This document shows positions 1 to 64,000 of a stretch of 64,000 nt of DNA, one piece after another. Source of the stretch: Burkholderiales bacterium RIFCSPHIGHO2_01_FULL_63_240 (lineage in GTDB: Bacteria; Pseudomonadota; Gammaproteobacteria; Burkholderiales; Burkholderiaceae_C); assembly GCA_001770725.1 (NCBI GenBank), contig MERU01000001.1, positions 363,012-427,011 of the forward strand, written 5' to 3'. The notes below the pieces were generated by a model. It saw only the letters and a program-made list of their open reading frames with translations, was not told the origin of the DNA and did no database searches. The position numbers and the translations under genes are program-made. The stretch's first letter is position 1. Every line of letters begins with the position of its first letter.

Positions 1-344
1 TGCGACGGGCCCACCTCGATGCTCGCGTCGCAACCACTGCCGGCCGAGATCAGCCGGCGCGCCCAGGCTCGCCACAGCCGACGCCAGAGTCGGCGCCATG
101 GCGGGTCGGACCGCCCAAGCCCGTCGTCGGCATCGCCATCGGCCAGCAATCCGCACACATAACGCCCCTGCGCACCGGACCAGCGCAGCAGGTCACAGGC
201 GCCGTGCCGCTTGCGGCTGACCAGCATGCCCACCGGACAAGGCTCGGCCAGGCAGCACACCCCGCAGCCATTGCAGGGCGCGCCCTCAGGCGGCTTCGGC
301 GGCGCCTCGGCATGGATGTGGATGACCTGGTGGGCGACTGGCAT
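1..344 (-). CDS. Cysteine-cluster protein (YkgJ-like metal-binding type), 3' part missing
   Basis: The gene runs off the left edge, so only its first 114 codons are visible. After a short N-terminal stretch the protein shows C24-N-G-C27-G-V-C30-C31 followed by C36, C50 and C64. This CxxCxxCC-type cluster resembles the small Cys-rich proteins annotated as zinc- or iron-sulfur-chelating (YkgJ-like) in proteobacteria. The likely ligand is a metal ion or an Fe-S cluster; the biological role is not known to me. The ATG at 344 is chosen because the Cys cluster lies a normal distance behind it; an ATG eight bases upstream is in another frame. It is divergent from proA with about 70 bases between the two starts, so both promoters must sit there. 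Calling it a real gene rests on the conserved-looking Cys pattern and an open frame to the edge. Confidence 0.65.
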   Translation of the reverse strand, partial: MPVAHQVIHIHAEAPPKPPEGAPCNGCGVCCLAEPCPVGMLVSRKRHGACDLLRWSGAQGRYVCGLLADGDADDGLGRSDPPWRRLWRRLWRAWARRLISAGSGCDASIEVGPS

Positions 345-417
345 GGCGGCATGGCGCAAGGGGAGCCCCCGCAGCATAGCGGGTGCAGGGTCTCGGCAGG
401 TTTGAGACAATCGCGGG

Positions 418-1728
418 ATGAACACCGCCGCATCCACCGTCACCTGGGCCGAAGGCCAGTCCGTGGCCGACTACATGAACGCCGTCGGCCAGGCCGCCCG
501 CGCCGCCGCCACGCTCATGGCCGCCGCCAGCACAGGTGGCAAGAACGCCGCCCTGCTCGCCCTGGCCCGCCAGATCCGCACCCACGCCGGCGAGCTCAAG
601 GCCCGCAACGCCTCCGACATCGCCAACGCCGAGAAGAACGGCCTGGCGGCCCCCATGGTGGACCGCCTGCGCCTGACCGACAAGGTCATCGAGACCATGG
701 CCGAGAGTTGCGAGCAGGTCGCTGCCCTGCCCGATCCGGTCGGCGAGATCACCAACGTGCGCCGCCGCCCCACCGGCATCAGCGTGGGCCAGATGCGCGT
801 GCCCATCGGCGTGTTCGGCATGATCTACGAGTCTCGCCCGAACGTGACCATCGAAGCCGCTTCGCTGGCCATCAAGAGCGGCAACGCCTGCGTGCTGCGC
901 GGCGGCTCCGAGGCCATCCACTCCAACCTGGCGCTGTGGAAGCTGGTGCAGGCCGCGCTGGCAGAGTCGGGCCTGCCCACCAACGCCGTGCAGCTGGTGC
1001 AGACCACCGACCGCGCCGCCGTGGGCCAGCTCATCGCCATGCCGCAGTTCGTGGACGTCATCATCCCGCGCGGCGGCAAGGGCCTGATCGAGCGCATCAG
1101 TGCTGAAGCCAAGGTGCCCGTGATCAAGCACCTGGACGGCAACTGCCACACCTACGTCGACGAGGTCGTCGACCTTGCCATGGCCGTGAAGGTCACCGAC
1201 AACGCCAAGACGCAGAAGTACAGCCCCTGCAACGCCACCGAGTCGCTGCTGGTGCACGTGGCGCAGGCCGCCGCCTTCCTGCCCCTGATCGGCCGTGTGT
1301 TTGCCGACAAGGGCGTGGAGATGCGAGCAGACGCCCGCGCCAAGGCCATCCTGGCCGACGTGCCAGGCGCCAAGGTGGTCGACGCGACCGAGCAGGACTG
1401 GTTCGAGGAGTACCTCGCCCCCGTGATCGCCGTGAAGGTGATCGATTCGCTGGACGAGGCGATTGCGCACATCAACAAGTACGGCTCGCACCACACCGAT
1501 TCGATCCTGACGACCAACCACCCCAACGCCATGCGCTTCATCCGCGAGGTCGATTCGGCCAGCGTGATGATCAACGCCTCCACGCGCTTTGCCGACGGCT
1601 TCGAGTACGGCCTGGGCGCCGAGATCGGCATCAGCACGGACAAGTTCCACGCGCGCGGCCCGGTGGGCCTCGAAGGCCTGACCTCGATGAAGTTCGTGGT
1701 GCTGGGCCAGGGCGAGATCCGCACCTGA
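418..1728 (+). CDS. proA: Glutamate-5-semialdehyde dehydrogenase (gamma-glutamyl phosphate reductase)
   Basis: This 436-residue cytoplasmic enzyme reduces gamma-glutamyl phosphate with NADPH to glutamate-5-semialdehyde, the second step of proline synthesis. The family's full length is present. Recognisable segments are [10 protein letters not shown] near residue 135, [11 protein letters not shown] near 160, the active-site region [10 protein letters not shown] with Cys271, and the C-terminal [11 protein letters not shown] segment. The ATG at 418 is the first in-frame start after the divergent spacer. No proB (glutamate 5-kinase) is adjacent, so the pathway is split on the chromosome. A TauE-like transporter gene follows after 16 bases and may be cotranscribed without sharing a pathway. 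Confidence 0.97.
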
Positions 1729-1744
1729 TCCACCCCGGGCGCGC

Positions 1745-2524
1745 TTGCTCGACCTCACCGCCACGAACATCGGCCTGATGCTGCTGGCCTCGGCCGGCGC
1801 CGGGCTGGTTGACGCCATCGTGGGCGGTGGCGGGCTGATCATCGTGCCCTCGCTGTTCGCGCTGTTCCCGCAGGCGGTGCCGGCCACGCTGCTGGGCACG
1901 AACAAGGCCGCCTCCATCTGGGGCACGGGCTGGTCGGCCTGGCAGTTCTCCCAACGCGTGAAGCTGCCGTCCAGGCGGCTGCTGGGCGCCATCGTGGCGG
2001 CCATGCTGGGTGGGCTGATCGGGGCCTGGCTGGCCACGCGCGTGCCGGCCGACCGGTTCAGGCTGGCCCTGCCCGTGGTGCTCACGGCCGTGTGGGCCTA
2101 CACGCTTTGGCGCAAGGACCTGGGCCACAGCCACGCGCCGCACCTGTCGCCGCGCGCCGAAACCTTGACCGCCACCGGGCTCGGTGCGCTGATCGGTTTT
2201 TACGACGGCGTGTTCGGCCCTGGCACGGGCAGCTTCTTCGTGTTCGCGCTGGTGCGCTGCCTGGGCTGGGACTTCCTGCACGCCAGTGCCGCGGCCAAGC
2301 GCCTGAACTTCGCCACCAACGTGGCCGCGCTGGCCTGGTTCATCCCGGCCGGACACGTGGTGTGGGCGCTGGCCTTGCCCATGGCCGTGGCCAACGTGCT
2401 GGGCAGCAGCGTGGGCACGAAGCTGGCGCTGCGGCACGGCACCTCCTTCGTGCGAGTGGTTTTCCTGATCGTGGTGGCCGCGCTGATCCTTCAGACAGGG
2501 GTGTCGGCCTGGCGCAGCGCTTGA
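1745..2524 (+). CDS. TSUP (TauE/SafE) family membrane permease
   Basis: This is a 259-residue inner-membrane protein with about eight hydrophobic segments. The N-terminal repeat has the family's GLVDAIVGGGGLIIVP signature, and the second half carries the matching GFYDGVFGPGTGSFF segment, as expected from the two-repeat architecture. TSUP members export or import sulfite, sulfonates and related organosulfur or small carboxylate anions; the substrate here cannot be told. The start is TTG at 1745, close behind proA, and no better in-frame start precedes the first membrane segment. Location suggests readthrough from proA, not a pathway link. Confidence 0.85.
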   Translation: MLDLTATNIGLMLLASAGAGLVDAIVGGGGLIIVPSLFALFPQAVPATLLGTNKAASIWGTGWSAWQFSQRVKLPSRRLLGAIVAAMLGGLIGAWLATRVPADRFRLALPVVLTAVWAYTLWRKDLGHSHAPHLSPRAETLTATGLGALIGFYDGVFGPGTGSFFVFALVRCLGWDFLHASAAAKRLNFATNVAALAWFIPAGHVVWALALPMAVANVLGSSVGTKLALRHGTSFVRVVFLIVVAALILQTGVSAWRSA

Positions 2525-2569
2525 GCCGTCCTCCCTAGAATCAGACCACACCCCTGCCAACACACACCT

Positions 2570-3700
2570 GTGAACCACAACCCCTTTCGCTTGCGGGACC
2601 TGACCGGCCCACAACTCGGCACCGCCATCCAGGCAAAGCACATTCAGGGTCTGGATGCCTTCCGCGCCCTGGCCGTGCTGTTCGTGCTGCTGGGCCACGG
2701 GATCGAAGGCGCGGCCGCCTGGTCCCCTTGGGTGGCGCCCTTGGCGAGCCTGGGGGTCAAGCTCTTTTTCGTGTTGTCCGGGCTGCTCATCACCCGGCTG
2801 CTGCTCGATGAGATCGATCGCAACGAGCGCATCGACCTGGCTCGTTTCTACCGTCGGCGTTTTGGCCGGCTCATGCCGGCGTTCTACCTCTACCTTGTGG
2901 TCGCCATCGCCATCCTGTTGGTGCGCGGCAAGCCTGTGCCCTGGGACGCGGTCGCCTCAGCCGTGCTCTACGTGACCAACTACTTCCAGGCCTTCAATGG
3001 TGCGCCCACGCACATCGTGTCGCACTGCTGGTCCCTGGCGGTGGAGGAGCAGTTCTACGTGATCTGGCCGCTGCTGCTGACCTGGGTGATGCGCCGCCGT
3101 TGGGCCCCCGAGAGGGTGCTGGCCATCGGCATCGTGGCGATCTGGACCTGGCGCCTCGCCCTGGTGTTGTTCACCGACACCAGCGAGGCCTACCTTTACC
3201 GGGCCCTCGACACCCGGGGCGACGAGCTTTCGATGGGCTGTCTGCTGGCGGTGTTGACCCGTCAACCCGCATGGCAGGACCGCATGGCTGGCTGGCTGCG
3301 CACCCCCGGCCTCATCCCCGTGGTGATCGGTCTGCTGTACGCCAGCACCACTTTCGTCGGGGGCGACCGGCTGGCGCGCTTCGGCATCGCCTTCATCTTC
3401 GACACGCTGTTCATCGGCGTGCTGCTCCTGTCGGTCAGCGTCGCGGCCACACATGGGCAAGGCTGGATCGCCCGGTTGCTGAACCAGCCCACCCTCGTGC
3501 GCATCGGCCATGTCTCGTACTTCATGTACCTGTTCCACGGCTTGATCATGCACACCTCGATGCGGTTGATCGAGCGCCACACGGGCAGCTTCGCTTTGGG
3601 CCTGCTTGGCGCCATCGCCCTGGTGTACCTCGCTGCGCGCATGTCGTTCGTGTTTTTCGAAACACCCATGCGCCGCTGGATCACGGGCTCCTCGCGCTGA
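2570..3700 (+). CDS. Acyltransferase family 3 membrane protein (OafA/YrhL-like)
   Basis: This 376-residue polytopic protein of the acyltransferase-3 family moves acyl groups, commonly acetyl, across or at the inner membrane onto sugars of cell-surface glycans. The N-terminal segment HIQGLDAFRALAVLFVLLGH contains the conserved Arg and the family's catalytic-type His. RRFGRLMPAFYLY and SLAVEEQFYVIWP near residues 100-165 are further family hallmarks. It starts with GTG at 2570. There is no SGNH domain, so it is the short single-domain form. It ends exactly where the convergent SMP-30-like gene ends, with no spacer. It lies about 19 kb from the exopolysaccharide locus, so its target glycan is unknown. 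Confidence 0.85.
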   Translation: MNHNPFRLRDLTGPQLGTAIQAKHIQGLDAFRALAVLFVLLGHGIEGAAAWSPWVAPLASLGVKLFFVLSGLLITRLLLDEIDRNERIDLARFYRRRFGRLMPAFYLYLVVAIAILLVRGKPVPWDAVASAVLYVTNYFQAFNGAPTHIVSHCWSLAVEEQFYVIWPLLLTWVMRRRWAPERVLAIGIVAIWTWRLALVLFTDTSEAYLYRALDTRGDELSMGCLLAVLTRQPAWQDRMAGWLRTPGLIPVVIGLLYASTTFVGGDRLARFGIAFIFDTLFIGVLLLSVSVAATHGQGWIARLLNQPTLVRIGHVSYFMYLFHGLIMHTSMRLIERHTGSFALGLLGAIALVYLAARMSFVFFETPMRRWITGSSR

Positions 3701-4906
3701 TCAAGGCGCAGGCATCCAGCCGATGTCGTGCGCGTGCAGGCTCTGCACGAACCACTTGCCATCGGCCTCGGTGATGGCGGTGGTCTCGGGGTAGGCGCCG
3801 CTGGGGTCCTGCAGGTCGGCCACGATGCGGCCGGTGTCGTCGAAGGCGATCACGTGGCCATAAGCCTTCGGCACAGGCCACAGCGCACGCGGCAGGCGCA
3901 GCGTGATCGAACGCAGGATGGGGTGCTGCGCCGCGGCGTCGATGACGGGGCTGCGCGGCTTGGTCAGCCCGACCCAGATGCGACCGCCTTCGCCGCGCGT
4001 GAGGTTGTCGGGGTAGCCAGGCAGGTTGTCGATCAACACCTTGGCGGCGCCTTGCTGCATGGCCTGCTGGATGGTGGGCACCCCGACGTGGCCGTCAAAG
4101 GTGCGCACCAGCGAGAGCTTGGCCAGGTCGATGGCGAGCACGCGGTAGGTGGCGGTCTCCGACAGGAACAGCTGCTTGCCATCGGCCGAGAAGGCGATGC
4201 CGTTGGGGAAGCACAGCCCCGTGAGGGCCACGCGCGCCTGCAGGGTGTTCGGGTCTTGCGCGATCAGCCGGCCCGTGCAGCTGTGCTCGAGGATGTCCAG
4301 CACGCTGGCCTCGAAGGTGCCGCCACTTTCCTTGGCCCCGAAACGGCGGGAGGCGTCGGTGAGCCAGAGGGTGCCGCCCGGGCCGACCTTGACCGCGTCG
4401 GCATAGCGCACCGGGTCATCGGGCACGGGGTGCGAAACCGAAGTCAGGATGGGCTCGACCTGGGCCTGCGCCCCTTGGCCGGTGACCCGCAGCAGGCCCT
4501 TGTAGGCGTCGGCGATGAGCAAACGGCCCTGCGCATCGACATCGAGGCCGAGCGGACGGCCACCGGTGTTGAGCACGGTCTCGCGGCGCTGGCCGGCGGT
4601 GTCCACGCGCACGACATCGCCGTTGCTCAGGCCGGTGTAGAGCCAACCCTGGTGCGCCACCATGTGCTCCGGCCCGACCTGGCCTTCGCCCAGGGCGATG
4701 CGTTGCAGGCCCTTGAGCCGTTCATTGGGCTGGTGCGCGCCGGTGTGCCCCGGGTCCTTGGGGGCCTCCCAGGCCACCGGCGTCACCGGGATGGGCCAGA
4801 ACAGCAGGTAGGCCGCCGCTGCCACGATGGGCGTGGCCCAGGAGGCGATCCAGGCCATGCGGCCACGTTGGCGGGAAGCGGGCGAAAAACGACGAGACAA
4901 GGACAT
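3701..4906 (-). CDS. SMP-30/gluconolactonase-like six-bladed beta-propeller protein, membrane-anchored
   Basis: This 401-residue protein has one N-terminal hydrophobic segment (WIASWATPIVAAAAYLLFW) and then a periplasmic domain. The domain has repeated blade-like elements typical of strictosidine synthase/SMP-30 lactonases, for example GRPLGLDVDAQGRLLIADA, GPGGTLWLTDASRRF and FPNGIAFSADGKQLFLSET. The family hydrolyses lactones or esters in a metal-dependent way; the substrate is unknown. The ATG at 4906 was chosen over a longer frame because a GGAG ribosome site lies just upstream and the hydrophobic anchor follows directly. It is convergent with the acyltransferase gene and divergent from the DUF2061 gene. 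Confidence 0.8.
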   Translation of the reverse strand: MSLSRRFSPASRQRGRMAWIASWATPIVAAAAYLLFWPIPVTPVAWEAPKDPGHTGAHQPNERLKGLQRIALGEGQVGPEHMVAHQGWLYTGLSNGDVVRVDTAGQRRETVLNTGGRPLGLDVDAQGRLLIADAYKGLLRVTGQGAQAQVEPILTSVSHPVPDDPVRYADAVKVGPGGTLWLTDASRRFGAKESGGTFEASVLDILEHSCTGRLIAQDPNTLQARVALTGLCFPNGIAFSADGKQLFLSETATYRVLAIDLAKLSLVRTFDGHVGVPTIQQAMQQGAAKVLIDNLPGYPDNLTRGEGGRIWVGLTKPRSPVIDAAAQHPILRSITLRLPRALWPVPKAYGHVIAFDDTGRIVADLQDPSGAYPETTAITEADGKWFVQSLHAHDIGWMPAP

Positions 4907-5068
4907 GGGTGTGCTCCGGGCAATCCGTGAAGTATTCAACAAAGCCCGGTCGGCGCCGACCGGGTGTGGCCCGGGTGTGCACCAGGTGTGGTCAGCCAGC
5001 ACTGATCGATCGCCAGAAACTATCAGATCAATTCATGCAATCGTTTTGACCGAATGCTTGCCACCCGA

Positions 5069-5087
5069 AATAATGAGAACCATTCTC
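5069..5087. promoter_or_regulatory. Fur-box-like palindrome upstream of the DUF2061 gene
   Basis: The 19 bases match the classical Fur consensus at 15 of 19 positions. They contain a perfect TGAGAA-CCA-TTCTCA dyad (5074-5088). The site ends 35 bases before the DUF2061 start codon at 5123, a position suited to repression by iron-loaded Fur. The match is read directly from the sequence; actual Fur binding is inferred. The divergent SMP-30-like gene starts 163 bases away and could share the control. Confidence 0.55.
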
Positions 5088-5122
5088 AAACAACAACCCG
5101 AGTTTCAGAAAAGGAGCCCACC

Positions 5123-5383
5123 ATGGCCAAGACCGCAACGTTCGGCGTGATGCACGTGATCACCGCATTCAGCGTCACCTACGCCATGACGGGCAGCATC
5201 GCGGTGGCCGGCGCGGTCACCTTCGTCGAGCCCCTGGTCAACACCGTGATGCACTACTTCTTCGACAAGTACTGGGATCACCCGCGCGCCCTGTACTTGC
5301 GCGAGCGTGTCGCCGAGGCCATCCCGCGCCTGGCGCCCAGGTTGACGCCCCAGGTGATCAGGGCGCAGGCCGAAACCGCCTGA
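5123..5383 (+). CDS. DUF2061 family small membrane protein
   Basis: This 86-residue protein has two hydrophobic segments (about residues 8-25 and 28-43). The DUF2061 hallmarks are TFGVMHVITAFSVTYAMTGS and FVEPLVNTVMHYFFDKYWD, followed by a basic amphipathic tail. DUF2061 proteins are small inner-membrane proteins of unknown function. ATG 5123 is preferred over an upstream frame start because AAGGAG lies ten bases before it. A Fur-box-like palindrome sits just upstream, so expression may rise under iron limitation. The gene is convergent with fpr, and a hairpin lies between them. Confidence 0.85.
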   Translation: MAKTATFGVMHVITAFSVTYAMTGSIAVAGAVTFVEPLVNTVMHYFFDKYWDHPRALYLRERVAEAIPRLAPRLTPQVIRAQAETA

Positions 5384-5392
5384 GGATCCGGG

Positions 5393-5421
5393 AACAAAAA
5401 AGGCAGCCACCTGGGCTGCCT
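5393..5421 (-). terminator. Intrinsic terminator for fpr
   Basis: A perfect 8-bp stem (5401-5408 with 5414-5421) has a 5-base loop. It is followed on the minus strand by a T-rich run opposite 5393-5400. It lies downstream of fpr and inside the convergent gap, so it mainly stops fpr transcription. Confidence 0.8.
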
Positions 5422-5461
5422 TGGTCACGCCGGGTGCCCGCTCGGCACCCTGTGGTCGCGA

Positions 5462-6238
5462 TCACTTCTCGACGAAAGCGCGTTCGATCACGTAGTCGCC
5501 CGGCTCGCCCTGCGACGGCGAGATCTTGAAGCCACGGTCGTCCAGGATCTTGCACAGGTCGGTCAGCATCGAGGGGCTGCCGCACATCATGGCGCGGTCG
5601 GTGGCCGGGTTCAGCGGCTGCAGGCCGATGTCGGCGGCCATCTTGCCGTTGACGATCAGGTCGGTCAGGCGCCCCTGGTTGCGGAAGGTTTCGCGCGTGA
5701 CCAGCGGGTAGTAGATCAGCTTGTCGCGCACCAGCTCGCCCAGCAGCTCGTGGTTGGGCAGGTCTTCGGAGATGAAGTCGTGGTAGGCCAGCTCGGAGAC
5801 GGTGCGCACGCCATGCACCAGCACCACCTTCTCGAACTTCTCGTAGGTGTACGGGTCCTGGATGATGCTCATGAACGGCGCCAGGCCGGTGCCCGTGCCG
5901 AACAGGTACAGGTTCATCGCGGGCTTGAGGTCATCGACCACCAGCGTGCCCACGGCCTTGCGGCTCACCAGGATCTTGTCACCCACCTTCAAGTGCTGCA
6001 GGCGCGAGGTCAGCGGGCCGTCGGGCACCTTGATGGACAGGAACTCCAGGTGCTCTTCGTAATTGGCGCTGGCGATCGAGTAGGCGCGCATCAGCGGCTT
6101 GCCGTTGACCTCCAGGCCGATCATCACGAAGTGGCCGCTGGCGAAACGCAGGGCCGGGTCGCGCGTGGTCTTGAAGCTGAACAGCGTGTCGTTCCAGTGG
6201 TGAACGTGGGTGACGGTTTCGTGGTTGAACGCGGCCAT
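5462..6238 (-). CDS. fpr: Ferredoxin/flavodoxin--NADP(+) reductase
   Basis: This 258-residue FAD enzyme exchanges electrons between NADPH and ferredoxin or flavodoxin in the cytoplasm. The FAD-binding RAYSIAS motif lies near residue 51, and the NADP-binding segment [10 protein letters not shown] near 112. The MCGSP motif lies near 217, and the protein ends in AFVEK, the terminus seen in bacterial subclass IA FPRs. Length is normal for the family. It is monocistronic, with its own terminator downstream and a divergent spacer of about 190 bases to queC upstream. In proteobacteria such enzymes feed reducing power to Fe-S assembly and oxidative-stress repair; no regulator site is evident here. 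Confidence 0.93.
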
Positions 6239-6428
6239 AGGATGTCGTTGCCTGTCGGTGCCAGTGAAAAGCCTGTGTCGGAAACCCTCTATTGTCGCCC
6301 AGATCGAACGCCCCCGCCCGACGCTGGCGCATCCGCCCGGGAGGGCGCAGCATCCTGCCGGCGGTGATCGTCTATGCTCCCGGGCTCAGGGAACATCTTT
6401 TGCCTGCCCGCCAGCACACCTGAACGCC

Positions 6429-7184
6429 ATGCTGTCCGACATCGCCCTCATCCAGCACGACCCACGCACCGCCCTGGTGGTGTTCTCGGGTGGCCAGGAC
6501 TCGACCGCCTGCCTGGCCTGGGCCCTGGCCCGCTACGCACGCGTCGAGACCATCGGTTTCGACTACGGCCAGCGCCACAAGGTGGAACTCGACTGCCGCC
6601 TGCGCGTGCGCGAGGAAATCCGCCAGCGCTTTCCCGACTGGGGCGCGAAACTGGGCGAAGACCACCTGCTCGACCTGGGCCTGCTGGGCCAGATCTCCGA
6701 CACCGCCCTGACCGAAACCCGCGCCATCGAGATGCAGGCCAACGGGCTGCCCAACACCTTCGTGCCCGGGCGCAACCTGCTGTTTTTGACCTTCGCCGCC
6801 GCCCTGGCCTACCGCCGTGGTGCCACGGTGCTGATCGGTGGCATGTGCGAGACCGACTTCTCGGGCTACCCCGACTGCCGCGACAACACGCTCAAGGCCC
6901 TGCAGGTGGCCATCAGCCTGGGCCTGGATGGCCCGATGACCATCGAGACGCCGCTGATGTGGCTGACCAAGGCCCAGACCTGGGCGCTCAGCCACGAGCT
7001 CGGCGGCGACGCGCTGAGCGAGCTCATCGTCGAACACACCCACACCTGCTACCTGGGCGATCGCAGCCAGCGGCACGACTGGGGCCATGGCTGCGGTCAG
7101 TGCCCGGCCTGCGAATTGCGCCGCTCGGGCTGGCTGGCCTGGCGCAAGACACAAGCATCGACACAAACCAAGGAAGGAAATTGA
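6429..7184 (+). CDS. queC: 7-cyano-7-deazaguanine synthase
   Basis: This 251-residue enzyme converts 7-carboxy-7-deazaguanine to preQ0 with ATP and ammonia, in queuosine tRNA modification. The PP-loop [13 protein letters not shown] lies near residue 19, GFDYGQRH near 43, and VPGRNLLFL near 113. The C-terminal zinc site ([12 protein letters not shown]) lies near 225. ATG 6429 is chosen because the PP-loop sits at the usual distance. The longer upstream frame has no family similarity. No queD or queE is adjacent, and I see no preQ1 riboswitch in the leader. lemA follows after two bases and is probably cotranscribed. Confidence 0.95.
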
Positions 7185-7186
7185 TC

Positions 7187-7780
7187 GTGAACGTGAGCAG
7201 CCTGATGATCATCGCTGTCGGTGTGCTGGTGTTTCTCTGGGTGGTGGGCGCCTTCAACCGCCTGGTTCGCCTGCGCAATGAAATCACCAACGCTTTCGCG
7301 ATGATCGACGTGCAGCTCAAGCGCCGTCACGACCTGATCCCCAACCTGGTCGAGGTGGCCCGCAAGTACCTCGAACACGAGCGCGAGACGCTCGAGCGCG
7401 TGACCGCCGCGCGCGCGCAGGCCATGGCCGCCTGCGACCTGGTTCGAGCCAAGCCCAACGACGCCGGGCGCCTGCAGAGCCTGTCGATGGCAGAGACATC
7501 GCTGGCCGGCGCGCTCGCGCGCTTTCAGGCCGTGGTCGAGGCCTACCCCGACCTCAAGGCCGACGGCCAGTTGAACGAGCTCAACGAAGAGCTGCGCCAC
7601 ACCGAGAACAAGGTGGCCTTTGCGAGGCAGTTCTTCAACGACGTCACGCTGAACTACAACAACGCGGTGCAGCAGTTCCCCACCAACGCGGTGGCCGGCG
7701 TCTTCGGCTTCGTGCCGGGCGCGATGCTGGCCTCCACCAGCTCCGAGGCTGAGCGCGAGCCCGTGCGCGTGCAGTTCTGA
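7187..7780 (+). CDS. lemA: LemA family protein
   Basis: This 197-residue protein has one N-terminal membrane segment (VSSLMIIAVGVLVFLWVVG) and a helical domain outside or at the membrane face. Family signatures are RNEITNAFAMIDVQLKRRHDLIPNLVE, split around residues 26-53, and ARQFFNDVTLNYNNAVQQFP near 155. The role is unclear in the family, but LemA is repeatedly paired with M48-type proteases, as here. The GTG at 7187 is used because AAGGA (7174-7178) precedes it at good spacing. A TTG at 7181 is the alternative. The gene begins two bases after the queC stop. Confidence 0.9.
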   Translation: MNVSSLMIIAVGVLVFLWVVGAFNRLVRLRNEITNAFAMIDVQLKRRHDLIPNLVEVARKYLEHERETLERVTAARAQAMAACDLVRAKPNDAGRLQSLSMAETSLAGALARFQAVVEAYPDLKADGQLNELNEELRHTENKVAFARQFFNDVTLNYNNAVQQFPTNAVAGVFGFVPGAMLASTSSEAEREPVRVQF

Positions 7781-7834
7781 GGCCCAGTCCCAAGCGCACC
7801 GCCTCGGCCCTGCCGCCCTCTTGTCCTTGAAGCC

Positions 7835-9787
7835 ATGCAGTTCCGGCAATTCCAGCTCCAGGCCCACAGCCGCACGGCGTGGCTGCTGCTGTGCTTTTTC
7901 GCGCTGCTGCTGGCGTTGTCCGGCTTCGTCAACCTGGTGCTGGCGCTGGGCTGGCGCCTGCTGATGCCGTTCACTCAGGGCTTCCCGGCGCTCTTTTTCG
8001 AAACCAACACCGCCCTGGTGATGTTCTTCGTCATCGGTGGCGCCCTGGTCGAGCTCGACCGGCTGCGCAGCGGCGGCGGCGTCCGCGTGGCGCACTGGCT
8101 GGGCGGCGTCGAGGTCGGCGACACCGGCGACGCGCTGCACCGCCGCCTGCTCAATGTGGTCGACGAGATGGCGATCGCCAGCGGCCAGCCCGTGCCGCGC
8201 GTGTTCGTGCTGCCGCGCGAGGACGCCATCAACGCCTTCGTGGCCGGCTGGGGCGCGCAGGACCTGGCGCTGTGCGTCACGCGCGGCGCGCTGGAGCGCC
8301 TCAACCGGGCCGAACTGCAAGGCCTGGTGGCGCACGAGTTCGGCCACATCGAAAAGGACGACCTGCCCCTGACCATGCGCCTGCTGGCCCTGGTCTGGGG
8401 GCTGTCGCTGGTGCACGGCTATGGCCGCAGCCTGATGGCCAGCGACGACGATGGCCGCGTCAACCCGCTGGCCTGGCTGCTGGGCGTGGTGTTCGCCGCC
8501 ATCGGCTGGGTGGGCTGGCTGGCCGGCCGCGTGCTGCAGGCCGCGGTCGCGCGCGAACGCGAGCACCTGGCAGACGCCTGCGCCATCCAGTACACCCGCA
8601 CGCGCGATGGCCTGGGCAACGTGCTGCGCAAGATCTGGCACGACCAGCAGGTGCTGGCCGGCCGCATGCGCCATCCGGCCTCGGACATGATCGCCTCGCT
8701 GCTGCTGCAGGAATCGGGGCACGTGAGCTGGCTGGCGTCGCACCCGCCGATCCAGGCGCGCATCCTGCGCATCTGCGGCTCGGTGCTGCCCCCCATCCCG
8801 GCACCGCTGCTGCGGCTCGACGCGGTGGAACCACGCCACGCCCCGACCGCGCCGGGTGCCCTGCTGGCGGCAGAGGGTTCGGCACCGCGGGGTGGCGGCC
8901 ACCAAGGTGGCGGTTCAGCCGCGAAGGGCAGCCTCGCAGCGCGCCAGGAGCGCGAAGCCCGCCAGGCCCGACTGCAGGCCGACCGCGAAGCCCTGCAGCG
9001 CCTGCAAGGGCGCGTGGGCCCAACCGAAGAGCGCCTGATCGTGCTGGCGCTGATGATGAACACCGAGAACCCGCGCGAGGCCAAGCTGTGGCGCAAGGTC
9101 GGCGAAGGCGTGCTCCAGCCCGAGCAGATCCTGCAGGACGTCTCGTCTTTGCTGCCCACACGCCGCGTGGCCGAGTTCGAGCGGCTGACCGATCGCATCG
9201 CGCAGTCGCCCATGCCCCAACGCCGCACGCTGGTCGAGCAGGCCCGAGACCTGCTGCGCGCCGATGGCCGCGTCAGCCCGCGCGAGCGCCTGTGGTGGCT
9301 GGCCCTGAGGCACCGCATGGGGGTGCACCAGCGCGGCAGCCAGGCCTTCATGCGCCCGGTGACAGGACAGGGCCAGGACCTGGCCTCGCTGCAGCCCTCC
9401 GACCTGCATCACGTGCGCACGATGTCTGCCTACCTGGCTCGACTCATCCCAGCGGAACAGACCGACTCGGGCCTGCCCACCGCCAACAGGGCCTGGCTGG
9501 AAGCCGTCAACCACCGACTGAACGCCGACTGGTCAGGCCAGGCAGGAGACACCACCCTGGGAACGATCAACACCGACGCCGACGCCCTGGCCCACGCGCT
9601 GGCGGGCTTGCAGGAGCTGTCGTGGGTGCTGCGCCCGCAACTGATCAAGGCCTGGGTCGAAGAAGCCATGAACCACAGCCCTCAGGGCCTGATGAGCCAC
9701 CAGACCGCCGACGTGCTGCGCTTGATGGCCGGCCTGCTCGACGCCCCGATGCCGCCCATGCTCGAGGCGCACTACAAGAGCACCTGA
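7835..9787 (+). CDS. M48 family zinc metallopeptidase, membrane-bound, with long C-terminal extension
   Basis: This 650-residue inner-membrane protease has two N-terminal membrane segments (about 18-45 and 55-75). The zinc site HEFGH (167-171) has the third ligand in EHLAD (Glu243), and two further hydrophobic segments lie between them (about 180-230), as in HtpX/Oma1-type M48 enzymes. The remaining 300 or so residues form a charged, helical, mostly soluble extension that plain HtpX (about 290 residues) lacks. The position directly after lemA matches the recurring LemA-M48 pair. M48 membrane proteases act in envelope protein quality control. The function of the extension is unknown. Confidence 0.88.
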   Translation: MQFRQFQLQAHSRTAWLLLCFFALLLALSGFVNLVLALGWRLLMPFTQGFPALFFETNTALVMFFVIGGALVELDRLRSGGGVRVAHWLGGVEVGDTGDALHRRLLNVVDEMAIASGQPVPRVFVLPREDAINAFVAGWGAQDLALCVTRGALERLNRAELQGLVAHEFGHIEKDDLPLTMRLLALVWGLSLVHGYGRSLMASDDDGRVNPLAWLLGVVFAAIGWVGWLAGRVLQAAVAREREHLADACAIQYTRTRDGLGNVLRKIWHDQQVLAGRMRHPASDMIASLLLQESGHVSWLASHPPIQARILRICGSVLPPIPAPLLRLDAVEPRHAPTAPGALLAAEGSAPRGGGHQGGGSAAKGSLAARQEREARQARLQADREALQRLQGRVGPTEERLIVLALMMNTENPREAKLWRKVGEGVLQPEQILQDVSSLLPTRRVAEFERLTDRIAQSPMPQRRTLVEQARDLLRADGRVSPRERLWWLALRHRMGVHQRGSQAFMRPVTGQGQDLASLQPSDLHHVRTMSAYLARLIPAEQTDSGLPTANRAWLEAVNHRLNADWSGQAGDTTLGTINTDADALAHALAGLQELSWVLRPQLIKAWVEEAMNHSPQGLMSHQTADVLRLMAGLLDAPMPPMLEAHYKST

Positions 9788-9808
9788 GCCCGCTCGGATC
9801 GGGTCGGG

Positions 9809-10486
9809 TCAATCGGCCACGCGGGTGAGCTTGGTCAGGCCCAGCAAGCCATTGCGCAACTCTTCGGGTGCGGCGGGGCCGATGTACATGCGCAGGTAGA
9901 TCTGGAAGGCCAGCTCGTCGTTGATGGCCAGCGACTGCCCACCATCGCTGGTGAGCTGCTTGCCGTTGTGCGTGGCCATCCAGCCCGTGCCCGGCAGCCA
10001 GTCGAGGTTGACGACGTCGCCCTTGACCACGCGCTTGACGTTCGAATACGCCATGCCGATCTGGCCGATGGGGCCGATGAGCTTCTTGAACTCTTCTTCG
10101 GTGGCCGACTGCTTGAAGTCGGACAGGAAGATGCGAGAGATCGTCGACGAGGTGAACTCGCGCAGGATGTTGAGCTGGATGCGGCGGATGCCGTCGAGCC
10201 TGTAGATGGCCTCGGGCGTGGTGCGCTTTTCGGGCAGGTACAGGGCCGTGACGTCGGCCTTGAAATAGCCGCGCTTGCGCAAGCCCGCGCCATTGAGGAT
10301 GAGCTTTTTGCCGTAGGCCGTGACGGTCTCGGGCAACTCCACCCCTTCGAGCTCGACCGCCGCGTGGGCCGGCGCCGCGAACGGCAGCAGGGCCGAAGCC
10401 GCCGCTGCGATCAGCAGCGCGCGACGGCGCTCATCCGGCGTCGGCAGGCCATCGATGAACGCGCGCAGGGATGGGTCTTTGACCAT
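9809..10486 (-). CDS. Secreted chalcone-isomerase-like protein
   Basis: This 225-residue protein has an N-terminal export signal (DERRRALLIAAAASALLPFAAPAHA, split here only as a description) with an arginine cluster before the hydrophobic core and an AHA cleavage-type site near residue 42. The mature part begins VELEGVELPETV and contains YGKKLILNGAGLRKRGYF and YIGPAAPEELR, typical of bacterial chalcone-isomerase-like (Chalcone_3) proteins. Despite the name, these bacterial members are not shown to isomerise chalcones; a ligand-binding or fatty-acid-related role is possible. A GGAG site precedes ATG 10486. It lies 35 bases behind the transporter-like gene on the same strand and is probably in its operon. 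Confidence 0.8.
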   Translation of the reverse strand: MVKDPSLRAFIDGLPTPDERRRALLIAAAASALLPFAAPAHAAVELEGVELPETVTAYGKKLILNGAGLRKRGYFKADVTALYLPEKRTTPEAIYRLDGIRRIQLNILREFTSSTISRIFLSDFKQSATEEEFKKLIGPIGQIGMAYSNVKRVVKGDVVNLDWLPGTGWMATHNGKQLTSDGGQSLAINDELAFQIYLRMYIGPAAPEELRNGLLGLTKLTRVAD

Positions 10487-10521
10487 GTCAGCTCCAGCTC
10501 GAAACGGCGTTCAGCCAGGTG

Positions 10522-11643
10522 TCACAGCGGCTTGGAGATCGACAGCCAGAAGGCCGAGCCTTCGGTGCGGTTGCGGGCGCCGAATTCCTGCAGGAACTTG
10601 CCTTCGACCAGGGCTTCACCACCGTTGACGACCCAACCGACGGCGGGGCCGACGGCCGTGACGCTGGAGCGGTTGCCGTTGATGATTTCCTTTTGCAGGT
10701 TCTTTTCCTGGATCTCCTGTGCGGAGAATTTGCTCAGGTCCTGGGTGTCCTTGCTGAGCTGGCGCACGAAGTAGCCCTGCAGGCCCACACGCACGTCGTC
10801 GCTGATGAAGCGCATGAGCTGCCAGTCGACGTTGAACATGGTGCCCGAGTAGTAGCCGTTGTCCTTGTTGCGGGTGTTGAACGAGAACACGGTGCGCGCG
10901 CCGAAGTCCCAGCCGTCGCCGATGTAGCTGTACTGAACGGACGGGCGGAAGGTGTAGAACTTGCCGTAGCCGGTGTTCACGCGCTGCTTGACGTCGTACT
11001 TGCCGGTGGGCAGCACGATGGTCGGCGCGAAGTTGACGGCCTGGTTGTCGCCGATTTCCCAGTGGAAGACAGGCGACATTTCAAGATCGCCAATGCCGGT
11101 TTCATCACCGTCCTGACGAGCAGCCACAGAAGCGCTGATGGTGTTGGCGTAGCTCGACTGGACCAGGCTGGGATACGCCGCCAGCGCCGTGCCGCTGAAA
11201 ACCGGCGAGGCGGAGAAAGCCGCCTTGCGCTTGACGAGGGGCAACATCACCGTGAAACCCAGGTTGGCGCCAAAAACACGATTGGTGCTCAGGTAGGTCA
11301 AGCGCGGCAGCGCAGCGTAGGTGTCCGTCTTGATGCCGATCTTTGAGCGAAGTTCAGGAACCGCGGGGACGACGCCAACGCCCGGGATGGTTTTTTGCTC
11401 AGTGGGAGTGGCCGCCGTGGCCTGATCATGGTCCCCTCCCTTGAGCTTTCGCGCGTGGTAATGCACCAGCGGCACCTGCAGGTACAACCCGGGCGTCAGC
11501 GGCGCCGTCATGTCGCTGCCCCCGATGCCGGGCGAATAACGCTGCAAGCCGTTTTCGGCGGCCACGGCCTGTTGACCGATGCAGGCCAGGGCGGCAAAAG
11601 AAACGGCAGACAGCCAGACCGACGAGCGGGTAGAGCGGACCAT
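10522..11643 (-). CDS. SphA/Phenol_MetA_deg-like outer-membrane transporter-family protein
   Basis: This 373-residue protein has a Sec signal peptide ending in QQAVAAEN near residue 28, followed by a beta-rich sequence. Features resembling the phenol meta-pathway MetA/SphA transporter family are QRYSPGIGGSDMTAPLTPGLYLQ, an ETGIGDLEMSPVFHW segment near 182, VLPTGKYD, and short alternating strands to a C-terminal aromatic-hydrophobic end. The fold is probably an outer-membrane barrel handling hydrophobic molecules. Start 11643 is chosen because AAGGAG lies seven bases upstream. It leads a two-gene unit with the chalcone-isomerase-like gene. No aromatic-degradation enzymes are nearby, so the substrate cannot be inferred. 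Confidence 0.75.
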   Translation of the reverse strand: MVRSTRSSVWLSAVSFAALACIGQQAVAAENGLQRYSPGIGGSDMTAPLTPGLYLQVPLVHYHARKLKGGDHDQATAATPTEQKTIPGVGVVPAVPELRSKIGIKTDTYAALPRLTYLSTNRVFGANLGFTVMLPLVKRKAAFSASPVFSGTALAAYPSLVQSSYANTISASVAARQDGDETGIGDLEMSPVFHWEIGDNQAVNFAPTIVLPTGKYDVKQRVNTGYGKFYTFRPSVQYSYIGDGWDFGARTVFSFNTRNKDNGYYSGTMFNVDWQLMRFISDDVRVGLQGYFVRQLSKDTQDLSKFSAQEIQEKNLQKEIINGNRSSVTAVGPAVGWVVNGGEALVEGKFLQEFGARNRTEGSAFWLSISKPL

Positions 11644-11859
11644 GGATACTCCTTGAATGCTGGAAACGGCGGCCGCTTGTTTCATCGACCGCACGGGACT
11701 GCCGCCATTCGAAACGAGCGCAGACCCACGTGCAACAGACTGTGCCGCGACGGCCCGCCCACGGGGGCATGTGTGTGGCGGCGCGGCGACAAACTCCGTC
11801 ACGCTGGTGACCGAAACTGCGGGTTTCCCGCCCGGATGCAGGTCAGTGAAACCCCGAAG
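11644..11859. other. Intergenic gap between ptsH and the transporter gene
   Basis: These 216 bases hold no supported gene; ptsI, which often follows ptsH, is absent. Two small inverted repeats are visible: GTCAC/GTGAC around a 4-base loop (11798-11811) and GCGGG/CCCGC around a 3-base loop (11819-11831). The second lies just past the ptsH stop and may be part of a weak terminator, though no T run follows. Confidence 0.4.
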
Positions 11860-12129
11860 TCACTCGCCTTCGCCGAACTTGTCGTTGATCAGCGCGACCA
11901 GGGCTTTGAGGGCTTCTTCCTCGCGGTCGCCGTCGCATTCGACCTCGACATCGGTGCCGATGCCGGCGGCCAACATCATCACGCCCATGATGCTCTTGGC
12001 GTTGACGCGGCGGTCGTTGCGGCTCATGTGAACCTGGCAGGGGTAGGCGCTGGCCAGTTTGGTCAGCTTGGCCGAGGCACGGGCGTGCAGGCCCAGCTTA
12101 TTGCTGATGGTGACGGTGGTCTTGATCAT
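11860..12129 (-). CDS. ptsH: Phosphocarrier protein HPr
   Basis: This 89-residue cytoplasmic phosphotransfer protein accepts phosphate from enzyme I and passes it to EIIA proteins. The active-site segment KLGLHARAS has His15, and the regulatory-site segment has Ser46 (NAKSIMGV) with the conserved GVMMLAAG. ATG 12129 gives the exact family length. The gene overlaps the end of the EIIA gene by 32 bases. ptsI, usually the next gene in related bacteria, is not here. With only a mannose-type EIIA and HPr and no sugar permease, the unit is likely a regulatory phosphorelay and not a sugar uptake system. Confidence 0.95.
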   Translation of the reverse strand: MIKTTVTISNKLGLHARASAKLTKLASAYPCQVHMSRNDRRVNAKSIMGVMMLAAGIGTDVEVECDGDREEEALKALVALINDKFGEGE

Positions 12130-12559
12130 GGCTGCTGGCGGAGGTCGCCTGGTTCTGCGGGCGGCTGGTCGCGATCTGCATGATGCCCTGCGAGCCACCG
12201 GCCACCGCACGGGTGATCAGGGTGTCCAGGCTTTCACGCGAGTAATTCAGGGCACGCCAGAGCATCGGCAGGTTGACACCGGTGACCACCTTCACGCGCT
12301 GGCCATCGGCCAGGCGCTGGACGGTGTTGCAGGGTGTGGCGCCGAAGACGTCGGTCAGGATGAGGACCTCACCGCGTTCGTCGCCGTCCTGAGCCTTTTG
12401 CAGCAGGATGCGCGCCTGGGCCTCGATTTCCTCGGGCGGCTGGCCGGCGCTGACGTCCAGCGCCTGCAGGCTGGCCACGGCCTCTGGAAAGCAGTGCTGC
12501 GCCGCGCACTTCAGTGCGGACGCCAACGGCTCGTGCGCGATGAGGAAAAGACCAGGCAT
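12098..12559 (-). CDS. PTS EIIA component, mannose (PTS-EIIA-4) type
   Basis: This 153-residue cytoplasmic protein begins MPGLFLIAHEPLASAL, where His9 is the expected phosphorylation site. ILTDVFGATPCN (about residues 77-88) and VTGVNLPML (about 102-110) are the standard motifs of mannose/fructose-type EIIA. The domain normally dimerises and receives phosphate from HPr, which is encoded next. ATG 12559 is preferred by family length. A GTG at 12583 that overlaps the upstream stop as GTGA is a real alternative and would add eight residues. The C-terminus is His/Gln-rich because its last codons overlap the ptsH ribosome-binding region and start. Confidence 0.88.
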   Translation of the reverse strand: MPGLFLIAHEPLASALKCAAQHCFPEAVASLQALDVSAGQPPEEIEAQARILLQKAQDGDERGEVLILTDVFGATPCNTVQRLADGQRVKVVTGVNLPMLWRALNYSRESLDTLITRAVAGGSQGIMQIATSRPQNQATSASSHDQDHRHHQQ

Positions 12560-12579
12560 ACCAAGCAGATTATCGGCTC

Positions 12580-13191
12580 TCACCCGGGAAAGTGGAGCGC
12601 ACGGAGGAAGACCTCCACGGCATCCTCACCGTTTTGGCGAAGCAAGGGGGCCTCGCCCTGCCAGACCGCCGCCTGAAAGACCGTCAATCCGTGGGAAAAA
12701 TGCCACGCGTTCACGGTGAGGGGCCCGGCCCCCGAGCTGCCATCGGGCTTGAGGCCCTGGATGCGCCAGCTGCGGGCGTCCGAATTGGGCGTCATGCCCG
12801 GCACCTGCACGGCGCCGGTGTCGATGCGTTGCCAGGGCGGCTCGGTGAGCGCTGGCGCCTGCTGGCGCGCGCGCCGGTCGGCCCACGCAAGGTTGCCCTC
12901 GGTGGCGGCGGCCAGCGCACGCAGGGTGGCCGAGACCTCGGTGGCGCTGTCCAGCCGCGCCGCCGCCAAGACCCAGGTGGCGCCAGCGGCCTCGCATGAC
13001 CACATCGCCATGCGCAAGGGCGCATCCACCCCCTCCAGTCGCAGCAAGCGCTCGATGCGGTCGGGCTTGCAGGGAAAGCGCACGCGCAAGCCGTCCGCGT
13101 CGGCCAGGTCCATCTGACGCCAGTTCAAGGCAGGAGCGCAGGCCGACAGCAGCAGCGCCGCCAGCCATCCACCCCAGGCCCGCCTGCTCAT
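12580..13191 (-). CDS. Hypothetical lipoprotein
   Basis: This 203-residue protein has a lipoprotein signal (LAALLLSAC, lipidated Cys18), so it is anchored in the envelope. The mature part is compact, with no cofactor motif that I recognise. It has a segment GLRVRFPCKPDRIER near residue 34 and a paired Cys near 65 (MWSCEAAGATW). It lies eight bases after the TlpA-like gene, and its stop overlaps a GTG of the EIIA gene, so the four genes from the TlpA-like thioredoxin to ptsH are probably one transcript. The two cysteines could be substrates of the neighbouring thioredoxin; that is only inference. Confidence 0.75.
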   Translation of the reverse strand: MSRRAWGGWLAALLLSACAPALNWRQMDLADADGLRVRFPCKPDRIERLLRLEGVDAPLRMAMWSCEAAGATWVLAAARLDSATEVSATLRALAAATEGNLAWADRRARQQAPALTEPPWQRIDTGAVQVPGMTPNSDARSWRIQGLKPDGSSGAGPLTVNAWHFSHGLTVFQAAVWQGEAPLLRQNGEDAVEVFLRALHFPG

Positions 13192-13198
13192 CGGGCGG

Positions 13199-13705
13199 TC
13201 AACCCGCGGGCTGCGCCAGCAATCGGGCCAGCAGGTCGTCGAGCGCGGCGAAATCGGGCTCGCCGATGTAGCGTTTGACCACCTGCCCGCGCTTGTCGAT
13301 GACCAGCGTGGTGGGCGTGAGCTGGACGTCGCCGAAGGCCTGCGCCAGGCTGCCGTCGTGGTCCATGGCCACCCTGAACGGCAGCTTGCGCGATTCGGCG
13401 AACTGCATGACGTAGGCCGGCGGGTCGTAGGACATGGCCACGGCGAGCGTCTCCAGGCCCTGGGCCTTGAAGCGGTTGTGGGTCTCGATCAGGCGCGGCA
13501 TTTCCTTGACACAGGTCGAGCAGCTGGTGGCCCAGAAGTTGAGCACCACGACCTTGCCCTTGAGCTGGCCGAGTTGACGCGCCTGACCGTTGATCTCGGT
13601 GTAGAGCAGATCGGGCATGCGGGTGACCGCGTCGCCGGAACACCCGAAAAGCAGGCCCGTGAGGACCGACAGGCTCAGCAGCATCGAACGGCGGGACAGG
13701 CTCAT
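13199..13705 (-). CDS. TlpA-like thioredoxin-fold protein, lipid-anchored
   Basis: This 168-residue protein has an N-terminal SRRSMLLSLSVLTGLLFGC signal with lipobox Cys22. The thioredoxin fold follows: FWATSCSTCVKEMP holds the redox pair Cys62/Cys65, and LTPTTLVIDKRGQV near residue 133 holds the cis-Pro region. It acts outside the inner membrane as a thiol-disulfide reductase or a cytochrome c maturation helper of the TlpA/ResA type; the partner is unknown. The arginine pair before the hydrophobic core could also allow Tat export. Start 13705 places the signal at the N-terminus; a longer upstream frame would be read through yhdP sequence and is rejected. Confidence 0.88.
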   Translation of the reverse strand: MSLSRRSMLLSLSVLTGLLFGCSGDAVTRMPDLLYTEINGQARQLGQLKGKVVVLNFWATSCSTCVKEMPRLIETHNRFKAQGLETLAVAMSYDPPAYVMQFAESRKLPFRVAMDHDGSLAQAFGDVQLTPTTLVIDKRGQVVKRYIGEPDFAALDDLLARLLAQPAG

Positions 13706-13799
13706 GTCTTCTCGGCAGGGGTCAGGGGAAGCAGGCATTGTGCGCGAACACGTGGCGACCGGGTTGTGCCGGCCGGCAAGACCTGTTTCGCAACCTGCA

Positions 13800-16700
13800 T
13801 CACTTCGCGGCGTTGCCACCTGGCGGGCCGCTATCGACACGCGGCGGCAGGCCCTTTTCCACCACCGGGTCGGCCCAGGTGCCACCGATGCGGAAAACCG
13901 TGGTGGCCGCTTCGGCGACCTGCTTGCGCAGCAGCATCTGCGCCACGAAGGTGCCCAGGCCGATGACCGGGTTGATGGCCGCGTAGGCCAGCGAGGCCGT
14001 GCCGGCGTTGATCTCGGGCACCACGTAGACGGTGAGGTCCTGCGTCTCGCGCAACAGGTCGGCCTGGCCTTCGATGAGCACCACGGCCTGCACGCCCCGC
14101 ATGCGCAGGTTGCGCGTGGTGGCCTGGCCCTGGCTGACCTTGATGTCGCCATCCACGCTGTCGAAAGCGAAGCCTTGCTGGAAGATGTCGCGGAAATCGA
14201 GCAGGAAGCGGCGCGGCAAGGCCTGCAGGCTGAGCACGCCCAGCAGCCGCGCCATGCCGGCGTCGGCCTTGAGGAACTGGCCTTCGCTGAGCGCCACCTT
14301 CAGGTCACCGCTCAGGCTGGGCACGTCGAGGTCGAGCGGCGAGCCCAGCCAGCTGACCTGGCCCGTGAGCTTGCCTTTGCCGCCCTTGATGGCCTGAGGC
14401 AGGCCCAGGCGGTTCATGAGGGCACCGCTGTTGCGCAAATCCAGCGTGAAGCTGAAGGCCGAGCGGGGGCGCAAGCGGCCATCGCCAGGGCGACGCACGT
14501 TGTTCTGCGCGCCCAGCGCCGTCCAGTTGCCCACCGCGTCGAGCTCGGCGTCGGCGTTGGCCAGCTTCATGCGGGTGACGCGCCATTCGGGCAGCCCGGG
14601 CCCGCCCGTCACCGGGATGAGCCGGTTGACCGCCTCCACCTCGAAGCGCCCGATGTCCAGGCCCTTCCACTGAAACTGGTCGATGACGATGTCCAGCGCC
14701 GGCAGGCCAGCGGTCGGCTCGCTGGCCACCAGGCGGTCGGCCGCCTGATCGGCGAGGGCCTGCGCTTCGGCTTCGGGCACCAGCAGGCGCGACAGGCGGG
14801 CCACGACCCGGCCGTGAGAGCCGCTCGCCGAAGCGGGGATGCGCTCGGGCACCCAGTCGATCTGGCCGGCGGCCTGGGTCGAGTCGAGCTGCACCTTCCA
14901 GACATTGGGCGCGGGGTGCTGCACCGTGGCCGACACGTTGCGCAGGGTGCGCTGCTGCCAGTTCACGGCAGCGGCCTGGACCTGGATGGTCTCGGGGATC
15001 AGGCTCTCGTCGGCGGCCAGCGATTCGGCGGTGCTCGGGCTCGTGCGCGCGGGGCTGGCCGAGCCAGCCGCGTTGACCGGCGTGGTCATCGCATCGAGCA
15101 CGCCCTGCCAGGCCTTGAGATCGATCGATGGCGTGTTGACCTGGGCGACGACGCCCTTGGCCGGCAGCGGCATGGGGCTCGCGGCGGGGCCTTGCGCGGG
15201 CAGGCTCAGCTGCATCAGGCCACGCTGCACGCGGGCCCATTCGCCTCGCACGTCGCGGCGCAGGTCCACGCGCAACCAGGGCACGGCGGCCGAGGTCATT
15301 TGCGCCTGCGCGGGGTTGCCCACATCGACCTGGATGGCATCGTGGTGCCCGGCCTCGTCCTCGATCCGGTAGCTCACCTTCAGCGGCCAGGGCTGGTTGG
15401 CGGCCTTGTTCAGCGGCGCGGGCAGGCTGCTGGCGATGCCGCGCAGGTTGCTCGCGACCACCACCTCGGGCAGCGAAGGCGGGGCGTCCGGGCCGTTGCG
15501 CGCGGCCATGCTGACCAGCACCGACACGGGCGCGTCGCCACTCAGGCGCGGCGCCAGGCGCATCAGGAAGGGGTACTCCTCGGCCTGGCGCAGGGCATCG
15601 GCCGAGACCTGCCCCTGGGCGGCGAACTTCAGCGCCCCGTCGGCACCACGCTGGCCCTCGACCACCATTTCCTGGCCCCAGACCTTGGCGCGGGCCTGCA
15701 CCTGCAGTTGCGATTCGGTGAAGGCGATGCGGCCGCGCACCTGTGTCAGCGCCGGCGCCAGGGCGCCCAGTCGGATGCCGGCGCGGTCCTTCTCCTTGAG
15801 CATCACCTCGCCCTTGAGCTGGGTGTCGATGCTGCGGTTGAGCGGGATGGCCAGGTCGATGCGCAGGGCGCTCTGGCCCTGGCCCTGCGCCTTGGTGAGC
15901 ACCGCGCCCAGGTGGGTCGACAGGGGCGAGGCGGCCAGGAAGGTCAGCGCGTCGTTCAAGGGGCCCTCGCCCTGCCCCCCGATGGTCAGCACCGGGTCTT
16001 GCGCGGCCAGGTCGTCGATGCGGCCTTCGACGTTGGTGAGCACGAAGGTGCCCTGCCCGATGTCGCCCAGGCGGCCTCGCGCCTGGCGGATGACCATGCG
16101 CTGGCCTTCGAAAGCGAGCTCGCCGGCCATGTCGGTGAAGGGCGTCCAGCGCACGCCGGGGGCGTCGCCGGTGATGGCCGCCGGGGCGTAGTCGAGCGAC
16201 GCCTCGCGGATGGGCACCTTGACGCGGAAGCGCCCGCCCTGGTCATTCGGGAAAGGAAAGCCGTCGAGCTGGCCGTTGACCTCGAAAGTGACGTCCTGGC
16301 CGCTGCCGCCACGGATGGCGTGCCGCACGTACTGGCGGGCGGCTTCGCCCACGGTCAGCGGCAGGTAGCGCCACACCGCCGTCGCCTGGGCCCGGCTCAA
16401 GCTGCCTTGCAAGGCAAGGTGTCCCGGCAGGCGGTCGCGGGCCGTCTCACCGGTGCGCCAGGTGCCCTCGAGCTGCCCGGCCGCCTCGGCGTTGGCAAAA
16501 CGGGCCTGGCGAACCTCGACCTGCCAGCGCGAAGGCGCGCCCTGCTTGGCCGGCGGCTGCACCGTCCAGCGGACATCGGCGTTCAGGCTGTCGAGCTCGA
16601 TGCGCGGCTCCTCGAAGACGCCCGGGAAGCCCAGCCAGCCTTCTCGCACGGCCAGCTCGGCACTGCCGCCGGTTTCGGTGGCCTGGACGGTGACGTCGGC

Positions 16701-18287
16701 CCCCGCCAGGCCGGGCCGCCCCTGCTCCGGCTCGCGGGACTCGGACAGGCCCAGCCCTCGCACACGGGCTTTGAGCTGATAGCGACTGGGGTCGGAGGCC
16801 GCCCCCTCCCAGCGCCAGGACAGCCCTTCGACGACACCGCGGGGCGCCAGGTCCGACAGGGCGTCGCGGACGCGCTCGGGCAGCGGCAGGCGGTCGGCCA
16901 GCAAGGCCAGCTGGGCCAGGTCCAGCCGATCGGCCTGGGCCTCGCCGCCCTGGTTGTCGCCCCAACCGGTCGAAGGCCAGCCATCCGGCCAGGCCGCATG
17001 GCGCCAGGCCAGACGCCCCGAGCTGGCCGGCCAGCTCAGGCCATCGGCCAGCGTGAAAGCCAGGTCGCGGTAACCCAATGAGGCGATGAGGTCCTCGTTG
17101 CCCACCGTGACCTCGCCGCTCAGGCGCTTGAACACCATGGGCGGCAGCTGGGGGGCCAGGCGGACCTGGACGTCGCGCACATCGGCCTGCAGGCCGACGC
17201 GGCTGAGCCGGCCTCGCGTCAGGTCCAGCGAGGCGGACACCGCCCCCTGCCCGCTGGCCACCTCGACCGGCAGCCGCACATGCTGGCGCAGGCGCCGCAC
17301 ATCGACGTGTTCGAAGCGCACCTTGACCTCGCCCGACCAGGTTCGCCAGTCGGCCGGGCGGGTGGTCTCGATGTCCAGGCGTGGCGTCCAGCCGGCCTGC
17401 TGCAAGGGCACCCCATTGGGCAAGCGCGCCGCATCGCCCTGCCCGACCAGCCAGATCGGCTGGCTCATGTGCGCATCCACACGAAAACGCCGCCCGAACT
17501 CGGCGGGTGGCGTAGCCGACAGGCTCAGCTCGTGCACGCGGCCCCGCCAGGACGGCCGGTTTTTCAAGGTCAGGTCAACCTGTTGCAAAGCCAGCGTGGG
17601 CGCCCCCAGGTACTCGTCGCTCCAGCGCACGGTGCCCTGGCGGATCTGGATGCGCGACTGCGACAGCACCCAGTCACCGGCCGCGCTGCCTTCCCCTGCG
17701 CTCGAGCGCGCGCCCTGCAGGCTCAGCCCGGCCACATGCAGCATCCCGGCGCGATCGCGGCGGATGTCGAGTTCAGGGGCGACCAGCACCAGGCGGTCGA
17801 GCCTCAACTCGCCATCGAGCAGGGCCGTCGGGGCCAGTGACGACAGAGACAGGCGGGCTTCGACCTCGGGCAGGCGCAAGGCCGTGCGCCCCTGCCCATC
17901 GAGGATCTGAACCTCGCGCAGCGACAGCACGGGCCAGATGCCGTCGGCTCGACCAACCACCTGTCCCACGCGCACGGGCGCCCCCAATGCCTGAGTGGCT
18001 TGTTGCGTCAGCTCATCACGCCAATCGTCGACCCTTGGCAGAATCTGGATCAGGAGGAAGGCCCAAGCCGCCGCCGCAACCAATGCCAGCCCCATCAGGC
18101 ACCAGCCCAGCCAACGCAAGGTCCTCAGCCCGGTGCGGCCCAGCCAGCGTGCAGGCAGGACCAGCAACCGCCCCGGCCCGTGAACAGGTTCAGTGGAGCC
18201 AGCGGAGCCGGCTTGGCGGTCAGGGGTCGGATCGTCGGTCGCATCGACCTTCGAATCGGGCGTCTGGGGCATGAAATCGGCACACAT
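13800..18287 (-). CDS. yhdP: YhdP family AsmA-like protein (DUF3971)
   Basis: This giant 1495-residue protein has one N-terminal membrane segment (LRWLGWCLMGLALVAAAAWAFLLIQ) followed by a very long periplasmic beta-rich domain that reaches the outer membrane. Recognisable YhdP parts are the LPRVDDWRDEL segment after the anchor, an ADGIWPVLSLREVQI stretch, and the C-terminal region KADAGMARLLGVLSLQALPRR with PEINAGTASLAYAAINPVIGL near the end. In E. coli YhdP with TamB and YdbH forms bridge-like structures for phospholipid transfer to the outer membrane. ATG 18287 is used; an ATG at 18272 is also possible. It is divergent from glnE, a common betaproteobacterial arrangement. Confidence 0.9.
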   Translation of the reverse strand: MCADFMPQTPDSKVDATDDPTPDRQAGSAGSTEPVHGPGRLLVLPARWLGRTGLRTLRWLGWCLMGLALVAAAAWAFLLIQILPRVDDWRDELTQQATQALGAPVRVGQVVGRADGIWPVLSLREVQILDGQGRTALRLPEVEARLSLSSLAPTALLDGELRLDRLVLVAPELDIRRDRAGMLHVAGLSLQGARSSAGEGSAAGDWVLSQSRIQIRQGTVRWSDEYLGAPTLALQQVDLTLKNRPSWRGRVHELSLSATPPAEFGRRFRVDAHMSQPIWLVGQGDAARLPNGVPLQQAGWTPRLDIETTRPADWRTWSGEVKVRFEHVDVRRLRQHVRLPVEVASGQGAVSASLDLTRGRLSRVGLQADVRDVQVRLAPQLPPMVFKRLSGEVTVGNEDLIASLGYRDLAFTLADGLSWPASSGRLAWRHAAWPDGWPSTGWGDNQGGEAQADRLDLAQLALLADRLPLPERVRDALSDLAPRGVVEGLSWRWEGAASDPSRYQLKARVRGLGLSESREPEQGRPGLAGADVTVQATETGGSAELAVREGWLGFPGVFEEPRIELDSLNADVRWTVQPPAKQGAPSRWQVEVRQARFANAEAAGQLEGTWRTGETARDRLPGHLALQGSLSRAQATAVWRYLPLTVGEAARQYVRHAIRGGSGQDVTFEVNGQLDGFPFPNDQGGRFRVKVPIREASLDYAPAAITGDAPGVRWTPFTDMAGELAFEGQRMVIRQARGRLGDIGQGTFVLTNVEGRIDDLAAQDPVLTIGGQGEGPLNDALTFLAASPLSTHLGAVLTKAQGQGQSALRIDLAIPLNRSIDTQLKGEVMLKEKDRAGIRLGALAPALTQVRGRIAFTESQLQVQARAKVWGQEMVVEGQRGADGALKFAAQGQVSADALRQAEEYPFLMRLAPRLSGDAPVSVLVSMAARNGPDAPPSLPEVVVASNLRGIASSLPAPLNKAANQPWPLKVSYRIEDEAGHHDAIQVDVGNPAQAQMTSAAVPWLRVDLRRDVRGEWARVQRGLMQLSLPAQGPAASPMPLPAKGVVAQVNTPSIDLKAWQGVLDAMTTPVNAAGSASPARTSPSTAESLAADESLIPETIQVQAAAVNWQQRTLRNVSATVQHPAPNVWKVQLDSTQAAGQIDWVPERIPASASGSHGRVVARLSRLLVPEAEAQALADQAADRLVASEPTAGLPALDIVIDQFQWKGLDIGRFEVEAVNRLIPVTGGPGLPEWRVTRMKLANADAELDAVGNWTALGAQNNVRRPGDGRLRPRSAFSFTLDLRNSGALMNRLGLPQAIKGGKGKLTGQVSWLGSPLDLDVPSLSGDLKVALSEGQFLKADAGMARLLGVLSLQALPRRFLLDFRDIFQQGFAFDSVDGDIKVSQGQATTRNLRMRGVQAVVLIEGQADLLRETQDLTVYVVPEINAGTASLAYAAINPVIGLGTFVAQMLLRKQVAEAATTVFRIGGTWADPVVEKGLPPRVDSGPPGGNAAK

Positions 18288-18403
18288 CCGTCGAACCACC
18301 ACCCCACCGAGGTGGGCTTGTGCCCTACCATCGCGTGCAGGTTGGCCGGTTCGACCAAAGGCAAGAACCCTAGCACAGACCCGCAGCACCCTGATCCGGT
18401 TCC

Positions 18404-21349
18404 ATGATTGACATCCCCACCGACGCCGCCGCCTCCTCGGCCCCGGCCGACCACTCCCGCTACGTCCAGCGCATCCGGCGCCGTTATGCCGCCGAAGTGG
18501 AAGCGTTCGCACAGGCCTGCCCAGGGGTGCCCCGTGGCGCCGACATCGCGGCCCTCGTCGATCGGCTGCAAGACGGTGGCCGCGACCTGATTTCTTCGCT
18601 GCGCGTGGCCCGACAGCTCGTGATGGAGCGCCTGGCCGTGCAGGACATCCAGGCCTGCGCACCGATGCAGGCCATCACCCAGGCCATGACCGAGCTGGCC
18701 GAGGTGACGCTCGACCGCGCCCTGGCCGCCGCCGAGGCCGAGGCCGACCTCAAGCATGGCCAGCCCCTCAACGAGCAGGGCCAACGCGTCGACTTCTGGG
18801 TCGTCGGCATGGGCAAGCTCGGAGGGCGCGAGCTCAACGTCTCGTCCGACATCGACCTGATCTACGTCTACGAGGACGATGGCCAGACCACCGGCGTGGC
18901 CGATGTCACCGGCCGCCTACCGGGTCAAGTCACGGGCCAGGTTTCGGTGCACGAGTACTTCGCCTTCGTGGCCCGCAAGCTCAGCACCCTGATCGCCGAC
19001 ACCACCGAAGACGGCTTCGTCTTCCGTGTCGACCTGGCGCTGCGCCCCAATGGCAACTCCGGCCCGCCCGTGGTCAGCATGGCGATGCTGGAAGAGTACT
19101 TCCTCGTGCAGGGCCGCGAATGGGAGCGCTTTGCCTGGCTCAAGAGCCGCATCGTGGCGCCGCGCCGCTGCATGCCCGGCGGTGCCCACCACGCCCGCGC
19201 CCTGGCGCTGCGCAACCTGGTCATGCCCTTCGTCTACCGCCGCTACCTCGACTACGGCGTCTTCGAGGGCCTGCGCCAGCTGCACCGCAAGATCCGCGAC
19301 GAAGCCATGCGCCGCGCCGCCGGCCGCCCCGACCGCGCCAACGACGTCAAGCTCGCGCGCGGCGGCATCCGCGAGATCGAGTTCACCGTGCAACTGCTGC
19401 AGGTGGTGCGCGGCGGCCAGTTCCCCGAGATCCGCACCCGCTCCACGCTCAAGGCCCTGCCTCGACTGGTCGCGCGCGGCCTCATCCCGCCCGACAAGGC
19501 CGAGCAACTCGCCCGCGCCTACACCTTCCTGCGCCGGGTCGAGCACCGCATCCAGTTCCTGGACGACCAGCAGACGCACATGCTGCCCACGCAGGACGCC
19601 GACCTGGACTGGATCGCCCGCAGCATGGGCCTGACCCAGCGCAGCGCCGACCTGTCCTCGCACCCCGACTGCCTGTCGCCCACCTGCCAGTTGCTCAACG
19701 CCCTGTGCCAGGTCCGCGAGCTGGTCGCCACCGAGTTCGATGCCTTGCTGCACGACGGCCGCGAAGGCGGCGGCAATGGTGGCTGCAAGGGCTGCAGCGG
19801 CCCGCCCCTGCCGGTCGACAGCGAAGAGTTCGCCGCCAAGCTGCCCGAGGCCATCGCCCCGCACGTGCTGGAGTTCGCCCGCCAGCCCAAGGTGGGCATG
19901 CTGCCCGATGCCTCCAAGCTCCGCCTGGCCAAGCTGATCGGCCGCGCCACCCAGATCGCACTGAGCGAAGGCGAAGATGGCCGCGAACCCCTGGGCATCG
20001 ACGCCGTGCTGCGTTTCGTGGAATGGCTCAACCCCCTGCTGCGCCGCGACAGCTACCTCTCGCTGCTGGCCGAGCGCACCGAGGTGCTGCGGCGCCTGCT
20101 GCGACTGCTGGGCCTGGCGCGCTGGTCGATGCGCTACCTGCTGCGCCACCCCGGCGTGATCGACGAGCTGGCCGACCCGCGCCTGATGGACGGCCGCTTC
20201 GACGCCCGCGCCTACCGCGCCGAGCTCGAAGAGCGCCACAACGCCTGGGTGCGCGCCGGCCAGGCCGACGAAGAAGCGCTGATGGACACGCTGCGGCGCG
20301 CCCACCACGCCGAGGTCTTCCGCACCTTGGTGCGCGACGTCGAAGGCACGCTCACCGTCGAGCAGGTGGCCGATGACCTGTCCCTGCTGGCCGACACCAC
20401 GCTGGACATCACGCTGCGCTGGGCCTGGCGCGAGCTGCAGCAACGCCCCGGCAAACAGGGCCGCTACGCCGTCGAGCGCGATCCGCACTTCGCCGTCATC
20501 GCCTACGGCAAGCTCGGCGGCAAGGAACTGGGCTACGGCTCCGACCTCGACGTGGTCTTCGTCTACGACGACACGCAGGACGCGCCAGAGCAGGACGCCG
20601 GCCCCGACACCCCCAGCCCCATCGACGCCTACCTGCTGTTCGCGCGCAAGCTCATCACCTGGCTGACGCTGCGCACCTCGGTGGGCGAGCTCTTCGACAT
20701 CGACACCGCCCTGCGCCCCAACGGCAACTCGGGCCTGCTGGTGACCTCGTACCACTCCTACGACGACTACCAGCGCCAGCGCGGCAGCAACACCGCCTGG
20801 ACCTGGGAGCACCAGGCCCTCACGCGTGCACGCTGGTGCGCGGGCGAGCCGGTGCTGGCCGAACGTTTCGAGACCACCCGCCGCGCCGTGCTGTCCACCG
20901 AGCGCTGTGCCAACAGCCTGGCCCATGAGGTCGTGGCGATGCGCGAGCGCATGCGCGAGGCCCACCCCTGCCCGCCCGAGCGCTTCGACATCAAGCACAG
21001 CCCCGGCGGCATGATCGACGTCGAGTTCGTCGTGCAGTTCCTGGTGCTGGCGCACAGCCGCGCCCACCCGGCCCTGATGGACAACCTGGGCAACATCGCC
21101 CTGCTGCTGCGCGCCGCCGATGCCGGACTGATGCCCCGCCCCGTCGCCGAAGCCGCCAGCCAGGCCTACCGCGAACTGCGCCGCATCCAGCACCGGGCGC
21201 GCCTGGACGAGGCCCCGACCGAGCTCGACGGCGAACGCCTGGCGGCCGTGGCCCACCACCGCGACGCCGTCCTCGCCCTGTGGCGAGGGGTGTTCGGCCA
21301 ACTCACGCCTGCCGGCACCGGGGCGTCCGACCCCCGCCCCCTGCCTTGA
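18404..21349 (+). CDS. glnE: Bifunctional glutamine synthetase adenylyltransferase/deadenylase
   Basis: This 981-residue cytoplasmic enzyme attaches AMP to, or removes it from, glutamine synthetase according to PII state. Two nucleotidyltransferase domains are visible. The N-terminal one (deadenylase) has GMGKLGGRELNVSSDIDLIY near residue 134. The C-terminal one (adenylyltransferase) has AYGKLGGKELGYGSDLDVVF near 704. Each is followed by the helical GlnD/PII-uridylyl-like segment, including RGGIREIEFTVQ and SPGGMIDVEFVVQF. Length is typical. The rhombosortase gene starts at its stop codon (TTGA overlap). Confidence 0.97.
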   Translation: MIDIPTDAAASSAPADHSRYVQRIRRRYAAEVEAFAQACPGVPRGADIAALVDRLQDGGRDLISSLRVARQLVMERLAVQDIQACAPMQAITQAMTELAEVTLDRALAAAEAEADLKHGQPLNEQGQRVDFWVVGMGKLGGRELNVSSDIDLIYVYEDDGQTTGVADVTGRLPGQVTGQVSVHEYFAFVARKLSTLIADTTEDGFVFRVDLALRPNGNSGPPVVSMAMLEEYFLVQGREWERFAWLKSRIVAPRRCMPGGAHHARALALRNLVMPFVYRRYLDYGVFEGLRQLHRKIRDEAMRRAAGRPDRANDVKLARGGIREIEFTVQLLQVVRGGQFPEIRTRSTLKALPRLVARGLIPPDKAEQLARAYTFLRRVEHRIQFLDDQQTHMLPTQDADLDWIARSMGLTQRSADLSSHPDCLSPTCQLLNALCQVRELVATEFDALLHDGREGGGNGGCKGCSGPPLPVDSEEFAAKLPEAIAPHVLEFARQPKVGMLPDASKLRLAKLIGRATQIALSEGEDGREPLGIDAVLRFVEWLNPLLRRDSYLSLLAERTEVLRRLLRLLGLARWSMRYLLRHPGVIDELADPRLMDGRFDARAYRAELEERHNAWVRAGQADEEALMDTLRRAHHAEVFRTLVRDVEGTLTVEQVADDLSLLADTTLDITLRWAWRELQQRPGKQGRYAVERDPHFAVIAYGKLGGKELGYGSDLDVVFVYDDTQDAPEQDAGPDTPSPIDAYLLFARKLITWLTLRTSVGELFDIDTALRPNGNSGLLVTSYHSYDDYQRQRGSNTAWTWEHQALTRARWCAGEPVLAERFETTRRAVLSTERCANSLAHEVVAMRERMREAHPCPPERFDIKHSPGGMIDVEFVVQFLVLAHSRAHPALMDNLGNIALLLRAADAGLMPRPVAEAASQAYRELRRIQHRARLDEAPTELDGERLAAVAHHRDAVLALWRGVFGQLTPAGTGASDPRPLP

Positions 21350-21996
21350 GCACGCCCATCTCCCGTCCCACCGTGACCACCAACGCCTTGTGGTGGTGCG
21401 CCCTGGGCTTGCTGCTGGCCCTGCCCAGCCTGGCCTTCGCCCCCGTGCCGCTGGCCCTGCCGCCGGAGTTCTGGCCCGAGCTGCCCGCCCGGCTGGTGCT
21501 GCGCCCAGATCAGGGAGGCCACCAGCCCATGTGGAGCTGGTGGGCCACCGCCTGGCTGCATGGCAGCGAGGCGCACCTGTGGCGCAACCTGTTTGGCGCG
21601 GGCCTGATCCTGCTGATGGGCACCCTCTCCGACGTCACCCCGCGCGACACCCTCGCCTGGTTCATCGCCTGGCCCCTGACCCACCTCGGCATGCTGCTGG
21701 AGCCCTCGCTGACGTCCTACGTGGGCCTGTCGGGGGTGCTGCACGCGGGCGTCGTGATCGTGGCCCTGGCCAACCTCCATCACCCCGTCCGCGCCAGCCA
21801 CCGCGTGGTGGGCACCGTGCTGCTGGCCTGGGTGGCTGGCAAGCTCTTCATGGAAAACCCCTGGGCCCATCACCTCGTTCTGTCAGAAGCGTCGGCTATA
21901 AACGTGGCCCCCTGGGCGCATTTGAGTGGTGCACTCGCCGGGGCACTGACGTGGTCTGCGGTACACCTCGGTCGCCCAGGACGCCCCAAACCGTGA
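21346..21996 (+). CDS. Rhombosortase-type rhomboid intramembrane serine protease
   Basis: This protein of about 216 residues has five or six membrane segments. Rhomboid hallmarks are present: HxxxxHxxxN (His72, His77, Asn81), the catalytic-serine segment YVGLSGVLHAG (Ser129) and the second catalytic-type segment WAHLSGALAG (His192). The short size and GLSGxLH form match rhombosortases, which process GlyGly-CTERM sorting tails in many proteobacteria. The TTG at 21346 overlaps the glnE stop; a GTG at 21373 is the alternative start. No GlyGly-CTERM protein is in this window. The link to the neighbouring exopolysaccharide locus is positional only. Confidence 0.78.
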   Translation: MSTPISRPTVTTNALWWCALGLLLALPSLAFAPVPLALPPEFWPELPARLVLRPDQGGHQPMWSWWATAWLHGSEAHLWRNLFGAGLILLMGTLSDVTPRDTLAWFIAWPLTHLGMLLEPSLTSYVGLSGVLHAGVVIVALANLHHPVRASHRVVGTVLLAWVAGKLFMENPWAHHLVLSEASAINVAPWAHLSGALAGALTWSAVHLGRPGRPKP

Positions 21997-22007
21997 CAAC
22001 AAAGGGT

Positions 22008-22035
22008 GACAAACCACCTGTTTGAGCGGTTTGTC
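22008..22035. promoter_or_regulatory. Inverted repeat upstream of epsD (possible activator or operator site)
   Basis: Perfect 8-base arms GACAAACC (22008-22015) and GGTTTGTC (22028-22035) are separated by 12 bases. Their centres are about two helical turns apart, a layout common for dimeric DNA-binding proteins. It lies about 25 bases upstream of a sigma-54-like element and 100 bases before the epsD start, so an NtrC-family activator site is one reading. It could instead be a weak hairpin after the rhombosortase gene, but no T run follows. Confidence 0.4.
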
Positions 22036-22059
22036 CGCCCCAGAGGGAACTTCAACAAC

Positions 22060-22075
22060 TGTCACAGATCTTGCA
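22060..22075 (+). promoter_or_regulatory. Sigma-54-like -24/-12 promoter element before epsD
   Basis: TGTCAC, five bases, then TTGCA has the exact spacing of a sigma-54 promoter. The -12 half is perfect, but the nearly invariant GG of the -24 half reads GT. Sigma-54 control with PrsK/PrsR-type regulators is known for exosortase-linked exopolysaccharide systems, which makes the site plausible. The mismatch keeps confidence low. It would place transcription start about 48 bases before the epsD ATG. Confidence 0.35.
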
Positions 22076-22134
22076 TTGACGCCTGAACTCCCTTCGGAGT
22101 CGGGCGAGCCCCCAACCCATCCAACCTTCAGACC

Positions 22135-23142
22135 ATGCAACACCGCCTGCACGCCCCCGCTCAACCGCGCGCCATCCGCATGATGGCCCTGCTGCCCGTC
22201 GTCCTGGCCGCCGCCCTGGCCGCCGGCTGCGGCGACAAGAGCTCGTCCGAAGGCAAGGCGACCCAGTCCGCCGCCCGTGTGAACGACACCGAGATCACCG
22301 TTCACCAAATCAACCAGATCCTCGAGCGCCAGCAGGGCCTGCGCCCCGAGCAGACGGATGCCGCCAGCCGCAACATCCTCGAAGGCCTGATTGACCAGCA
22401 ACTTGCCGTGGCCAAGGCCGAAGAACAGAAGCTCGACCGCGATCCGCAGGTCATGCAACTGCTCGAAGCGACCCGCCGCAACATCCTGGCGCGCAGCTAC
22501 ATCGAGCGCGCCGCCGCCGCCGGCGCGGGCACCCCGAGCGCCGACGAAATCCGCAAGTACTTCGACGACAAGCCGGCCCTGTTCTCGCAACGCAAGGTCT
22601 ACGCGCTCCAAGAGTTCACGGTGCCTGCGACCGCCGAACAGACCAAGGACGTGATCGAAGTCCTCAAGAAGGCCCGCACCCCTGCCGAATACGCAGAGAC
22701 CATCAAGGCCGCAGGCCTGAAGTTCACTGCCCAGCAAGTCACCCAGGCAGCAGAAGGCCTGCCCCTGACGATCGTTGATCAACTGGCCAAGGTCGGAGAC
22801 GGCGAAGCGCTGTTCATCACCGCCAAGGACGGCTTCAAGGCCATCCTGGTCGTGGCCAGCCGCGCCCAGCCGGTCACCTTTGATCAGGCCAAGCCTGCGA
22901 TCGAGCAGTTCCTGACGGCAGAGCGCCGTCGCCAGTTCGCTCAGAAGGAAGTCAAAGCCATGCGTGATGCTGCGAAAATCGAGTACCTGGGCAAGTTCGC
23001 CGAGAAGCCGGCTTCGGGCGCAGATGCAGCCTCGGCAGCCAACAGCAGCGTGGCCTCGACCCCGTCCGTGGCGGCATCGCCCGCATCCGCTCCCGCCGTG
23101 GATGCCGAAGCCCTGTCCAAAGGCATTTCTGGCCTGAAGTAA
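22135..23142 (+). CDS. epsD: EpsD-type peptidyl-prolyl isomerase lipoprotein
   Basis: This 335-residue envelope protein has a lipoprotein signal (ALAAGC, lipidated Cys32). It continues with a SurA-like chaperone part (ARVNDTEITVHQINQILER; ILEGLIDQQLAVAKAEEQ) and a region resembling a parvulin domain around residues 155-255. It ends in an Ala/Ser/Pro-rich tail of about 40 residues. EpsD is found in exosortase-linked exopolysaccharide clusters, where it probably helps fold or place envelope parts of the export machinery. It leads the epsD-epsF-epsG-beta-helix unit. ATG 22135 has a weak ribosome site; ATG 22180 is a possible shorter start that keeps the signal. Confidence 0.88.
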   Translation: MQHRLHAPAQPRAIRMMALLPVVLAAALAAGCGDKSSSEGKATQSAARVNDTEITVHQINQILERQQGLRPEQTDAASRNILEGLIDQQLAVAKAEEQKLDRDPQVMQLLEATRRNILARSYIERAAAAGAGTPSADEIRKYFDDKPALFSQRKVYALQEFTVPATAEQTKDVIEVLKKARTPAEYAETIKAAGLKFTAQQVTQAAEGLPLTIVDQLAKVGDGEALFITAKDGFKAILVVASRAQPVTFDQAKPAIEQFLTAERRRQFAQKEVKAMRDAAKIEYLGKFAEKPASGADAASAANSSVASTPSVAASPASAPAVDAEALSKGISGLK

Positions 23143-23203
23143 AGGGCGACAACCGGTGCGGGCGGGCGCTTGGCGCCTGCACCGGCAGCCAACACGAGAA
23201 ACC

Positions 23204-24661
23204 ATGAGCTTTACCGACTTTCTCCGCGTTCTCCGAGCACGATGGCTGCTGGCAGCCAGCATTTTTCTGACCATCACAAGCCTGGCGCTCGTCGTCAGCC
23301 TTGTCTGGCCCAAGAAATACGCCGCCAGTGCCATGCTCATGATCGATCTCAAGATCGATCCTGTGGCAGGCACGTCTGCTGCCGGGGTGGTGCCTTCGGC
23401 GGCCTACCTGGCCACCCAGGTCGACATCATCGAAAGCAATCACGTCGCCTCGAAGGTCATCGACGAACTCAAGCTGGAAGACCTGCCGCAGTTCCGTGCC
23501 GAATGGGATGCGGATGGCCGCAAAGGCGACTACAAGAACTGGCTCACCGCTCGACTCCTGTCCAGCCTGAAGGTGGAAGCGGCCCGAGAAGCCAACATCA
23601 TCGAACTGCGGTTCTCGGACGGCAATCCGAAATTTGCACAGTCCGTCGCCAACGCCTTCGCCAAAGCCTACATCGACTCCACCGTTCAGTTCAAAACCAG
23701 TCCTGCCAAGCAGTACTCCGAATTCTTCGAAGAACGTGGCAACCTGGCCAGGCAGAAGCTCGAGCGCGCGCAGATCAAGTTGGCGGAAACCCAGAAGCAA
23801 AAGGGCATCCTGGTCACCGATGAGCGCCTGGACGCCGAAACCCTCAAATTGAGCGAGCTGTCCACCCAGCTGACCCAGCTTCGCGGGGCGCTGGCCGACT
23901 CCAGCAGCCGCAACGTCCAGGCAAGTCGCAACGCCGAGGTGTCACCGGAAGCCCTGGCCAGCCCATTGCTGACCGCGTTGCGCACCGATCTGTCCCGTCA
24001 ACAAGCCAAGCTCGACGAATCGCTCGAGCGGTACGGCGACAACCACCCGGTCATCATCGAATCGCGCGCCAGCATCGCCTCGACACAAGAAAAGATCCGG
24101 CAGGAAATCGGCCGCGTCAACCGCGGCATTGGCGCCACCGACCAGATCAACCAGTCCCGCATCCAGGCCATCCAGGTGGCCTACGACGAGCAACGCCAAA
24201 AGCTGCTGCAACTCAAGGAAGCCCGCAACGAACTCCTGCTCATCGAGCGCGAAGTGGCTGCGGCCCAACGCGTTTACGACGCCATCCAGGCCCGCCAGAG
24301 CCAGATGAGCCTGGAAGGCAGCAACAGCCAGAACAACATCGTCGTGCTGAATGCCGCCGCAGAACCCACCAGCCCTGCCACACCGCGTGTGGGCATCAAT
24401 ACGTTGCTCGGGGCGGTTCTCGGTCTGATCCTTGCCGCCGTGATCACCACCCTCATCGAACTGTCGGACCGCACCGTCCGCGGCACCTCTGATCTGGTCA
24501 ACCTGCTCCAGACCCCGGTGATCGGCTTCATGTCCTCGCGGATGCGCCCACGTCGCTGGTGGATGCCTCAAGCCGAAGAAAGCATCCTCTACCCTCTGGA
24601 GACTGCTGCTGCCGGCAGCCTGGAAGCCCCCCCACCCAACATGTCAGGCCGACTACTCTGA
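23204..24661 (+). CDS. epsF: EpsF-type polysaccharide chain-length determinant (Wzz/PCP)
   Basis: This 485-residue inner-membrane co-polymerase has an N-terminal membrane helix (WLLAASIFLTITSLALVVSL), a long periplasmic coiled-coil domain (about 170-390) and a C-terminal helix (INTLLGAVLGLILAAVITTL near 420). The Wzz-type TSPATPRVGIN segment with prolines precedes the last helix. It sets chain length and works with the tyrosine-kinase partner EpsG, encoded two bases downstream. The start at 23204 follows the domain layout. EpsF-type proteins mark exosortase B-linked loci. A paralogue lies at 62220-63641. Confidence 0.92.
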   Translation: MSFTDFLRVLRARWLLAASIFLTITSLALVVSLVWPKKYAASAMLMIDLKIDPVAGTSAAGVVPSAAYLATQVDIIESNHVASKVIDELKLEDLPQFRAEWDADGRKGDYKNWLTARLLSSLKVEAAREANIIELRFSDGNPKFAQSVANAFAKAYIDSTVQFKTSPAKQYSEFFEERGNLARQKLERAQIKLAETQKQKGILVTDERLDAETLKLSELSTQLTQLRGALADSSSRNVQASRNAEVSPEALASPLLTALRTDLSRQQAKLDESLERYGDNHPVIIESRASIASTQEKIRQEIGRVNRGIGATDQINQSRIQAIQVAYDEQRQKLLQLKEARNELLLIEREVAAAQRVYDAIQARQSQMSLEGSNSQNNIVVLNAAAEPTSPATPRVGINTLLGAVLGLILAAVITTLIELSDRTVRGTSDLVNLLQTPVIGFMSSRMRPRRWWMPQAEESILYPLETAAAGSLEAPPPNMSGRLL

Positions 24662-24663
24662 AC

Positions 24664-25581
24664 ATGGACCAGACCAAGAAGTTCCTCCACTCCGGCTTTG
24701 ACGGAGTCGATGCGTCGTTCCCTGACACCGCGCAGATGCCTCGCGATGAGCCCACCATCGGCGAGATCATCAGCAAGGCCAACAACCTGTCGCCAGAGCA
24801 GATCGAAACGATCCTGCAGTACCAGAAGGAAAACAGTGTCCGCTTCGGCGAAGCCGCTGTGGCATTGGGTCTGGCCAACACCAACGACGTCATGTGGGCG
24901 CTGGCACAGCAGTTCCACTACCCTTACAGCGGCGAGCACGAAGAGAACTTCAACCAGGAACTCATCGTTGCCACCAATCCGTTCTCGCCGCAGGCCGAGG
25001 CATTCCGAACAACGCGCAGCCACCTCATCATGAAGATGTTCAGTGGCAACGCGCCTCGCAAGGCGCTTGCTGTGTTGAGCGCTGACTCCGGCGACGGCAA
25101 GAGCTATTTCGCCGCCAACATTGCGGCGGCGTTTTCCCAACTCTCCGGCCGGACCCTGTTGGTTGACGCGAACATGCGCAGCCCCAGGCTGCACGAGATT
25201 TTCCAGATCCCCAGCAGCTCGGTGGGCCTGACTAGCATCCTCACCGGACGCTCCGTCAGCAACGTCATCAAGTCGGTCAAGACGATGCCGAGCCTGTTCA
25301 TACTGCCGGTGGGCACCGTTCCACCGAACCCCCTCGAGTTGGCCGAGCGCTCCGCATTCGGGTTGCTGATGAGGGAGTTGCTGACCAAGTTCGATCACGT
25401 CATCGTCGACACCCCTGCGCTGTCGCAAGGCATGGACGGCGCCGTCATCGCCGCGAAATGCGGGGCGGCCGTGCTGCTGGCGCGGCAGAACGTCACCAAA
25501 GTTCGCAAGCTTCAATCTGTCGTGGGTGCCTTGCGCATGTCAGGCACCACCGTTGTTGGCAGCATCGTCGTGGATCACTGA
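24664..25581 (+). CDS. epsG: EpsG-type BY-kinase-like ATPase with N-terminal MshEN-like domain
   Basis: This 305-residue protein has two parts. Residues 31-83 form two 24-residue motifs (31-54 and 60-83), each with Gly at position 3, Leu at 21 and Gln at 24. They are separated by exactly five residues, the layout of the c-di-GMP-binding MshEN domain. The C-terminal part is a bacterial tyrosine-kinase ATPase: Walker A SADSGDGKS (139-147), Walker A' LLVDANMRSP (165-174) and Walker B HVIVDTPA (245-252). It would pair with EpsF to control polymerisation. The usual C-terminal tyrosine cluster is missing (the tail ends VGSIVVDH), so autophosphorylation there is unlikely. It is cytoplasmic at the membrane. 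Confidence 0.9.
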   Translation: MDQTKKFLHSGFDGVDASFPDTAQMPRDEPTIGEIISKANNLSPEQIETILQYQKENSVRFGEAAVALGLANTNDVMWALAQQFHYPYSGEHEENFNQELIVATNPFSPQAEAFRTTRSHLIMKMFSGNAPRKALAVLSADSGDGKSYFAANIAAAFSQLSGRTLLVDANMRSPRLHEIFQIPSSSVGLTSILTGRSVSNVIKSVKTMPSLFILPVGTVPPNPLELAERSAFGLLMRELLTKFDHVIVDTPALSQGMDGAVIAAKCGAAVLLARQNVTKVRKLQSVVGALRMSGTTVVGSIVVDH

Positions 25582-25583
25582 AC

Positions 25584-27065
25584 ATGAAAAAGCCGCAACC
25601 ATGGGCCCTGATTGGATTCAGTCTTGTGTTCATGGCCGGCTCATGGTTGGCGCCTGTCGCCTGGGCAGCCGAGGCCTGTCCGGCCACGCGCACCGTGACC
25701 CCGAAAGGCGCCACCGCTCAAGACATCCAGCAAGCCATCGTCAAGGGTGGTCCAGGCAGCACGGTCCTGCTGTCCGGCAACTACCGGATCGACGCCACCT
25801 TGCGCCTGCTGGATGGCACGACGCTGTGCACCACGGAAGGCGCCACGCTGACATGGGTTGACCCAGCACGCGCCGGCATGATCATCGATGCCACCTCCGC
25901 ATCCGCCACCACCGTGCGCAACCTCATCCTGGATGGCCGAGGGATCGCCGTGCGCGGCCGGGGGCACGTCATCGAGAGCAACCTGATTCGCAACATCCAG
26001 CAGCCAGCCTACCTGCAACAGGACAAACGGCGCTGGGGAGAACGCCATGGCGTCTTCATCCCCGACCAGGGTGATGACCTGACCATCAGGCAAAACCTGT
26101 TCAGCAACATCGTCGACACAGGGGTGATGGGCTACAACATCGATCGCAGCCTCATCGCGGACAACAAGTTCGGCGACGTCCATGAAGGCATCCACCTGTT
26201 TTCGGTTTCACGCACCCAGATCCGCAACAACAGCGGCCAGGGCTTCCGCGCCATGTCGATCGAGATTCAGGGCGACAACCTGCCAGGTCTCGTCGTCGAA
26301 GCCAACCGGTTCGGCCGGTGGCACAAGGACCACGAGAAAGGCGCCTACGCGATGTCCATCGTGGCAGGCGCGTCGGCGGTCATTCGAGACAACGTGATCG
26401 AGGGCTCTCCCCTCATGGCTGCCGGGCTGGAGATCGGCGGCCATGCGCCCCTTGTGCAACGCAATCAGCTGACAGATGCCAACATCATCGTCACCGACTC
26501 GCCAGACGCCGTGCTGCAGGCCAATCAGCTGATCCGAGCAGGCATCGTCAAGGACGTCAACCGCGTCAAAGGCGGGAAACTCACCATCCAGGACAACGTC
26601 ATCCAGGACGCGCCCCGAGCCGCCATCACCACCGATCACTGGTGGGGCTACGACCAGGTGATCATCCAGGGCAACCAGATCTCCAAGAAGCTGTCTTCCG
26701 ATACCCAGGAATTCGTGGGCATCCTTGCATCGGACTTCCAGAAGCAGCCACTGAGGATCGAGAACAACCGCATCACCATCAGCAAGGGTGGCGTCAGTCG
26801 CCATGTGCCCGTCACTTGCATCAAAAACGGGGGCAGCCAGGGCAACCTGAGGGGCATGCGCGTGGTGGGCAACACCTGCGATGGAGGCGGTGTGGCCACC
26901 TTCAGCGACAGCAACGCTCCAGGGGGGCACATCGACGTGACCTACGAGCGCAACCAGCTCATGAACCTGCGAGACACGATCACCGGTGACACCACGGGCT
27001 TGAAGGCCAAAGACAATCAGTTGGTCAATGTCACCGCCGATCAGGCGCGACTGGGCAACCGCTGA
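25584..27065 (+). CDS. Secreted right-handed parallel beta-helix protein
   Basis: This 493-residue protein has a Sec signal peptide (cleavage near AWAAEAC, about residue 30). Pectate-lyase-like beta-helix turns repeat throughout: GTTLCTTEGATLTW, NLILDGRGIAVRG, ESNLIRNIQ, IRQNLFSNI, VEANRFGRW and so on, with Asn-rich ladder positions. Such proteins in polysaccharide loci are lyases, epimerases or depolymerases acting on the product in the periplasm or outside. No catalytic set can be assigned. It follows epsG after two bases and ends the epsD unit. It may trim chains or belong to the export gate. Confidence 0.83.
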   Translation: MKKPQPWALIGFSLVFMAGSWLAPVAWAAEACPATRTVTPKGATAQDIQQAIVKGGPGSTVLLSGNYRIDATLRLLDGTTLCTTEGATLTWVDPARAGMIIDATSASATTVRNLILDGRGIAVRGRGHVIESNLIRNIQQPAYLQQDKRRWGERHGVFIPDQGDDLTIRQNLFSNIVDTGVMGYNIDRSLIADNKFGDVHEGIHLFSVSRTQIRNNSGQGFRAMSIEIQGDNLPGLVVEANRFGRWHKDHEKGAYAMSIVAGASAVIRDNVIEGSPLMAAGLEIGGHAPLVQRNQLTDANIIVTDSPDAVLQANQLIRAGIVKDVNRVKGGKLTIQDNVIQDAPRAAITTDHWWGYDQVIIQGNQISKKLSSDTQEFVGILASDFQKQPLRIENNRITISKGGVSRHVPVTCIKNGGSQGNLRGMRVVGNTCDGGGVATFSDSNAPGGHIDVTYERNQLMNLRDTITGDTTGLKAKDNQLVNVTADQARLGNR

Positions 27066-27068
27066 ACG

Positions 27069-28406
27069 TCAGCGGCGCCCAAGGCGGCCAACCAACGGCG
27101 CGCCCACCAGCTCCTGCAATTCGTCGACCGACCTGACGCGACGGTCACGCCTCTCGCTCGCATAGGCCCCGATCCACGCCAACAGCAGGCCCATGCCCAC
27201 AGAAACCGGGACGAAGTACGTCAGGCTCGGGAACCAGGTGCTCGCAGGCAACCCAGAGAGGCTGATCACCCGAACGTCGCCACGGGGCGCATCCTTCAAA
27301 AGCTCGGTCAACTCGGCCTGTGTCAAAGCATCTTCGTACCGCTCCGCGCTCAGGTCGGCTTTCTGTTGAGCGGAGACCAATGCCTGGCGCTGCTGTTCGC
27401 GCACCAACAATGCAGCCTGCTTGCGCGCATCGTCCTGCTGCAGCGACCTCACGGCCTGCCCCATCCCGCTCGCCCGGGTCGACTGAGAGGCGCGCCGTTT
27501 CTGCTCGTAACGCCGAATGTCGGCCTCCAATCCCACCGTCGACGCATCCAGGGCCCGCACGATGGGGTGCTGATCCCCCATGGATGACACGGCCTCCGCA
27601 CGCTGCGTGCGCAATGCAGACAGGCGCTCCCGCTGCTGCAACAGATAGGCGTCATCGAGAAGCGTGCCTGGATCGGCCTTGCCAGCCAGGACCTGGTTGA
27701 TCGCCTCCTGACCCAGGAACGCGCCAACGACGTTCGAGGTCTGGTTGCTGCCCTGCAAATGCGCGCGCAGATCGGGGTCGGCCACCACGTCCACGACCAT
27801 GGCCCGGGAGGATCCCTGCGCCAGCTCGGCATGCGCCGAGCGCATCTCGCTCCTGGCCTGCTCCTGGGCCTCGGCGTACGCGCGCCCGGCAAAGAGGTCA
27901 ACGCCCCGGTTCAACTGATCGGAAGCAAAAGCCAGTTCCTCGGCAAATGCATTGGCCATGGCTCGCGCCATTTCAGGAGACGGTGAGGCATACGAGACGG
28001 TCACCAGGCTCGAGCCGGGAGTGGCCCGCGGGATCAATCCGCCCAACACGACGTTTTCGAGCCAGGTCTCGAATGAGGGGCGCCCCTCGCCCAGCATGGC
28101 CCACTGCTGCTGCATCACCGCCATGCGGTCCAGGCCAAGCCTCTTGATCACCCGCTCAGCCACCAAACGGCTGCTCAGCAGACCAACGCGCGAAGCAAGC
28201 AGGTTGGCCTGGACATCGTTCGTTGCGATCTGAACGGGGTTCTCCGACGCATCCAGCAACACCACGGCATCCGCCTTGTAATGATGCGGCAGAGAAAACC
28301 AGCATGCGGCAGCGACGATTTGCGCCAATGCAAAGATGCTCACCGCAAGGACGGGGCGGTGACGCATCACCTGCCAGGGCGCGAGTCTGTTCACCGCGAT
28401 GCTCAT
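27069..28406 (-). CDS. Wzz-like chain-length determinant without kinase partner
   Basis: This 445-residue protein has a membrane helix near residues 18-38 (VLAVSIFALAQIVAAACWF), a periplasmic coiled-coil domain, and a second helix near 400-420 (FVPVSVGMGLLLAWIGAY). The Wzz-type segment (AVVLLDASENPVQIATN) follows the first helix. It is the last gene of the minus-strand operon that begins at the exosortase B gene. Its ATG overlaps the upstream glycosyltransferase stop as ATGA. It is convergent with the beta-helix gene, with 3 bases between the stops. It lacks an adjacent tyrosine kinase, so it may share EpsG. Confidence 0.85.
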   Translation of the reverse strand: MSIAVNRLAPWQVMRHRPVLAVSIFALAQIVAAACWFSLPHHYKADAVVLLDASENPVQIATNDVQANLLASRVGLLSSRLVAERVIKRLGLDRMAVMQQQWAMLGEGRPSFETWLENVVLGGLIPRATPGSSLVTVSYASPSPEMARAMANAFAEELAFASDQLNRGVDLFAGRAYAEAQEQARSEMRSAHAELAQGSSRAMVVDVVADPDLRAHLQGSNQTSNVVGAFLGQEAINQVLAGKADPGTLLDDAYLLQQRERLSALRTQRAEAVSSMGDQHPIVRALDASTVGLEADIRRYEQKRRASQSTRASGMGQAVRSLQQDDARKQAALLVREQQRQALVSAQQKADLSAERYEDALTQAELTELLKDAPRGDVRVISLSGLPASTWFPSLTYFVPVSVGMGLLLAWIGAYASERRDRRVRSVDELQELVGAPLVGRLGRR

Positions 28407-29563
28407 GCTCGGACCCCCATTGGTTGCTGGCCCCTCGCCACCTCATGGCGAATGACACGCCAGACGCCCTCGGCACAGCCCGACCAAGACAGATGCGAGG
28501 CGATTCTGGCCTGGGCCGCTTGCTTCAGAGCGGCCCTTTGCTGCGAGGTCAACCCTTCGGACAGCACCTTGTTCATGGCACGGGCCGCATCCTGAGGCCG
28601 CTCGGGGTGCACGTATGTCGCCAGGGCGCCAGCCACTTCTTCCAGGACCCCTATGTCGGAGCAAACCACAGGCGTTCCCGTGCGGAGCGCCTCCATGGGA
28701 GGGTACCCGAACCCCTCGGTCAGCGACAGGAACAGGAACAAGTCGGCATGCGCATACAGCGCCTGAAGCTCGGTTTCCGAGACCCGGCCCAAGGCAACAA
28801 CGCCAGGCTGGGTCACATCGCTGGCACCACACAGTGCCAACGGCAACGCCTGGTCACCAGCAAGGCCACGGTACGCCTCGTAGGCACGCAAGACCCCATC
28901 CAGGTTCTTGTGGGGCAAACGCGAAGCCATCGCGAAAATGAAGGGCCTGCCGCCCAACGCGGCGGGCAAGTCCTGACGTGCGGCCGTGGCACCGCCCTGC
29001 TCGTCCACACCGTTGAGCACAACAGACACCCTCCCCGCCTCCATGCCCTCGTCAAGCAGATCTCGATGCGTCTGGGCCGAAATGGCCACCACGTGCTCAG
29101 CTTGCGCAAAGGTGTTTCTGAATGCCGATGAAACCAGCCAGGTCTCCAGGCGACCGAAGTACCCGGGCTTTCGCCGGAAATACCAAAAGGGGATCAGGTC
29201 ATGCACAACGGTCACACGCGGCACGCGACCTGGCCACAACAGCCTCCTCGGCACGAACCCCTTGGGGGACAGGTAAGCATCGACACCATGCTGTCGCGCC
29301 CACAAGGCACAGACACCCCGCATCCACGCTTGCCGCCAGAGATGCCCGGGCATGTTCGGCACGATCCGCATCAACGTCACACCGCCGAGCCCCGCAGCTT
29401 CAGCGAAGTCCTTTTCATTGTCGCCATTGCAAACCAGGAGCAGCTGGTCACCAACCGAGAGCTGCCTGGCCATTTCCGTGACCAGGCCCATTGCATAGCG
29501 ATAAATGCCCAAGCTCTTGCCAGAGTCCGGGGTCAGTTCGACGGCATCGAACATCAACCTCAT
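28403..29563 (-). CDS. Glycosyltransferase family 4 (GT-B)
   Basis: This 386-residue cytoplasmic GT-B transferase has an N-terminal acceptor domain with VVHDLIPFWYF near residue 120. The C-terminal donor domain has FIFAMASRLPHKNLDGVLRA near 210 and the EX7E motif EGFGYPPME near 285. It adds one sugar to the lipid-linked repeat unit; donor and linkage cannot be told. It sits between the polymerase and the Wzz-like gene with 4-base overlaps at both ends, so translation is coupled. Confidence 0.88.
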   Translation of the reverse strand: MRLMFDAVELTPDSGKSLGIYRYAMGLVTEMARQLSVGDQLLLVCNGDNEKDFAEAAGLGGVTLMRIVPNMPGHLWRQAWMRGVCALWARQHGVDAYLSPKGFVPRRLLWPGRVPRVTVVHDLIPFWYFRRKPGYFGRLETWLVSSAFRNTFAQAEHVVAISAQTHRDLLDEGMEAGRVSVVLNGVDEQGGATAARQDLPAALGGRPFIFAMASRLPHKNLDGVLRAYEAYRGLAGDQALPLALCGASDVTQPGVVALGRVSETELQALYAHADLFLFLSLTEGFGYPPMEALRTGTPVVCSDIGVLEEVAGALATYVHPERPQDAARAMNKVLSEGLTSQQRAALKQAAQARIASHLSWSGCAEGVWRVIRHEVARGQQPMGVRA

Positions 29564-31149
29564 GGCGCCCCCCCGGATGTGCCCGGCAGCTTGATCCGAC
29601 CGACAACCACCAGGTATTCGATCAAGGCAAACCCAGCCACAAAGTAGTACATCGCGGCAAACGACGGGGTTTCAAAATGCGGCTCGGACAGCGACTGCAC
29701 CAACAGCATCAGCATGATGATGAAGCACCACGCCGCAACCCCTCTGTAATGACCATTGGCTTGCAGAGGCATCCGCAATCGGGCCCCCTTGGCAGCCGCC
29801 ACCAGCGGCACCAGGATCACGTACATCCACAGCGAGAAATAGACCACGCCACCCCGAGAGAGGCTGGAAATGAAGCTGTTGTGGGGTTCTCGGACCACGA
29901 CGCCTTCGCCATAGTCGCCACCTGGCGCACGGAAATTGGTCAGCGGAGGCCCGTATCCCACCCCCAGCATGATCGTCTCCGGATTCGCCGACCACTTCCC
30001 CAGGGACGATGCCCACCAATCCAGGCGCTGGTTGACACCGTGGGCACCGGCTTCGTCGCCATGCTTGCCCGACACCGACAGGAACCGATCAACTGCTGCC
30101 GACAAGGTGAGCTCCGAAATGCGCCCCGACACCTTGACGCTGAAGACCTCCAGCAGGCCGAGCGCTGCCACCAGGATCACCACCCCGGCAATCGTTGCCG
30201 TGAAAGCCTTGCGGTAACCGAAAAAGGCCAGCACGAAAGGCAGCAGCAGCACCATGCCGTACAGGTTGCGCGACTGCGTCAGCCCGACCGCCACCAAGGT
30301 GCCGATCATGATGAGCGCAACCAAGGGATAACGCAGCCACTTTGCCTGCGGGTAGGCCCAGGGGATGGCATACCAGGCAGAGATGGCAGCAAGGGCGTTG
30401 ACCGATGCCGTCAGCATCCACCCCACGACCGGGATGGTCTGCTGGTAGCTCTGGAAAGCGGGCGAGATGGCCTGCAACTCCATCGCGAACGGTGCCAGGC
30501 ACCCATACAGCACCCCAGCGATCATCCAGATGCGGATGAAGCGGGCGCGCCAAGCCAGCCAGCTGCCCATCATCAAGCCACAAGCTGCAACGCTCAACCC
30601 GGCCAGGAAGTAGATCAAGTCCACCACGGACAGGATGTCCCGCAGGGCCGACATGCCGTAGGTCTTGATGCCTGGGTACAGATGAATCAGGGGCGGCACG
30701 ATCAAGGCCACCAGGCACACCCAGAACGCTGGGACCTGCTTGAGCACCACGAACGTCTTGGGCAGCAGAAAGAACAGCGCGATCAACACCCCCAACTCGG
30801 CCAGCGTGAACTTGATGCCCCCGCCCCCCACCACGATGTTGGTGAACCCGTAGTTGAAGATGACCTGCCCCAGGATCATGGACAGGGCCAACCGGACGTA
30901 CCAGGGTGATGAGCCCGCGACCATCTGGAAGGCCAGCAACAGCAAGCCCACCACCACGGCCCAACGCAGCACCATGAGCACCGTGAACGGGTTGATGACC
31001 AGCCAGTAGTTCAGGCCAGCCGGCACGATGATCGCCAGGAAAAAGATCAAGCCCAGGTCAAAGCGGCTGACAGAGACTCGGGACGCCAAGCCACCGGAGG
31101 CGAGAGGGGAACGCTGCCATGGCAGGCGCGTGGACAGCGCTGGCTTCAT
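29560..31149 (-). CDS. O-antigen ligase/Wzy-type polymerase
   Basis: This 529-residue inner-membrane protein has about twelve membrane segments. A large periplasmic loop near residues 330-420 carries GVGYGPPLTNF and EPHNSFISSLSRGG, the His-containing motif of the O-antigen ligase/polymerase (Wzy_C) family. It probably polymerises repeat units of one polysaccharide. It lies within a tightly overlapping operon beside a flippase (32357-33622) and a Wzz-like protein, as expected for a Wzx/Wzy-dependent system. A second polymerase candidate lies at 59968-61293. Confidence 0.82.
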   Translation of the reverse strand: MKPALSTRLPWQRSPLASGGLASRVSVSRFDLGLIFFLAIIVPAGLNYWLVINPFTVLMVLRWAVVVGLLLLAFQMVAGSSPWYVRLALSMILGQVIFNYGFTNIVVGGGGIKFTLAELGVLIALFFLLPKTFVVLKQVPAFWVCLVALIVPPLIHLYPGIKTYGMSALRDILSVVDLIYFLAGLSVAACGLMMGSWLAWRARFIRIWMIAGVLYGCLAPFAMELQAISPAFQSYQQTIPVVGWMLTASVNALAAISAWYAIPWAYPQAKWLRYPLVALIMIGTLVAVGLTQSRNLYGMVLLLPFVLAFFGYRKAFTATIAGVVILVAALGLLEVFSVKVSGRISELTLSAAVDRFLSVSGKHGDEAGAHGVNQRLDWWASSLGKWSANPETIMLGVGYGPPLTNFRAPGGDYGEGVVVREPHNSFISSLSRGGVVYFSLWMYVILVPLVAAAKGARLRMPLQANGHYRGVAAWCFIIMLMLLVQSLSEPHFETPSFAAMYYFVAGFALIEYLVVVGRIKLPGTSGGAP

Positions 31150-32360
31150 GCTTCAAGGGCTCCATACACACGACGCACCTGCTGCGCCCAGCTCAGCTGC
31201 CTCGCTTGCTCGCAGGCCGCATCGTGCATGGCCTGCCGTTGCACCTCATCGAGGCTGGCAAAGTCAGTGATGGCTTTGGCCAGGCGCCTGGCCAGCTCAT
31301 CGTAACTGGCATCCTGGGTGGACACCACCACCCCGCAACCTGGATTCAGGAAGTGCTTGGGACCGCCAAGGTCGACACAGATCACAGGCAAACCTCGGGA
31401 AAGGGACTCCAGGACAACCGTGCCCCCCGAATCATGCAGGCTGGGGAACAGGAACGCATCTGCGCGATGGTAAAGCGACATCAGCTCGGCCTGCGGAATG
31501 CGTGCCCGCATGGTCAGGCGCGCCCCCAGCCCCAGCCTCTGCGCCTGCCTGACCAGCGTCTCCTGCATGGCGCCGTCGCCCACGATCAGCAACTCGATGT
31601 CTGCCCCGTCCCGCACCGCCAGCGCCATGGCATCCAGGGCAATGTGCAGCCCCTTGAGCGCCATCAAGCGCCCGGCGAACAGGAAGGTTGTGCGCGGCCG
31701 TTTGCGCACAGGCGACTCCCGCGGCACCACGTCCGGTGCCCCCACCTCATTGACCACCACGACCCGATCCTGCCAGCGCGCGGGGATGAAGCGCGCGGTG
31801 TCATCGGTGCGGCAGAAGATCTTTTCCGCGCGGGCGAGCGCCGCCTGTGCAAAGGGATCGACCCGAAACGAGTACAGCACGAGATCTCGCACGATCTCTC
31901 TGAGGATCAGCTTGAAAGGCGCCCCACGATAGAACTTCAAAGGTGATCGCTCTCCGCCTCCGAGTGGCCCGGCGATGTAGCGTTTCCCCACGAACCCAAG
32001 CCAGCACGGATAGCGAATGGACCCCAGGGTCAGGTGATGAATCAGGTCGTAGTCGTCACGCTTTTGCAACTGCCTGGCAAAGCCCACCGCCCTCATCTGC
32101 CACCAGGTGATGTAGAGCTGCGAATCGAGGTGGGGACGCTTGAACGAAGTCCAGAAAGGCTCGCAGTGAAAGTACTCGACCTTCAGCCGAGGCACGTGGC
32201 TGCGCTGCAAGGCCTCTTCGACATCCTTGCGAAACCAGGCGTGCGTGAGCACGGTCACGTCGTGCTCCTGGGCCAGCGCCAACGCCCAGTGCCAGCCGAC
32301 GCCACACTCGGAACCCAGGATCGGCGAGAAGGCAAAAGCAGAAAGCAGGATCTTCATCAC
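31146..32360 (-). CDS. Glycosyltransferase family 4 (GT-B), variant motif
   Basis: This 404-residue glycosyltransferase begins [25 protein letters not shown]; the SP..GSE..VGW pattern is typical of one GT4 subgroup. The donor domain has FLFAGRLMALKGLHIALDAM near residue 230, ELLIVGDGAM near 260 and DSGGTVVLE near 320 in place of the usual EX7E first Glu. It overlaps the flippase stop and the polymerase start by four bases each. It would assemble part of the repeat unit on the cytoplasmic face. Confidence 0.87.
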   Translation of the reverse strand: MMKILLSAFAFSPILGSECGVGWHWALALAQEHDVTVLTHAWFRKDVEEALQRSHVPRLKVEYFHCEPFWTSFKRPHLDSQLYITWWQMRAVGFARQLQKRDDYDLIHHLTLGSIRYPCWLGFVGKRYIAGPLGGGERSPLKFYRGAPFKLILREIVRDLVLYSFRVDPFAQAALARAEKIFCRTDDTARFIPARWQDRVVVVNEVGAPDVVPRESPVRKRPRTTFLFAGRLMALKGLHIALDAMALAVRDGADIELLIVGDGAMQETLVRQAQRLGLGARLTMRARIPQAELMSLYHRADAFLFPSLHDSGGTVVLESLSRGLPVICVDLGGPKHFLNPGCGVVVSTQDASYDELARRLAKAITDFASLDEVQRQAMHDAACEQARQLSWAQQVRRVYGALEA

Positions 32361-33622
32361 GCACCTTTCAGGCTGGCCACTTCACGGCAGTCGCGCCTGA
32401 ACATCACCCAGTGCCAAGCTGTGGGCACGATGTACCCGACATTGGCCACCCATATCGCTCCACTCAACCCGAAACGGGGGATCAGCAGCGGAGCCAGCAC
32501 CACGGAGCAGATGGTCCCAGCCAGGTAGGCGTGAAAGATCTGCTCGGTGCGCCCCAGAGCCAAACCGCCGGCCTGCGTCACGAACGACAACATGGCCACC
32601 AGCGGGCCGATGGCGGCCATCGGCAAGATCTCCGCCACCGGCATGTACCTTGCGCCATACAGGATCGACACCAGGAACTCGCCGAAGACCACCAGGATCA
32701 GCACCATGCACGCCGAGGCGAGCAGCACCGCGACGCTCAACCTGTTCAGGGCCTGGCGAAACGCCTCGAAGCCACGCTCATGGTAGATGCGCGTGGCCAC
32801 GATGGGCAGGTAATTGCCCATGGTCTGACGCAAGATGTTGAGCACGTTGAGGATGGAGTTGGCGGCGTTGTAATGAGCCACCCACAACACGCTGCCAAAC
32901 TCGGCAATCTGGAATGGCACCAGCATGAATGACCCGAACAGAAACACCTGGCTGCCACAAACCCACTTCGAGTGGTCCCAATGCTCACGAGCGATCGCCC
33001 TGACCGCCGACCAGGTTGGCCACTGATGCGAGGAGCCCGTGTCCCCACTTGCCTGCCATCCGATCGCGCAGGAAATCAGGAACCACGCAGCCCCGACCCA
33101 CAAAATGCCCTGCACAGACATCGTCACATCCCACCAGACCATGGCAAGCAGCGAGCCCAGGTAGCCGCCGTACGCCACCATGTCCATCAACCATGCCAGG
33201 CGAATGCTCGAAGTGGTGAAGCACAGCCTTCGAACAGCCTCTTGCAGCAGGTAGGCCAGCAAGTAGCCCAACACCGCCAAGGTCAAGCCCTGATCAGGAA
33301 AATAGCGCCAACCCAAGGCAGCCACGCCCACGCAGACCAGTGGCCAGAGCAGGAGGTGCAACACCACCACCGCCCTGAAACGCTGGGTCAGTGCATCCCC
33401 TCCGTCTGACACCCCGAGCACGCTCATGGGCTGCGTCAGGTACGAGCGGTACATGGCGCTGACAAAAAGGGTCACCGTCACGGACAGGCCGAAGACGGAA
33501 AACGCCTCGACAGACACCAACCGCGCGACCAGCAGCGTTGTGAGGAAGGTGCAGGCAGAGACCAGCACCTGATCCGACAAGGCCCACAAGGCGTCAGAGC
33601 GCCATCGCGAGAGCACGCTCAC
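32357..33622 (-). CDS. Wzx-type polysaccharide flippase (set 1)
   Basis: This 421-residue protein has about 12 to 14 hydrophobic segments and belongs to the oligosaccharide flippase/MATE-like exporter family. It moves lipid-linked repeat units across the inner membrane. N-terminal segments [22 protein letters not shown] and the polar residues within membrane helices fit the family. The GTG start at 33622 overlaps the gmd stop as GTGA. A second flippase is at 50484-51740. Confidence 0.8.
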
Positions 33623-34767
33623 TCGTGATAGTCGTAAGCCTGGAAGCCAGCCTGCTTGACCAGGTTGTCTCGCTTGGCCGAGGTGTAGTCGCTGAGCACC
33701 ATTTCCTTGACGAGCTGAGCCAGCGTGGTGGCAGGCGTCCAGCCCAGCTTCTCGCGCGCCTTGGTGGGGTCGCCCAGCAAGGTCTCGACCTCGGTCGGAC
33801 GGTAGTAGCGCGGATCAACGCGCACGACCACATCGCCCACCTTGCAGCTGGCCAGCAGCTCGCTTTCACCCTTGGCATTGGTCACCGGCTCGATGCGCTC
33901 GACGATGCCGACCTCGGCCTCGCCCTCGCCCTCGAAACGCACGAAGACGCCCAGCTCACGCGCGGCGAATTCCACGAACTGGCGCACGCTGTACTGCACA
34001 CCGGTGGCGATGACGAAGTCTTCGGCCTGCTGCTGCTGCAGCATCAGCCACTGCATTTCGACGTAGTCCCGAGCGTGGCCCCAGTCGCGCAACGCGCTCA
34101 TGTTGCCGAGGTAGAGGCAGTCCTGCAGGCCCAGCGCAATGCGGCTGATGGCGCGCGTGATCTTGCGCGTCACGAAGGTTTCACCGCGAATCGGGCTCTC
34201 GTGGTTGAAGAGGATGCCGTTGCAAGCGTACATGCCATAGGCCTCGCGGTAGTTCACCGTGATCCAGTAGGCATAGAGTTTGGCCACCGCGTAAGGGCTT
34301 CGCGGATAGAAGGGCGTGGTCTCCTTCTGCGGAATCTCCTGCACCAGGCCATAGAGCTCCGAGGTCGATGCCTGGTAAAAGCGCGTCTTCTTCTCCAGCC
34401 CCAGGATGCGGATGGCCTCCAGCAGGCGCAAAGCGCCGATGCCATCGGCATTGGCCGTGTACTCGGGCTCCTCGAAGCTCACGCCCACGTGCGACTGCGC
34501 GGCCAGGTTGTAGATCTCGTCGGGCTGCACTTTCTGGACGATGCGCACCAGAGAAGTCGAATCGGTCAGGTCACCGTAGTGCAAGATGAAGTTGCGTCCA
34601 TCGACATGCGGATCCTGGTAGAGGTGGTCGATGCGATCGGTGTTGAACAGCGAGCTGCGGCGTTTGATGCCATGCACCTCGTAGCCCTTGTTGAGCAGGA
34701 ATTCGGCGAGGTAGGCCCCGTCCTGGCCGGTGACGCCTGTGATCAGTGCGACTTTTTTATTGGTCAT
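33619..34767 (-). CDS. gmd: GDP-mannose 4,6-dehydratase
   Basis: This 382-residue SDR enzyme makes GDP-4-keto-6-deoxymannose, the precursor of GDP-L-fucose, GDP-rhamnose and others. The NADP-binding motif [12 protein letters not shown], the segment [16 protein letters not shown], and the YAVAK catalytic Tyr-Lys pair near residue 155 are all present. The length is near normal. ATG 34767 gives the standard start; a TTG at 34779 overlapping the epsI stop is the alternative. fcl (37696) completes GDP-L-fucose and partial manC at the right edge supplies GDP-mannose. Confidence 0.95.
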
Positions 34768-34775
34768 GAAAGTGC

Positions 34776-35504
34776 TCAAGGTTTGCCAAACAGGCGAACG
34801 CGTTGCTCGGGTGGCAGCGCTTTTTCAAGGTCCCGAACGAAGCCCTCTTGCAGCTTGAACTGCTCGGCTTCGTTGCTTCCCAGGGAAGAAATGCGAAAGA
34901 GGAAGCCATCAACGATCATCCCCTGCAAGCCGTAACGCATCTGCTGGAGCTTGCGGCTGATGCCAGGCAGGGCTGCGGTGTCATGCAGGGTGACCCAGTA
35001 CGTGATGGGCTCGATCTGCTGGCCTCTGCGGGACATCAGTCGGATCACATCGATGTCATGGCCATTGAGCGCCAACTTCGCCTGCCCTCGCCCCTGCACC
35101 TCGAAGCCCTGCGCCGAATAGCAGAACTCAGGTCGATGGGCCGCGGTGTTCCAGGAGTTCTGGTTTTTGCCGTAGGCCAACGACAGCATCATGGCATCGC
35201 CCTTTGAGTTCACATACGTGACGTTCAGGGTGCCGGAGTACAGGGTGGAAAGCTTGGCTTCCACCGTCGGGTCGTAGATCACGGCCGGACCCGAGTGATC
35301 CACCCGCCAGTCCCCGAACTGCTCGGGCAGGAACTCTTTCATCACCACCGGCCGCAACTCGTCGGCCATGACACGGCTCGGCTTGAGCCACTCGGACACC
35401 CCGAGCCCGCCGAGCATCAATGCTGCAGCGACCAGGATGGCACCAGGAAATTTCACCCGCTTGGGCAGGTCATTCGCGACGGCCACGTGCACCTCCTTGA
35501 TCAT
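34776..35504 (-). CDS. epsI: Exosortase-associated protein EpsI (set 1)
   Basis: This 242-residue protein has one N-terminal membrane helix ([22 protein letters not shown]). Its periplasmic domain includes [27 protein letters not shown], the HRPExCYxxxG motif of EpsI. EpsI works with exosortase, either fused (XrtA) or, as here, separate (XrtB type). Its biochemical role is not settled. The start overlaps the exosortase gene end by 35 bases and its stop lies nine bases before gmd. A second EpsI is at 45441-46130. Confidence 0.9.
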
Positions 35505-36381
35505 CGAAACGCACAGCCAGAAGGCGATCGAACCCGTACGTCAGGGTCAGCGCCACGACAAACAGCACCATGCCGGCAAAGGTGTGCGCAAAACCCTGCC
35601 CGGCCTCGTCACCAAGGTGATAGGTGATCAGCACAAGGATGATCACCCGCGTGACATTCGAGATGAACGAGATTGGCACGATCATGATGGCCAGGATGAT
35701 GTTTCGGGCCTTTGACTGGTAGTTCATGATGTTCATGTACAGCAGCCCCAGTGCCTCCAGGGTGAACAGCGAGTTCAGGCCAGAGCAGGCGTCGGCCACC
35801 AGCAATTGATATGGCCCGATCGTCAAGGTCACGCCATTTCGCGCGATCGGATACCCCACCCAAAACAGCACCTCAGTGGCCACAACGGACACAGCGCTCT
35901 TGAGCGGAAGCGTGATTGCCTGCACCAGGGCACCGGGCAACGGCACCATGAAAACCAGGAAGAAAAGCGGGAACCATGCCCGACGCAAGGCCCCGGTGCC
36001 GTGCAGCAGCAAGAACCCCGCCATCAGCATCGTGATCTGCGACGCAGCGGCCATCTCGATGACAGATTGGGAGCGCCCCACGACATAGGCCACGAGCGTC
36101 AACCCCAACAACGTGAACCCGGCGAACAGCGACGGCTTCGGCGGCCCCGCCAGGATCTTTTCACGCTGAGACCAAATCAGCCACGCAGCGGCGCAAATGA
36201 TCAAGGGACCATGGCCTTGCTCTTCGGTGGCCCAGGTGGTGCTGGCCAGTTCTGCGTAGGTGCCCGCGTACATCAGCAGGAATGCGGCCAGGAAAACCAG
36301 GATGCCAGGCGCGGAAACCAGGGGATTCAGGCCAAACAGCCCGACAGCGGGCGCAACTGAACTGGTGGTTGGGGTGGTCAT
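35470..36381 (-). CDS. xrtB: Exosortase B (set 1)
   Basis: This 303-residue membrane transpeptidase has about eight helices. The exosortase catalytic residues are visible: Cys199 in LLVADACSGLNSLFTLEALG, Arg245 in SNVTRVIILVL and His266 in GFAHTFAG. Exosortases cleave PEP-CTERM tails and pass proteins on to the cell surface or to glycosylation. The separate EpsI and the EpsF/EpsG neighbours mark the XrtB type. ATG 36381 gives the family length; an upstream ATG at 36474 would add 31 residues lacking similarity. It leads the eight-gene minus-strand operon ending at the Wzz-like gene. Confidence 0.92.
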   Translation of the reverse strand: MTTPTTSSVAPAVGLFGLNPLVSAPGILVFLAAFLLMYAGTYAELASTTWATEEQGHGPLIICAAAWLIWSQREKILAGPPKPSLFAGFTLLGLTLVAYVVGRSQSVIEMAAASQITMLMAGFLLLHGTGALRRAWFPLFFLVFMVPLPGALVQAITLPLKSAVSVVATEVLFWVGYPIARNGVTLTIGPYQLLVADACSGLNSLFTLEALGLLYMNIMNYQSKARNIILAIMIVPISFISNVTRVIILVLITYHLGDEAGQGFAHTFAGMVLFVVALTLTYGFDRLLAVRFDDQGGARGRRE

Positions 36382-36732
36382 GGATTTGGAGGGGAACAAC
36401 TGGATGCCCGGCGACCCCTGCGGGGCTGTGATCAATGGCTGGCGGGCCCCGTCGGAACGCAACACGCCTGTCATTCATTGTTACCGATTCACCTCGAAAG
36501 TTCCGACAGAGGATCCCCTGAAAAGCGGGTGAACGCCGCCACCCCGGGCAAACCTGTAAGCGATTGTCTTCACATCCACGCGCATTCCATCACGCTCACG
36601 GGAAAGCCCGGCCCCGCATTCAGTGGGTTTCCCTAGACGTCCGCAATCCCCCCCCACCTAAAATTTGTCTCAAGGTTGACGCAAAGGCCGTCGAATCACA
36701 AACAGCCTGACGTCGCCCCAGAAGGAAATAAA
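36382..36732. promoter_or_regulatory. Divergent promoter region between xrtB and wecG/tagA
   Basis: About 350 bases contain no supported gene unless xrtB starts at 36474. A possible wecG promoter is TAGACG (36634-36639), 19 bases, TAAAAT (36659-36664), whose -10 matches five of six consensus bases; the spacer is long. An AAGGA ribosome site precedes wecG. A poly-C run lies at 36648-36655. No sigma-54 motif was seen here. Confidence 0.35.
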
Positions 36733-37605
36733 ATGAGACACCCAGACCCGAACTTCGGCTATCCCTCGATGTCCCTCCTTGAACGTGAGCGACTGGTCTC
36801 CCGTCTGGACATCCCTGTGGGTCAAAGTTTCATGCGTCAAGGTGCCCAGGTTCTGGACTCCCACATCGATGCCCTCTCCTGGGGCGAAGCCATCGGCAGA
36901 ATTTCGGGTTGGGCCACCAGCCGTCAGTCGCGATTTGTCACGCTTTGCAACGTGCACTCCGTGGTAACCGCCAGCCAGGATGACGCCTTCCAGCACGTCA
37001 TTGCCCAAGCCGACCTGGCCCTGCCAGATGGCGCGCCGGTGGCCTGGGCGCTGCGTCGCGAGGGCTTTGCCAGCCAGCAGCGCCTGAGTGGCCCGGACCT
37101 GATGTGGCGCTACCTCGCGCACGCCGAACACACCGGCCAGTCCATCTTCTTCTACGGCAGCACCCAGGACACCCTGGACAAGCTGAAGGCCCGCATCCAG
37201 GCACAGTTCCCGCGCCTGAAGCTGGTCGGCATGGAGTCGCCCCCCTACCGCGAGTTGAGCCCTGAAGAAGATCAGGCCTACGTCGACCAGATCAACCAGT
37301 CCGGCGCCAACGTGGTGTTCGTGGGCCTGGGCTGCCCGAAGCAGGAGGCCTGGATGGCTTCTCACCGCGGCCGCATCCGTGCCGTGATGCTGGGCGTGGG
37401 CGCTGCTTTCGACTACCACGCAGGCACCATCCAGCGTGCGCCCCTGTGGATGCAGAAGTCGGGGCTTGAGTGGCTCCATCGCCTGTGCAGCGAGCCGCGC
37501 CGCCTGTTCAAGCGCTACCTGCACACCAATTCGGTGTTCGTCTACCGCACCCTGAAAGCCATGCTGGTGGGGCAAACCGGTCAGGTTCGCGACGAACGTC
37601 GCTGA
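36733..37605 (+). CDS. WecG/TagA/CpsF family glycosyltransferase (GT26)
   Basis: This 290-residue enzyme of the WecG/TagA family transfers a sugar such as N-acetylmannosaminuronate or N-acetylmannosamine to a lipid-linked acceptor early in chain assembly. Motifs are CNVHSVVTAS near residue 75, ADLALPDGAPVAWALR near 95 and NVVFVGLGCPKQEAW near 192. ATG 36733 has an AAGGA site at correct spacing. A clear terminator follows, so it is a single-gene unit divergent from the exosortase operon. Its acceptor would require an initiating phosphoglycosyltransferase, which is not in the window. Confidence 0.9.
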   Translation: MRHPDPNFGYPSMSLLERERLVSRLDIPVGQSFMRQGAQVLDSHIDALSWGEAIGRISGWATSRQSRFVTLCNVHSVVTASQDDAFQHVIAQADLALPDGAPVAWALRREGFASQQRLSGPDLMWRYLAHAEHTGQSIFFYGSTQDTLDKLKARIQAQFPRLKLVGMESPPYRELSPEEDQAYVDQINQSGANVVFVGLGCPKQEAWMASHRGRIRAVMLGVGAAFDYHAGTIQRAPLWMQKSGLEWLHRLCSEPRRLFKRYLHTNSVFVYRTLKAMLVGQTGQVRDERR

Positions 37606-37624
37606 CCCCCCATCCCTCCGCACC

Positions 37625-37653
37625 GGCCGCTCCCAGAGCGGCCTTTTCTTTTT
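37625..37653 (+). terminator. Intrinsic terminator after wecG/tagA gene
   Basis: A GGCCGCT/AGCGGCC stem of seven bases (37625-37631 and 37637-37643) with a 5-base loop is followed directly by TTTTCTTTTT. This is a strong rho-independent terminator and separates wecG from fcl. Confidence 0.9.
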
Positions 37654-37695
37654 AGACACGCGCTCGCCCCTCGGCAGCCGATAGACTCTCGCACC

Positions 37696-38625
37696 ATGGA
37701 CCTCAACGCCAAGATCTTCGTCGCCGGCCACCGCGGCATGGTGGGCTCAGCCATCGTCCGCCGACTGCAACAAGCCGGTCACACCCGCATCCTCACGCGC
37801 ACGCGCCAGGAGCTCGACCTGACCAGCCAGCAGGCCGTGCGCGACTTCATGGCCGAGGAAAAGCCCGACTACGTTTTCATCGCAGCGGCCAAGGTGGGTG
37901 GCATCCAAGCCAACAACACCTATCGCGCCGACTTCATCTACGAAAACCTCATCATCGAGTGCAACCTCATCCAGGCCAGCCACCAGGCCGGTGTCCAGCG
38001 CCTGATGTTCCTGGGCTCATCCTGCATCTACCCGAAGCTCGCAGCCCAGCCCCTGCGTGAAGACTGCCTGCTCACGGGCCCGCTGGAGCCCACCAACGAG
38101 CCCTATGCCATCGCCAAGATCGCCGGCATCAAGCTGTGCGAGGCCTACAACGCACAGCACGGTCGCCAATACATCAGCGTGATGCCCACCAACCTGTACG
38201 GCATCAACGACAACTACGACCTCAACAACAGCCATGTGCTGCCCGCCCTCATCCGCAAGGCACACGAAGCCAAGCAACGCGGCGACACGCACCTGGTGGT
38301 CTGGGGCACTGGCACGCCGATGCGCGAGTTCCTGTACGCCGACGACCTCGCCGACGCATGTGTGCACCTCATGAACACGGGCTACGACGGCGCGCTGGTC
38401 AACATCGGCACAGGCACCGACGTGACCATTCGCGAGCTGGCTGAAACCGTGGTCCGGGTGGTCGGCTTCCAGGGGGACCTGCAATTCGACACCAGCAAGC
38501 CCGACGGAACGCCCCGCAAGCTGATGGACGTCAGCCGCTTGCGAGGCCTGGGCTGGCAAGCACGCACCGCGCTCGAAGACGGCATCCGGCTGGCTTACCA
38601 GGACTTCCTGCAGCGACATGCCTGA
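37696..38625 (+). CDS. fcl: GDP-L-fucose synthase
   Basis: This 309-residue SDR epimerase-reductase converts GDP-4-keto-6-deoxymannose to GDP-L-fucose with NADPH. The N-terminal [12 protein letters not shown] motif, GSSCIYPK with the catalytic Ser-Cys, and YAIAKIAG with Tyr-Lys near residue 137 are all present. Length is normal. It lies in front of the AGE-family gene, whose ATG is inside the fcl end (8-base overlap). gmd, which makes its substrate, is on the opposite strand at 33619-34767. Confidence 0.96.
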
Positions 38626-39874
38626 CAACGCCCTCGCTCAGGCCTGGTCCGGCTGGGCCGATGCCAGGCAGGCCTGGCAGACCTGGTTCCTGAGGCAAGC
38701 CCTGCCCCTGTGGCGAGCCCATGGCGTTGATCTACAGCAAGGCGGCTTCCACGAAAAGCTCGATGCGCAGGGCAAGCCTGTTGACGAACCCCGCCGCACC
38801 CGCGTGGTGGCTCGCCAGCTCTATGTTTTCGCCACCGCGCCGCTGCTGGGAGACGCCCACGATGCGCACGTCCTGGTCGACCACGGGCTGCGCTTCCTGC
38901 GCGAACGACTGCTCGCCGAAGACGGTACTTTTCACGCCGCCTACTCGCTGCAAGGTGCCCGAGCGAACCCGCGATTCGACCTGTACGAGCAGGCGTTCGG
39001 CCTGTTCGCGCTCGGCTCGGTCTACCAGTTCGACCGTTCACGCCACGCTGATCTGCCGGCGCTGGCGCAACGCCTGCTCGAGCGGCTCCAGACCGGCTGG
39101 GGCCACCCCACCATCGGCTTTCAGGAAAGCCAGCCGCCAACCGCGCCCCTGCGCTCGAACCCGCACATGCACCTGCTGGAGGCCGCCCTGTGCTGGCAAC
39201 GCGCCAGCGGTGGCCACGACAACAGCTGGAACGCCCTGGTGCACCAGCTCGTCACCCTGTGCCTGACGCGCCTCGTTCAGCCCGACAGCGGCCTCGTGAC
39301 AGAGCTGTTCGACCTGGATTGGCGCCCCCTGCCCGGGCCCGACGCCGGCCTGGCGGAGCCCGGCCATCAGTTCGAATGGGGCTGGCTGCTGCTGAACTGG
39401 GCCCGCCAGGAGCCCGGCCACCCGCTGGCCGCACAGGCCAGGCAGGCGGCCGTGCGCATGATCGAGATGGGGGAAGCCCACGGCATCGATGCCTCGCGCG
39501 GCGTGGCCATCAATGCCATCGACACTTCGGGCCATGTGCGCGACGCCAACGCCAAACTGTGGCCACAAACCGAGCGCATCAAAGCCTGGGTGGCCATGGC
39601 TCAAGCGGGCGCATCCGAGGCCAGTCAGGCCCACGCGCTGCAGCAGGCCACCGCCGCCATCCAAGGGCTGATGCCCTACCTGCGACACCCCGTTGCGGGC
39701 GCCTGGCATGAATCACTCGGTGCCGACGGCAACTGGCAGGTGCAGGACACCCGCGCCAGCAGCCTGTACCACATCGTCTGCGCGCTCGAAGTGGCCTGTG
39801 GGCTTCAGCCCCCGAACACCTCGGCGTCCTTGAGCAATGGCGCAGCGGCATCCTTGGGTGCCAGCAGCGACTGA
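38618..39874 (+). CDS. AGE-family sugar epimerase/isomerase
   Basis: This 418-residue (alpha/alpha)6-barrel protein of the N-acylglucosamine 2-epimerase family includes manno-isomerases, mannose-6-phosphate isomerase-like enzymes and GlcNAc 2-epimerase. Visible are [14 protein letters not shown] near residue 65, [13 protein letters not shown] near 180, [10 protein letters not shown] near 247 and a conserved His region near 255. Coupled translation with fcl suggests that it feeds the GDP-mannose to GDP-fucose route as a type of mannose-phosphate isomerase; that is inference. Its last 70 bases overlap the convergent rfbC gene. Confidence 0.82.
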
Positions 39875-40374
39875 GCCACCGCACCCGGCCACACGATGCC
39901 GATGCCGGCATCGTCCCAACGGATGCTGCGCTCGCAATCCTTGGCGTAGACATCGGTGGTCTTGTAGAGGAAGTGGGTGTCGTCTTCCAGCGCCACGAAG
40001 CCGTGGGCAAAGCCCTCCGGGATCCACAGCTGGCGGTTGTTGGCAGCACTCAGCTCCACCCCCACCCACTTGCCAAACGTCGGCGAGCCACGGCGGATGT
40101 CCACCGCCACATCGAACGCGGCGCCCTTGACCACGCGCACCAGCTTGCCCTGCGGGTGCGGCGGCAACTGGTAATGCAGGCCGCGCAGCACGCCGGCCTT
40201 GCTGCAGGAATGGTTGTCCTGAACAAAAGCCCGAGGCGTGGGCAAGCCCAGGTCGCTCAGGCCCTTGTGAAACTTGGCTTCGTTGAAGCTTTCCATGAAC
40301 CAGCCGCGGTCGTCACCGAAAACAGCAGGCTCGATGACGACGACATCGCGGATGGTGGTGGGCGTGAATTTCAT
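39805..40374 (-). CDS. rfbC: dTDP-4-dehydrorhamnose 3,5-epimerase
   Basis: This 189-residue cupin enzyme carries out the third step of dTDP-L-rhamnose synthesis. It has FVQDNHSCSKAGVLRGLHYQ with the catalytic His, GKLVRVVKGAAFDVAVDIRRGS, and a C-terminal FLYKTTDVYAKDCERSIRWDD with the catalytic-type Tyr. ATG 40374 is four bases after the rfbA stop. It is the last gene of the rfb operon. Its 3' end overlaps the convergent AGE-family gene by 70 bases. Confidence 0.96.
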   Translation of the reverse strand: MKFTPTTIRDVVVIEPAVFGDDRGWFMESFNEAKFHKGLSDLGLPTPRAFVQDNHSCSKAGVLRGLHYQLPPHPQGKLVRVVKGAAFDVAVDIRRGSPTFGKWVGVELSAANNRQLWIPEGFAHGFVALEDDTHFLYKTTDVYAKDCERSIRWDDAGIGIVWPGAVAQSLLAPKDAAAPLLKDAEVFGG

Positions 40375-40378
40375 GGGG

Positions 40379-41260
40379 TCACCAGACCTGGTCTTGCAGC
40401 ACCTTGCGCAGGTACTGGCCATAACCGTTCTTGAGCATGGGTTGTGCGAGCTTTTCAACCTGCTCGGCGCCAATCCAGCCCGAGCGGTAGGCGATCTCTT
40501 CGATGCAGGCCACCTTCAGGCCCTGGCGCTTCTCGAGCGTGGCAATGAACTGGCTGGCTTCGAGCAGGCTGTCGTGCGTGCCGGTGTCGAGCCAGGCATA
40601 ACCACGGCCCATGATCTCGACGCTGAGTTGCCCCTGCTGCAGGTAGATCGCGTTCACGTCGGTGATCTCGAGTTCACCCCGAGCGCTCGGCTTGATCGAC
40701 GCCGCGATGTCGCAGACCTGGTTGTCGTAGAAGTACAGACCCGTGACCGCATAGTTGCTCTTGGGCTTGAGCGGCTTTTCCTCGATCGACAAGGCGCGCT
40801 TGTCGGCATCGAAATCGACCACGCCATAACGCTCGGGATCGTGCACGTGGTAAGCGAACACGCTCGCCCCGGCATCCCGGTGGGCCGCGTTGTGCAACAG
40901 CCCCTGGAAGTTGTGCCCGTAGAAGATGTTGTCGCCCAGGACCAGCGCGCTGGGGTCGTTGCCCACGAAGTCACGCCCCAGGATGAATGCCTGAGCCAAC
41001 CCGTCCGGGCTGGGTTGCACGCAGTAAGCGATGTTCACGCCCCACTGACTGCCGTCGCCCAGCAGCGCCTGGAAGCGCGGCGTGTCCTGAGGGGTGCTGA
41101 TCAGCAGGATGTCGCGGATGCCCGCCAACATCAGCGTGCTCAGCGGGTAGTACACCATGGGCTTGTCGTACACCGGCAGCAACTGCTTGCTGATGGCCAG
41201 CGTGGCAGGATGCAGCCGGGTGCCGGAGCCCCCGGCGAGGATGATGCCTTTGCGGTTCAT
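40379..41260 (-). CDS. rfbA: Glucose-1-phosphate thymidylyltransferase
   Basis: This 293-residue nucleotidyltransferase makes dTDP-glucose. It has [19 protein letters not shown] at the N-terminus, [11 protein letters not shown] near residue 83 and [13 protein letters not shown] near 107. The allosteric and sugar-binding residues are in normal places. ATG 41260 is used. It is the third gene of rfbB-rfbD-rfbA-rfbC on the minus strand. No allele-specific oddity was seen. Confidence 0.97.
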
Positions 41261-41267
41261 GTTGATT

Positions 41268-42188
41268 TCACTTCCCTGAGATTTCTGTGAGCATGCGATC
41301 GACCCCATGCTGCCAGTGCGGCAGGCTCAGGCCAAAGACCGCCTGCAGCCGCTGCGTGTCAAGCCGCGAGTTGTGGGGGCGTTTCGCAGGTGTGGGGTAG
41401 GCCGTGGTGGGCACCGCTTCGATGGCCTCGGCGGCCACCCTCACCGGCAGCCCCTGGGCACGCGCCCATCCGATGACATGGCTGGCATAAGCGTGCCAGG
41501 TGGTCTCGCCCGAGGCCACCAGGTGGTACAGGCCCAGGCGCGCATCGCCACCGGGCTGGCACACGCTGCGGATGGCGTGCGCCGTGACATCGGCCAGCAG
41601 GTCGGCGCCTGTGGGCGCGCCATGCTGGTCGGAGATCACCTTCAGCGCGTCGCGCTCGGCAGCCAGCTTGAGCATCGTCTTGGCGAAGTTGCCGCCGCGC
41701 GCCGCGTACACCCAGCTGGTTCGAAAGATGAGGTGGCGGCATCCGCTGGCCTGGATGGCCTGCTCGCCCTCCAGCTTGGTTTGACCGTACACGTTCAACG
41801 GCGCGGTAGGCGCTGCCTCATCGCGGGGCTGGCTGCCCAAGCCATCGAAGACGTAGTCGGTGCTGTAGTGAACCAGCAGGGCCCCGATTTCGGCGGCCGC
41901 CTTGGCCACCAGGCCCGGCGTCGTCGCGTTGATCAGGCGCGCCACCTCGGGCTCGCTCTCGGCCTTGTCGACCGCCGTGTGTGCCGCTGAATTGACGATC
42001 ACATCGGGGCGCACGCGGCGCACGATCTCGGCCACTTGCGCCGGGTCGGTGAAATCGGCCTTCAGCTCAGGCGCCTGTGTCGGGCCCGGCGAGTTGAAAT
42101 CCAGCGCCACCACCTGGCCCAGCGGCAACAGCGAGCGCTGCAACTCCCAGCCCACCTGTCCACCGCAGCCCAGCAGCAGGATCTTCAT
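41268..42188 (-). CDS. rfbD: dTDP-4-dehydrorhamnose reductase
   Basis: This 306-residue SDR enzyme performs the last step to dTDP-L-rhamnose. It has [14 protein letters not shown] at the N-terminus, [11 protein letters not shown] near residue 106 and [10 protein letters not shown] with Tyr-Lys near 133. ATG 42188 overlaps the rfbB stop as ATGA, indicating translational coupling. Length is typical. No frame problem. Confidence 0.96.
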
Positions 42189-43258
42189 GCGCGCTCCGCG
42201 TAGTTCTGCGCGATCCAGTCGCGGTAGGCGCCCGAGCGCACGGTGCCGATCCATTCGCCGTTGTCCAGGAACCACTGCACCGTCTTGCGGATGCCCGAAG
42301 CGAAGGTCTCGGCGGGCTGCCAGCCGATGTCGCGCTGGATCTTGGTCGGGTCGATCGCGTAGCGGCGGTCGTGGCCGGGGCGGTCCTTGACGTAGGTGAT
42401 CAAGCTCTCGTATGGGGAGCCATCGGTGCGCGGGCGCAGCTCATCGAGGATGCGGCACACCGTGTTCACCACATCGATGTTGCGGATCTCGTTGATGCCG
42501 CCGACGTTGTAGGTCTCGCCCAGCGTGCCCTTTTCCAGCACCTGGCAGATGGCCTCGCAATGGTCGCGCACATAAAGCCAGTCGCGGATGTTCAGTCCGT
42601 CGCCGTACACCGGCAGGGGCTTGCCCTCCAGCGCGTTCAAGATCATCAAAGGGATGAGCTTTTCCGGGAAGTGATAAGGCCCGTAGTTGTTGCTGCAGTT
42701 GGTGGTCAGCGTGGGCAGGCCGTAGGTGTGGTGGTAGGCCCGCACCAGGTGGTCGCTGCCGGCCTTGCTGGCCGAATACGGGCTGTTGGGCGCGTAGGGC
42801 GTGGTCTCGGAAAACGCCGGGTCGCTGTCACCCAGCGAGCCGTACACCTCGTCGGTGCTGACGTGCAGGAAGCGGAAGGCAGCCTTGTCGGCCTCGTTCA
42901 TGGCACCCCAGTGAGCACGCACCTCTTCGAGCAGGCAGAAGGTGCCCACCATGTTGGTGTGGATGAACTCGCCCGGGCCGTGGATGGAGCGGTCAACGTG
43001 GCTCTCGGCCGCGAAGTGCAGGATGGCGCGTGGCTTGTGCTGCGCCAGGGCTGCCCGCACGGCATCGCGGTCGGCGATGTCGGCCTGGATCAAGGTGGCC
43101 TGACCCGACTTCAGGGGCCCGGCGATGGTGTGGGGGTTGCCAGCGTAGGTCAGCTTGTCAAAAACGACCACGGGCTCGGCCTGGGCGCCGTGGCGTTCAA
43201 GCCAGTGGTGAACGAAATTTCCGCCGATGAAGCCGGCGCCGCCTGTGATGAGGATCAT
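42185..43258 (-). CDS. rfbB: dTDP-glucose 4,6-dehydratase
   Basis: This 357-residue SDR dehydratase makes dTDP-4-keto-6-deoxyglucose. It has [13 protein letters not shown] at the start, [13 protein letters not shown] near residue 131 and [11 protein letters not shown] with Tyr-Lys near 163. ATG 43258 gives the correct start; the longer frame adds only unconserved residues. It is preceded by the two GT2 genes in the same operon. The 39-base gap upstream may hold a secondary promoter, though none is clear. Confidence 0.97.
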
Positions 43259-43297
43259 GGCGCGAAAGTATGCCACCCGCACAGGGGTGTTCGGACA

Positions 43298-44323
43298 TCA
43301 CACAGGCGATGAAACACGACGACTCGACGGATTGCAGACGTAACGCGCCACGGGTCGCCCCACGCCCCGAGGCGCCAGCCACACGAACACCGCCCAGGCC
43401 ATCAGGCCCAGCTTGAAGGGCAGCGGGCTGTTGCGCACCCGGATCGACTTGGCCAAGGCTGGCAACTGTCGCGCGCCTGCCAGCAGCCCCTGGGGGTAGC
43501 TGCCTGGCGAGAAAACCGCCATGGCGAAATCTTGCTTCTGCAGGGAAAAGTCGGCCACCGCGGCATCGGCCAGGCGCTCGCCTGGCAGCAAAGGCGCCAG
43601 CCAGGCCTTCAGACGCCGGTAGCGGGACTGCAGCATCTGTGTCTCGGTCATGCCCAGCCGGGCGTTGCCAAAACTCAGGCTCTCGGCGTCATTTGCCTTA
43701 TGCACCCGGTACTGCGCCAGCACCTCCGGCAATGCCTTGACCCGCCCCAGCAGGGCGCAGCCGAAGCCCGCGAAGAAGTCGGCGCCATGGCGTTCTTCGG
43801 CGGTCACGGGCAAGGGCATCAGGCGCTCCAGGACCCCTGCGCGGTAAGCGTTTCCACTGCCCGGCGAAGCCAGGAACAGCACGCCTGAACGCACGCAGTC
43901 AGCGAGGTTGCCCTCGCTGAGCATGGTCGGCACCACAGCCTCCTGCAAGCGGCCAGACGCATCGATGAGTTCGAGCTTGTACTGCACCCGCACCACGGCG
44001 GGATCCAGAAACGCGCGAGACACCGCCTCGGAAGCACCCGGCAAAAGCCGATCATCCGAATCCAGGAATATCACCACATCACCCGAAGTCTGCGCAAAGC
44101 CCGTGTTGTAGGCCGCCAGTTGCCCCCCGTTGGGCTGGGTGATCAGTCGAATGCGTGAGCCAAAGCGCCGCGCCACCTCAACCGAGGCATCGGTGGAGCC
44201 ATCGTCCACCACGATGACCTCGAGCACCGGCATGCGCTGGGCCAACGCCGACTCGATCGCGTCAGCGAGGAAATGAGCGTAATTGAAATTGCAGATGACG
44301 ACAGAGACACTTGGGGGCAGCAC
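43298..44323 (-). CDS. Glycosyltransferase family 2, paralogue A
   Basis: This 341-residue GT-A transferase has VVICNFNYAHFL, EVIVVDDGSTDAS and VVIFLDSDDRLLPG (DxD-type motif near residue 88). A hydrophobic segment near the C-terminus (LGLMAWAVFVWLAPRG) may attach it to the membrane. Start is GTG 44323. The protein is close to paralogue B along its whole length and shares the C-terminal RYVCNPSSRR. Each may add one sugar, for example rhamnose, to a repeat unit. It lies in the xrtB2 operon just before rfbB. Confidence 0.88.
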   Translation of the reverse strand: MLPPSVSVVICNFNYAHFLADAIESALAQRMPVLEVIVVDDGSTDASVEVARRFGSRIRLITQPNGGQLAAYNTGFAQTSGDVVIFLDSDDRLLPGASEAVSRAFLDPAVVRVQYKLELIDASGRLQEAVVPTMLSEGNLADCVRSGVLFLASPGSGNAYRAGVLERLMPLPVTAEERHGADFFAGFGCALLGRVKALPEVLAQYRVHKANDAESLSFGNARLGMTETQMLQSRYRRLKAWLAPLLPGERLADAAVADFSLQKQDFAMAVFSPGSYPQGLLAGARQLPALAKSIRVRNSPLPFKLGLMAWAVFVWLAPRGVGRPVARYVCNPSSRRVSSPV

Positions 44324-44390
44324 AGGAAATGCTCTCAGAAACAGAGGCCTGATCAGAAATGAGGATGGTGCCCAACAAATGTGTCATTTG

Positions 44391-45431
44391 TTAGAACATC
44401 CCCCGCGCCCCAAACACCTGACGCCGACTGGATGGATTGCAAACGTAGCGCGCAATGGGCAGCCCCAGCGCACGCGGAGCAAACAGCACGAAAAGGGCCC
44501 ATGCAGCCAATCCAAGCTTCATGACCAACCCACATTCACGCCCCCAGATGGAGCGATTCAGGATCGGCCATCCGGCCAACCCCGCCCTCACCCCAGCCAG
44601 GTAACCCTGGTCGCAGAAGATCGCTGCGGCGTACTCCTGCTTTCGAATGGAAAAATCAACCACCGCGACATCGGCCAAGTGCTCGCTCGGCAAGCGCCGC
44701 CCCAGCCACTGTTTGAGGTGGTGGTACCGCGCCTGAATCATTTGCGAGCCTCGCAGCCCAAGCTTGGCGTTTCCAAACCGCAGACTTTGTGTGTCGTTGG
44801 TCTGGTGAATGCGATATTGTCCGAGAATCAGATTGAGTGCCCGAACTTCCCCGACAAAAGCACTTGCATATCCGGCGAAAAAGTCAGCCCCGTGGCGCTC
44901 CTGCTCAGAAACGGGAAGGGGCATTAATCGACGCAACGCAGAGACCCGATACGCGTTGCCACTTCCCGGTGCGGCCAGGAACAAAACCCCCTTGCGCACC
45001 AAATTCGATAGGTCCCCCTCGGCCAGTTGAGTGGGAATCACCCCACCCAGCGCCTGCCCCCCAACGTCGATCAGCTCGAGCTTGAAGTGCACCCGGGCCA
45101 CAGCCGGTTCGCACATGGCCGCAGCGACTTCAGCCAAAGCCCCCGGCAAGAGCTTGTCATCCGAATCCAGGAACAGCACCACGTCGCCCGACACATGCTC
45201 GAAGCCCGTGTTGTAGGCGGCCATCTGCCCGCCGTTCGGCTGCTGGATGATGCGGATCCGGTCGCCATGGCGCCGCGCCACGTCCACCGAGTTGTCCGTG
45301 GAGCCATCGTCGACCAGCACGATTTCCGCAGCCGGATGCGTTTGCTCCAGCGCAGAGCGGATCGCCTCATCGATGAAGTGACCGTAGTTGTGGTTGCAGA
45401 TGACAACGGAAACGCGGGGCAAATCGGGCAT
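44391..45431 (-). CDS. Glycosyltransferase family 2, paralogue B
   Basis: This 346-residue GT-A transferase has VVICNHNYGHFIDEAI, EIVLVDDGSTDNS and VVLFLDSDDKLLPG. The order of blocks is the same as paralogue A: PNGGQ.AAYNTGF, AEPGSGNAYR-like and ERHGADFFAG. The C-terminal membrane-associated segment is LGLAAWALFVLFAPRALG, then RYVCNPSSRR. It lies nine bases after epsI2. The similarity to A points to tandem duplication with later divergence and perhaps different acceptors. Confidence 0.88.
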   Translation of the reverse strand: MPDLPRVSVVICNHNYGHFIDEAIRSALEQTHPAAEIVLVDDGSTDNSVDVARRHGDRIRIIQQPNGGQMAAYNTGFEHVSGDVVLFLDSDDKLLPGALAEVAAAMCEPAVARVHFKLELIDVGGQALGGVIPTQLAEGDLSNLVRKGVLFLAAPGSGNAYRVSALRRLMPLPVSEQERHGADFFAGYASAFVGEVRALNLILGQYRIHQTNDTQSLRFGNAKLGLRGSQMIQARYHHLKQWLGRRLPSEHLADVAVVDFSIRKQEYAAAIFCDQGYLAGVRAGLAGWPILNRSIWGRECGLVMKLGLAAWALFVLFAPRALGLPIARYVCNPSSRRQVFGARGMF

Positions 45432-45440
45432 GACGATGGG

Positions 45441-46130
45441 TCACCGCACCAGGTATGACCGCTTGTCTGGCGGCAAGGCCTGGATCAAGTCACGAGTGAA
45501 AGTTTCGAGAACCTGATGGTAAGGCCCCGGATCGGCATCCGTGTTCACGCGTTGCGAAGCGCGCACCAAGATGCCATCGGTCATGCGCCCCTGCAGGCCT
45601 TCCTGCATGATCTGCCAGCGGATGCGCCAGGGGCTGGCGCTGTAGGTGTCGCCAATGCGGATCCAGTAGCTGACCACCTCCTTGTTGCCGCGCCCATCAA
45701 CCACCATGCGCTGCCCGGTCACATCCTGGCCAGCCGCCTTGCTGTGCACCCCGGCAAACACGGTGGGCTGCAGCGACATCACCTTGAAACCCTGAGCCGG
45801 GTAACACAACTCGGGGCGGTGCACCTTCACCTCCTGGCGCTGGTTCTTGCCATAGGCCAGTGCCAGCATGACCATGTCGCCGCGGGCGTTGACATAGGTG
45901 CGAGACACGACTTCGTCGTACGGCTGGTCGGTGGAGGTGGCCCCCTTGGTCACCACCGAAGCCTGCACCAGCGCATTGGGCAGCATGCGCCACTCGCCGA
46001 AGCGCTCGGGCACCGCCTGCTCCAGGTTGGGATCGGGCACAGCCGCATTGATCGAGGGCCTCAGCAACAAACCCGCCGAGCCAATGCCCACCAGCAAGAT
46101 CGACACAACGGTGGAACGCAACCAACTCAT
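45441..46130 (-). CDS. epsI: Exosortase-associated protein EpsI (set 2)
   Basis: This 229-residue protein has an N-terminal membrane helix (TVVSILLVGIGSAGLLL) and a periplasmic domain with MLALAYGKNQRQEVKVHRPELCYPAQGFKVMS, the EpsI HRPExCYPxxG motif. Its ATG overlaps the xrtB2 stop by four bases. The motif agrees better with the typical EpsI form than the set 1 copy does. The pair has been retained intact, with no sign of decay. Two GT2 genes follow. Confidence 0.9.
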   Translation of the reverse strand: MSWLRSTVVSILLVGIGSAGLLLRPSINAAVPDPNLEQAVPERFGEWRMLPNALVQASVVTKGATSTDQPYDEVVSRTYVNARGDMVMLALAYGKNQRQEVKVHRPELCYPAQGFKVMSLQPTVFAGVHSKAAGQDVTGQRMVVDGRGNKEVVSYWIRIGDTYSASPWRIRWQIMQEGLQGRMTDGILVRASQRVNTDADPGPYHQVLETFTRDLIQALPPDKRSYLVR

Positions 46131-47047
46131 GCCTCAGCCTCCTTGGCTTGCGCAGCGGGGCTGGAGCTGCCCGCCTTGTTCTTGAAGAACACACCCAACA
46201 CGGCATCCACACCCACGGTCAGCATGGTCGCGGCCATGAACAACAGGATGCCGGCGAAGTCATGCACAAAGCCCTGCCCCACCGCATCCCCGAAGTAATA
46301 CGTCACGAGCACCAGCGCGATGACGCGCAGCACGTTCGACACGAATGAAATCGGGATGATGAGGGTGGCCAGCGCGATGTTGCGCCACTTGTTGGTGTGG
46401 CCTGCCACGCTCATGTAGAACACGCCGACCGCCTCCAGCGCAAAGATCGAATTCAGGCCTGCGCAAGCATCTGCCACCAGCAACTGATACTGACCAATGT
46501 GCAGGGTCACGCCCTGACGAGCGATGGGGTAGCCCGCCAGGAACATCAGCCACTCGGCCACGTAGGACACACCCATTTTCAAAGGCGCCGTGACCGCATC
46601 AACGATCGAGCCCGGAACCGGGATCAGGAAGAACAGGAAGAAGATGGGGAACCACATCACCTTCAGGCCCTTCCAGCCCCAAAGCAGCAGCACCACCCCG
46701 ATGGCCACCGGGATCTGCGACAGGGCGTCCAGGAAAAGAACGTCCTGAGAGCGGCCCACCGCGTAGATTAGCCCGCCGATCAGCAGGGCAATGGCCCCGG
46801 CCACGTTGGCCGGCCGAGCGTCGGCATGCGGCAGGTTCGGGTAACGCTGCCACGCCAGCCAGATGGACAGCGCCAGCATGATCGGCCCATGCCCTTGGCC
46901 CACCAGACTCCAGATGTAGGTGTCCAGCGCCCGATAGGTCGGGAAGTACATGGCCAACAAGGCCGCCCCGACCAGGGCGGGGGCCCAGCGCACGGGCAGC
47001 CCGCCGCTGGACGCTGCTGGGGGGGAGAGGGATGGATTGACGCTCAT
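46127..47047 (-). CDS. xrtB: Exosortase B (set 2)
   Basis: This 306-residue membrane transpeptidase has the same core as set 1: Cys195 in LLVADACAGLNSIFALEAVG, Arg241 in SNVLRVIALVLVTY and His262 in GFVHDFAG. About eight membrane segments are seen, with an Ala/Lys-rich C-terminus. ATG 47047 is used; the longer frame adds 14 residues. It leads the minus-strand operon xrtB2-epsI2-GT2-GT2-rfbBDAC. Substrate proteins with a PEP-CTERM tail are not present in the window. Confidence 0.92.
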   Translation of the reverse strand: MSVNPSLSPPAASSGGLPVRWAPALVGAALLAMYFPTYRALDTYIWSLVGQGHGPIMLALSIWLAWQRYPNLPHADARPANVAGAIALLIGGLIYAVGRSQDVLFLDALSQIPVAIGVVLLLWGWKGLKVMWFPIFFLFFLIPVPGSIVDAVTAPLKMGVSYVAEWLMFLAGYPIARQGVTLHIGQYQLLVADACAGLNSIFALEAVGVFYMSVAGHTNKWRNIALATLIIPISFVSNVLRVIALVLVTYYFGDAVGQGFVHDFAGILLFMAATMLTVGVDAVLGVFFKNKAGSSSPAAQAKEAEA

Positions 47048-47348
47048 CGGTTTCGAGAACCCTGAAGATTTGGAACAGTCTGTCCACAAAGACCGAGATC
47101 ACAGGGGGAAGTTCCCAGGTTCCCCCCTATCGGCGGGGGGTGATGTCCGAATAGCGAGGGCGCCTGATCCGGACAAGGGCAACACACCCAGTCACACACA
47201 CGAACATTTAGACATAGTAGTAACCCCAAAGTTGTCACTTGGCGTCGATAGACTGAATCCATGCCCTGAACCACTGGCGCGGTGAGCCCATTGCAGGCCT
47301 GACTCACCACAGCAGTGCGCATTCTGCGAACGGGCTCAAGTCAATGCG
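47048..47348. promoter_or_regulatory. Divergent promoter region between xrtB2 and an acyltransferase gene
   Basis: About 300 bases without a gene. A GGGAA-G-TTCCC palindrome (47106-47116) is embedded in a longer GGGGGAA/TTCCCCC repeat (47104-47110 and 47120-47126). The same C run can instead pair with GGGGGG at 47135-47140. A GTTGTCAC (47231-47238) repeats, in inverse orientation, an octamer seen upstream of epsD and of the second beta-helix gene. No clear -35/-10 pair was found. Confidence 0.4.
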
Positions 47349-49445
47349 ATGACCGACATGCCCAACCCCACGAAGCCTGCGCCACAGCGTTACATCCCCG
47401 CCATCGACGGACTGCGGGCCATCGCCGTCGCAGCGGTGTTTCTCTACCACCTCCACCCTAGCCTGCTGCCAGCTGGTTTCGTTGGCGTGGACGTGTTCTT
47501 CGTCATCTCTGGCTTCGTGGTCTGTCACTCCGTCCTGCAGATGCGGCGCGACCTGAGCTTCACGGCCCTGTGCAGCCAGTTTTATGCCAGGCGCATCGTG
47601 CGCATCGCCCCCGCCCTGGTTGCCTGCCTGCTGATCACCGGCCTCGTGTCCACCCTGTTCATCCCTCAGACCTGGCTCAGCCAGGTCAACAACAAAACCG
47701 CTTTCGCCGCGTTCTTTGGCCTGTCCAATTTCGTCCTCTACGCCTCGGCGGGCGACTACTTTTCACCCCGGGCCGAGTTCAACCCTTTCACCCACACCTG
47801 GTCGCTCGCCGTGGAAGAGCAGTTCTACCTGGTGTTCCCCGCGCTGATCTTCGGGGCGGCCTTCGTGCAGTCTGCCCGTTGGCGCCGGGCAGCCACCGTT
47901 GCCATGGTGGCGCTGGTGGCCGGCTCCCTGTGGCTGTGCGTGAACTGGAGCCAAGCAGAGCCCGCCAAGGCCTTCTACCTGCTGCCCGCCAGGTACTGGG
48001 AGCTGGGTGCCGGCGTGCTGGCCAGCCTGGCATGCCATCGGCTCGCCCCCCCGCCTGGCAACACCGAAGCTCCTCTGGGCCGACAACTGCTGGCGCTGCT
48101 GGCCGCCGGGGGACTGCTCACGAGCCTGTTCGTTTCTCAGGCAACGGCCTTCCCCTACCCCTGGGCCCTGCTGCCGGTCATCGCGACCACGGCATTGATG
48201 GTCTTGTTCGCCGGCCCGAGCACCTGGGTGGCCCGCGTGCTGACGCAAAAACCATTCATGTGGCTGGGCTTGCGGTCTTACTCCATCTACCTTTGGCACT
48301 GGCCGGTGTTCATCCTCTTCAAGTGGACGCTGGGACTCGAGGGCGTTCTCAACGCCGTGGCGGCCTCGGGGCTGGCCATCGTTCTGGGGGCGATGTCGTA
48401 CCGACTGATCGAGAACCCAGTCAGGCATGCCCCGCTCGTGAAGCGACAAACCCGCCCCCGCGTGATCGTGGCCGGACTGGCCACGGTGACCACGCTGGCG
48501 CTGCTGACCGGGGTGGTTTTCAAGGCCCGCCCGCAAATCTCGTTGAGCGTCACGGCCAACGAAAGCACCTGGTTCCCCTACGAGAAGGGTGACCCCCAGC
48601 CTGACGCCGGACAATGCGCCGTCGAGCGCCAGGAAACGGCCTTCGAAGGCGGGCTGCTCACCACCTATCGCCCAGTCAACTGCACCCGTGTGGCACCTGG
48701 CAAGTTGTTCGCGGCGGGCGACTCACACGCGACCGCCTACGGCATGATGCTGCGCCGCTTCGCTGCTGAAACGGGCTCGGTGGTCAAGGTGTTCAACCAA
48801 CCCGGTTGCCCCTTCCTGACCTTGCAGCAGACCCAGGCAGACCAGGCCTCCGCGTGCACCCATTTCGTGAAAGCATCTCTGAGTGCCATGGCGCAAGAAG
48901 CCGGCCCCCAGGACACCGTGTTCCTGGCGGCGCTGCGAGTGCCTCGACTGGTGGACCAGAACGGCCCCGCCCAAGGAAGCGTCGAAGCTGCGCTTCAGGC
49001 AGCCCAGAAGGACCGCACGGCCGCGGTGGCCGAAGCCGCCGCACTCCTCAGCCCCCTGGCGGCCACACAGGCGAAGCTCGTTTTCGAGGCCCCCAAGCCC
49101 GTACTGCCCAGCCCCACCTTCCGTTGCGCGGACTGGTTCAACAAGATGAACCCTGTGTGCAAGGAAGGCAGCAGCATCCCCCGCAACACGATGCTCGCGT
49201 ACCTCGCGCCGGCCAGGGCAGCCGTGGCACAGTTGAGTGAGCAACTGCCAGGCTCAACCGTGTGGGACCCCGCCGAATTGCTTTGTGACGCAAGCAACTG
49301 CTCTGCCTACCGAGACGGCAAGCCCATCATCTTTGACGGCGACCACCTGTCCGGGTTCGCCAACGCGCTGCTGGCACCGCATTTCACGGCCATGGTCCAC
49401 AAACTGCAAGTGCCTTCCATCACCGCAGCCCAGATCCCTGATTGA
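47349..49445 (+). CDS. Acyltransferase 3 fused to SGNH domain (OafA type)
   Basis: This 698-residue two-domain enzyme has an N-terminal acyltransferase-3 membrane domain (about residues 14-385) with YIPAIDGLRAIAVAAVFLYH, SLAVEEQFYLVFPA and YSIYLWHWPVFIL. The C-terminal periplasmic SGNH domain (about 400-690) has GDSH (457-460) and the DxxH-type DGDHLSG (Asp665, His666 region). Such enzymes acetylate sugars of O-antigens and exopolysaccharides, the SGNH domain handing the acyl group to the glycan. It shares an operon with the glycosyltransferase that starts at its stop codon. Confidence 0.93.
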   Translation: MTDMPNPTKPAPQRYIPAIDGLRAIAVAAVFLYHLHPSLLPAGFVGVDVFFVISGFVVCHSVLQMRRDLSFTALCSQFYARRIVRIAPALVACLLITGLVSTLFIPQTWLSQVNNKTAFAAFFGLSNFVLYASAGDYFSPRAEFNPFTHTWSLAVEEQFYLVFPALIFGAAFVQSARWRRAATVAMVALVAGSLWLCVNWSQAEPAKAFYLLPARYWELGAGVLASLACHRLAPPPGNTEAPLGRQLLALLAAGGLLTSLFVSQATAFPYPWALLPVIATTALMVLFAGPSTWVARVLTQKPFMWLGLRSYSIYLWHWPVFILFKWTLGLEGVLNAVAASGLAIVLGAMSYRLIENPVRHAPLVKRQTRPRVIVAGLATVTTLALLTGVVFKARPQISLSVTANESTWFPYEKGDPQPDAGQCAVERQETAFEGGLLTTYRPVNCTRVAPGKLFAAGDSHATAYGMMLRRFAAETGSVVKVFNQPGCPFLTLQQTQADQASACTHFVKASLSAMAQEAGPQDTVFLAALRVPRLVDQNGPAQGSVEAALQAAQKDRTAAVAEAAALLSPLAATQAKLVFEAPKPVLPSPTFRCADWFNKMNPVCKEGSSIPRNTMLAYLAPARAAVAQLSEQLPGSTVWDPAELLCDASNCSAYRDGKPIIFDGDHLSGFANALLAPHFTAMVHKLQVPSITAAQIPD

Positions 49446-49462
49446 AGTCACCCCGCCTCACA

Positions 49463-50482
49463 ATGCCAACCGCTTACCTGTCCCCATTCGTCAATGAGAC
49501 CAACGACTACATCAACCGGATGAAGGAAATCCTTAGGGGCTGTGGGTACGACGTGGCACCGATGTCCTTCAAGACATTGCTCTCACCGAAGGTGATGGGC
49601 ATGTTCCGGCGGGAAAACATCGTGCTCGTGCATTGGCTCGAAACCCGGGCGTTCAAGAAAGGCCCGAACGGGGCCCGTATCGACCTGCCAGGGCTCCTTC
49701 AATTGGCCATCTACCTGGCTGTGATGGCCGTCATGCGGGCCCGGCTGGTGTACTTCGTGCACGATCACGCGGTGCACGACCTGAGCGGCTGGCGTCGCAC
49801 ATTTTCGGTTCGGCTGATTGCACTGCTGCGTCGCATGGCCGACATCCGCGTTGTGCACGACCCCAGCTACAGCGCGACCTACAGCGCCACCTACCTGCCC
49901 CACCCGCTGTACCAAGACCGAGACCTGAACCGCCCTCGCCCCGTGCGCACAGAAGGGCCGATCAGGGCAGGCATCCTGGGCGCCATTCGCCCCTACAAAC
50001 GGGTGGAGCACATCATCGATGTCTGGCCTGCCGGCCCGGTGCTGCGCATTCGGGGGCGCTGCGAGCCGAGCTACGAGCAACTGCTGCGCGAGCGCATCCA
50101 GGCACGCGGCCCCGAAGCACGGATCGAATTCGACGTTGGCTTCATGAGCCGTGAAGAGTTCGAAACAGAACTGAATCAACTTGACGCACTGCTGCTGCCA
50201 CACGCAGACGAGTCGGCATTGGTGAGTGGGGCGTTTTTCGAGGCCATTGGGGCCACGCCACTCGTGATCGCTCGCTCCACTCCGTTCATCAAATGGGCGA
50301 GCACCCAGTTCACAGGCCTGCTGCCTTACGATCAGGAGCAGGCCCTGCAGGCACTGCTGCAAAAAGCATCAAGCCGCCCATCGCTGTCCAGCGAACAACA
50401 ACGGCCCGATGCAAAGACCGCCATGGATCTGTTCGGGCTGCGCGCCTGCATCCAGCGCTACACCTCGGCATTTCAGCGCTAA
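49463..50482 (+). CDS. Probable GT-B glycosyltransferase
   Basis: This 339-residue protein begins MPTAYLSPFVNETNDYINRM. It has LVYFVHDHAVHDLSGWRR near residue 95, GILGAIRPYKRVEHIIDVW near 170 and DALLLPHADESALVSGAFFEAIG near 250, a loose form of the GT4 donor motif. It is less clearly typed than the other transferases. ATG 49463 is chosen; a TTG at 49442 that overlaps the acyltransferase stop is possible. It abuts the convergent flippase gene with one base between stops. Confidence 0.72.
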   Translation: MPTAYLSPFVNETNDYINRMKEILRGCGYDVAPMSFKTLLSPKVMGMFRRENIVLVHWLETRAFKKGPNGARIDLPGLLQLAIYLAVMAVMRARLVYFVHDHAVHDLSGWRRTFSVRLIALLRRMADIRVVHDPSYSATYSATYLPHPLYQDRDLNRPRPVRTEGPIRAGILGAIRPYKRVEHIIDVWPAGPVLRIRGRCEPSYEQLLRERIQARGPEARIEFDVGFMSREEFETELNQLDALLLPHADESALVSGAFFEAIGATPLVIARSTPFIKWASTQFTGLLPYDQEQALQALLQKASSRPSLSSEQQRPDAKTAMDLFGLRACIQRYTSAFQR

Positions 50483-50483
50483 A

Positions 50484-51740
50484 TCAACCTCTGGCAGCGC
50501 CAATGAAAAACAGCATGCGGCGGTTCCTGTAGCAATAAGCCACCAAAATCACCGAGTACGCTACCTCTCCGGCGATGCGCCCCAGGGCTGCCCCCGCGCC
50601 ACCATTGACGGATGCGCCCCAAACGGTCAAAGCCACCCCAATGACCGTGGAAGCCGCCGCGGCCATGCTGACAACCCTGTCCAGCCTGCGGGGCAGCAGC
50701 AAGTAGACGGCCACGGCGTGGTTGAACGCAGCCAGCAGAAACAATGGGCTCAACAGTCTGAGGATATCGGAGGCGCCCACAAATTTATTGCCCAGAGCGA
50801 AATCCAGCACTGGCGGCACGAATGTCAGGCAAGACACCGTTCCAACGGCGCCACCAGCGATCACCCAACGTGAGGCCTGCAACTGACGGCTCAATACCGA
50901 GTCCCGGGACTCGGACTCATGGACCATTTTCGAAAACCATGTGACGAAAAACTGACCAGCCGGCCCCAGCAAGGCCAGACCAGTTGAGACAACTTTCTCC
51001 GCTGTACCGAAGTAGGCAACCTGATCGGGTGTCGAGCGCATGGCCAGCGCATACGTGCCGATGTTCAGCATCAACGCCCACGTACCCGCGGATATGAACA
51101 ATGGAAACGACTCCTTGATCAAAGCCCATCCCGCCGCGAAATCGGCCAACCCGATGCGCACGATCCGACGCACCATCGCGTATGCAAGCGCTGTTGAAGC
51201 CAAGGTGCTGATCAGCAGCAGTGGCATGACCAGCTCGTTATCCTCAGGCGTGCGCACCAACATCAACACCATCGCCAGCATGGAGATGAACCCCAGGATC
51301 TCGATGACGATCGGGGTGTTGAAGTTCATGCGCCCCTGGAAGAACCAACCCACATTGAAGCCCGCCAGCACGCCGCAGACCACCGCAGCCAGCGAGGACA
51401 CCATATGGTCACGCAACAAAGGGGCGCTGTAGATCGTCAAAGCGCCCACCAACAGCGCCACAGGCAGGAGGATGAGCCGCGCCATCATGTGGCGAGCCAA
51501 CTCCCGCTGTTGAACCTCAAGAGAGCCAGAACTGGTTGCGATGTTACGACTGCCTGCGCCAGAAAAGCCCCAGTTCTGCACCGTCCACACCATCGTGTAG
51601 ACGGTCATTGAGGCCAAGACAACGCCATAAGCCTCGGCGCCCAGCACCCGCGCGTAGTACGGGATAAGTACCAGCAAGTACAAATACCGGAAGAAGTAGC
51701 CTGCGTACACCAGCGCCAGTTGTTTCTTGACTTCTCCCAC
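50484..51740 (-). CDS. Wzx-type polysaccharide flippase (set 2)
   Basis: This 418-residue protein has about 12 to 14 membrane segments and belongs to the oligosaccharide flippase family. It moves lipid-linked repeat units. The N-terminal FFRYLYLLVLIPYYARVLGAEAYGVV is a clear family feature. GTG 51740 is preferred over a longer upstream frame because AAAGGA lies at correct spacing and the first helix follows directly. The extra frame upstream has a composition unlike a protein of this family. It is not part of the main minus-strand operon. Confidence 0.83.
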   Translation of the reverse strand: MGEVKKQLALVYAGYFFRYLYLLVLIPYYARVLGAEAYGVVLASMTVYTMVWTVQNWGFSGAGSRNIATSSGSLEVQQRELARHMMARLILLPVALLVGALTIYSAPLLRDHMVSSLAAVVCGVLAGFNVGWFFQGRMNFNTPIVIEILGFISMLAMVLMLVRTPEDNELVMPLLLISTLASTALAYAMVRRIVRIGLADFAAGWALIKESFPLFISAGTWALMLNIGTYALAMRSTPDQVAYFGTAEKVVSTGLALLGPAGQFFVTWFSKMVHESESRDSVLSRQLQASRWVIAGGAVGTVSCLTFVPPVLDFALGNKFVGASDILRLLSPLFLLAAFNHAVAVYLLLPRRLDRVVSMAAAASTVIGVALTVWGASVNGGAGAALGRIAGEVAYSVILVAYCYRNRRMLFFIGAARG

Positions 51741-51975
51741 ACCGTTCCTTTGCCTTGCTGTCGCAGAAGAACCATTTCGCCTGCTGGGCCAGTATATGAA
51801 GCATGCATGTCGCAACTGTTGCGCCTCGTCGCCACGGACACATTCATTCGCGTGGGGTGCTGATCGCTCATCCTTGAGTGCTCGATGAGCCGACATCATC
51901 CTGTGCGAACATAAATCACCCAGCGCTCATTAGCTTTGCCGCGCCCCCATTTTTTTACGCAACACAGGAAACGTC
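51741..51975. promoter_or_regulatory. Divergent gap between flippase 2 and a GT4 gene
   Basis: These 235 bases probably hold both promoters. A T run (TTTTTTT, near 51951) and an AGGAA ribosome site stand before the glycosyltransferase ATG. A longer open frame extends from the flippase through this gap, but it lacks family similarity and has no ribosome site. No palindrome of note. Confidence 0.4.
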
Positions 51976-53127
51976 ATGGCCACCTCGCTGGCATTCATCT
52001 CCATGACAGAGAGCTTTGGCGGCCACGAGGTCATGCTGGCACGCTGGCTCAAGGAACTGACTGCACAAGGTGATGTCAAGCCCCTTCTCATCAGCGCCGA
52101 GAACGCCAAGGTCAAGGCCGCGATCGAGGGCATCGCCCTGGACAGCCACCACATCAAACCCCGCCCAGCCATTGCAGAGAAACTGCCTCGGCCGCTTGGG
52201 AAGCTCGCCACGCTGCTGCACCTGGTGAGGTGCTTTGCGCGCATCCGGCGTCAAACTGCGGCTCGCAATGCCGTGGTGTCAGAGGGGGCGCTGATGTCCG
52301 AGCCCCTTGCCACCATCGCGGCCCGCCTGGTCTTTCATCGGGTACACGTGTACGTGCCAATGGTCGAGAGCTTCCACGCGCTCGGTTATCCAGAACCAGA
52401 TGGCGCAACCAAGCGTTTCATGCGCATCTATCGGTGGCTGCCTCATTCGTGGATCACGCTAAGCAGTGACCACGCAGACATCTTCCGCAAGTGGTCAGAC
52501 GTTAGACAGCCGGTACACGTGCTGCGCAACACCACCATGGATGGTATCGAGAACGCCTCCCCGCGCGAGTCAAGCTTCCCGTTGCCGCATGACGAGTTGA
52601 AGGTACTGGTGTTGGGGCGACTGACGGCGCACCACAAAGGACTGGACCTGCTGCTGGCCTACGCACAGCAACAAGTCACCAGCTTGCGGGCTCGCAAGAT
52701 TAAGTTCCGGCTCGTGGGTGACGGCGAATACAAGCCAACCATCTTGGCAGCTTTGGCAGCCACCCCCGGCTTGCGCGACGTGCTTGAACTTGCACCCTGG
52801 TCTCCTCCGCTCGACGCATACAGGCAAGCCGACTGCGTCTTGCTTGCCTCACGCATCGAGGGTGTGCCGCTGGTGATGCTTGAAGCCATGGCGCTGGGTA
52901 TCCCGATTTTCGCTAGCGATCTACCAGGCACCAGGGGATACCTGCCAGCCGAATGCCTGTTCCCGATCGGGGATCTGTCGCGAGCCGTAGACTTGATCGA
53001 GCAAATCAGAGCCCCTGAGTTCAAAGCACGCTGCATCAAGAAAAACCTGGAGCAGTACCGGGCAACAGCTTCAGCCGCTGCTTTTGCAGAGAACACGCGA
53101 CAGCTGACTAACGAGCTGGTTGTTTGA
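51976..53127 (+). CDS. Glycosyltransferase family 4 (GT-B)
   Basis: This 383-residue cytoplasmic transferase begins MATSLAFISMTESFGGHEVMLARWL, the acceptor-domain GGHE pattern. The donor domain has KVLVLGRLTAHHKGLDLLL near residue 210, RLVGDGEYKP near 240 and EGVPLVMLEAM, an EX7E motif, near 296. An AGGAA ribosome site precedes the ATG. It is a stand-alone gene; the next plus-strand gene is 300 bases away. Confidence 0.88.
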   Translation: MATSLAFISMTESFGGHEVMLARWLKELTAQGDVKPLLISAENAKVKAAIEGIALDSHHIKPRPAIAEKLPRPLGKLATLLHLVRCFARIRRQTAARNAVVSEGALMSEPLATIAARLVFHRVHVYVPMVESFHALGYPEPDGATKRFMRIYRWLPHSWITLSSDHADIFRKWSDVRQPVHVLRNTTMDGIENASPRESSFPLPHDELKVLVLGRLTAHHKGLDLLLAYAQQQVTSLRARKIKFRLVGDGEYKPTILAALAATPGLRDVLELAPWSPPLDAYRQADCVLLASRIEGVPLVMLEAMALGIPIFASDLPGTRGYLPAECLFPIGDLSRAVDLIEQIRAPEFKARCIKKNLEQYRATASAAAFAENTRQLTNELVV

Positions 53128-53427
53128 GTTGCAAGGCAATCATTGCACGGGGCTACGTGGCAGTAGATCAAGAATACGCCTCCGGCGAACGCCCACTAGC
53201 CCAGCAGCCCCGCCGATGACCAGCCTGAGCTGAGCAGAAACCGCTGAATCAATGCAACAAGATGCCCCCGATCTCACGTAGCTGTCACACGGCCTCAGCA
53301 AGATGCGAACAGGCTGTGCGCAATGCATTGCACTGTGGCCCGATCTTTGCACGCAGGGCAACGCCCTTGATCAAAAGGTGCCCGTCCGCGCTCAGCAGTT
53401 CTCGCGGGCATTGATGCTTCAGAGAAC
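53128..53427. other. Intergenic gap between GT4 and acyltransferase genes
   Basis: 300 bases without a supported gene. It contains a perfect 12-base palindrome GCAATGCATTGC (53320-53331), which may be an operator for the acyltransferase gene starting about 100 bases later. No convincing terminator follows the GT4 stop. Confidence 0.35.
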
Positions 53428-54420
53428 ATGCGCGAGAACTACCTTTCCATCCAATACTTGCGTGCAGCAGCGGCCTTGCTGGTGGTCTTGCACCACTCAC
53501 GCAACCCGCACCCCTGGCTGTTCAGCCCCCTGGAGCAGTTCCACGGCTTTGCCAGGGGGGTTGATGTGTTCTTCGTGATCAGCGGCCTCATCATGGCGGC
53601 CATCGGCAGCAGAGAAGCCCCCATCGACTTCGCTCGCAAACGCATCGTCCGAGTGGTGCCAATCTATTGGCTGACAACACTCGCGGCCGCATGCCTGCTC
53701 TTCATCAAGAGGGGGCTTGATCAGGACGTGATCGCGCACGTGATGAAGTCGCTGTTCTTCATCCCGCAGTTGAACCCCGCAGGAGAGCCCTTCCCGGTGC
53801 TGCCACCCGGCTGGACACTCAACTACGAGATGTATTTCTATGCGATGTTCTTTGCGTGCCTGTGGACAAGGCACCCCATCAGGAACTGCTTCCTTGCCCT
53901 GCTGGGTTGCGTTGTTCTTGGGCAGATGATTCAGCCTGCCGACATCATCTCTGTCACCTACACCAACCACCTGTTGACCGAGTTCGCTGCGGGCCTGGTG
54001 ATTGGGCGATACCGGCGTGAGATCGCATCTCAGCCGTGGCTTGCGTGCCTGGCTCCTCTGGGTGCCTGGCTGCTGTTCGGCTCACAGCACTGGAGCATGT
54101 CCGCAGCAGGCGCCACCCTCATCGTCGCAGGCGCCCTGGCACTGGAGAGCAAGATGCGCCTGGTGCCCATCGGCAAGGAACTGGGAGACGCCAGCTACTT
54201 CATCTACCTGTCTCACCACTTTGTCCTCGGCGCCTTGCTGAAGATCTGGGCCAAGCTGCCGCTGAGCGGCTGGCCCCAGTTCATTTCGCTGCTGGCGGCC
54301 TGCACGTTGGGCTCGATCATGGTGGGGCTCTGGGGCCACAGGCTCATCGAAAAGCCCCTGACCACTTACTTGAACAAGCGGCTCTCCGCGCGACACAAGC
54401 TGCCTGCGGTTTCCACCTGA
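53428..54420 (+). CDS. Acyltransferase family 3, ExoZ-like
   Basis: This 330-residue integral membrane acyltransferase has ENYLSIQYLRAAAALLVVLHHS at the N-terminus (conserved Arg and catalytic-type His), RGVDVFFVISGLIM near residue 43, RKRIVRVVPIYWLTTL near 69 and LPPGWTLNYEMYFYAMFF near 125. This order is typical of ExoZ-like acetyltransferases that decorate exopolysaccharide sugars. It is the third acyltransferase of the window. It has no SGNH part. It ends 41 bases from the convergent beta-helix gene. Confidence 0.9.
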   Translation: MRENYLSIQYLRAAAALLVVLHHSRNPHPWLFSPLEQFHGFARGVDVFFVISGLIMAAIGSREAPIDFARKRIVRVVPIYWLTTLAAACLLFIKRGLDQDVIAHVMKSLFFIPQLNPAGEPFPVLPPGWTLNYEMYFYAMFFACLWTRHPIRNCFLALLGCVVLGQMIQPADIISVTYTNHLLTEFAAGLVIGRYRREIASQPWLACLAPLGAWLLFGSQHWSMSAAGATLIVAGALALESKMRLVPIGKELGDASYFIYLSHHFVLGALLKIWAKLPLSGWPQFISLLAACTLGSIMVGLWGHRLIEKPLTTYLNKRLSARHKLPAVST

Positions 54421-54482
54421 AACCCCCGACTCATAACGCCGAGCAGCTCAGAACCCCCGACTCATAACGCCGAGCAGCTCAG
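54421..54482. repeat. Perfect 31-bp tandem duplication at the 3' end of the beta-helix gene
   Basis: Two identical 31-base units lie head to tail at 54421-54451 and 54452-54482. The right unit contains the last seven codons and the stop of the minus-strand beta-helix gene. The left unit is a copy lying beyond the stop. Because 31 is not a multiple of three, readthrough would not continue in frame. No third unit or partial copy was seen. This looks like recent slippage or a small segmental duplication. Confidence 0.95.
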
Positions 54483-56063
54483 CATGGCCCCAGTGATCAG
54501 GTTGGCCGATTGCGGAGAAATGCAGCTGACCAAGGTCGAGCTGGCTTCGCCGTAGGTGTTGCCGTCGCACTGAACAATGGCCATCGCGCCAGTGGCGTAT
54601 GTCGCGCTCATGGCACCAGAGCGGGCATTGCTCATTTTGTTGTTCAACAAGACCACGCCGCTGATCGAGCCGGGCTGAGAGTCCGCGCCAACGCGGATGG
54701 CATTGCGAACCACGTCGTCCACGGTGTTGCCCTTGACCAGGACATCGGCCAGGCCAATGGCTGGTGCCAGCGTGGGGTTGTTCACATCGGAGGCAGGCGA
54801 GGTGTTGTGGATCTCAATGCCTGCATGGCCGGTGCGCGCCCCCGCGTTCAACTTGGCCGTCAGTTCGGTGAAGTTGGCGCCTGTGGGCACATAGGCCGGC
54901 GACTCTGTCTGGATCTTGGAGATCTGGTTGCCCTCGATCCAGACATTCGAAACCCCATGGGTGCCGTAGGGCTCTTCACGGGCAACCAGGATGCCCGCCC
55001 CGATGGCCGATCGAGAAATCACGTTGGACTTGATGGTGACGGCTTCACCCCCAACCACAGAGATGCCACGCCCCCAGTACTGCCCGCTCAAATGGTTGCC
55101 GGCAATCAGGATGTCCTTGACGCGCGAAGACTCCCTGGCAGACGCCAGCCAGGAACCGGATGCAGCGATTTTCGTGCGCCAAGCCTTGTCCATGTACGAG
55201 ACGACCGCGATCATGTCATCGCCCGTCTCCTTCACCTGGTTGCCCAGGATGCGGCCATTTTGCGAAGCACCGGTCACGTGGATGCCATCAGACAGGCTGC
55301 GCTCAACCAGGTTGCCAGCCACGGTGAAGCCCCTGACCGCAACCACCAGGATGCCGGCCGCCGAAGCGCCGTTGCTGGGCGTTGAGCCCGGACCCGAGTC
55401 CAGGGCCACAATGCGATTGCCCTGGATCACCACGCCTCGGATGTACCCGCTGGGGGCTTCCGGACCAAATGCACTGATGCGGGAAGTCCAGGGCTCGCTG
55501 CGGCGACCTTCGGTGACGGCCGTCAAGGTGAAGCCATACACACGCGTGCCATCGGCCTTGAGGATGATGGCCTGGTCTGCCGCGTTGCTGGCGTGCAGGG
55601 TTGCACCCGACCCCCACAAGGTCACGCCTGGCGTTGTCACCACCAGCGACTTGGAATGGATGTAGCGGCCTGCAGGAAAAACAACCCATTGGCCACTCTT
55701 GGCGGCCTTGATGGCGGCCTGGATGGCGGCGGTGTCGTCCTGATCGTCATTCGGGGTCGCGCCGTAGTCACGCACCGAGATCACACTGGACGGGATGCTG
55801 GGCAGCGCCGGCACCTGGTCACATGATCCGGGCATGGGCAACTGCGCCGTGGCGGTCGAGACCGGCACATAAGACGTGAGAGATCGCAGCCTGGCCACTT
55901 CGGCCTGCTCCGCCGCGGCGCCGTCTGGCTCAGCCGCACTGCCCCCGCCCCCGCCGCCACAGGCAGAAAGCAAAACCGCGACAGCAAGGGCGAGAAGGGG
56001 GGCACGTCTGCGCACAGCCAGTGCAGGGGCGGCAGGGAGTTTGAACACGGAGACAGCAGACAC
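54462..56063 (-). CDS. Secreted pectate-lyase-like beta-helix lipoprotein
   Basis: This 533-residue protein has a lipoprotein signal (ALAVAVLLSAC, lipidated Cys35) followed by a Gly run. A pectate-lyase-superfamily start, SVRDYGATPNDDQDDTAAIQAAI, lies near residue 107. Right-handed beta-helix turns follow, for example GVVIQGNRIVALD, GFTVAGNLVERS and ILIAGNHLSGQ. It may cut or modify a glycan, or hold chains at the surface. GTG 56063 is chosen because GAGGT lies five bases upstream and the signal follows; an ATG at 56096 would also work. It is the second beta-helix protein of the locus, but is not closely related to the one at 25584. Confidence 0.82.
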   Translation of the reverse strand: MSAVSVFKLPAAPALAVRRRAPLLALAVAVLLSACGGGGGGSAAEPDGAAAEQAEVARLRSLTSYVPVSTATAQLPMPGSCDQVPALPSIPSSVISVRDYGATPNDDQDDTAAIQAAIKAAKSGQWVVFPAGRYIHSKSLVVTTPGVTLWGSGATLHASNAADQAIILKADGTRVYGFTLTAVTEGRRSEPWTSRISAFGPEAPSGYIRGVVIQGNRIVALDSGPGSTPSNGASAAGILVVAVRGFTVAGNLVERSLSDGIHVTGASQNGRILGNQVKETGDDMIAVVSYMDKAWRTKIAASGSWLASARESSRVKDILIAGNHLSGQYWGRGISVVGGEAVTIKSNVISRSAIGAGILVAREEPYGTHGVSNVWIEGNQISKIQTESPAYVPTGANFTELTAKLNAGARTGHAGIEIHNTSPASDVNNPTLAPAIGLADVLVKGNTVDDVVRNAIRVGADSQPGSISGVVLLNNKMSNARSGAMSATYATGAMAIVQCDGNTYGEASSTLVSCISPQSANLITGAMLSCSAL

Positions 56064-56719
56064 GTCACACCTCAGATCAACAATGCGTGAGAGCATATCG
56101 GCAGGTGAAAGCGCTTGTCTGTCGAGGAATCCTCAGGTTGCGGGGGTGATACAAACCGTGACAACCCTGACATTTGGCCGCATGACGCCTCGCGTCCCGC
56201 TCAGCGGCTCCACCCTCCCCCTGATTGCGGGCCCACAAATTGCCCGCCAGCATCATTTCAGCGGCATCAAGCGAGATACATCTTCACCTCATGCGTCAAA
56301 CCCACCTCGCCTGCGTCGGCCACCACAAACCGCGCCCTCGCCATCGGGTGCACGCGGATTTACACCTGCACGCTCAAGAAACACGCCCTAAGTGACTGAT
56401 TCGCATAGGGGCATCGGGGTGCATGAACATGCCAACGGAGCAGGCCAATCCAGTAACGAAAAATTGACCGTGATTCACAAGTGACGTCCTGACACGATGC
56501 ACGACAGACAGACCGCTACCAGCCCCCGCATGGGAAGGTACACGGATTCGCAATGCAGACTCACAATTGCGCTATAAAACAAGAGCAGCTCAGCTGCCGG
56601 ATTGCGAGGCGCCAAAGCCTCACAGGGGGTGCCACGACCGCAGGTACGGTTTGTGCGTAAGCACAGGCATCGATACAAAGCAAGCAGAGGCTTCGCCTCC
56701 GCATCACCAAGCGTACGCC
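56064..56719. promoter_or_regulatory. Long divergent gap at the left edge of a low-GC insertion
   Basis: About 650 bases with no supported gene. GC drops within it from typical to visibly lower after about 56400. It contains AAACCGTGACAAC (56153-56165), a sequence also present upstream of epsD. A TATAAA (56573-56578) could be a -10 element for the three-gene unit, with no convincing -35. A GAGGC/GCCTC hairpin lies near 56687-56699. The longer reading frame upstream of 56720 has no start-site support. Confidence 0.4.
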
Positions 56720-57814
56720 GTGGAAGTACTGATCAACGGAAGATTTCTATCACGTCAGATGACTGGCGTAGATCGATTCGCGCACGAGATCATTCGCGCA
56801 ATTGATAAAATTTGTGAACAAGACGCCCTTCCATTCACCTTCAGAGTTGTTGCACCCAGCCAACTTCAGGATCCTTGGCAACTCAAGAACATTCCAGTTA
56901 CTTTTGTGAGCGGCTTTTCAGGCCACCTGTGGGAGCAGGTAACGTTACCGCTGTACGCCAAAGAGCGACCTTTGATAAGCCTGTGCAATACGGGCCCAGT
57001 TTTCAAGAAAAATCACCACGTCGTCATTCACGACGCGACCACTGTTGCAGTACCAGAGTCATTCAGCCTGAAATTCAGGCTGCTGTACAAAATCCTGATG
57101 CCAATCCTCGGGTGGGCTTCAAAGTCAATTCTCACAGTTTCCGAATTTGCGCGCAACGACATAGCACGCGCCTTCAACATAACAACTGGGAACGGCTCGG
57201 TGTTGGGCGAAGGCGGAGAGCACATTTTGCGCTACGCCCCCGATGAATCCATTTTGAAGAAAAATGGCCTTGAGCGAGGAAAATATTTCCTCGCCGTCAG
57301 CAGCAACGCGCCTCACAAAAATTTCCGACTCATACTTGATGCAATTGAGTTGCTCAAGGACAAGAACATCAAAGTTGCGATCGCAGGCGGGCAAAACAGA
57401 TCAGTTTTTGGCGCAAGCGCATTGAAGAATTCAGGCAATGCCTCATGGCTTGGCTATGTATCCAATGAAGAGTTGCGCGCCTTGTACGAAAACGCCCGCG
57501 CATTCATTTTTCCGTCAATACACGAAGGCTTTGGTCTGCCTCTTGTAGAGGCCATGCAAGTTGGTTGCCCCATCATTGCATCCAGCGCCGCATCAATCCC
57601 TGAGGTATGCGGAGAAGCTGCGATTTATGTAGACCCCAAAAATCCGAATGATTTGGCTGAAGCCATCATGCTGATCCACGAATCTGACACAAAACGGGAT
57701 CAACTTTCAAGGCTCGCCAAACACCGGTCTGAATTGTGGCAATGGGATGCAGCGGCACGCAACCTCATTTCACACCTGACAAGAATCCATTCAGTGAAGG
57801 CAAGCAAAAAATGA
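56720..57814 (+). CDS. Glycosyltransferase family 4 (GT-B), low-GC
   Basis: This 364-residue transferase begins at GTG 56720 with VEVLINGRFLSRQMTGVDRFAHEI, the MTGVxRF acceptor-domain signature. The donor domain has YFLAVSSNAPHKNFRLILDAI near residue 185 and EGFGLPLVEAM, an EX7E motif, near 270. Codon use is AT-richer than its neighbours, with more AAA, AAT and TTT. No strong ribosome site precedes the GTG, so the exact start is uncertain. It is the first gene of a three-gene unit and overlaps the next by four bases. Confidence 0.82.
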   Translation: MEVLINGRFLSRQMTGVDRFAHEIIRAIDKICEQDALPFTFRVVAPSQLQDPWQLKNIPVTFVSGFSGHLWEQVTLPLYAKERPLISLCNTGPVFKKNHHVVIHDATTVAVPESFSLKFRLLYKILMPILGWASKSILTVSEFARNDIARAFNITTGNGSVLGEGGEHILRYAPDESILKKNGLERGKYFLAVSSNAPHKNFRLILDAIELLKDKNIKVAIAGGQNRSVFGASALKNSGNASWLGYVSNEELRALYENARAFIFPSIHEGFGLPLVEAMQVGCPIIASSAASIPEVCGEAAIYVDPKNPNDLAEAIMLIHESDTKRDQLSRLAKHRSELWQWDAAARNLISHLTRIHSVKASKK

Positions 57815-58770
57815 GAGCGATTATTTTCGGCGGCGCAGGTTACATTGGAACGAAGCTCGCGGAGCACCTGCTCAGCCAGCCTGAAAATTCGGAAGTCATC
57901 ATTTGCGACATCCAACCGTCATCACTCGCAAAACATCCGAGGGTGAAGTACTTTGCGTGCGACGTTCGAAAACCAATCGACATTGCCGTGGATCAAGCCG
58001 ATTGGATTTTCAACTTTGCAGCCATCCACCGGGAGCCAGGCCACGAAGACCATGAGTACTTCGAAACCAATCTCGCAGGCGCAGAGAATGTCTGCAACTT
58101 TGCCGAGAAGATCGACTGCAAAAACATCTACTTCACCAGCAGCATCAGTGTCTACGGCCCGACAAATGGGCCAACAGATGAGAGCTGCCAGATCTGCCCG
58201 ATAACACCATACGGCGGCTCCAAATACCCAGCAGAACTGATTCATCGCATCTGGCAAAGTCGCCACTCTTCTGAGCGTCGACTGGTCATCGTACGCCCAG
58301 GCGTGGTTTATGGCCCACAGGACCCGGGCAACATTGGCCGAATGCTTAACGCCATCAAACGCGGGTATTTCGCATTTCCTGGATCAACATCTGTCAAAAA
58401 ATCCTACGCATACATTTACGGCCTGCTTGACAGCATTGACTTTGCAATTGCGAGGCAAGATCCAATCATAGTTTATAACTATGTGGAAAAAAACACCGAA
58501 TCACTTGGCGTTGTGGCCCAGGCCATGAAGTCAGCAACCGGTTCTAAAGCACCAATTCTAAGCATCCCAACAGCTCTTTTATTGCCCTTGGCAAAGTTGG
58601 TGCAGGCCCTGCTTGGAAACAAGAATCCGATTCACCCCCTGCGGGTGATCAAAGCTGGCCGACCAACGCACATCATTCCAGGCTGGTTGATCAGCCAAGG
58701 CTTCCCCTTCAAATATTCACTTGAAAAATCTCTAGCGCACTGGAAGTCAGCGCATCCGAAGGACTTTTAA
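57811..58770 (+). CDS. NAD-dependent epimerase/dehydratase (SDR), low-GC
   Basis: This 319-residue SDR enzyme has the Rossmann start MRAIIFGGAGYIGTKLAEHL, NFAAIHREPG near residue 73, FTSSISVYGP near 109 and the catalytic YGGSK near 139. The substrate is probably a nucleotide sugar or lipid-linked sugar. The ATG at 57811 overlaps the transferase stop as ATGA. A closely matching dehydratase type (UDP-glucose epimerase versus GDP-sugar reductase) could not be settled. Composition is as AT-rich as in its neighbours. Confidence 0.82.
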   Translation: MRAIIFGGAGYIGTKLAEHLLSQPENSEVIICDIQPSSLAKHPRVKYFACDVRKPIDIAVDQADWIFNFAAIHREPGHEDHEYFETNLAGAENVCNFAEKIDCKNIYFTSSISVYGPTNGPTDESCQICPITPYGGSKYPAELIHRIWQSRHSSERRLVIVRPGVVYGPQDPGNIGRMLNAIKRGYFAFPGSTSVKKSYAYIYGLLDSIDFAIARQDPIIVYNYVEKNTESLGVVAQAMKSATGSKAPILSIPTALLLPLAKLVQALLGNKNPIHPLRVIKAGRPTHIIPGWLISQGFPFKYSLEKSLAHWKSAHPKDF

Positions 58771-58771
58771 A

Positions 58772-59920
58772 ATGAGCTCCACAACTCGAGTACTGCATGT
58801 TGCGGAGGTCATCAAGGGCGGGACCGCAACCTACCTCAGTGAAATTGATTTCGGTGACACCGGCACAACACATTTTCGATACCTGGTTCCCGAAGATGAA
58901 CTGCGGCACCTTCCACCGGCGCGGCAGGGTAGCGCCATGACATTCAAAGGCAGGTCAAAGCGAGCGCTCAACCTGATCGCCATGATGCCTGCCATACTTG
59001 AGTGTGAGAAATCGGGCAAATTTGACGTCATCCATGCTCACGGCACTTATGCCGGCATTTGCGTCCGCATTTTGCGGCTTCTTGGATTTGTCAAAACACC
59101 CATCGTTTACTGTGCGCATGGCTGGGCTTTTGACAGAGAAGCATCGGAAAAAATCAAATTTGCATATGCATTCGTTGAGCGCATTCTTCAGCCTCACGCA
59201 GAAAAAATTGTTTGCATCTCAAATCATGATTACACAAGCGCGTTGGATCGGGGCCTAAAGAAGGACAATCTTGTTGTCGTGCTCAATGGCATTGATGACC
59301 GGTCGCCATCTTCGCCCATCCCAAACAAGAATCAACCTACCATCCTGTTTGCCGGAAGGTTCGACAAACAAAAGGGAGTTGACGTCTTTCTCTCGTCCAT
59401 CAATTACTGCAAATCCAATTTCAGGGCCATCGCAGTCGGGGATGTTTCGTCAGGCGATCTTGCCATCTCCAAAGAGAACGCAAAAGTCGAGTTCCCTGGG
59501 TGGGTTGAGCGCGCCGAGGTTCAACGCTTGATTGACGCATGCGACGTTTTCGTCATGCCTTCGAGGTGGGAAGGCTTTGGCCTGTCAGCGCTTGAAGCGA
59601 TGAGAGCCGGCAAGGCTGTGATCGCATCCAGCGTGGGCGGTTTGACCGAATTAGTGCTGGATGGCGAAACAGGCTACCTGGTGCCACCTGGCGATGCCAA
59701 GGCGTTAGCATCTGCAATTGACCGGGCCGCAAACTCAGACACTGCCGCCATGGGAGCAAAGGGGCGGGAAAGATTTTTGAATCTATTCACGTCTCAACGC
59801 CTAAGGCAAGAGCTTTTCGCGCTGTATGCCAAAGTTAAGCAGCAGTCGAGCTCCGGGCCCCCGAGCTCGACTCGGAACGACGAGAGGCAGGCGCAAGATA
59901 TCAAATACAACGCTCGATAG
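58772..59920 (+). CDS. Glycosyltransferase family 4 (GT-B), low-GC
   Basis: This 382-residue transferase has RVLHVAEVIKGGTATYLSEI at the start, FDVIHAHGTYAGI near residue 85, a donor domain with ILFAGRFDKQKGVDVFLSSI near 193 and EGFGLSALEAM, an EX7E motif, near 270. GAAGGA gives a good ribosome site nine bases before ATG 58772. It is the last of the low-GC unit; a hairpin terminator follows. It is probably a transferase for an early or terminal sugar added by the inserted module. Confidence 0.88.
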   Translation: MSSTTRVLHVAEVIKGGTATYLSEIDFGDTGTTHFRYLVPEDELRHLPPARQGSAMTFKGRSKRALNLIAMMPAILECEKSGKFDVIHAHGTYAGICVRILRLLGFVKTPIVYCAHGWAFDREASEKIKFAYAFVERILQPHAEKIVCISNHDYTSALDRGLKKDNLVVVLNGIDDRSPSSPIPNKNQPTILFAGRFDKQKGVDVFLSSINYCKSNFRAIAVGDVSSGDLAISKENAKVEFPGWVERAEVQRLIDACDVFVMPSRWEGFGLSALEAMRAGKAVIASSVGGLTELVLDGETGYLVPPGDAKALASAIDRAANSDTAAMGAKGRERFLNLFTSQRLRQELFALYAKVKQQSSSGPPSSTRNDERQAQDIKYNAR

Positions 59921-59926
59921 CACCAA

Positions 59927-59955
59927 CCCGCAGATTTATTGTTGAAATCTGCGGG
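59927..59955. terminator. Bidirectional-type terminator hairpin
   Basis: A perfect 11-bp stem (59927-59937 with 59945-59955) and a 7-base loop lie between the convergent GT4 and polymerase genes. The T-rich loop side and partial T content suit termination in both directions, though no long T run follows. Confidence 0.75.
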
Positions 59956-59967
59956 CCAGCGGCGCTG

Positions 59968-61293
59968 TCACCCTGGTTTTCGCTTGGCGCCGATGATCAG
60001 GAGCGCCAAGCCAACGCCCAGGAAAGCCGTGAACGAGCGCGATTCCCCGAAGTAGGGGTACCTGTAGAGCTCCAGCATCATGATGAAGCACAAGGGGAAC
60101 AACAAAACCCCTCGCGCACGACCATCGGTGATTGCACGGTACAAGAACCCGCTCACAAAGCCCAGCACACTGAAGTAGGTCATCGCGCCAGCCACGCCCA
60201 GGTCGTACACCACTGTGTAAACCCCTGAAGGGTTGTTGAACTCGGGGTCGGCATACTTTTTCAGAAAGTACCCCATGGATGAGTAATCCAGCTCTGAGTA
60301 GTAACGAAACAGGGCACCAAAAATCCAAGGGGCCTTGTATGCGAACGCCAGGGTGTGCTCAAACTTGAAGCTCGGCCAGTTTTGGGTGTGAAGGAGGCCG
60401 GCGCCGTTGTTCAGGGACGTGTAGTAGTACGTCGCGAAACGGCCCGCCGCGAACTCCCAGAACGGCATCTTGCCCTGGTAGGTGTCCGACTGCCACGACC
60501 GGAAGTACTCTCCGACGCCGAAGTAGAGGATCAGCAAGGGCAGGCCGATGAGGGGCAACAGGGAAACCAAGCGCCGGGACCCAGGGGACATGCTGCCGCA
60601 CTTGGCACAGACAAATGGAACCACCACCGCAACGCCGATCTCGATCATGGCCAGGCGTTCTGACCAGACGTAGACGCGAAAGATGGTCAGCAGCAGCAGT
60701 GAAATGGCCAACCAGCGCAAGGACCTGCTCACCTTCTGAGGCTGCGTCACCAAAACGTGGGTGAACAGCGCGAAGAACACAGGCATGAAATTGACCAGCG
60801 AGGACACACCCGTGGCCGTCGAGATCTCTTCACGGCCCATGCGGATGCTGCCCGTGAGAACACCGAACAAGGTAGCTGGCGAGAAAAAGATCTTCCTGAA
60901 CCAGACCATGTAGGCGAACACACCGATGAGCCCGATCACCCAGGCAGCCACAGCCCAGTTCCGCTCATGGACCGGGGTCCCGCCTCCTTTGATCTGGACC
61001 TGTTGACCGACCAGCGCAGCCAGGGCCATCAAGGCCATGAGACCTATGCCGCCAAGCGAATATCCAATGTCGAGGTACTGGATCCCACGCACCGTCAGCG
61101 CTGGGGAGCGAATCTCGCCCAGCAACATGATCAGCAGGAACACCGGTATCAGAAAGCCGACGATCAGGCCGAAAGGCGAGATCCACCAGATGCCACGGCG
61201 ACTCTGTGCATTCGCTTTCATGGAGGTCGCCGCAATGCTGGACTGCGATGCGTGGGAGGTGGCCGAGCGCATCGACACAAGGCTTTCAGGCAT
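59968..61293 (-). CDS. O-antigen/exopolysaccharide polymerase (set 2)
   Basis: This 441-residue inner-membrane protein has about eleven hydrophobic segments. Aromatic-rich loops with KFEHTLAFAYKAPWIFGALFRYY (described, not full) near residue 290 and SGVYTVVYDLGVAGAMTYF near 355 are typical of Wzy-like oligosaccharide polymerases. The C-terminal FIMMLELYRYPYFGESRSF is a further polymerase trait. ATG 61293 shares its base with the epsG2 stop (TGATG), so translation is coupled. It belongs to the epsF2-epsG2-polymerase unit. Confidence 0.8.
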   Translation of the reverse strand: MPESLVSMRSATSHASQSSIAATSMKANAQSRRGIWWISPFGLIVGFLIPVFLLIMLLGEIRSPALTVRGIQYLDIGYSLGGIGLMALMALAALVGQQVQIKGGGTPVHERNWAVAAWVIGLIGVFAYMVWFRKIFFSPATLFGVLTGSIRMGREEISTATGVSSLVNFMPVFFALFTHVLVTQPQKVSRSLRWLAISLLLLTIFRVYVWSERLAMIEIGVAVVVPFVCAKCGSMSPGSRRLVSLLPLIGLPLLILYFGVGEYFRSWQSDTYQGKMPFWEFAAGRFATYYYTSLNNGAGLLHTQNWPSFKFEHTLAFAYKAPWIFGALFRYYSELDYSSMGYFLKKYADPEFNNPSGVYTVVYDLGVAGAMTYFSVLGFVSGFLYRAITDGRARGVLLFPLCFIMMLELYRYPYFGESRSFTAFLGVGLALLIIGAKRKPG

Positions 61294-62189
61294 CAATAGT
61301 CGTTGAGCACCGTGCCCAGGATTTCCACACGGGCTCTCGAGCAGTACTGCGCCAACTGCTTGACGGTCTTGGTCGAATTCGCTCCGGCACGAACCACCAT
61401 CAGCACGTTCTGGCACTTGGCTGCGATGGACACGCAATCGATGCCGACGTCAGCAGCCGGTGTGTCAACGATCACAAAATCAAACTTGTTGCGCAAGTCA
61501 TTGAGAAGCAAAGCGAAAGTCGGTCGCTCAACCAATTCCTGAGGGTTGGGCGGGATGACCCCGGAGGGGAGCACGAACAGATTCGCAAACTCAGGCGACG
61601 GAACACACAGCCCCGCTTCTGCGCGACCATTGAGCGCCTCGGACAAGCCGGTCTGGCGATCAGAGATTTCGAACAGCTCCTGCATGCGCGCATTGCGCAT
61701 GTCGGCGTCAACCAGTGCCACTCGCCCACCCAATTGCGCCAGGGTGATGGCCAGGTTGGCCGCAATGAAGGTCTTGCCATCACCGCGGTCCGCGCTGAGC
61801 AGGGCGATCACGTGCCCATGTCGGGCACCTGCGTCCGCACCCAGCTTGATCAGCAACTGACTGCGCAAATTGCGAAAGCGCTCGGCATGATCAGAGAATG
61901 GCGCGTTTGCCACCACGAGTTCATCGGACACAGACCGTGCCGCAGCGTTTCGATACGGATAGTTGTATTGCTGGGAGAGTGCCCAGATCACGTCCTGAGG
62001 TGAAGCCAGGCCCAGCTCAACAGCCGCCTCACCAAAGCGTTTGCCTGTTGCGCCCTGATGGGCGAGGATGGCATTGACCTGCTCAGGGCTCAGCTGCTTG
62101 GCCTGCGTGATGATGTTGCCGATGCTGCGCTCATCGACGGCATGGGTACCTCGGCGCTTCTCTGCAGACGAGGAGGTGATTTGGTTCAT
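61293..62189 (-). CDS. epsG: EpsG-type BY-kinase-like ATPase with N-terminal MshEN-like domain (set 2)
   Basis: This 298-residue protein has the same two-part layout as the 24664 copy. Residues 22-45 and 51-74 are 24-residue motifs with Gly at 3, Leu at 21 and Gln at 24, separated by five residues, as in c-di-GMP-binding MshEN. The ATPase has Walker A SADRGDGKT (132-140), Walker A' LVDADMRNAR (159-168) and Walker B FVIVDTPA. The C-terminus is NDY with a single Tyr and no cluster. ATG 62189 is chosen because AAGG lies at good spacing; ATG 62198 is possible. It would pair with EpsF2. Confidence 0.9.
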   Translation of the reverse strand: MNQITSSSAEKRRGTHAVDERSIGNIITQAKQLSPEQVNAILAHQGATGKRFGEAAVELGLASPQDVIWALSQQYNYPYRNAAARSVSDELVVANAPFSDHAERFRNLRSQLLIKLGADAGARHGHVIALLSADRGDGKTFIAANLAITLAQLGGRVALVDADMRNARMQELFEISDRQTGLSEALNGRAEAGLCVPSPEFANLFVLPSGVIPPNPQELVERPTFALLLNDLRNKFDFVIVDTPAADVGIDCVSIAAKCQNVLMVVRAGANSTKTVKQLAQYCSRARVEILGTVLNDY

Positions 62190-62219
62190 GACTCGCATAC
62201 CTTGACTTGACTGTCGCAC

Positions 62220-63641
62220 TCAGGTCGATTGGGGAGGAAGCAGGGCAAGCTGCTTCTTGTCGCGCCCGCCCAGGGCCAGCCGCGAAAACATGCGGGAGGC
62301 TCCAGGTCGCGAGACCGAACTCAACGTTGTCAGCGGGGTTTCGCCAAAAATCTCTTCGATGTCTTCTTCCGTGCGCAGCTTGCGATTGCGCATTTCGACG
62401 AAGAAGGCCGCGAGGAAGCCGAGGATGGCCGAAAGCACGACGCCCACGCTCATGTTCAGCATCATGTTGGGCTTGGACGGCAGGCTGGGAACTTCGGCCG
62501 CGCTGAGCAACTGCACATTGGTCTGGCTCGACTGCCCTTCAAGGCCCGTTTGATTCAGCCGTGCAGCAATGCTCTGGTAGCTGAGTTCAGCGTTCTCGAC
62601 GTCCTTTGCCAACACGGCAGCTGTGTCACGCGCTTCCTTGAGCTTGAGGACACGTTTGCGCTGCTCATCGTAAACGCCACGCACATCGGACTCCCGACCA
62701 CGGCTCACCGAGTTGGTGACGGCAACCGTTTCACCGATTTTGCGGATCTCCTGCGCGAGCTTTTGCTTGAGCTCGGCGATCACGGCCCGAGACTGGATCA
62801 CCTGCGGGTGGTTATCCCCATAGGTGGACATGAGCTGCCCCAGTCTGGCTTCTTCTGAAACGATGCTCGATTTGATGGACGTGACGTTGGGGTGGCTCAT
62901 CACGTCTTGCAGGCGGTCCGAGCTTTGCGCCGCGCGATTGGCCGTGTCTGCAGACATGCTGCGCAACAGAACCAGTTGCTGGGACAGGTCGTTGAGCTTG
63001 TTGAGCTCCGTGTCCAGACGCTCGTCGGACGAGATGAGGTCGTTCTCACGCAGGTAGCTGGACAACTTGGCCCGTGCCTCATCGACCTTGGACTTGGATT
63101 TGGCCAAGCTCTCGTCAAAGAAGCGCGCGTACTGGCGAGCCGGAGCCACACGCAAGTCAAGCGAGACATCGATGTAAGACGAAGCAAAAGCGTTTGCCAA
63201 AACCGCTGCGAACCGCGGATCTTCGCCTTCGTACGTGATCTCGATGACGTTCGATTCACGCGATGGCTTGATGATCAGGTTCTGCTTGATGAAATTGGAG
63301 GCCCACCCGATGTAACTGCCTTCACCACTTGCGCGCTTTTCCCATGCCTGACGCAGCGCTGGCGTTTGAAGCAACCCGGATTTCTCCAGCACCTTCCGCG
63401 CAACCACATCGCTTCGGATGATGTCGTACTGCGTGGCCATCATGGTGGGCAGCGCGCCAGCTCCACTGCCAAACACCGAAAGGGGATCGCCTTTGGCATC
63501 CACGACCACCGTTGCGGTCGCCTCGTAGCGCTTTGAACTCAGCAAAGTCACCGCAGCAGCAGTCAGGGTTCCAGCGGCTGCCACCGCCGCGATGATTTTC
63601 CACCGAGCGCGTGTGACGGACAGAAGTTGTGTGAGGGTCAT
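62220..63641 (-). CDS. epsF: EpsF-type polysaccharide chain-length determinant (set 2)
   Basis: This 473-residue Wzz-like protein has an N-terminal helix (WKIIAAVAAAGTLTAAAVTLL), a periplasmic coiled-coil domain including VYDEQRKRVLKLKEARDTAA, and a C-terminal helix (NMSVGVVLSAILGFLAAFFVE). The Pro-containing SKPN segment precedes the last helix. It shares architecture and local blocks with the 23204 copy, for example YGDNHPQVI against YGDNHPVII. ATG 63641 follows the domain layout. It is followed by epsG2 and the polymerase. Confidence 0.9.
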   Translation of the reverse strand: MTLTQLLSVTRARWKIIAAVAAAGTLTAAAVTLLSSKRYEATATVVVDAKGDPLSVFGSGAGALPTMMATQYDIIRSDVVARKVLEKSGLLQTPALRQAWEKRASGEGSYIGWASNFIKQNLIIKPSRESNVIEITYEGEDPRFAAVLANAFASSYIDVSLDLRVAPARQYARFFDESLAKSKSKVDEARAKLSSYLRENDLISSDERLDTELNKLNDLSQQLVLLRSMSADTANRAAQSSDRLQDVMSHPNVTSIKSSIVSEEARLGQLMSTYGDNHPQVIQSRAVIAELKQKLAQEIRKIGETVAVTNSVSRGRESDVRGVYDEQRKRVLKLKEARDTAAVLAKDVENAELSYQSIAARLNQTGLEGQSSQTNVQLLSAAEVPSLPSKPNMMLNMSVGVVLSAILGFLAAFFVEMRNRKLRTEEDIEEIFGETPLTTLSSVSRPGASRMFSRLALGGRDKKQLALLPPQST

Positions 63642-63842
63642 GATTGGCGACAACGTAACCAGGCAGGCGCGCCCAGCGTGATTTCAGATACGACTTGACA
63701 AGGAAGGTTCCATCCACAGGCCCAGGCAGCCCGCATACGGGGGGGGCTCACGTGAGCACAACGCCGCTTCATCATAGACCGTCACCCCCAGCATGAGCAG
63801 CACAGCAAAGCGGCCCGCGCCCATTCGCATGAGCACCTGGCA
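63642..63842. other. Intergenic gap between manC and epsF2
   Basis: About 200 bases with no supported gene; the minus-strand promoter for epsF2 is expected here, unless epsF2 is read from manC. A G run (63739-63745) and a GCGACAAC near 63649 are the only features of note. Confidence 0.35.
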
Positions 63843-64000
63843 TCAGGCCGAACGCCCGTAGTTGTCCTGGAAGCGCACGATGTCGTCCTCGCCCAGGTAG
63901 CTGCCCGACTGCACCTCGATGATCTCCAGCGGGATCGCGCCGGGGTTCACCAGCCGGTGCACCGTGCCCAGCGGGATGTAGGTCGACTGGTTCTCGCTGA
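63843..64000 (-). CDS. manC: Mannose-1-phosphate guanylyltransferase/mannose-6-phosphate isomerase, C-terminal end only
   Basis: The last 52 codons are visible; the rest lies beyond the right edge. The cupin-type C-terminal segment reads [36 protein letters not shown] and ends FQDNYGRSA, which is the typical end of bifunctional ManC/AlgA/CpsB enzymes. It makes GDP-mannose for gmd and fcl. It lies upstream of epsF2 on the same strand and may share a transcript. Catalytic guanylyltransferase residues cannot be seen. Confidence 0.9.

What the first reader, a model, noticed from the sequence alone, without database searches (positions are those of the whole stretch)
24754..24912. Predicted c-di-GMP-binding MshEN-like domain fused to the EpsG kinase
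Two 24-residue motifs with Gly3, Leu21 and Gln24, separated by exactly five residues, precede the BY-kinase ATPase. This is the defining arrangement of MshEN (the c-di-GMP-binding N-terminal domain of MshE-type ATPases). If functional, c-di-GMP would directly control the polysaccharide co-polymerase partner. That would be a shortcut from second messenger to chain length or export without a PilZ protein. The first motif has Thr where the binding Arg is expected, while the second has Arg60, so affinity may be reduced.
Basis: partly seen in the sequence, partly recalled or inferred. Interest (0 to 1): 0.78.

Follow-up and report, generated by a model that had tools for sequence, protein, structure and literature searches.

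The report
Second-messenger switch on slime-export kinase
A small domain resembling a known sensor of the bacterial messenger c-di-GMP sits at the front of a kinase-like protein encoded beside slime (exopolysaccharide) export genes; its relatives keep key pocket residues but lack the kinase's usual tyrosine tail, so the messenger likely takes over from phosphorylation as the control of slime assembly.

Summary
The motif pair is real: EpsG1 residues 31-83 (24754-24912, +). NCBIfam's c-di-GMP-motif model matches over 52 of 53 positions (E 8e-8, below its cut-off), a profile of relatives finds MshE in the PDB (E 3e-9), and the predicted fold is the MshEN_N bundle. It is no new fusion: the EpsG model includes it, the 80 best-scoring relatives all carry it (79 beside EpsF, one undecided), and Wang et al. 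2016 already mention an MshEN protein in Methylobacillus exopolysaccharide synthesis. The new part is a trade-off. In 101 EpsG both Gly3 and motif II Gln24 are invariant, yet none has a tyrosine cluster and 40 keep the P-loop lysine. Among 30 BY-kinases fetched by kinase domain, 17 with the domain have 0 clusters and 3 lysines; 13 without (all Wzc-like) have 12 and 13. Stand-alone XrtA kinases without the domain keep both (30 of 30). I propose that c-di-GMP replaces autophosphorylation in cycling the EpsF-EpsG ring. Binding is untested; motif I lacks Arg and the turn Gly; both window copies keep the lysine. Pseudokinase partners without a known signal are already described (EcpK, HfsB).

The parts
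24754..24912 (+). MshEN_N-like domain of EpsG1 (residues 31-83): motif I 24754-24825, five-residue spacer 24826-24840, motif II 24841-24912
24664..25581 (+). EpsG1, 305 aa, EpsG-like protein (TIGR03029 270.8 bits, cut-off 313.8): sensor-like domain + BY-kinase-like domain
24997..25017 (+). EX2RX2R ring-interface motif (residues 112-118, EAFRTTR), intact in 98 of 101 relatives
   Evidence: role of the motif from PMC3795738 (passages)
25090..25104 (+). P-loop GDGKS (residues 143-147), Lys146 kept here; Lys in 40 of 101 relatives
25504..25578 (+). C-terminal 25 residues, no tyrosine: no Y-cluster
23204..24661 (+). EpsF1, kinase-less polysaccharide co-polymerase partner (TIGR03017 419.1 bits, cut-off 422.75); ends 2 nt before the EpsG1 ATG
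22135..23142 (+). EpsD peptidyl-prolyl isomerase (TIGR02925 197.3 bits, cut-off 108.9)
61293..62219 (-). EpsG2, second EpsG-like protein of the window (308 aa), P-loop Lys kept
61968..62126 (-). MshEN_N-like domain of EpsG2 (residues 32-84); passes the NF053729 cut-off (39.1 against 38 bits)
62220..63653 (-). EpsF2, co-polymerase partner of EpsG2 (TIGR03017 431.3 bits, over its cut-off of 422.75)
35470..36474 (-). Exosortase B (XrtB) of the EPS locus; EpsI type B beside it at 34776-35504 (-)
46127..47089 (-). Second exosortase B; second EpsI at 45441-46130 (-)

Best explanation
EpsG's residues 31-83 are predicted to fold as an MshEN_N-type four-helix bundle that would bind one c-di-GMP, and this binding likely sets whether the EpsG ring engages its membrane partner EpsF and so controls exopolysaccharide chain length and export, in place of the C-terminal tyrosine-tail phosphorylation that ordinary BY-kinases use and that this protein lacks. 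Shown here by sequence or computation: the tandem motif; homology to MshE and PilF domains; the predicted bundle; invariant Gly3 (both motifs) and motif II Gln24 across 101 relatives; EpsF directly upstream in 79 of 80 loci; a ring-interface motif intact in 98 of 101; no tyrosine cluster in any; loss of the P-loop lysine in 61 of 101, but not in the two window copies. Inferred: that the pocket binds c-di-GMP (motif II as in MshE; motif I without its Arg and turn Gly, perhaps helped by Phe61, which would stack on the same guanine); that EpsG forms a Wzc/CapAB-like octamer docked to EpsF's cytoplasmic tail; that ligand binding shifts the bundle and drives ring assembly or release; that high c-di-GMP favours export.
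Confidence: 0.48

Rival explanations
1. The bundle is a protein-docking module that holds EpsG to EpsF or to a PilZ-type adaptor and does not bind a nucleotide, as the related PilB N-domain does with PilZ.
For: PilB-PilZ complexes share the fold; X. citri PilB ND0 lacks the c-di-GMP motifs (PMC8389850, passages); motif I of EpsG is degenerate at consensus positions; EpsF lies directly upstream in 79 of 80 loci.
Against: The residues that stay invariant include those that contact c-di-GMP in MshE by backbone or side chain (Gly3, Gln24); the non-binder XpsE lost most of its key residues (PMC5013675). The genome has 3 PilZ matches, none in the window.
Confidence: 0.26
2. EpsG is an active BY-kinase whose c-di-GMP-sensing N-domain tunes ATP-dependent phosphorylation of other EPS enzymes; the missing tyrosine tail only means that it does not phosphorylate itself.
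For: Lys146, Walker A' Asp168 and Walker B Asp249 are present in EpsG1; 36 of 40 rows of this window's clade keep the Lys; CapB2 without its Y-cluster still phosphorylates CapO (PMC3795738, passages).
Against: 61 of 101 EpsG lack the Lys and keep the N-domain, so catalysis is not what the whole family conserves; EpsG1 has Asn170 at the second acidic position of Walker A' (family Asp 72, Asn 29; that this position matters for catalysis is recalled).
Confidence: 0.19
3. The domain is an inherited relic with no present role in this protein.
For: Sub-threshold curated score for EpsG1; degenerate motif I.
Against: In the 120 proteins listed (query included) motif II Arg, Phe, Gly, Glu and Gln and motif I Gly are 120 of 120, which neutral decay would not give; EpsG2 of the same window passes the cut-off.
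Confidence: 0.07

Closest known systems
MshEN domain of Vibrio cholerae MshE (PDB 5HTL; Wang et al. 2016, PMC5013675: Results, first part of the Discussion and figure legends read)
   Same: Two 24-residue motifs, five-residue spacer, Gly3 and Gln24 in both, four-helix bundle; N-terminal to a P-loop ATPase
   Different: No MshEN_C subdomain; Thr31 for Arg and Asn40 for Gly in motif I; Phe for Leu at motif II position 2 (100 of 101); the ATPase is a BY-kinase fold, not a secretion ATPase. That paper already mentions an MshEN protein in Methylobacillus exopolysaccharide synthesis, without naming it in the main text
PilF GSPII-B / GSPII-A domains of Thermus thermophilus (PMC11731258: passages; PMC12002112: passages and one section)
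   Same: Same bundle; shows that Arg at position 1 can be absent (GSPII-B Lys/Leu, 6 nM) or that Ser there can abolish binding (a GSPII-A construct)
   Different: Pilus ATPase; three domains in series with C-terminal subdomains
NfrB of E. coli (PMC8669469: passages)
   Same: MshEN-type control attached to an exopolysaccharide machine; Kd about 1 uM
   Different: Processive glycosyltransferase, not a co-polymerase partner
Wzc / CapAB BY-kinases (PMC8285477, PMC3795738: passages)
   Same: Kinase fold, ring motif EX2RX2R, partner of a co-polymerase
   Different: Those have a C-terminal tyrosine cluster whose phosphorylation disassembles the octamer, and the Wzc-type and XrtA-type proteins examined here have no N-terminal bundle; EpsG has the reverse
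BY pseudokinases EcpK (M. xanthus) and HfsB (Caulobacter) (PMC12004946: abstract, sections 9 and 10, passages)
   Same: Stand-alone kinase-like partner of a kinase-less PCP-2, no tyrosine tail
   Different: No MshEN-type domain is mentioned (0 occurrences of MshEN or c-di-GMP in the main text); EcpK lacks all Walker motifs, EpsG1 keeps them

Membership tests
MshEN c-di-GMP-binding domain | Two 24-residue motifs with five-residue spacer | tested here: met
MshEN c-di-GMP-binding domain | Gly3 and Gln24 in both motifs | tested here: met
   G33, Q54, G62, Q83; family 101, 96, 101, 101 of 101; all four together 96 of 101
MshEN c-di-GMP-binding domain | Arg (or Lys/Leu) at position 1 of both motifs | tested here: not met
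   Arg60 in motif II, Thr31 in motif I; R/K/L at I-1 in 10 of 101, at II-1 in 94 of 101. So EpsG1 is filed as MshEN_N-like, not as a canonical MshEN
MshEN c-di-GMP-binding domain | Turn Gly10 in both motifs | tested here: not met
   Asn40 and Gly69; family Gly 58 of 101 in I, 85 of 101 in II
MshEN c-di-GMP-binding domain | Leu at positions 2, 17 and 21 (guanine contacts) | tested here: inconclusive
   Ile32, Ile47, Leu51 / Phe61, Val76, Leu80 in EpsG1: hydrophobic but mostly not Leu
MshEN c-di-GMP-binding domain | Four-helix bundle fold | tested here: met
   (fold alone shows no function)
MshEN c-di-GMP-binding domain | Curated model: NF053729 cut-off 38 bits | tested here: not met
   EpsG1 31.9 or 35.8 as a fragment; EpsG2 39.1 meets it
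MshEN c-di-GMP-binding domain | Curated model: Pfam PF05157 | tested here: not met
   No match at E <= 10 (HMMER's filters apply); on an MshE-type ATPase of this genome the Pfam hit lies mostly downstream of the motif pair (C6:64192-64449 against C6:64030-64233)
MshEN c-di-GMP-binding domain | Binds c-di-GMP | not testable with these tools
   Needs ITC or DRaCALA
EpsG (TIGR03029) | Equivalog cut-off 313.8 bits | tested here: not met
   270.8 bits, model positions 4-272 of 274: EpsG-like
EpsG (TIGR03029) | Encoded next to EpsF | tested here: met
   Window, and 79 of 80 loci, EpsF stop 45-198 nt before motif I; the 80th, L077, is cut off upstream
BY-kinase (autophosphorylating) | P-loop Lys, Walker A' and B Asp | tested here: met
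   K146, D168, D249 in EpsG1; Lys in 40 of 101 of the family
BY-kinase (autophosphorylating) | C-terminal tyrosine cluster | tested here: not met
   0 Tyr in the last 25 residues of EpsG1; 0-2 in all 101
BY pseudokinase (EcpK/HfsB kind) | Walker motifs lost | tested here: not met
   EpsG1 and EpsG2 keep the P-loop Lys
BY pseudokinase (EcpK/HfsB kind) | Stand-alone partner of a kinase-less co-polymerase, no tyrosine tail | tested here: met

The most novel reading that the evidence does not exclude
EpsG proteins are a third control class of polysaccharide co-polymerase partners: BY-kinase rings that traded tyrosine-tail autophosphorylation for a c-di-GMP-binding MshEN_N bundle, so that the second messenger itself cycles the ring, in many lineages on a catalytically dead kinase. 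This would supply a missing signal for phosphorylation-independent PCP-2 systems.
Probability: 0.36. Interest if true: 0.82.

Novelty: new variant of a known kind. Interest (0 to 1): 0.62.

Why it matters
Wzx/Wzy-type exopolysaccharide machines are thought to run on assembly/disassembly cycles driven by tyrosine phosphorylation. A 2025 study described partners that cannot phosphorylate and asked how they can work (PMC12004946, Discussion). A c-di-GMP-type pocket whose key residues are kept more strictly than the kinase's own P-loop lysine offers a concrete, testable answer in a group of Burkholderiales and relatives, and would tie slime export directly to the biofilm messenger without a PilZ protein.

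Tried and rejected
EpsF-MshEN-EpsG fusions: three long frames (L012, L026, L029) first looked like Wzc-type fusions with the domain in the middle, and I noted them so; EpsF lies in another frame and NCBIfam sees no EpsF in the long frame, so this was withdrawn. EpsF next to EpsG '80 of 80': one of the 80, L077, had been counted on a hit to the EpsG frame itself; a stricter count gives 79 of 80, and L077 is cut off upstream. Pfam as the membership test: no match to MshEN among 58 domains; 13 matched the fumarase C-terminus weakly (best E 5e-4) and fumarases appear in the structure lists, which I take as a shared helical arrangement, not kinship. A strict rule 'domain = no lysine': rejected, since 40 of 101 keep it, this window's clade among them. 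A local cyclase: no GGDEF match inside the window. Chance: rejected and by conservation.

A3 held 56 of the 80 loci and its EpsG2 row stops ten residues short of the domain's end; A2 held 60 of 80. Eleven hits of 112 were left out of the 101 because they lack the N-domain or the kinase; they are named in the full report. No ligand could be modelled with the tools. All literature searches are of an open-access library only.

Full report
What is there. EpsG1 (window 24664-25581, +, 305 aa) starts 2 nt after the stop of EpsF1 (23204-24661) and follows EpsD (22135-23142). NCBIfam gives EpsG TIGR03029 270.8 bits (cut-off 313.8), EpsF TIGR03017 419.1 (cut-off 422.75) and EpsD TIGR02925 197.3 (cut-off 108.9).

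The same window holds a second pair that the finding does not mention: EpsG2 (61293-62219, -) and EpsF2 (62220-63653, -), and two exosortase B / EpsI pairs. EpsG2's domain passes the curated c-di-GMP-motif cut-off (39.1 against 38 bits).

Conservation. Among the 120 proteins listed (query included; 4556 passed E <= 1e-10) motif II Arg, Phe, Gly, Glu and Gln and motif I Gly are 120 of 120; motif I position 1 is Ser 100, Thr 18, Ala 1, Pro 1, and position 10 is Asn 120. In a wider set of 101 full-length EpsG (80 loci, 19, 2 of the window), I-Gly3 101, I-Gln24 96, II-Phe2 100, II-Gly3 101, II-Leu21 99, II-Gln24 101, II-Arg1 84, I-Arg1 5. Mean entropy is 0.77 bits over the 12 positions that contact c-di-GMP in MshE, 1.61 over 10 core and 2.06 over 31 other positions; permutation p 1e-4. 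Contact positions follow PMC5013675 (Results). Not all contacts hold: motif I position 17 (Leu in MshE) is Val 41, Ala 31, Ile 18, Leu 4, Thr 4, Ser 2, Met 1, and motif I is the weaker half throughout.

In the class, at least 20 of 369 genomes have a listed TIGR03029 match that reaches into the domain (model start at 5 or less; my count from the capped list); 7 of 369 pass the model's cut-off. Eleven of 112 profile hits were left out of the 101: eight Wzc-type proteins (L032-L035, L037-L040), two EpsG-like proteins without the domain (L030, L036), and L094:6820-7839, which has the domain but no kinase.

The trade-off. In the 101 EpsG the P-loop lysine is Lys 40, Arg 38, other 23; tyrosines in the last 25 residues are 0 in 69, 1 in 29, 2 in 3; EX2RX2R is intact in 98. 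XrtA-type kinases (TIGR03018, the 30 best-scoring loci; stand-alone or open to a longer frame): Lys 30 of 30, 3-8 tyrosines in 30 of 30, no match to the domain profile at E <= 10. Wzc-type: Lys 8 of 8, at least 4 tyrosines in 7 of 8. Against the pattern, L030 and L036 lack domain, Lys and tyrosines. As a check that did not select on the domain, I took the 30 loci returned for the kinase-domain model TIGR01007 in 120 genomes of the order: 17 carry the domain (Lys 3, three or more tyrosines 0), 13 do not (Lys 13, three or more tyrosines 12); Fisher p 4.8e-6 and 1.5e-7. All 13 are long Wzc-like frames (714-735 aa), so fused architecture and lack of the domain go together there; the XrtA set is what separates them. 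One of the 17 is EpsG2 of this window and one repeats a locus of the first set (L016), and rows are related, so the p values are rough. On a quick tree Lys/non-Lys needs 8 changes, at least 4 forced by starred branches; 36 of 40 rows of the window's clade keep the Lys, 54 of 55 on the other large, weakly supported side do not. Both groups keep Gly3, II-Phe2, II-Leu21 and II-Gln24; mean contact entropy is 0.50 (Lys kept) and 0.78 (Lys lost), against 1.58 and 1.77 elsewhere. The Lys-lost rows have Ala at motif I position 17 in 31 of 61; the Lys-keeping rows have Gly at motif I position 10 in 3 of 40.

Reading. In Wzc and CapAB the octamer interface rests half on EX2RX2R and half on the tyrosine cluster, and autophosphorylation of the cluster takes the octamer apart (PMC3795738 and PMC8285477, passages). 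EpsG keeps the first half, has no cluster, and carries a bundle at its N-terminus. The simplest account is that the bundle and its ligand have taken over the control of ring assembly on EpsF. This is inference. Phe at motif II position 2 replaces MshE Leu39, one of the three residues under guanine 1; an aromatic ring there could make up for the missing Arg at motif I (inference). Precedents cut both ways: Lys/Leu at position 1 gives 6 nM in PilF GSPII-B; Ser at motif II position 1 abolishes binding in a PilF GSPII-A construct that also had Ala at position 3. Wang et al. found that the C-terminal subdomain, absent here, is not needed (Kd 0.35 uM without it).

Novelty. Prior art: Wang et al. 2016 name exopolysaccharide biosynthesis in Methylobacillus sp. 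among processes with MshEN proteins (Discussion; citing Yoshida et al. 2003, which I have not seen); the name EpsG does not occur in their main text, and their supplement was not open to me. EcpK and HfsB establish BY pseudokinase partners, with the driving signal left open; that main text has no MshEN or c-di-GMP. My searches found no paper that joins the two: MshEN + tyrosine kinase + polysaccharide (one paper, terms in unrelated places), EpsG + tyrosine kinase + c-di-GMP (one paper, no link), EpsG + MshEN (one pilus paper, not opened), tyrosine autokinase / c-di-GMP / exopolysaccharide / exosortase, three of four (23 papers, listing only), BY-kinase + c-di-GMP (five, not opened), methanolan (17, three besides Wang opened for passages), c-di-GMP + polysaccharide co-polymerase (21, not opened), BY-kinase + pseudokinase (six, two opened). 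The library is open-access only. I therefore rate it a new variant of a known kind.

Genome setting. The genome (4.12 Mb, 99.99% complete) has 50 GGDEF matches, 3 PilZ, 4 Pfam MshEN matches, none of them EpsG, and 5 low-molecular-weight phosphatase matches, none in the window (a Wzb-type phosphatase would be expected for tyrosine cycling). Nearest named relative: Aquabacterium commune, 79% identity.

Noticed in passing
L094:6820-7839 (Polaromonas sp. MAG RYN_585): Directly downstream of EpsG a WecG/TagA/CpsF-type glycosyltransferase carries its own copy of the EpsG-type domain at its N-terminus, with Arg at position 1, Gly3 and Gln24 in both motifs (NF053729 32.5 bits, below cut-off). The only second domain found in the loci searched; it suggests that the module can move between EPS enzymes.
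   Followed up: partly
61293-63653 (-) and 45441-47089 (-): The window holds two EpsF/EpsG pairs and two exosortase B/EpsI pairs, so possibly two XrtB-type EPS systems side by side.
   Followed up: partly
27069-28406 (-): A third, divergent EpsF-like co-polymerase (TIGR03017 106.2 bits, cut-off 422.75), 1.5 kb beyond EpsG1 on the other strand.
   Followed up: no
25584-27065 (+): Frame directly after EpsG1 with repeats that look like a right-handed beta-helix (my reading); no NCBIfam match at E <= 1e-5.
   Followed up: no
L030 and L036: EpsG-like stand-alone proteins without the sensor-like domain, without P-loop Lys and without tyrosines in the tail: candidates for plain EcpK-like pseudokinases.
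   Followed up: partly
L001 (G000:C9:304483-304992): A pilus-type ATPase of this genome with two overlapping matches to the EpsG model's N-terminal part just before its Pfam MshEN match: an extended run of MshEN-type motifs.
   Followed up: no
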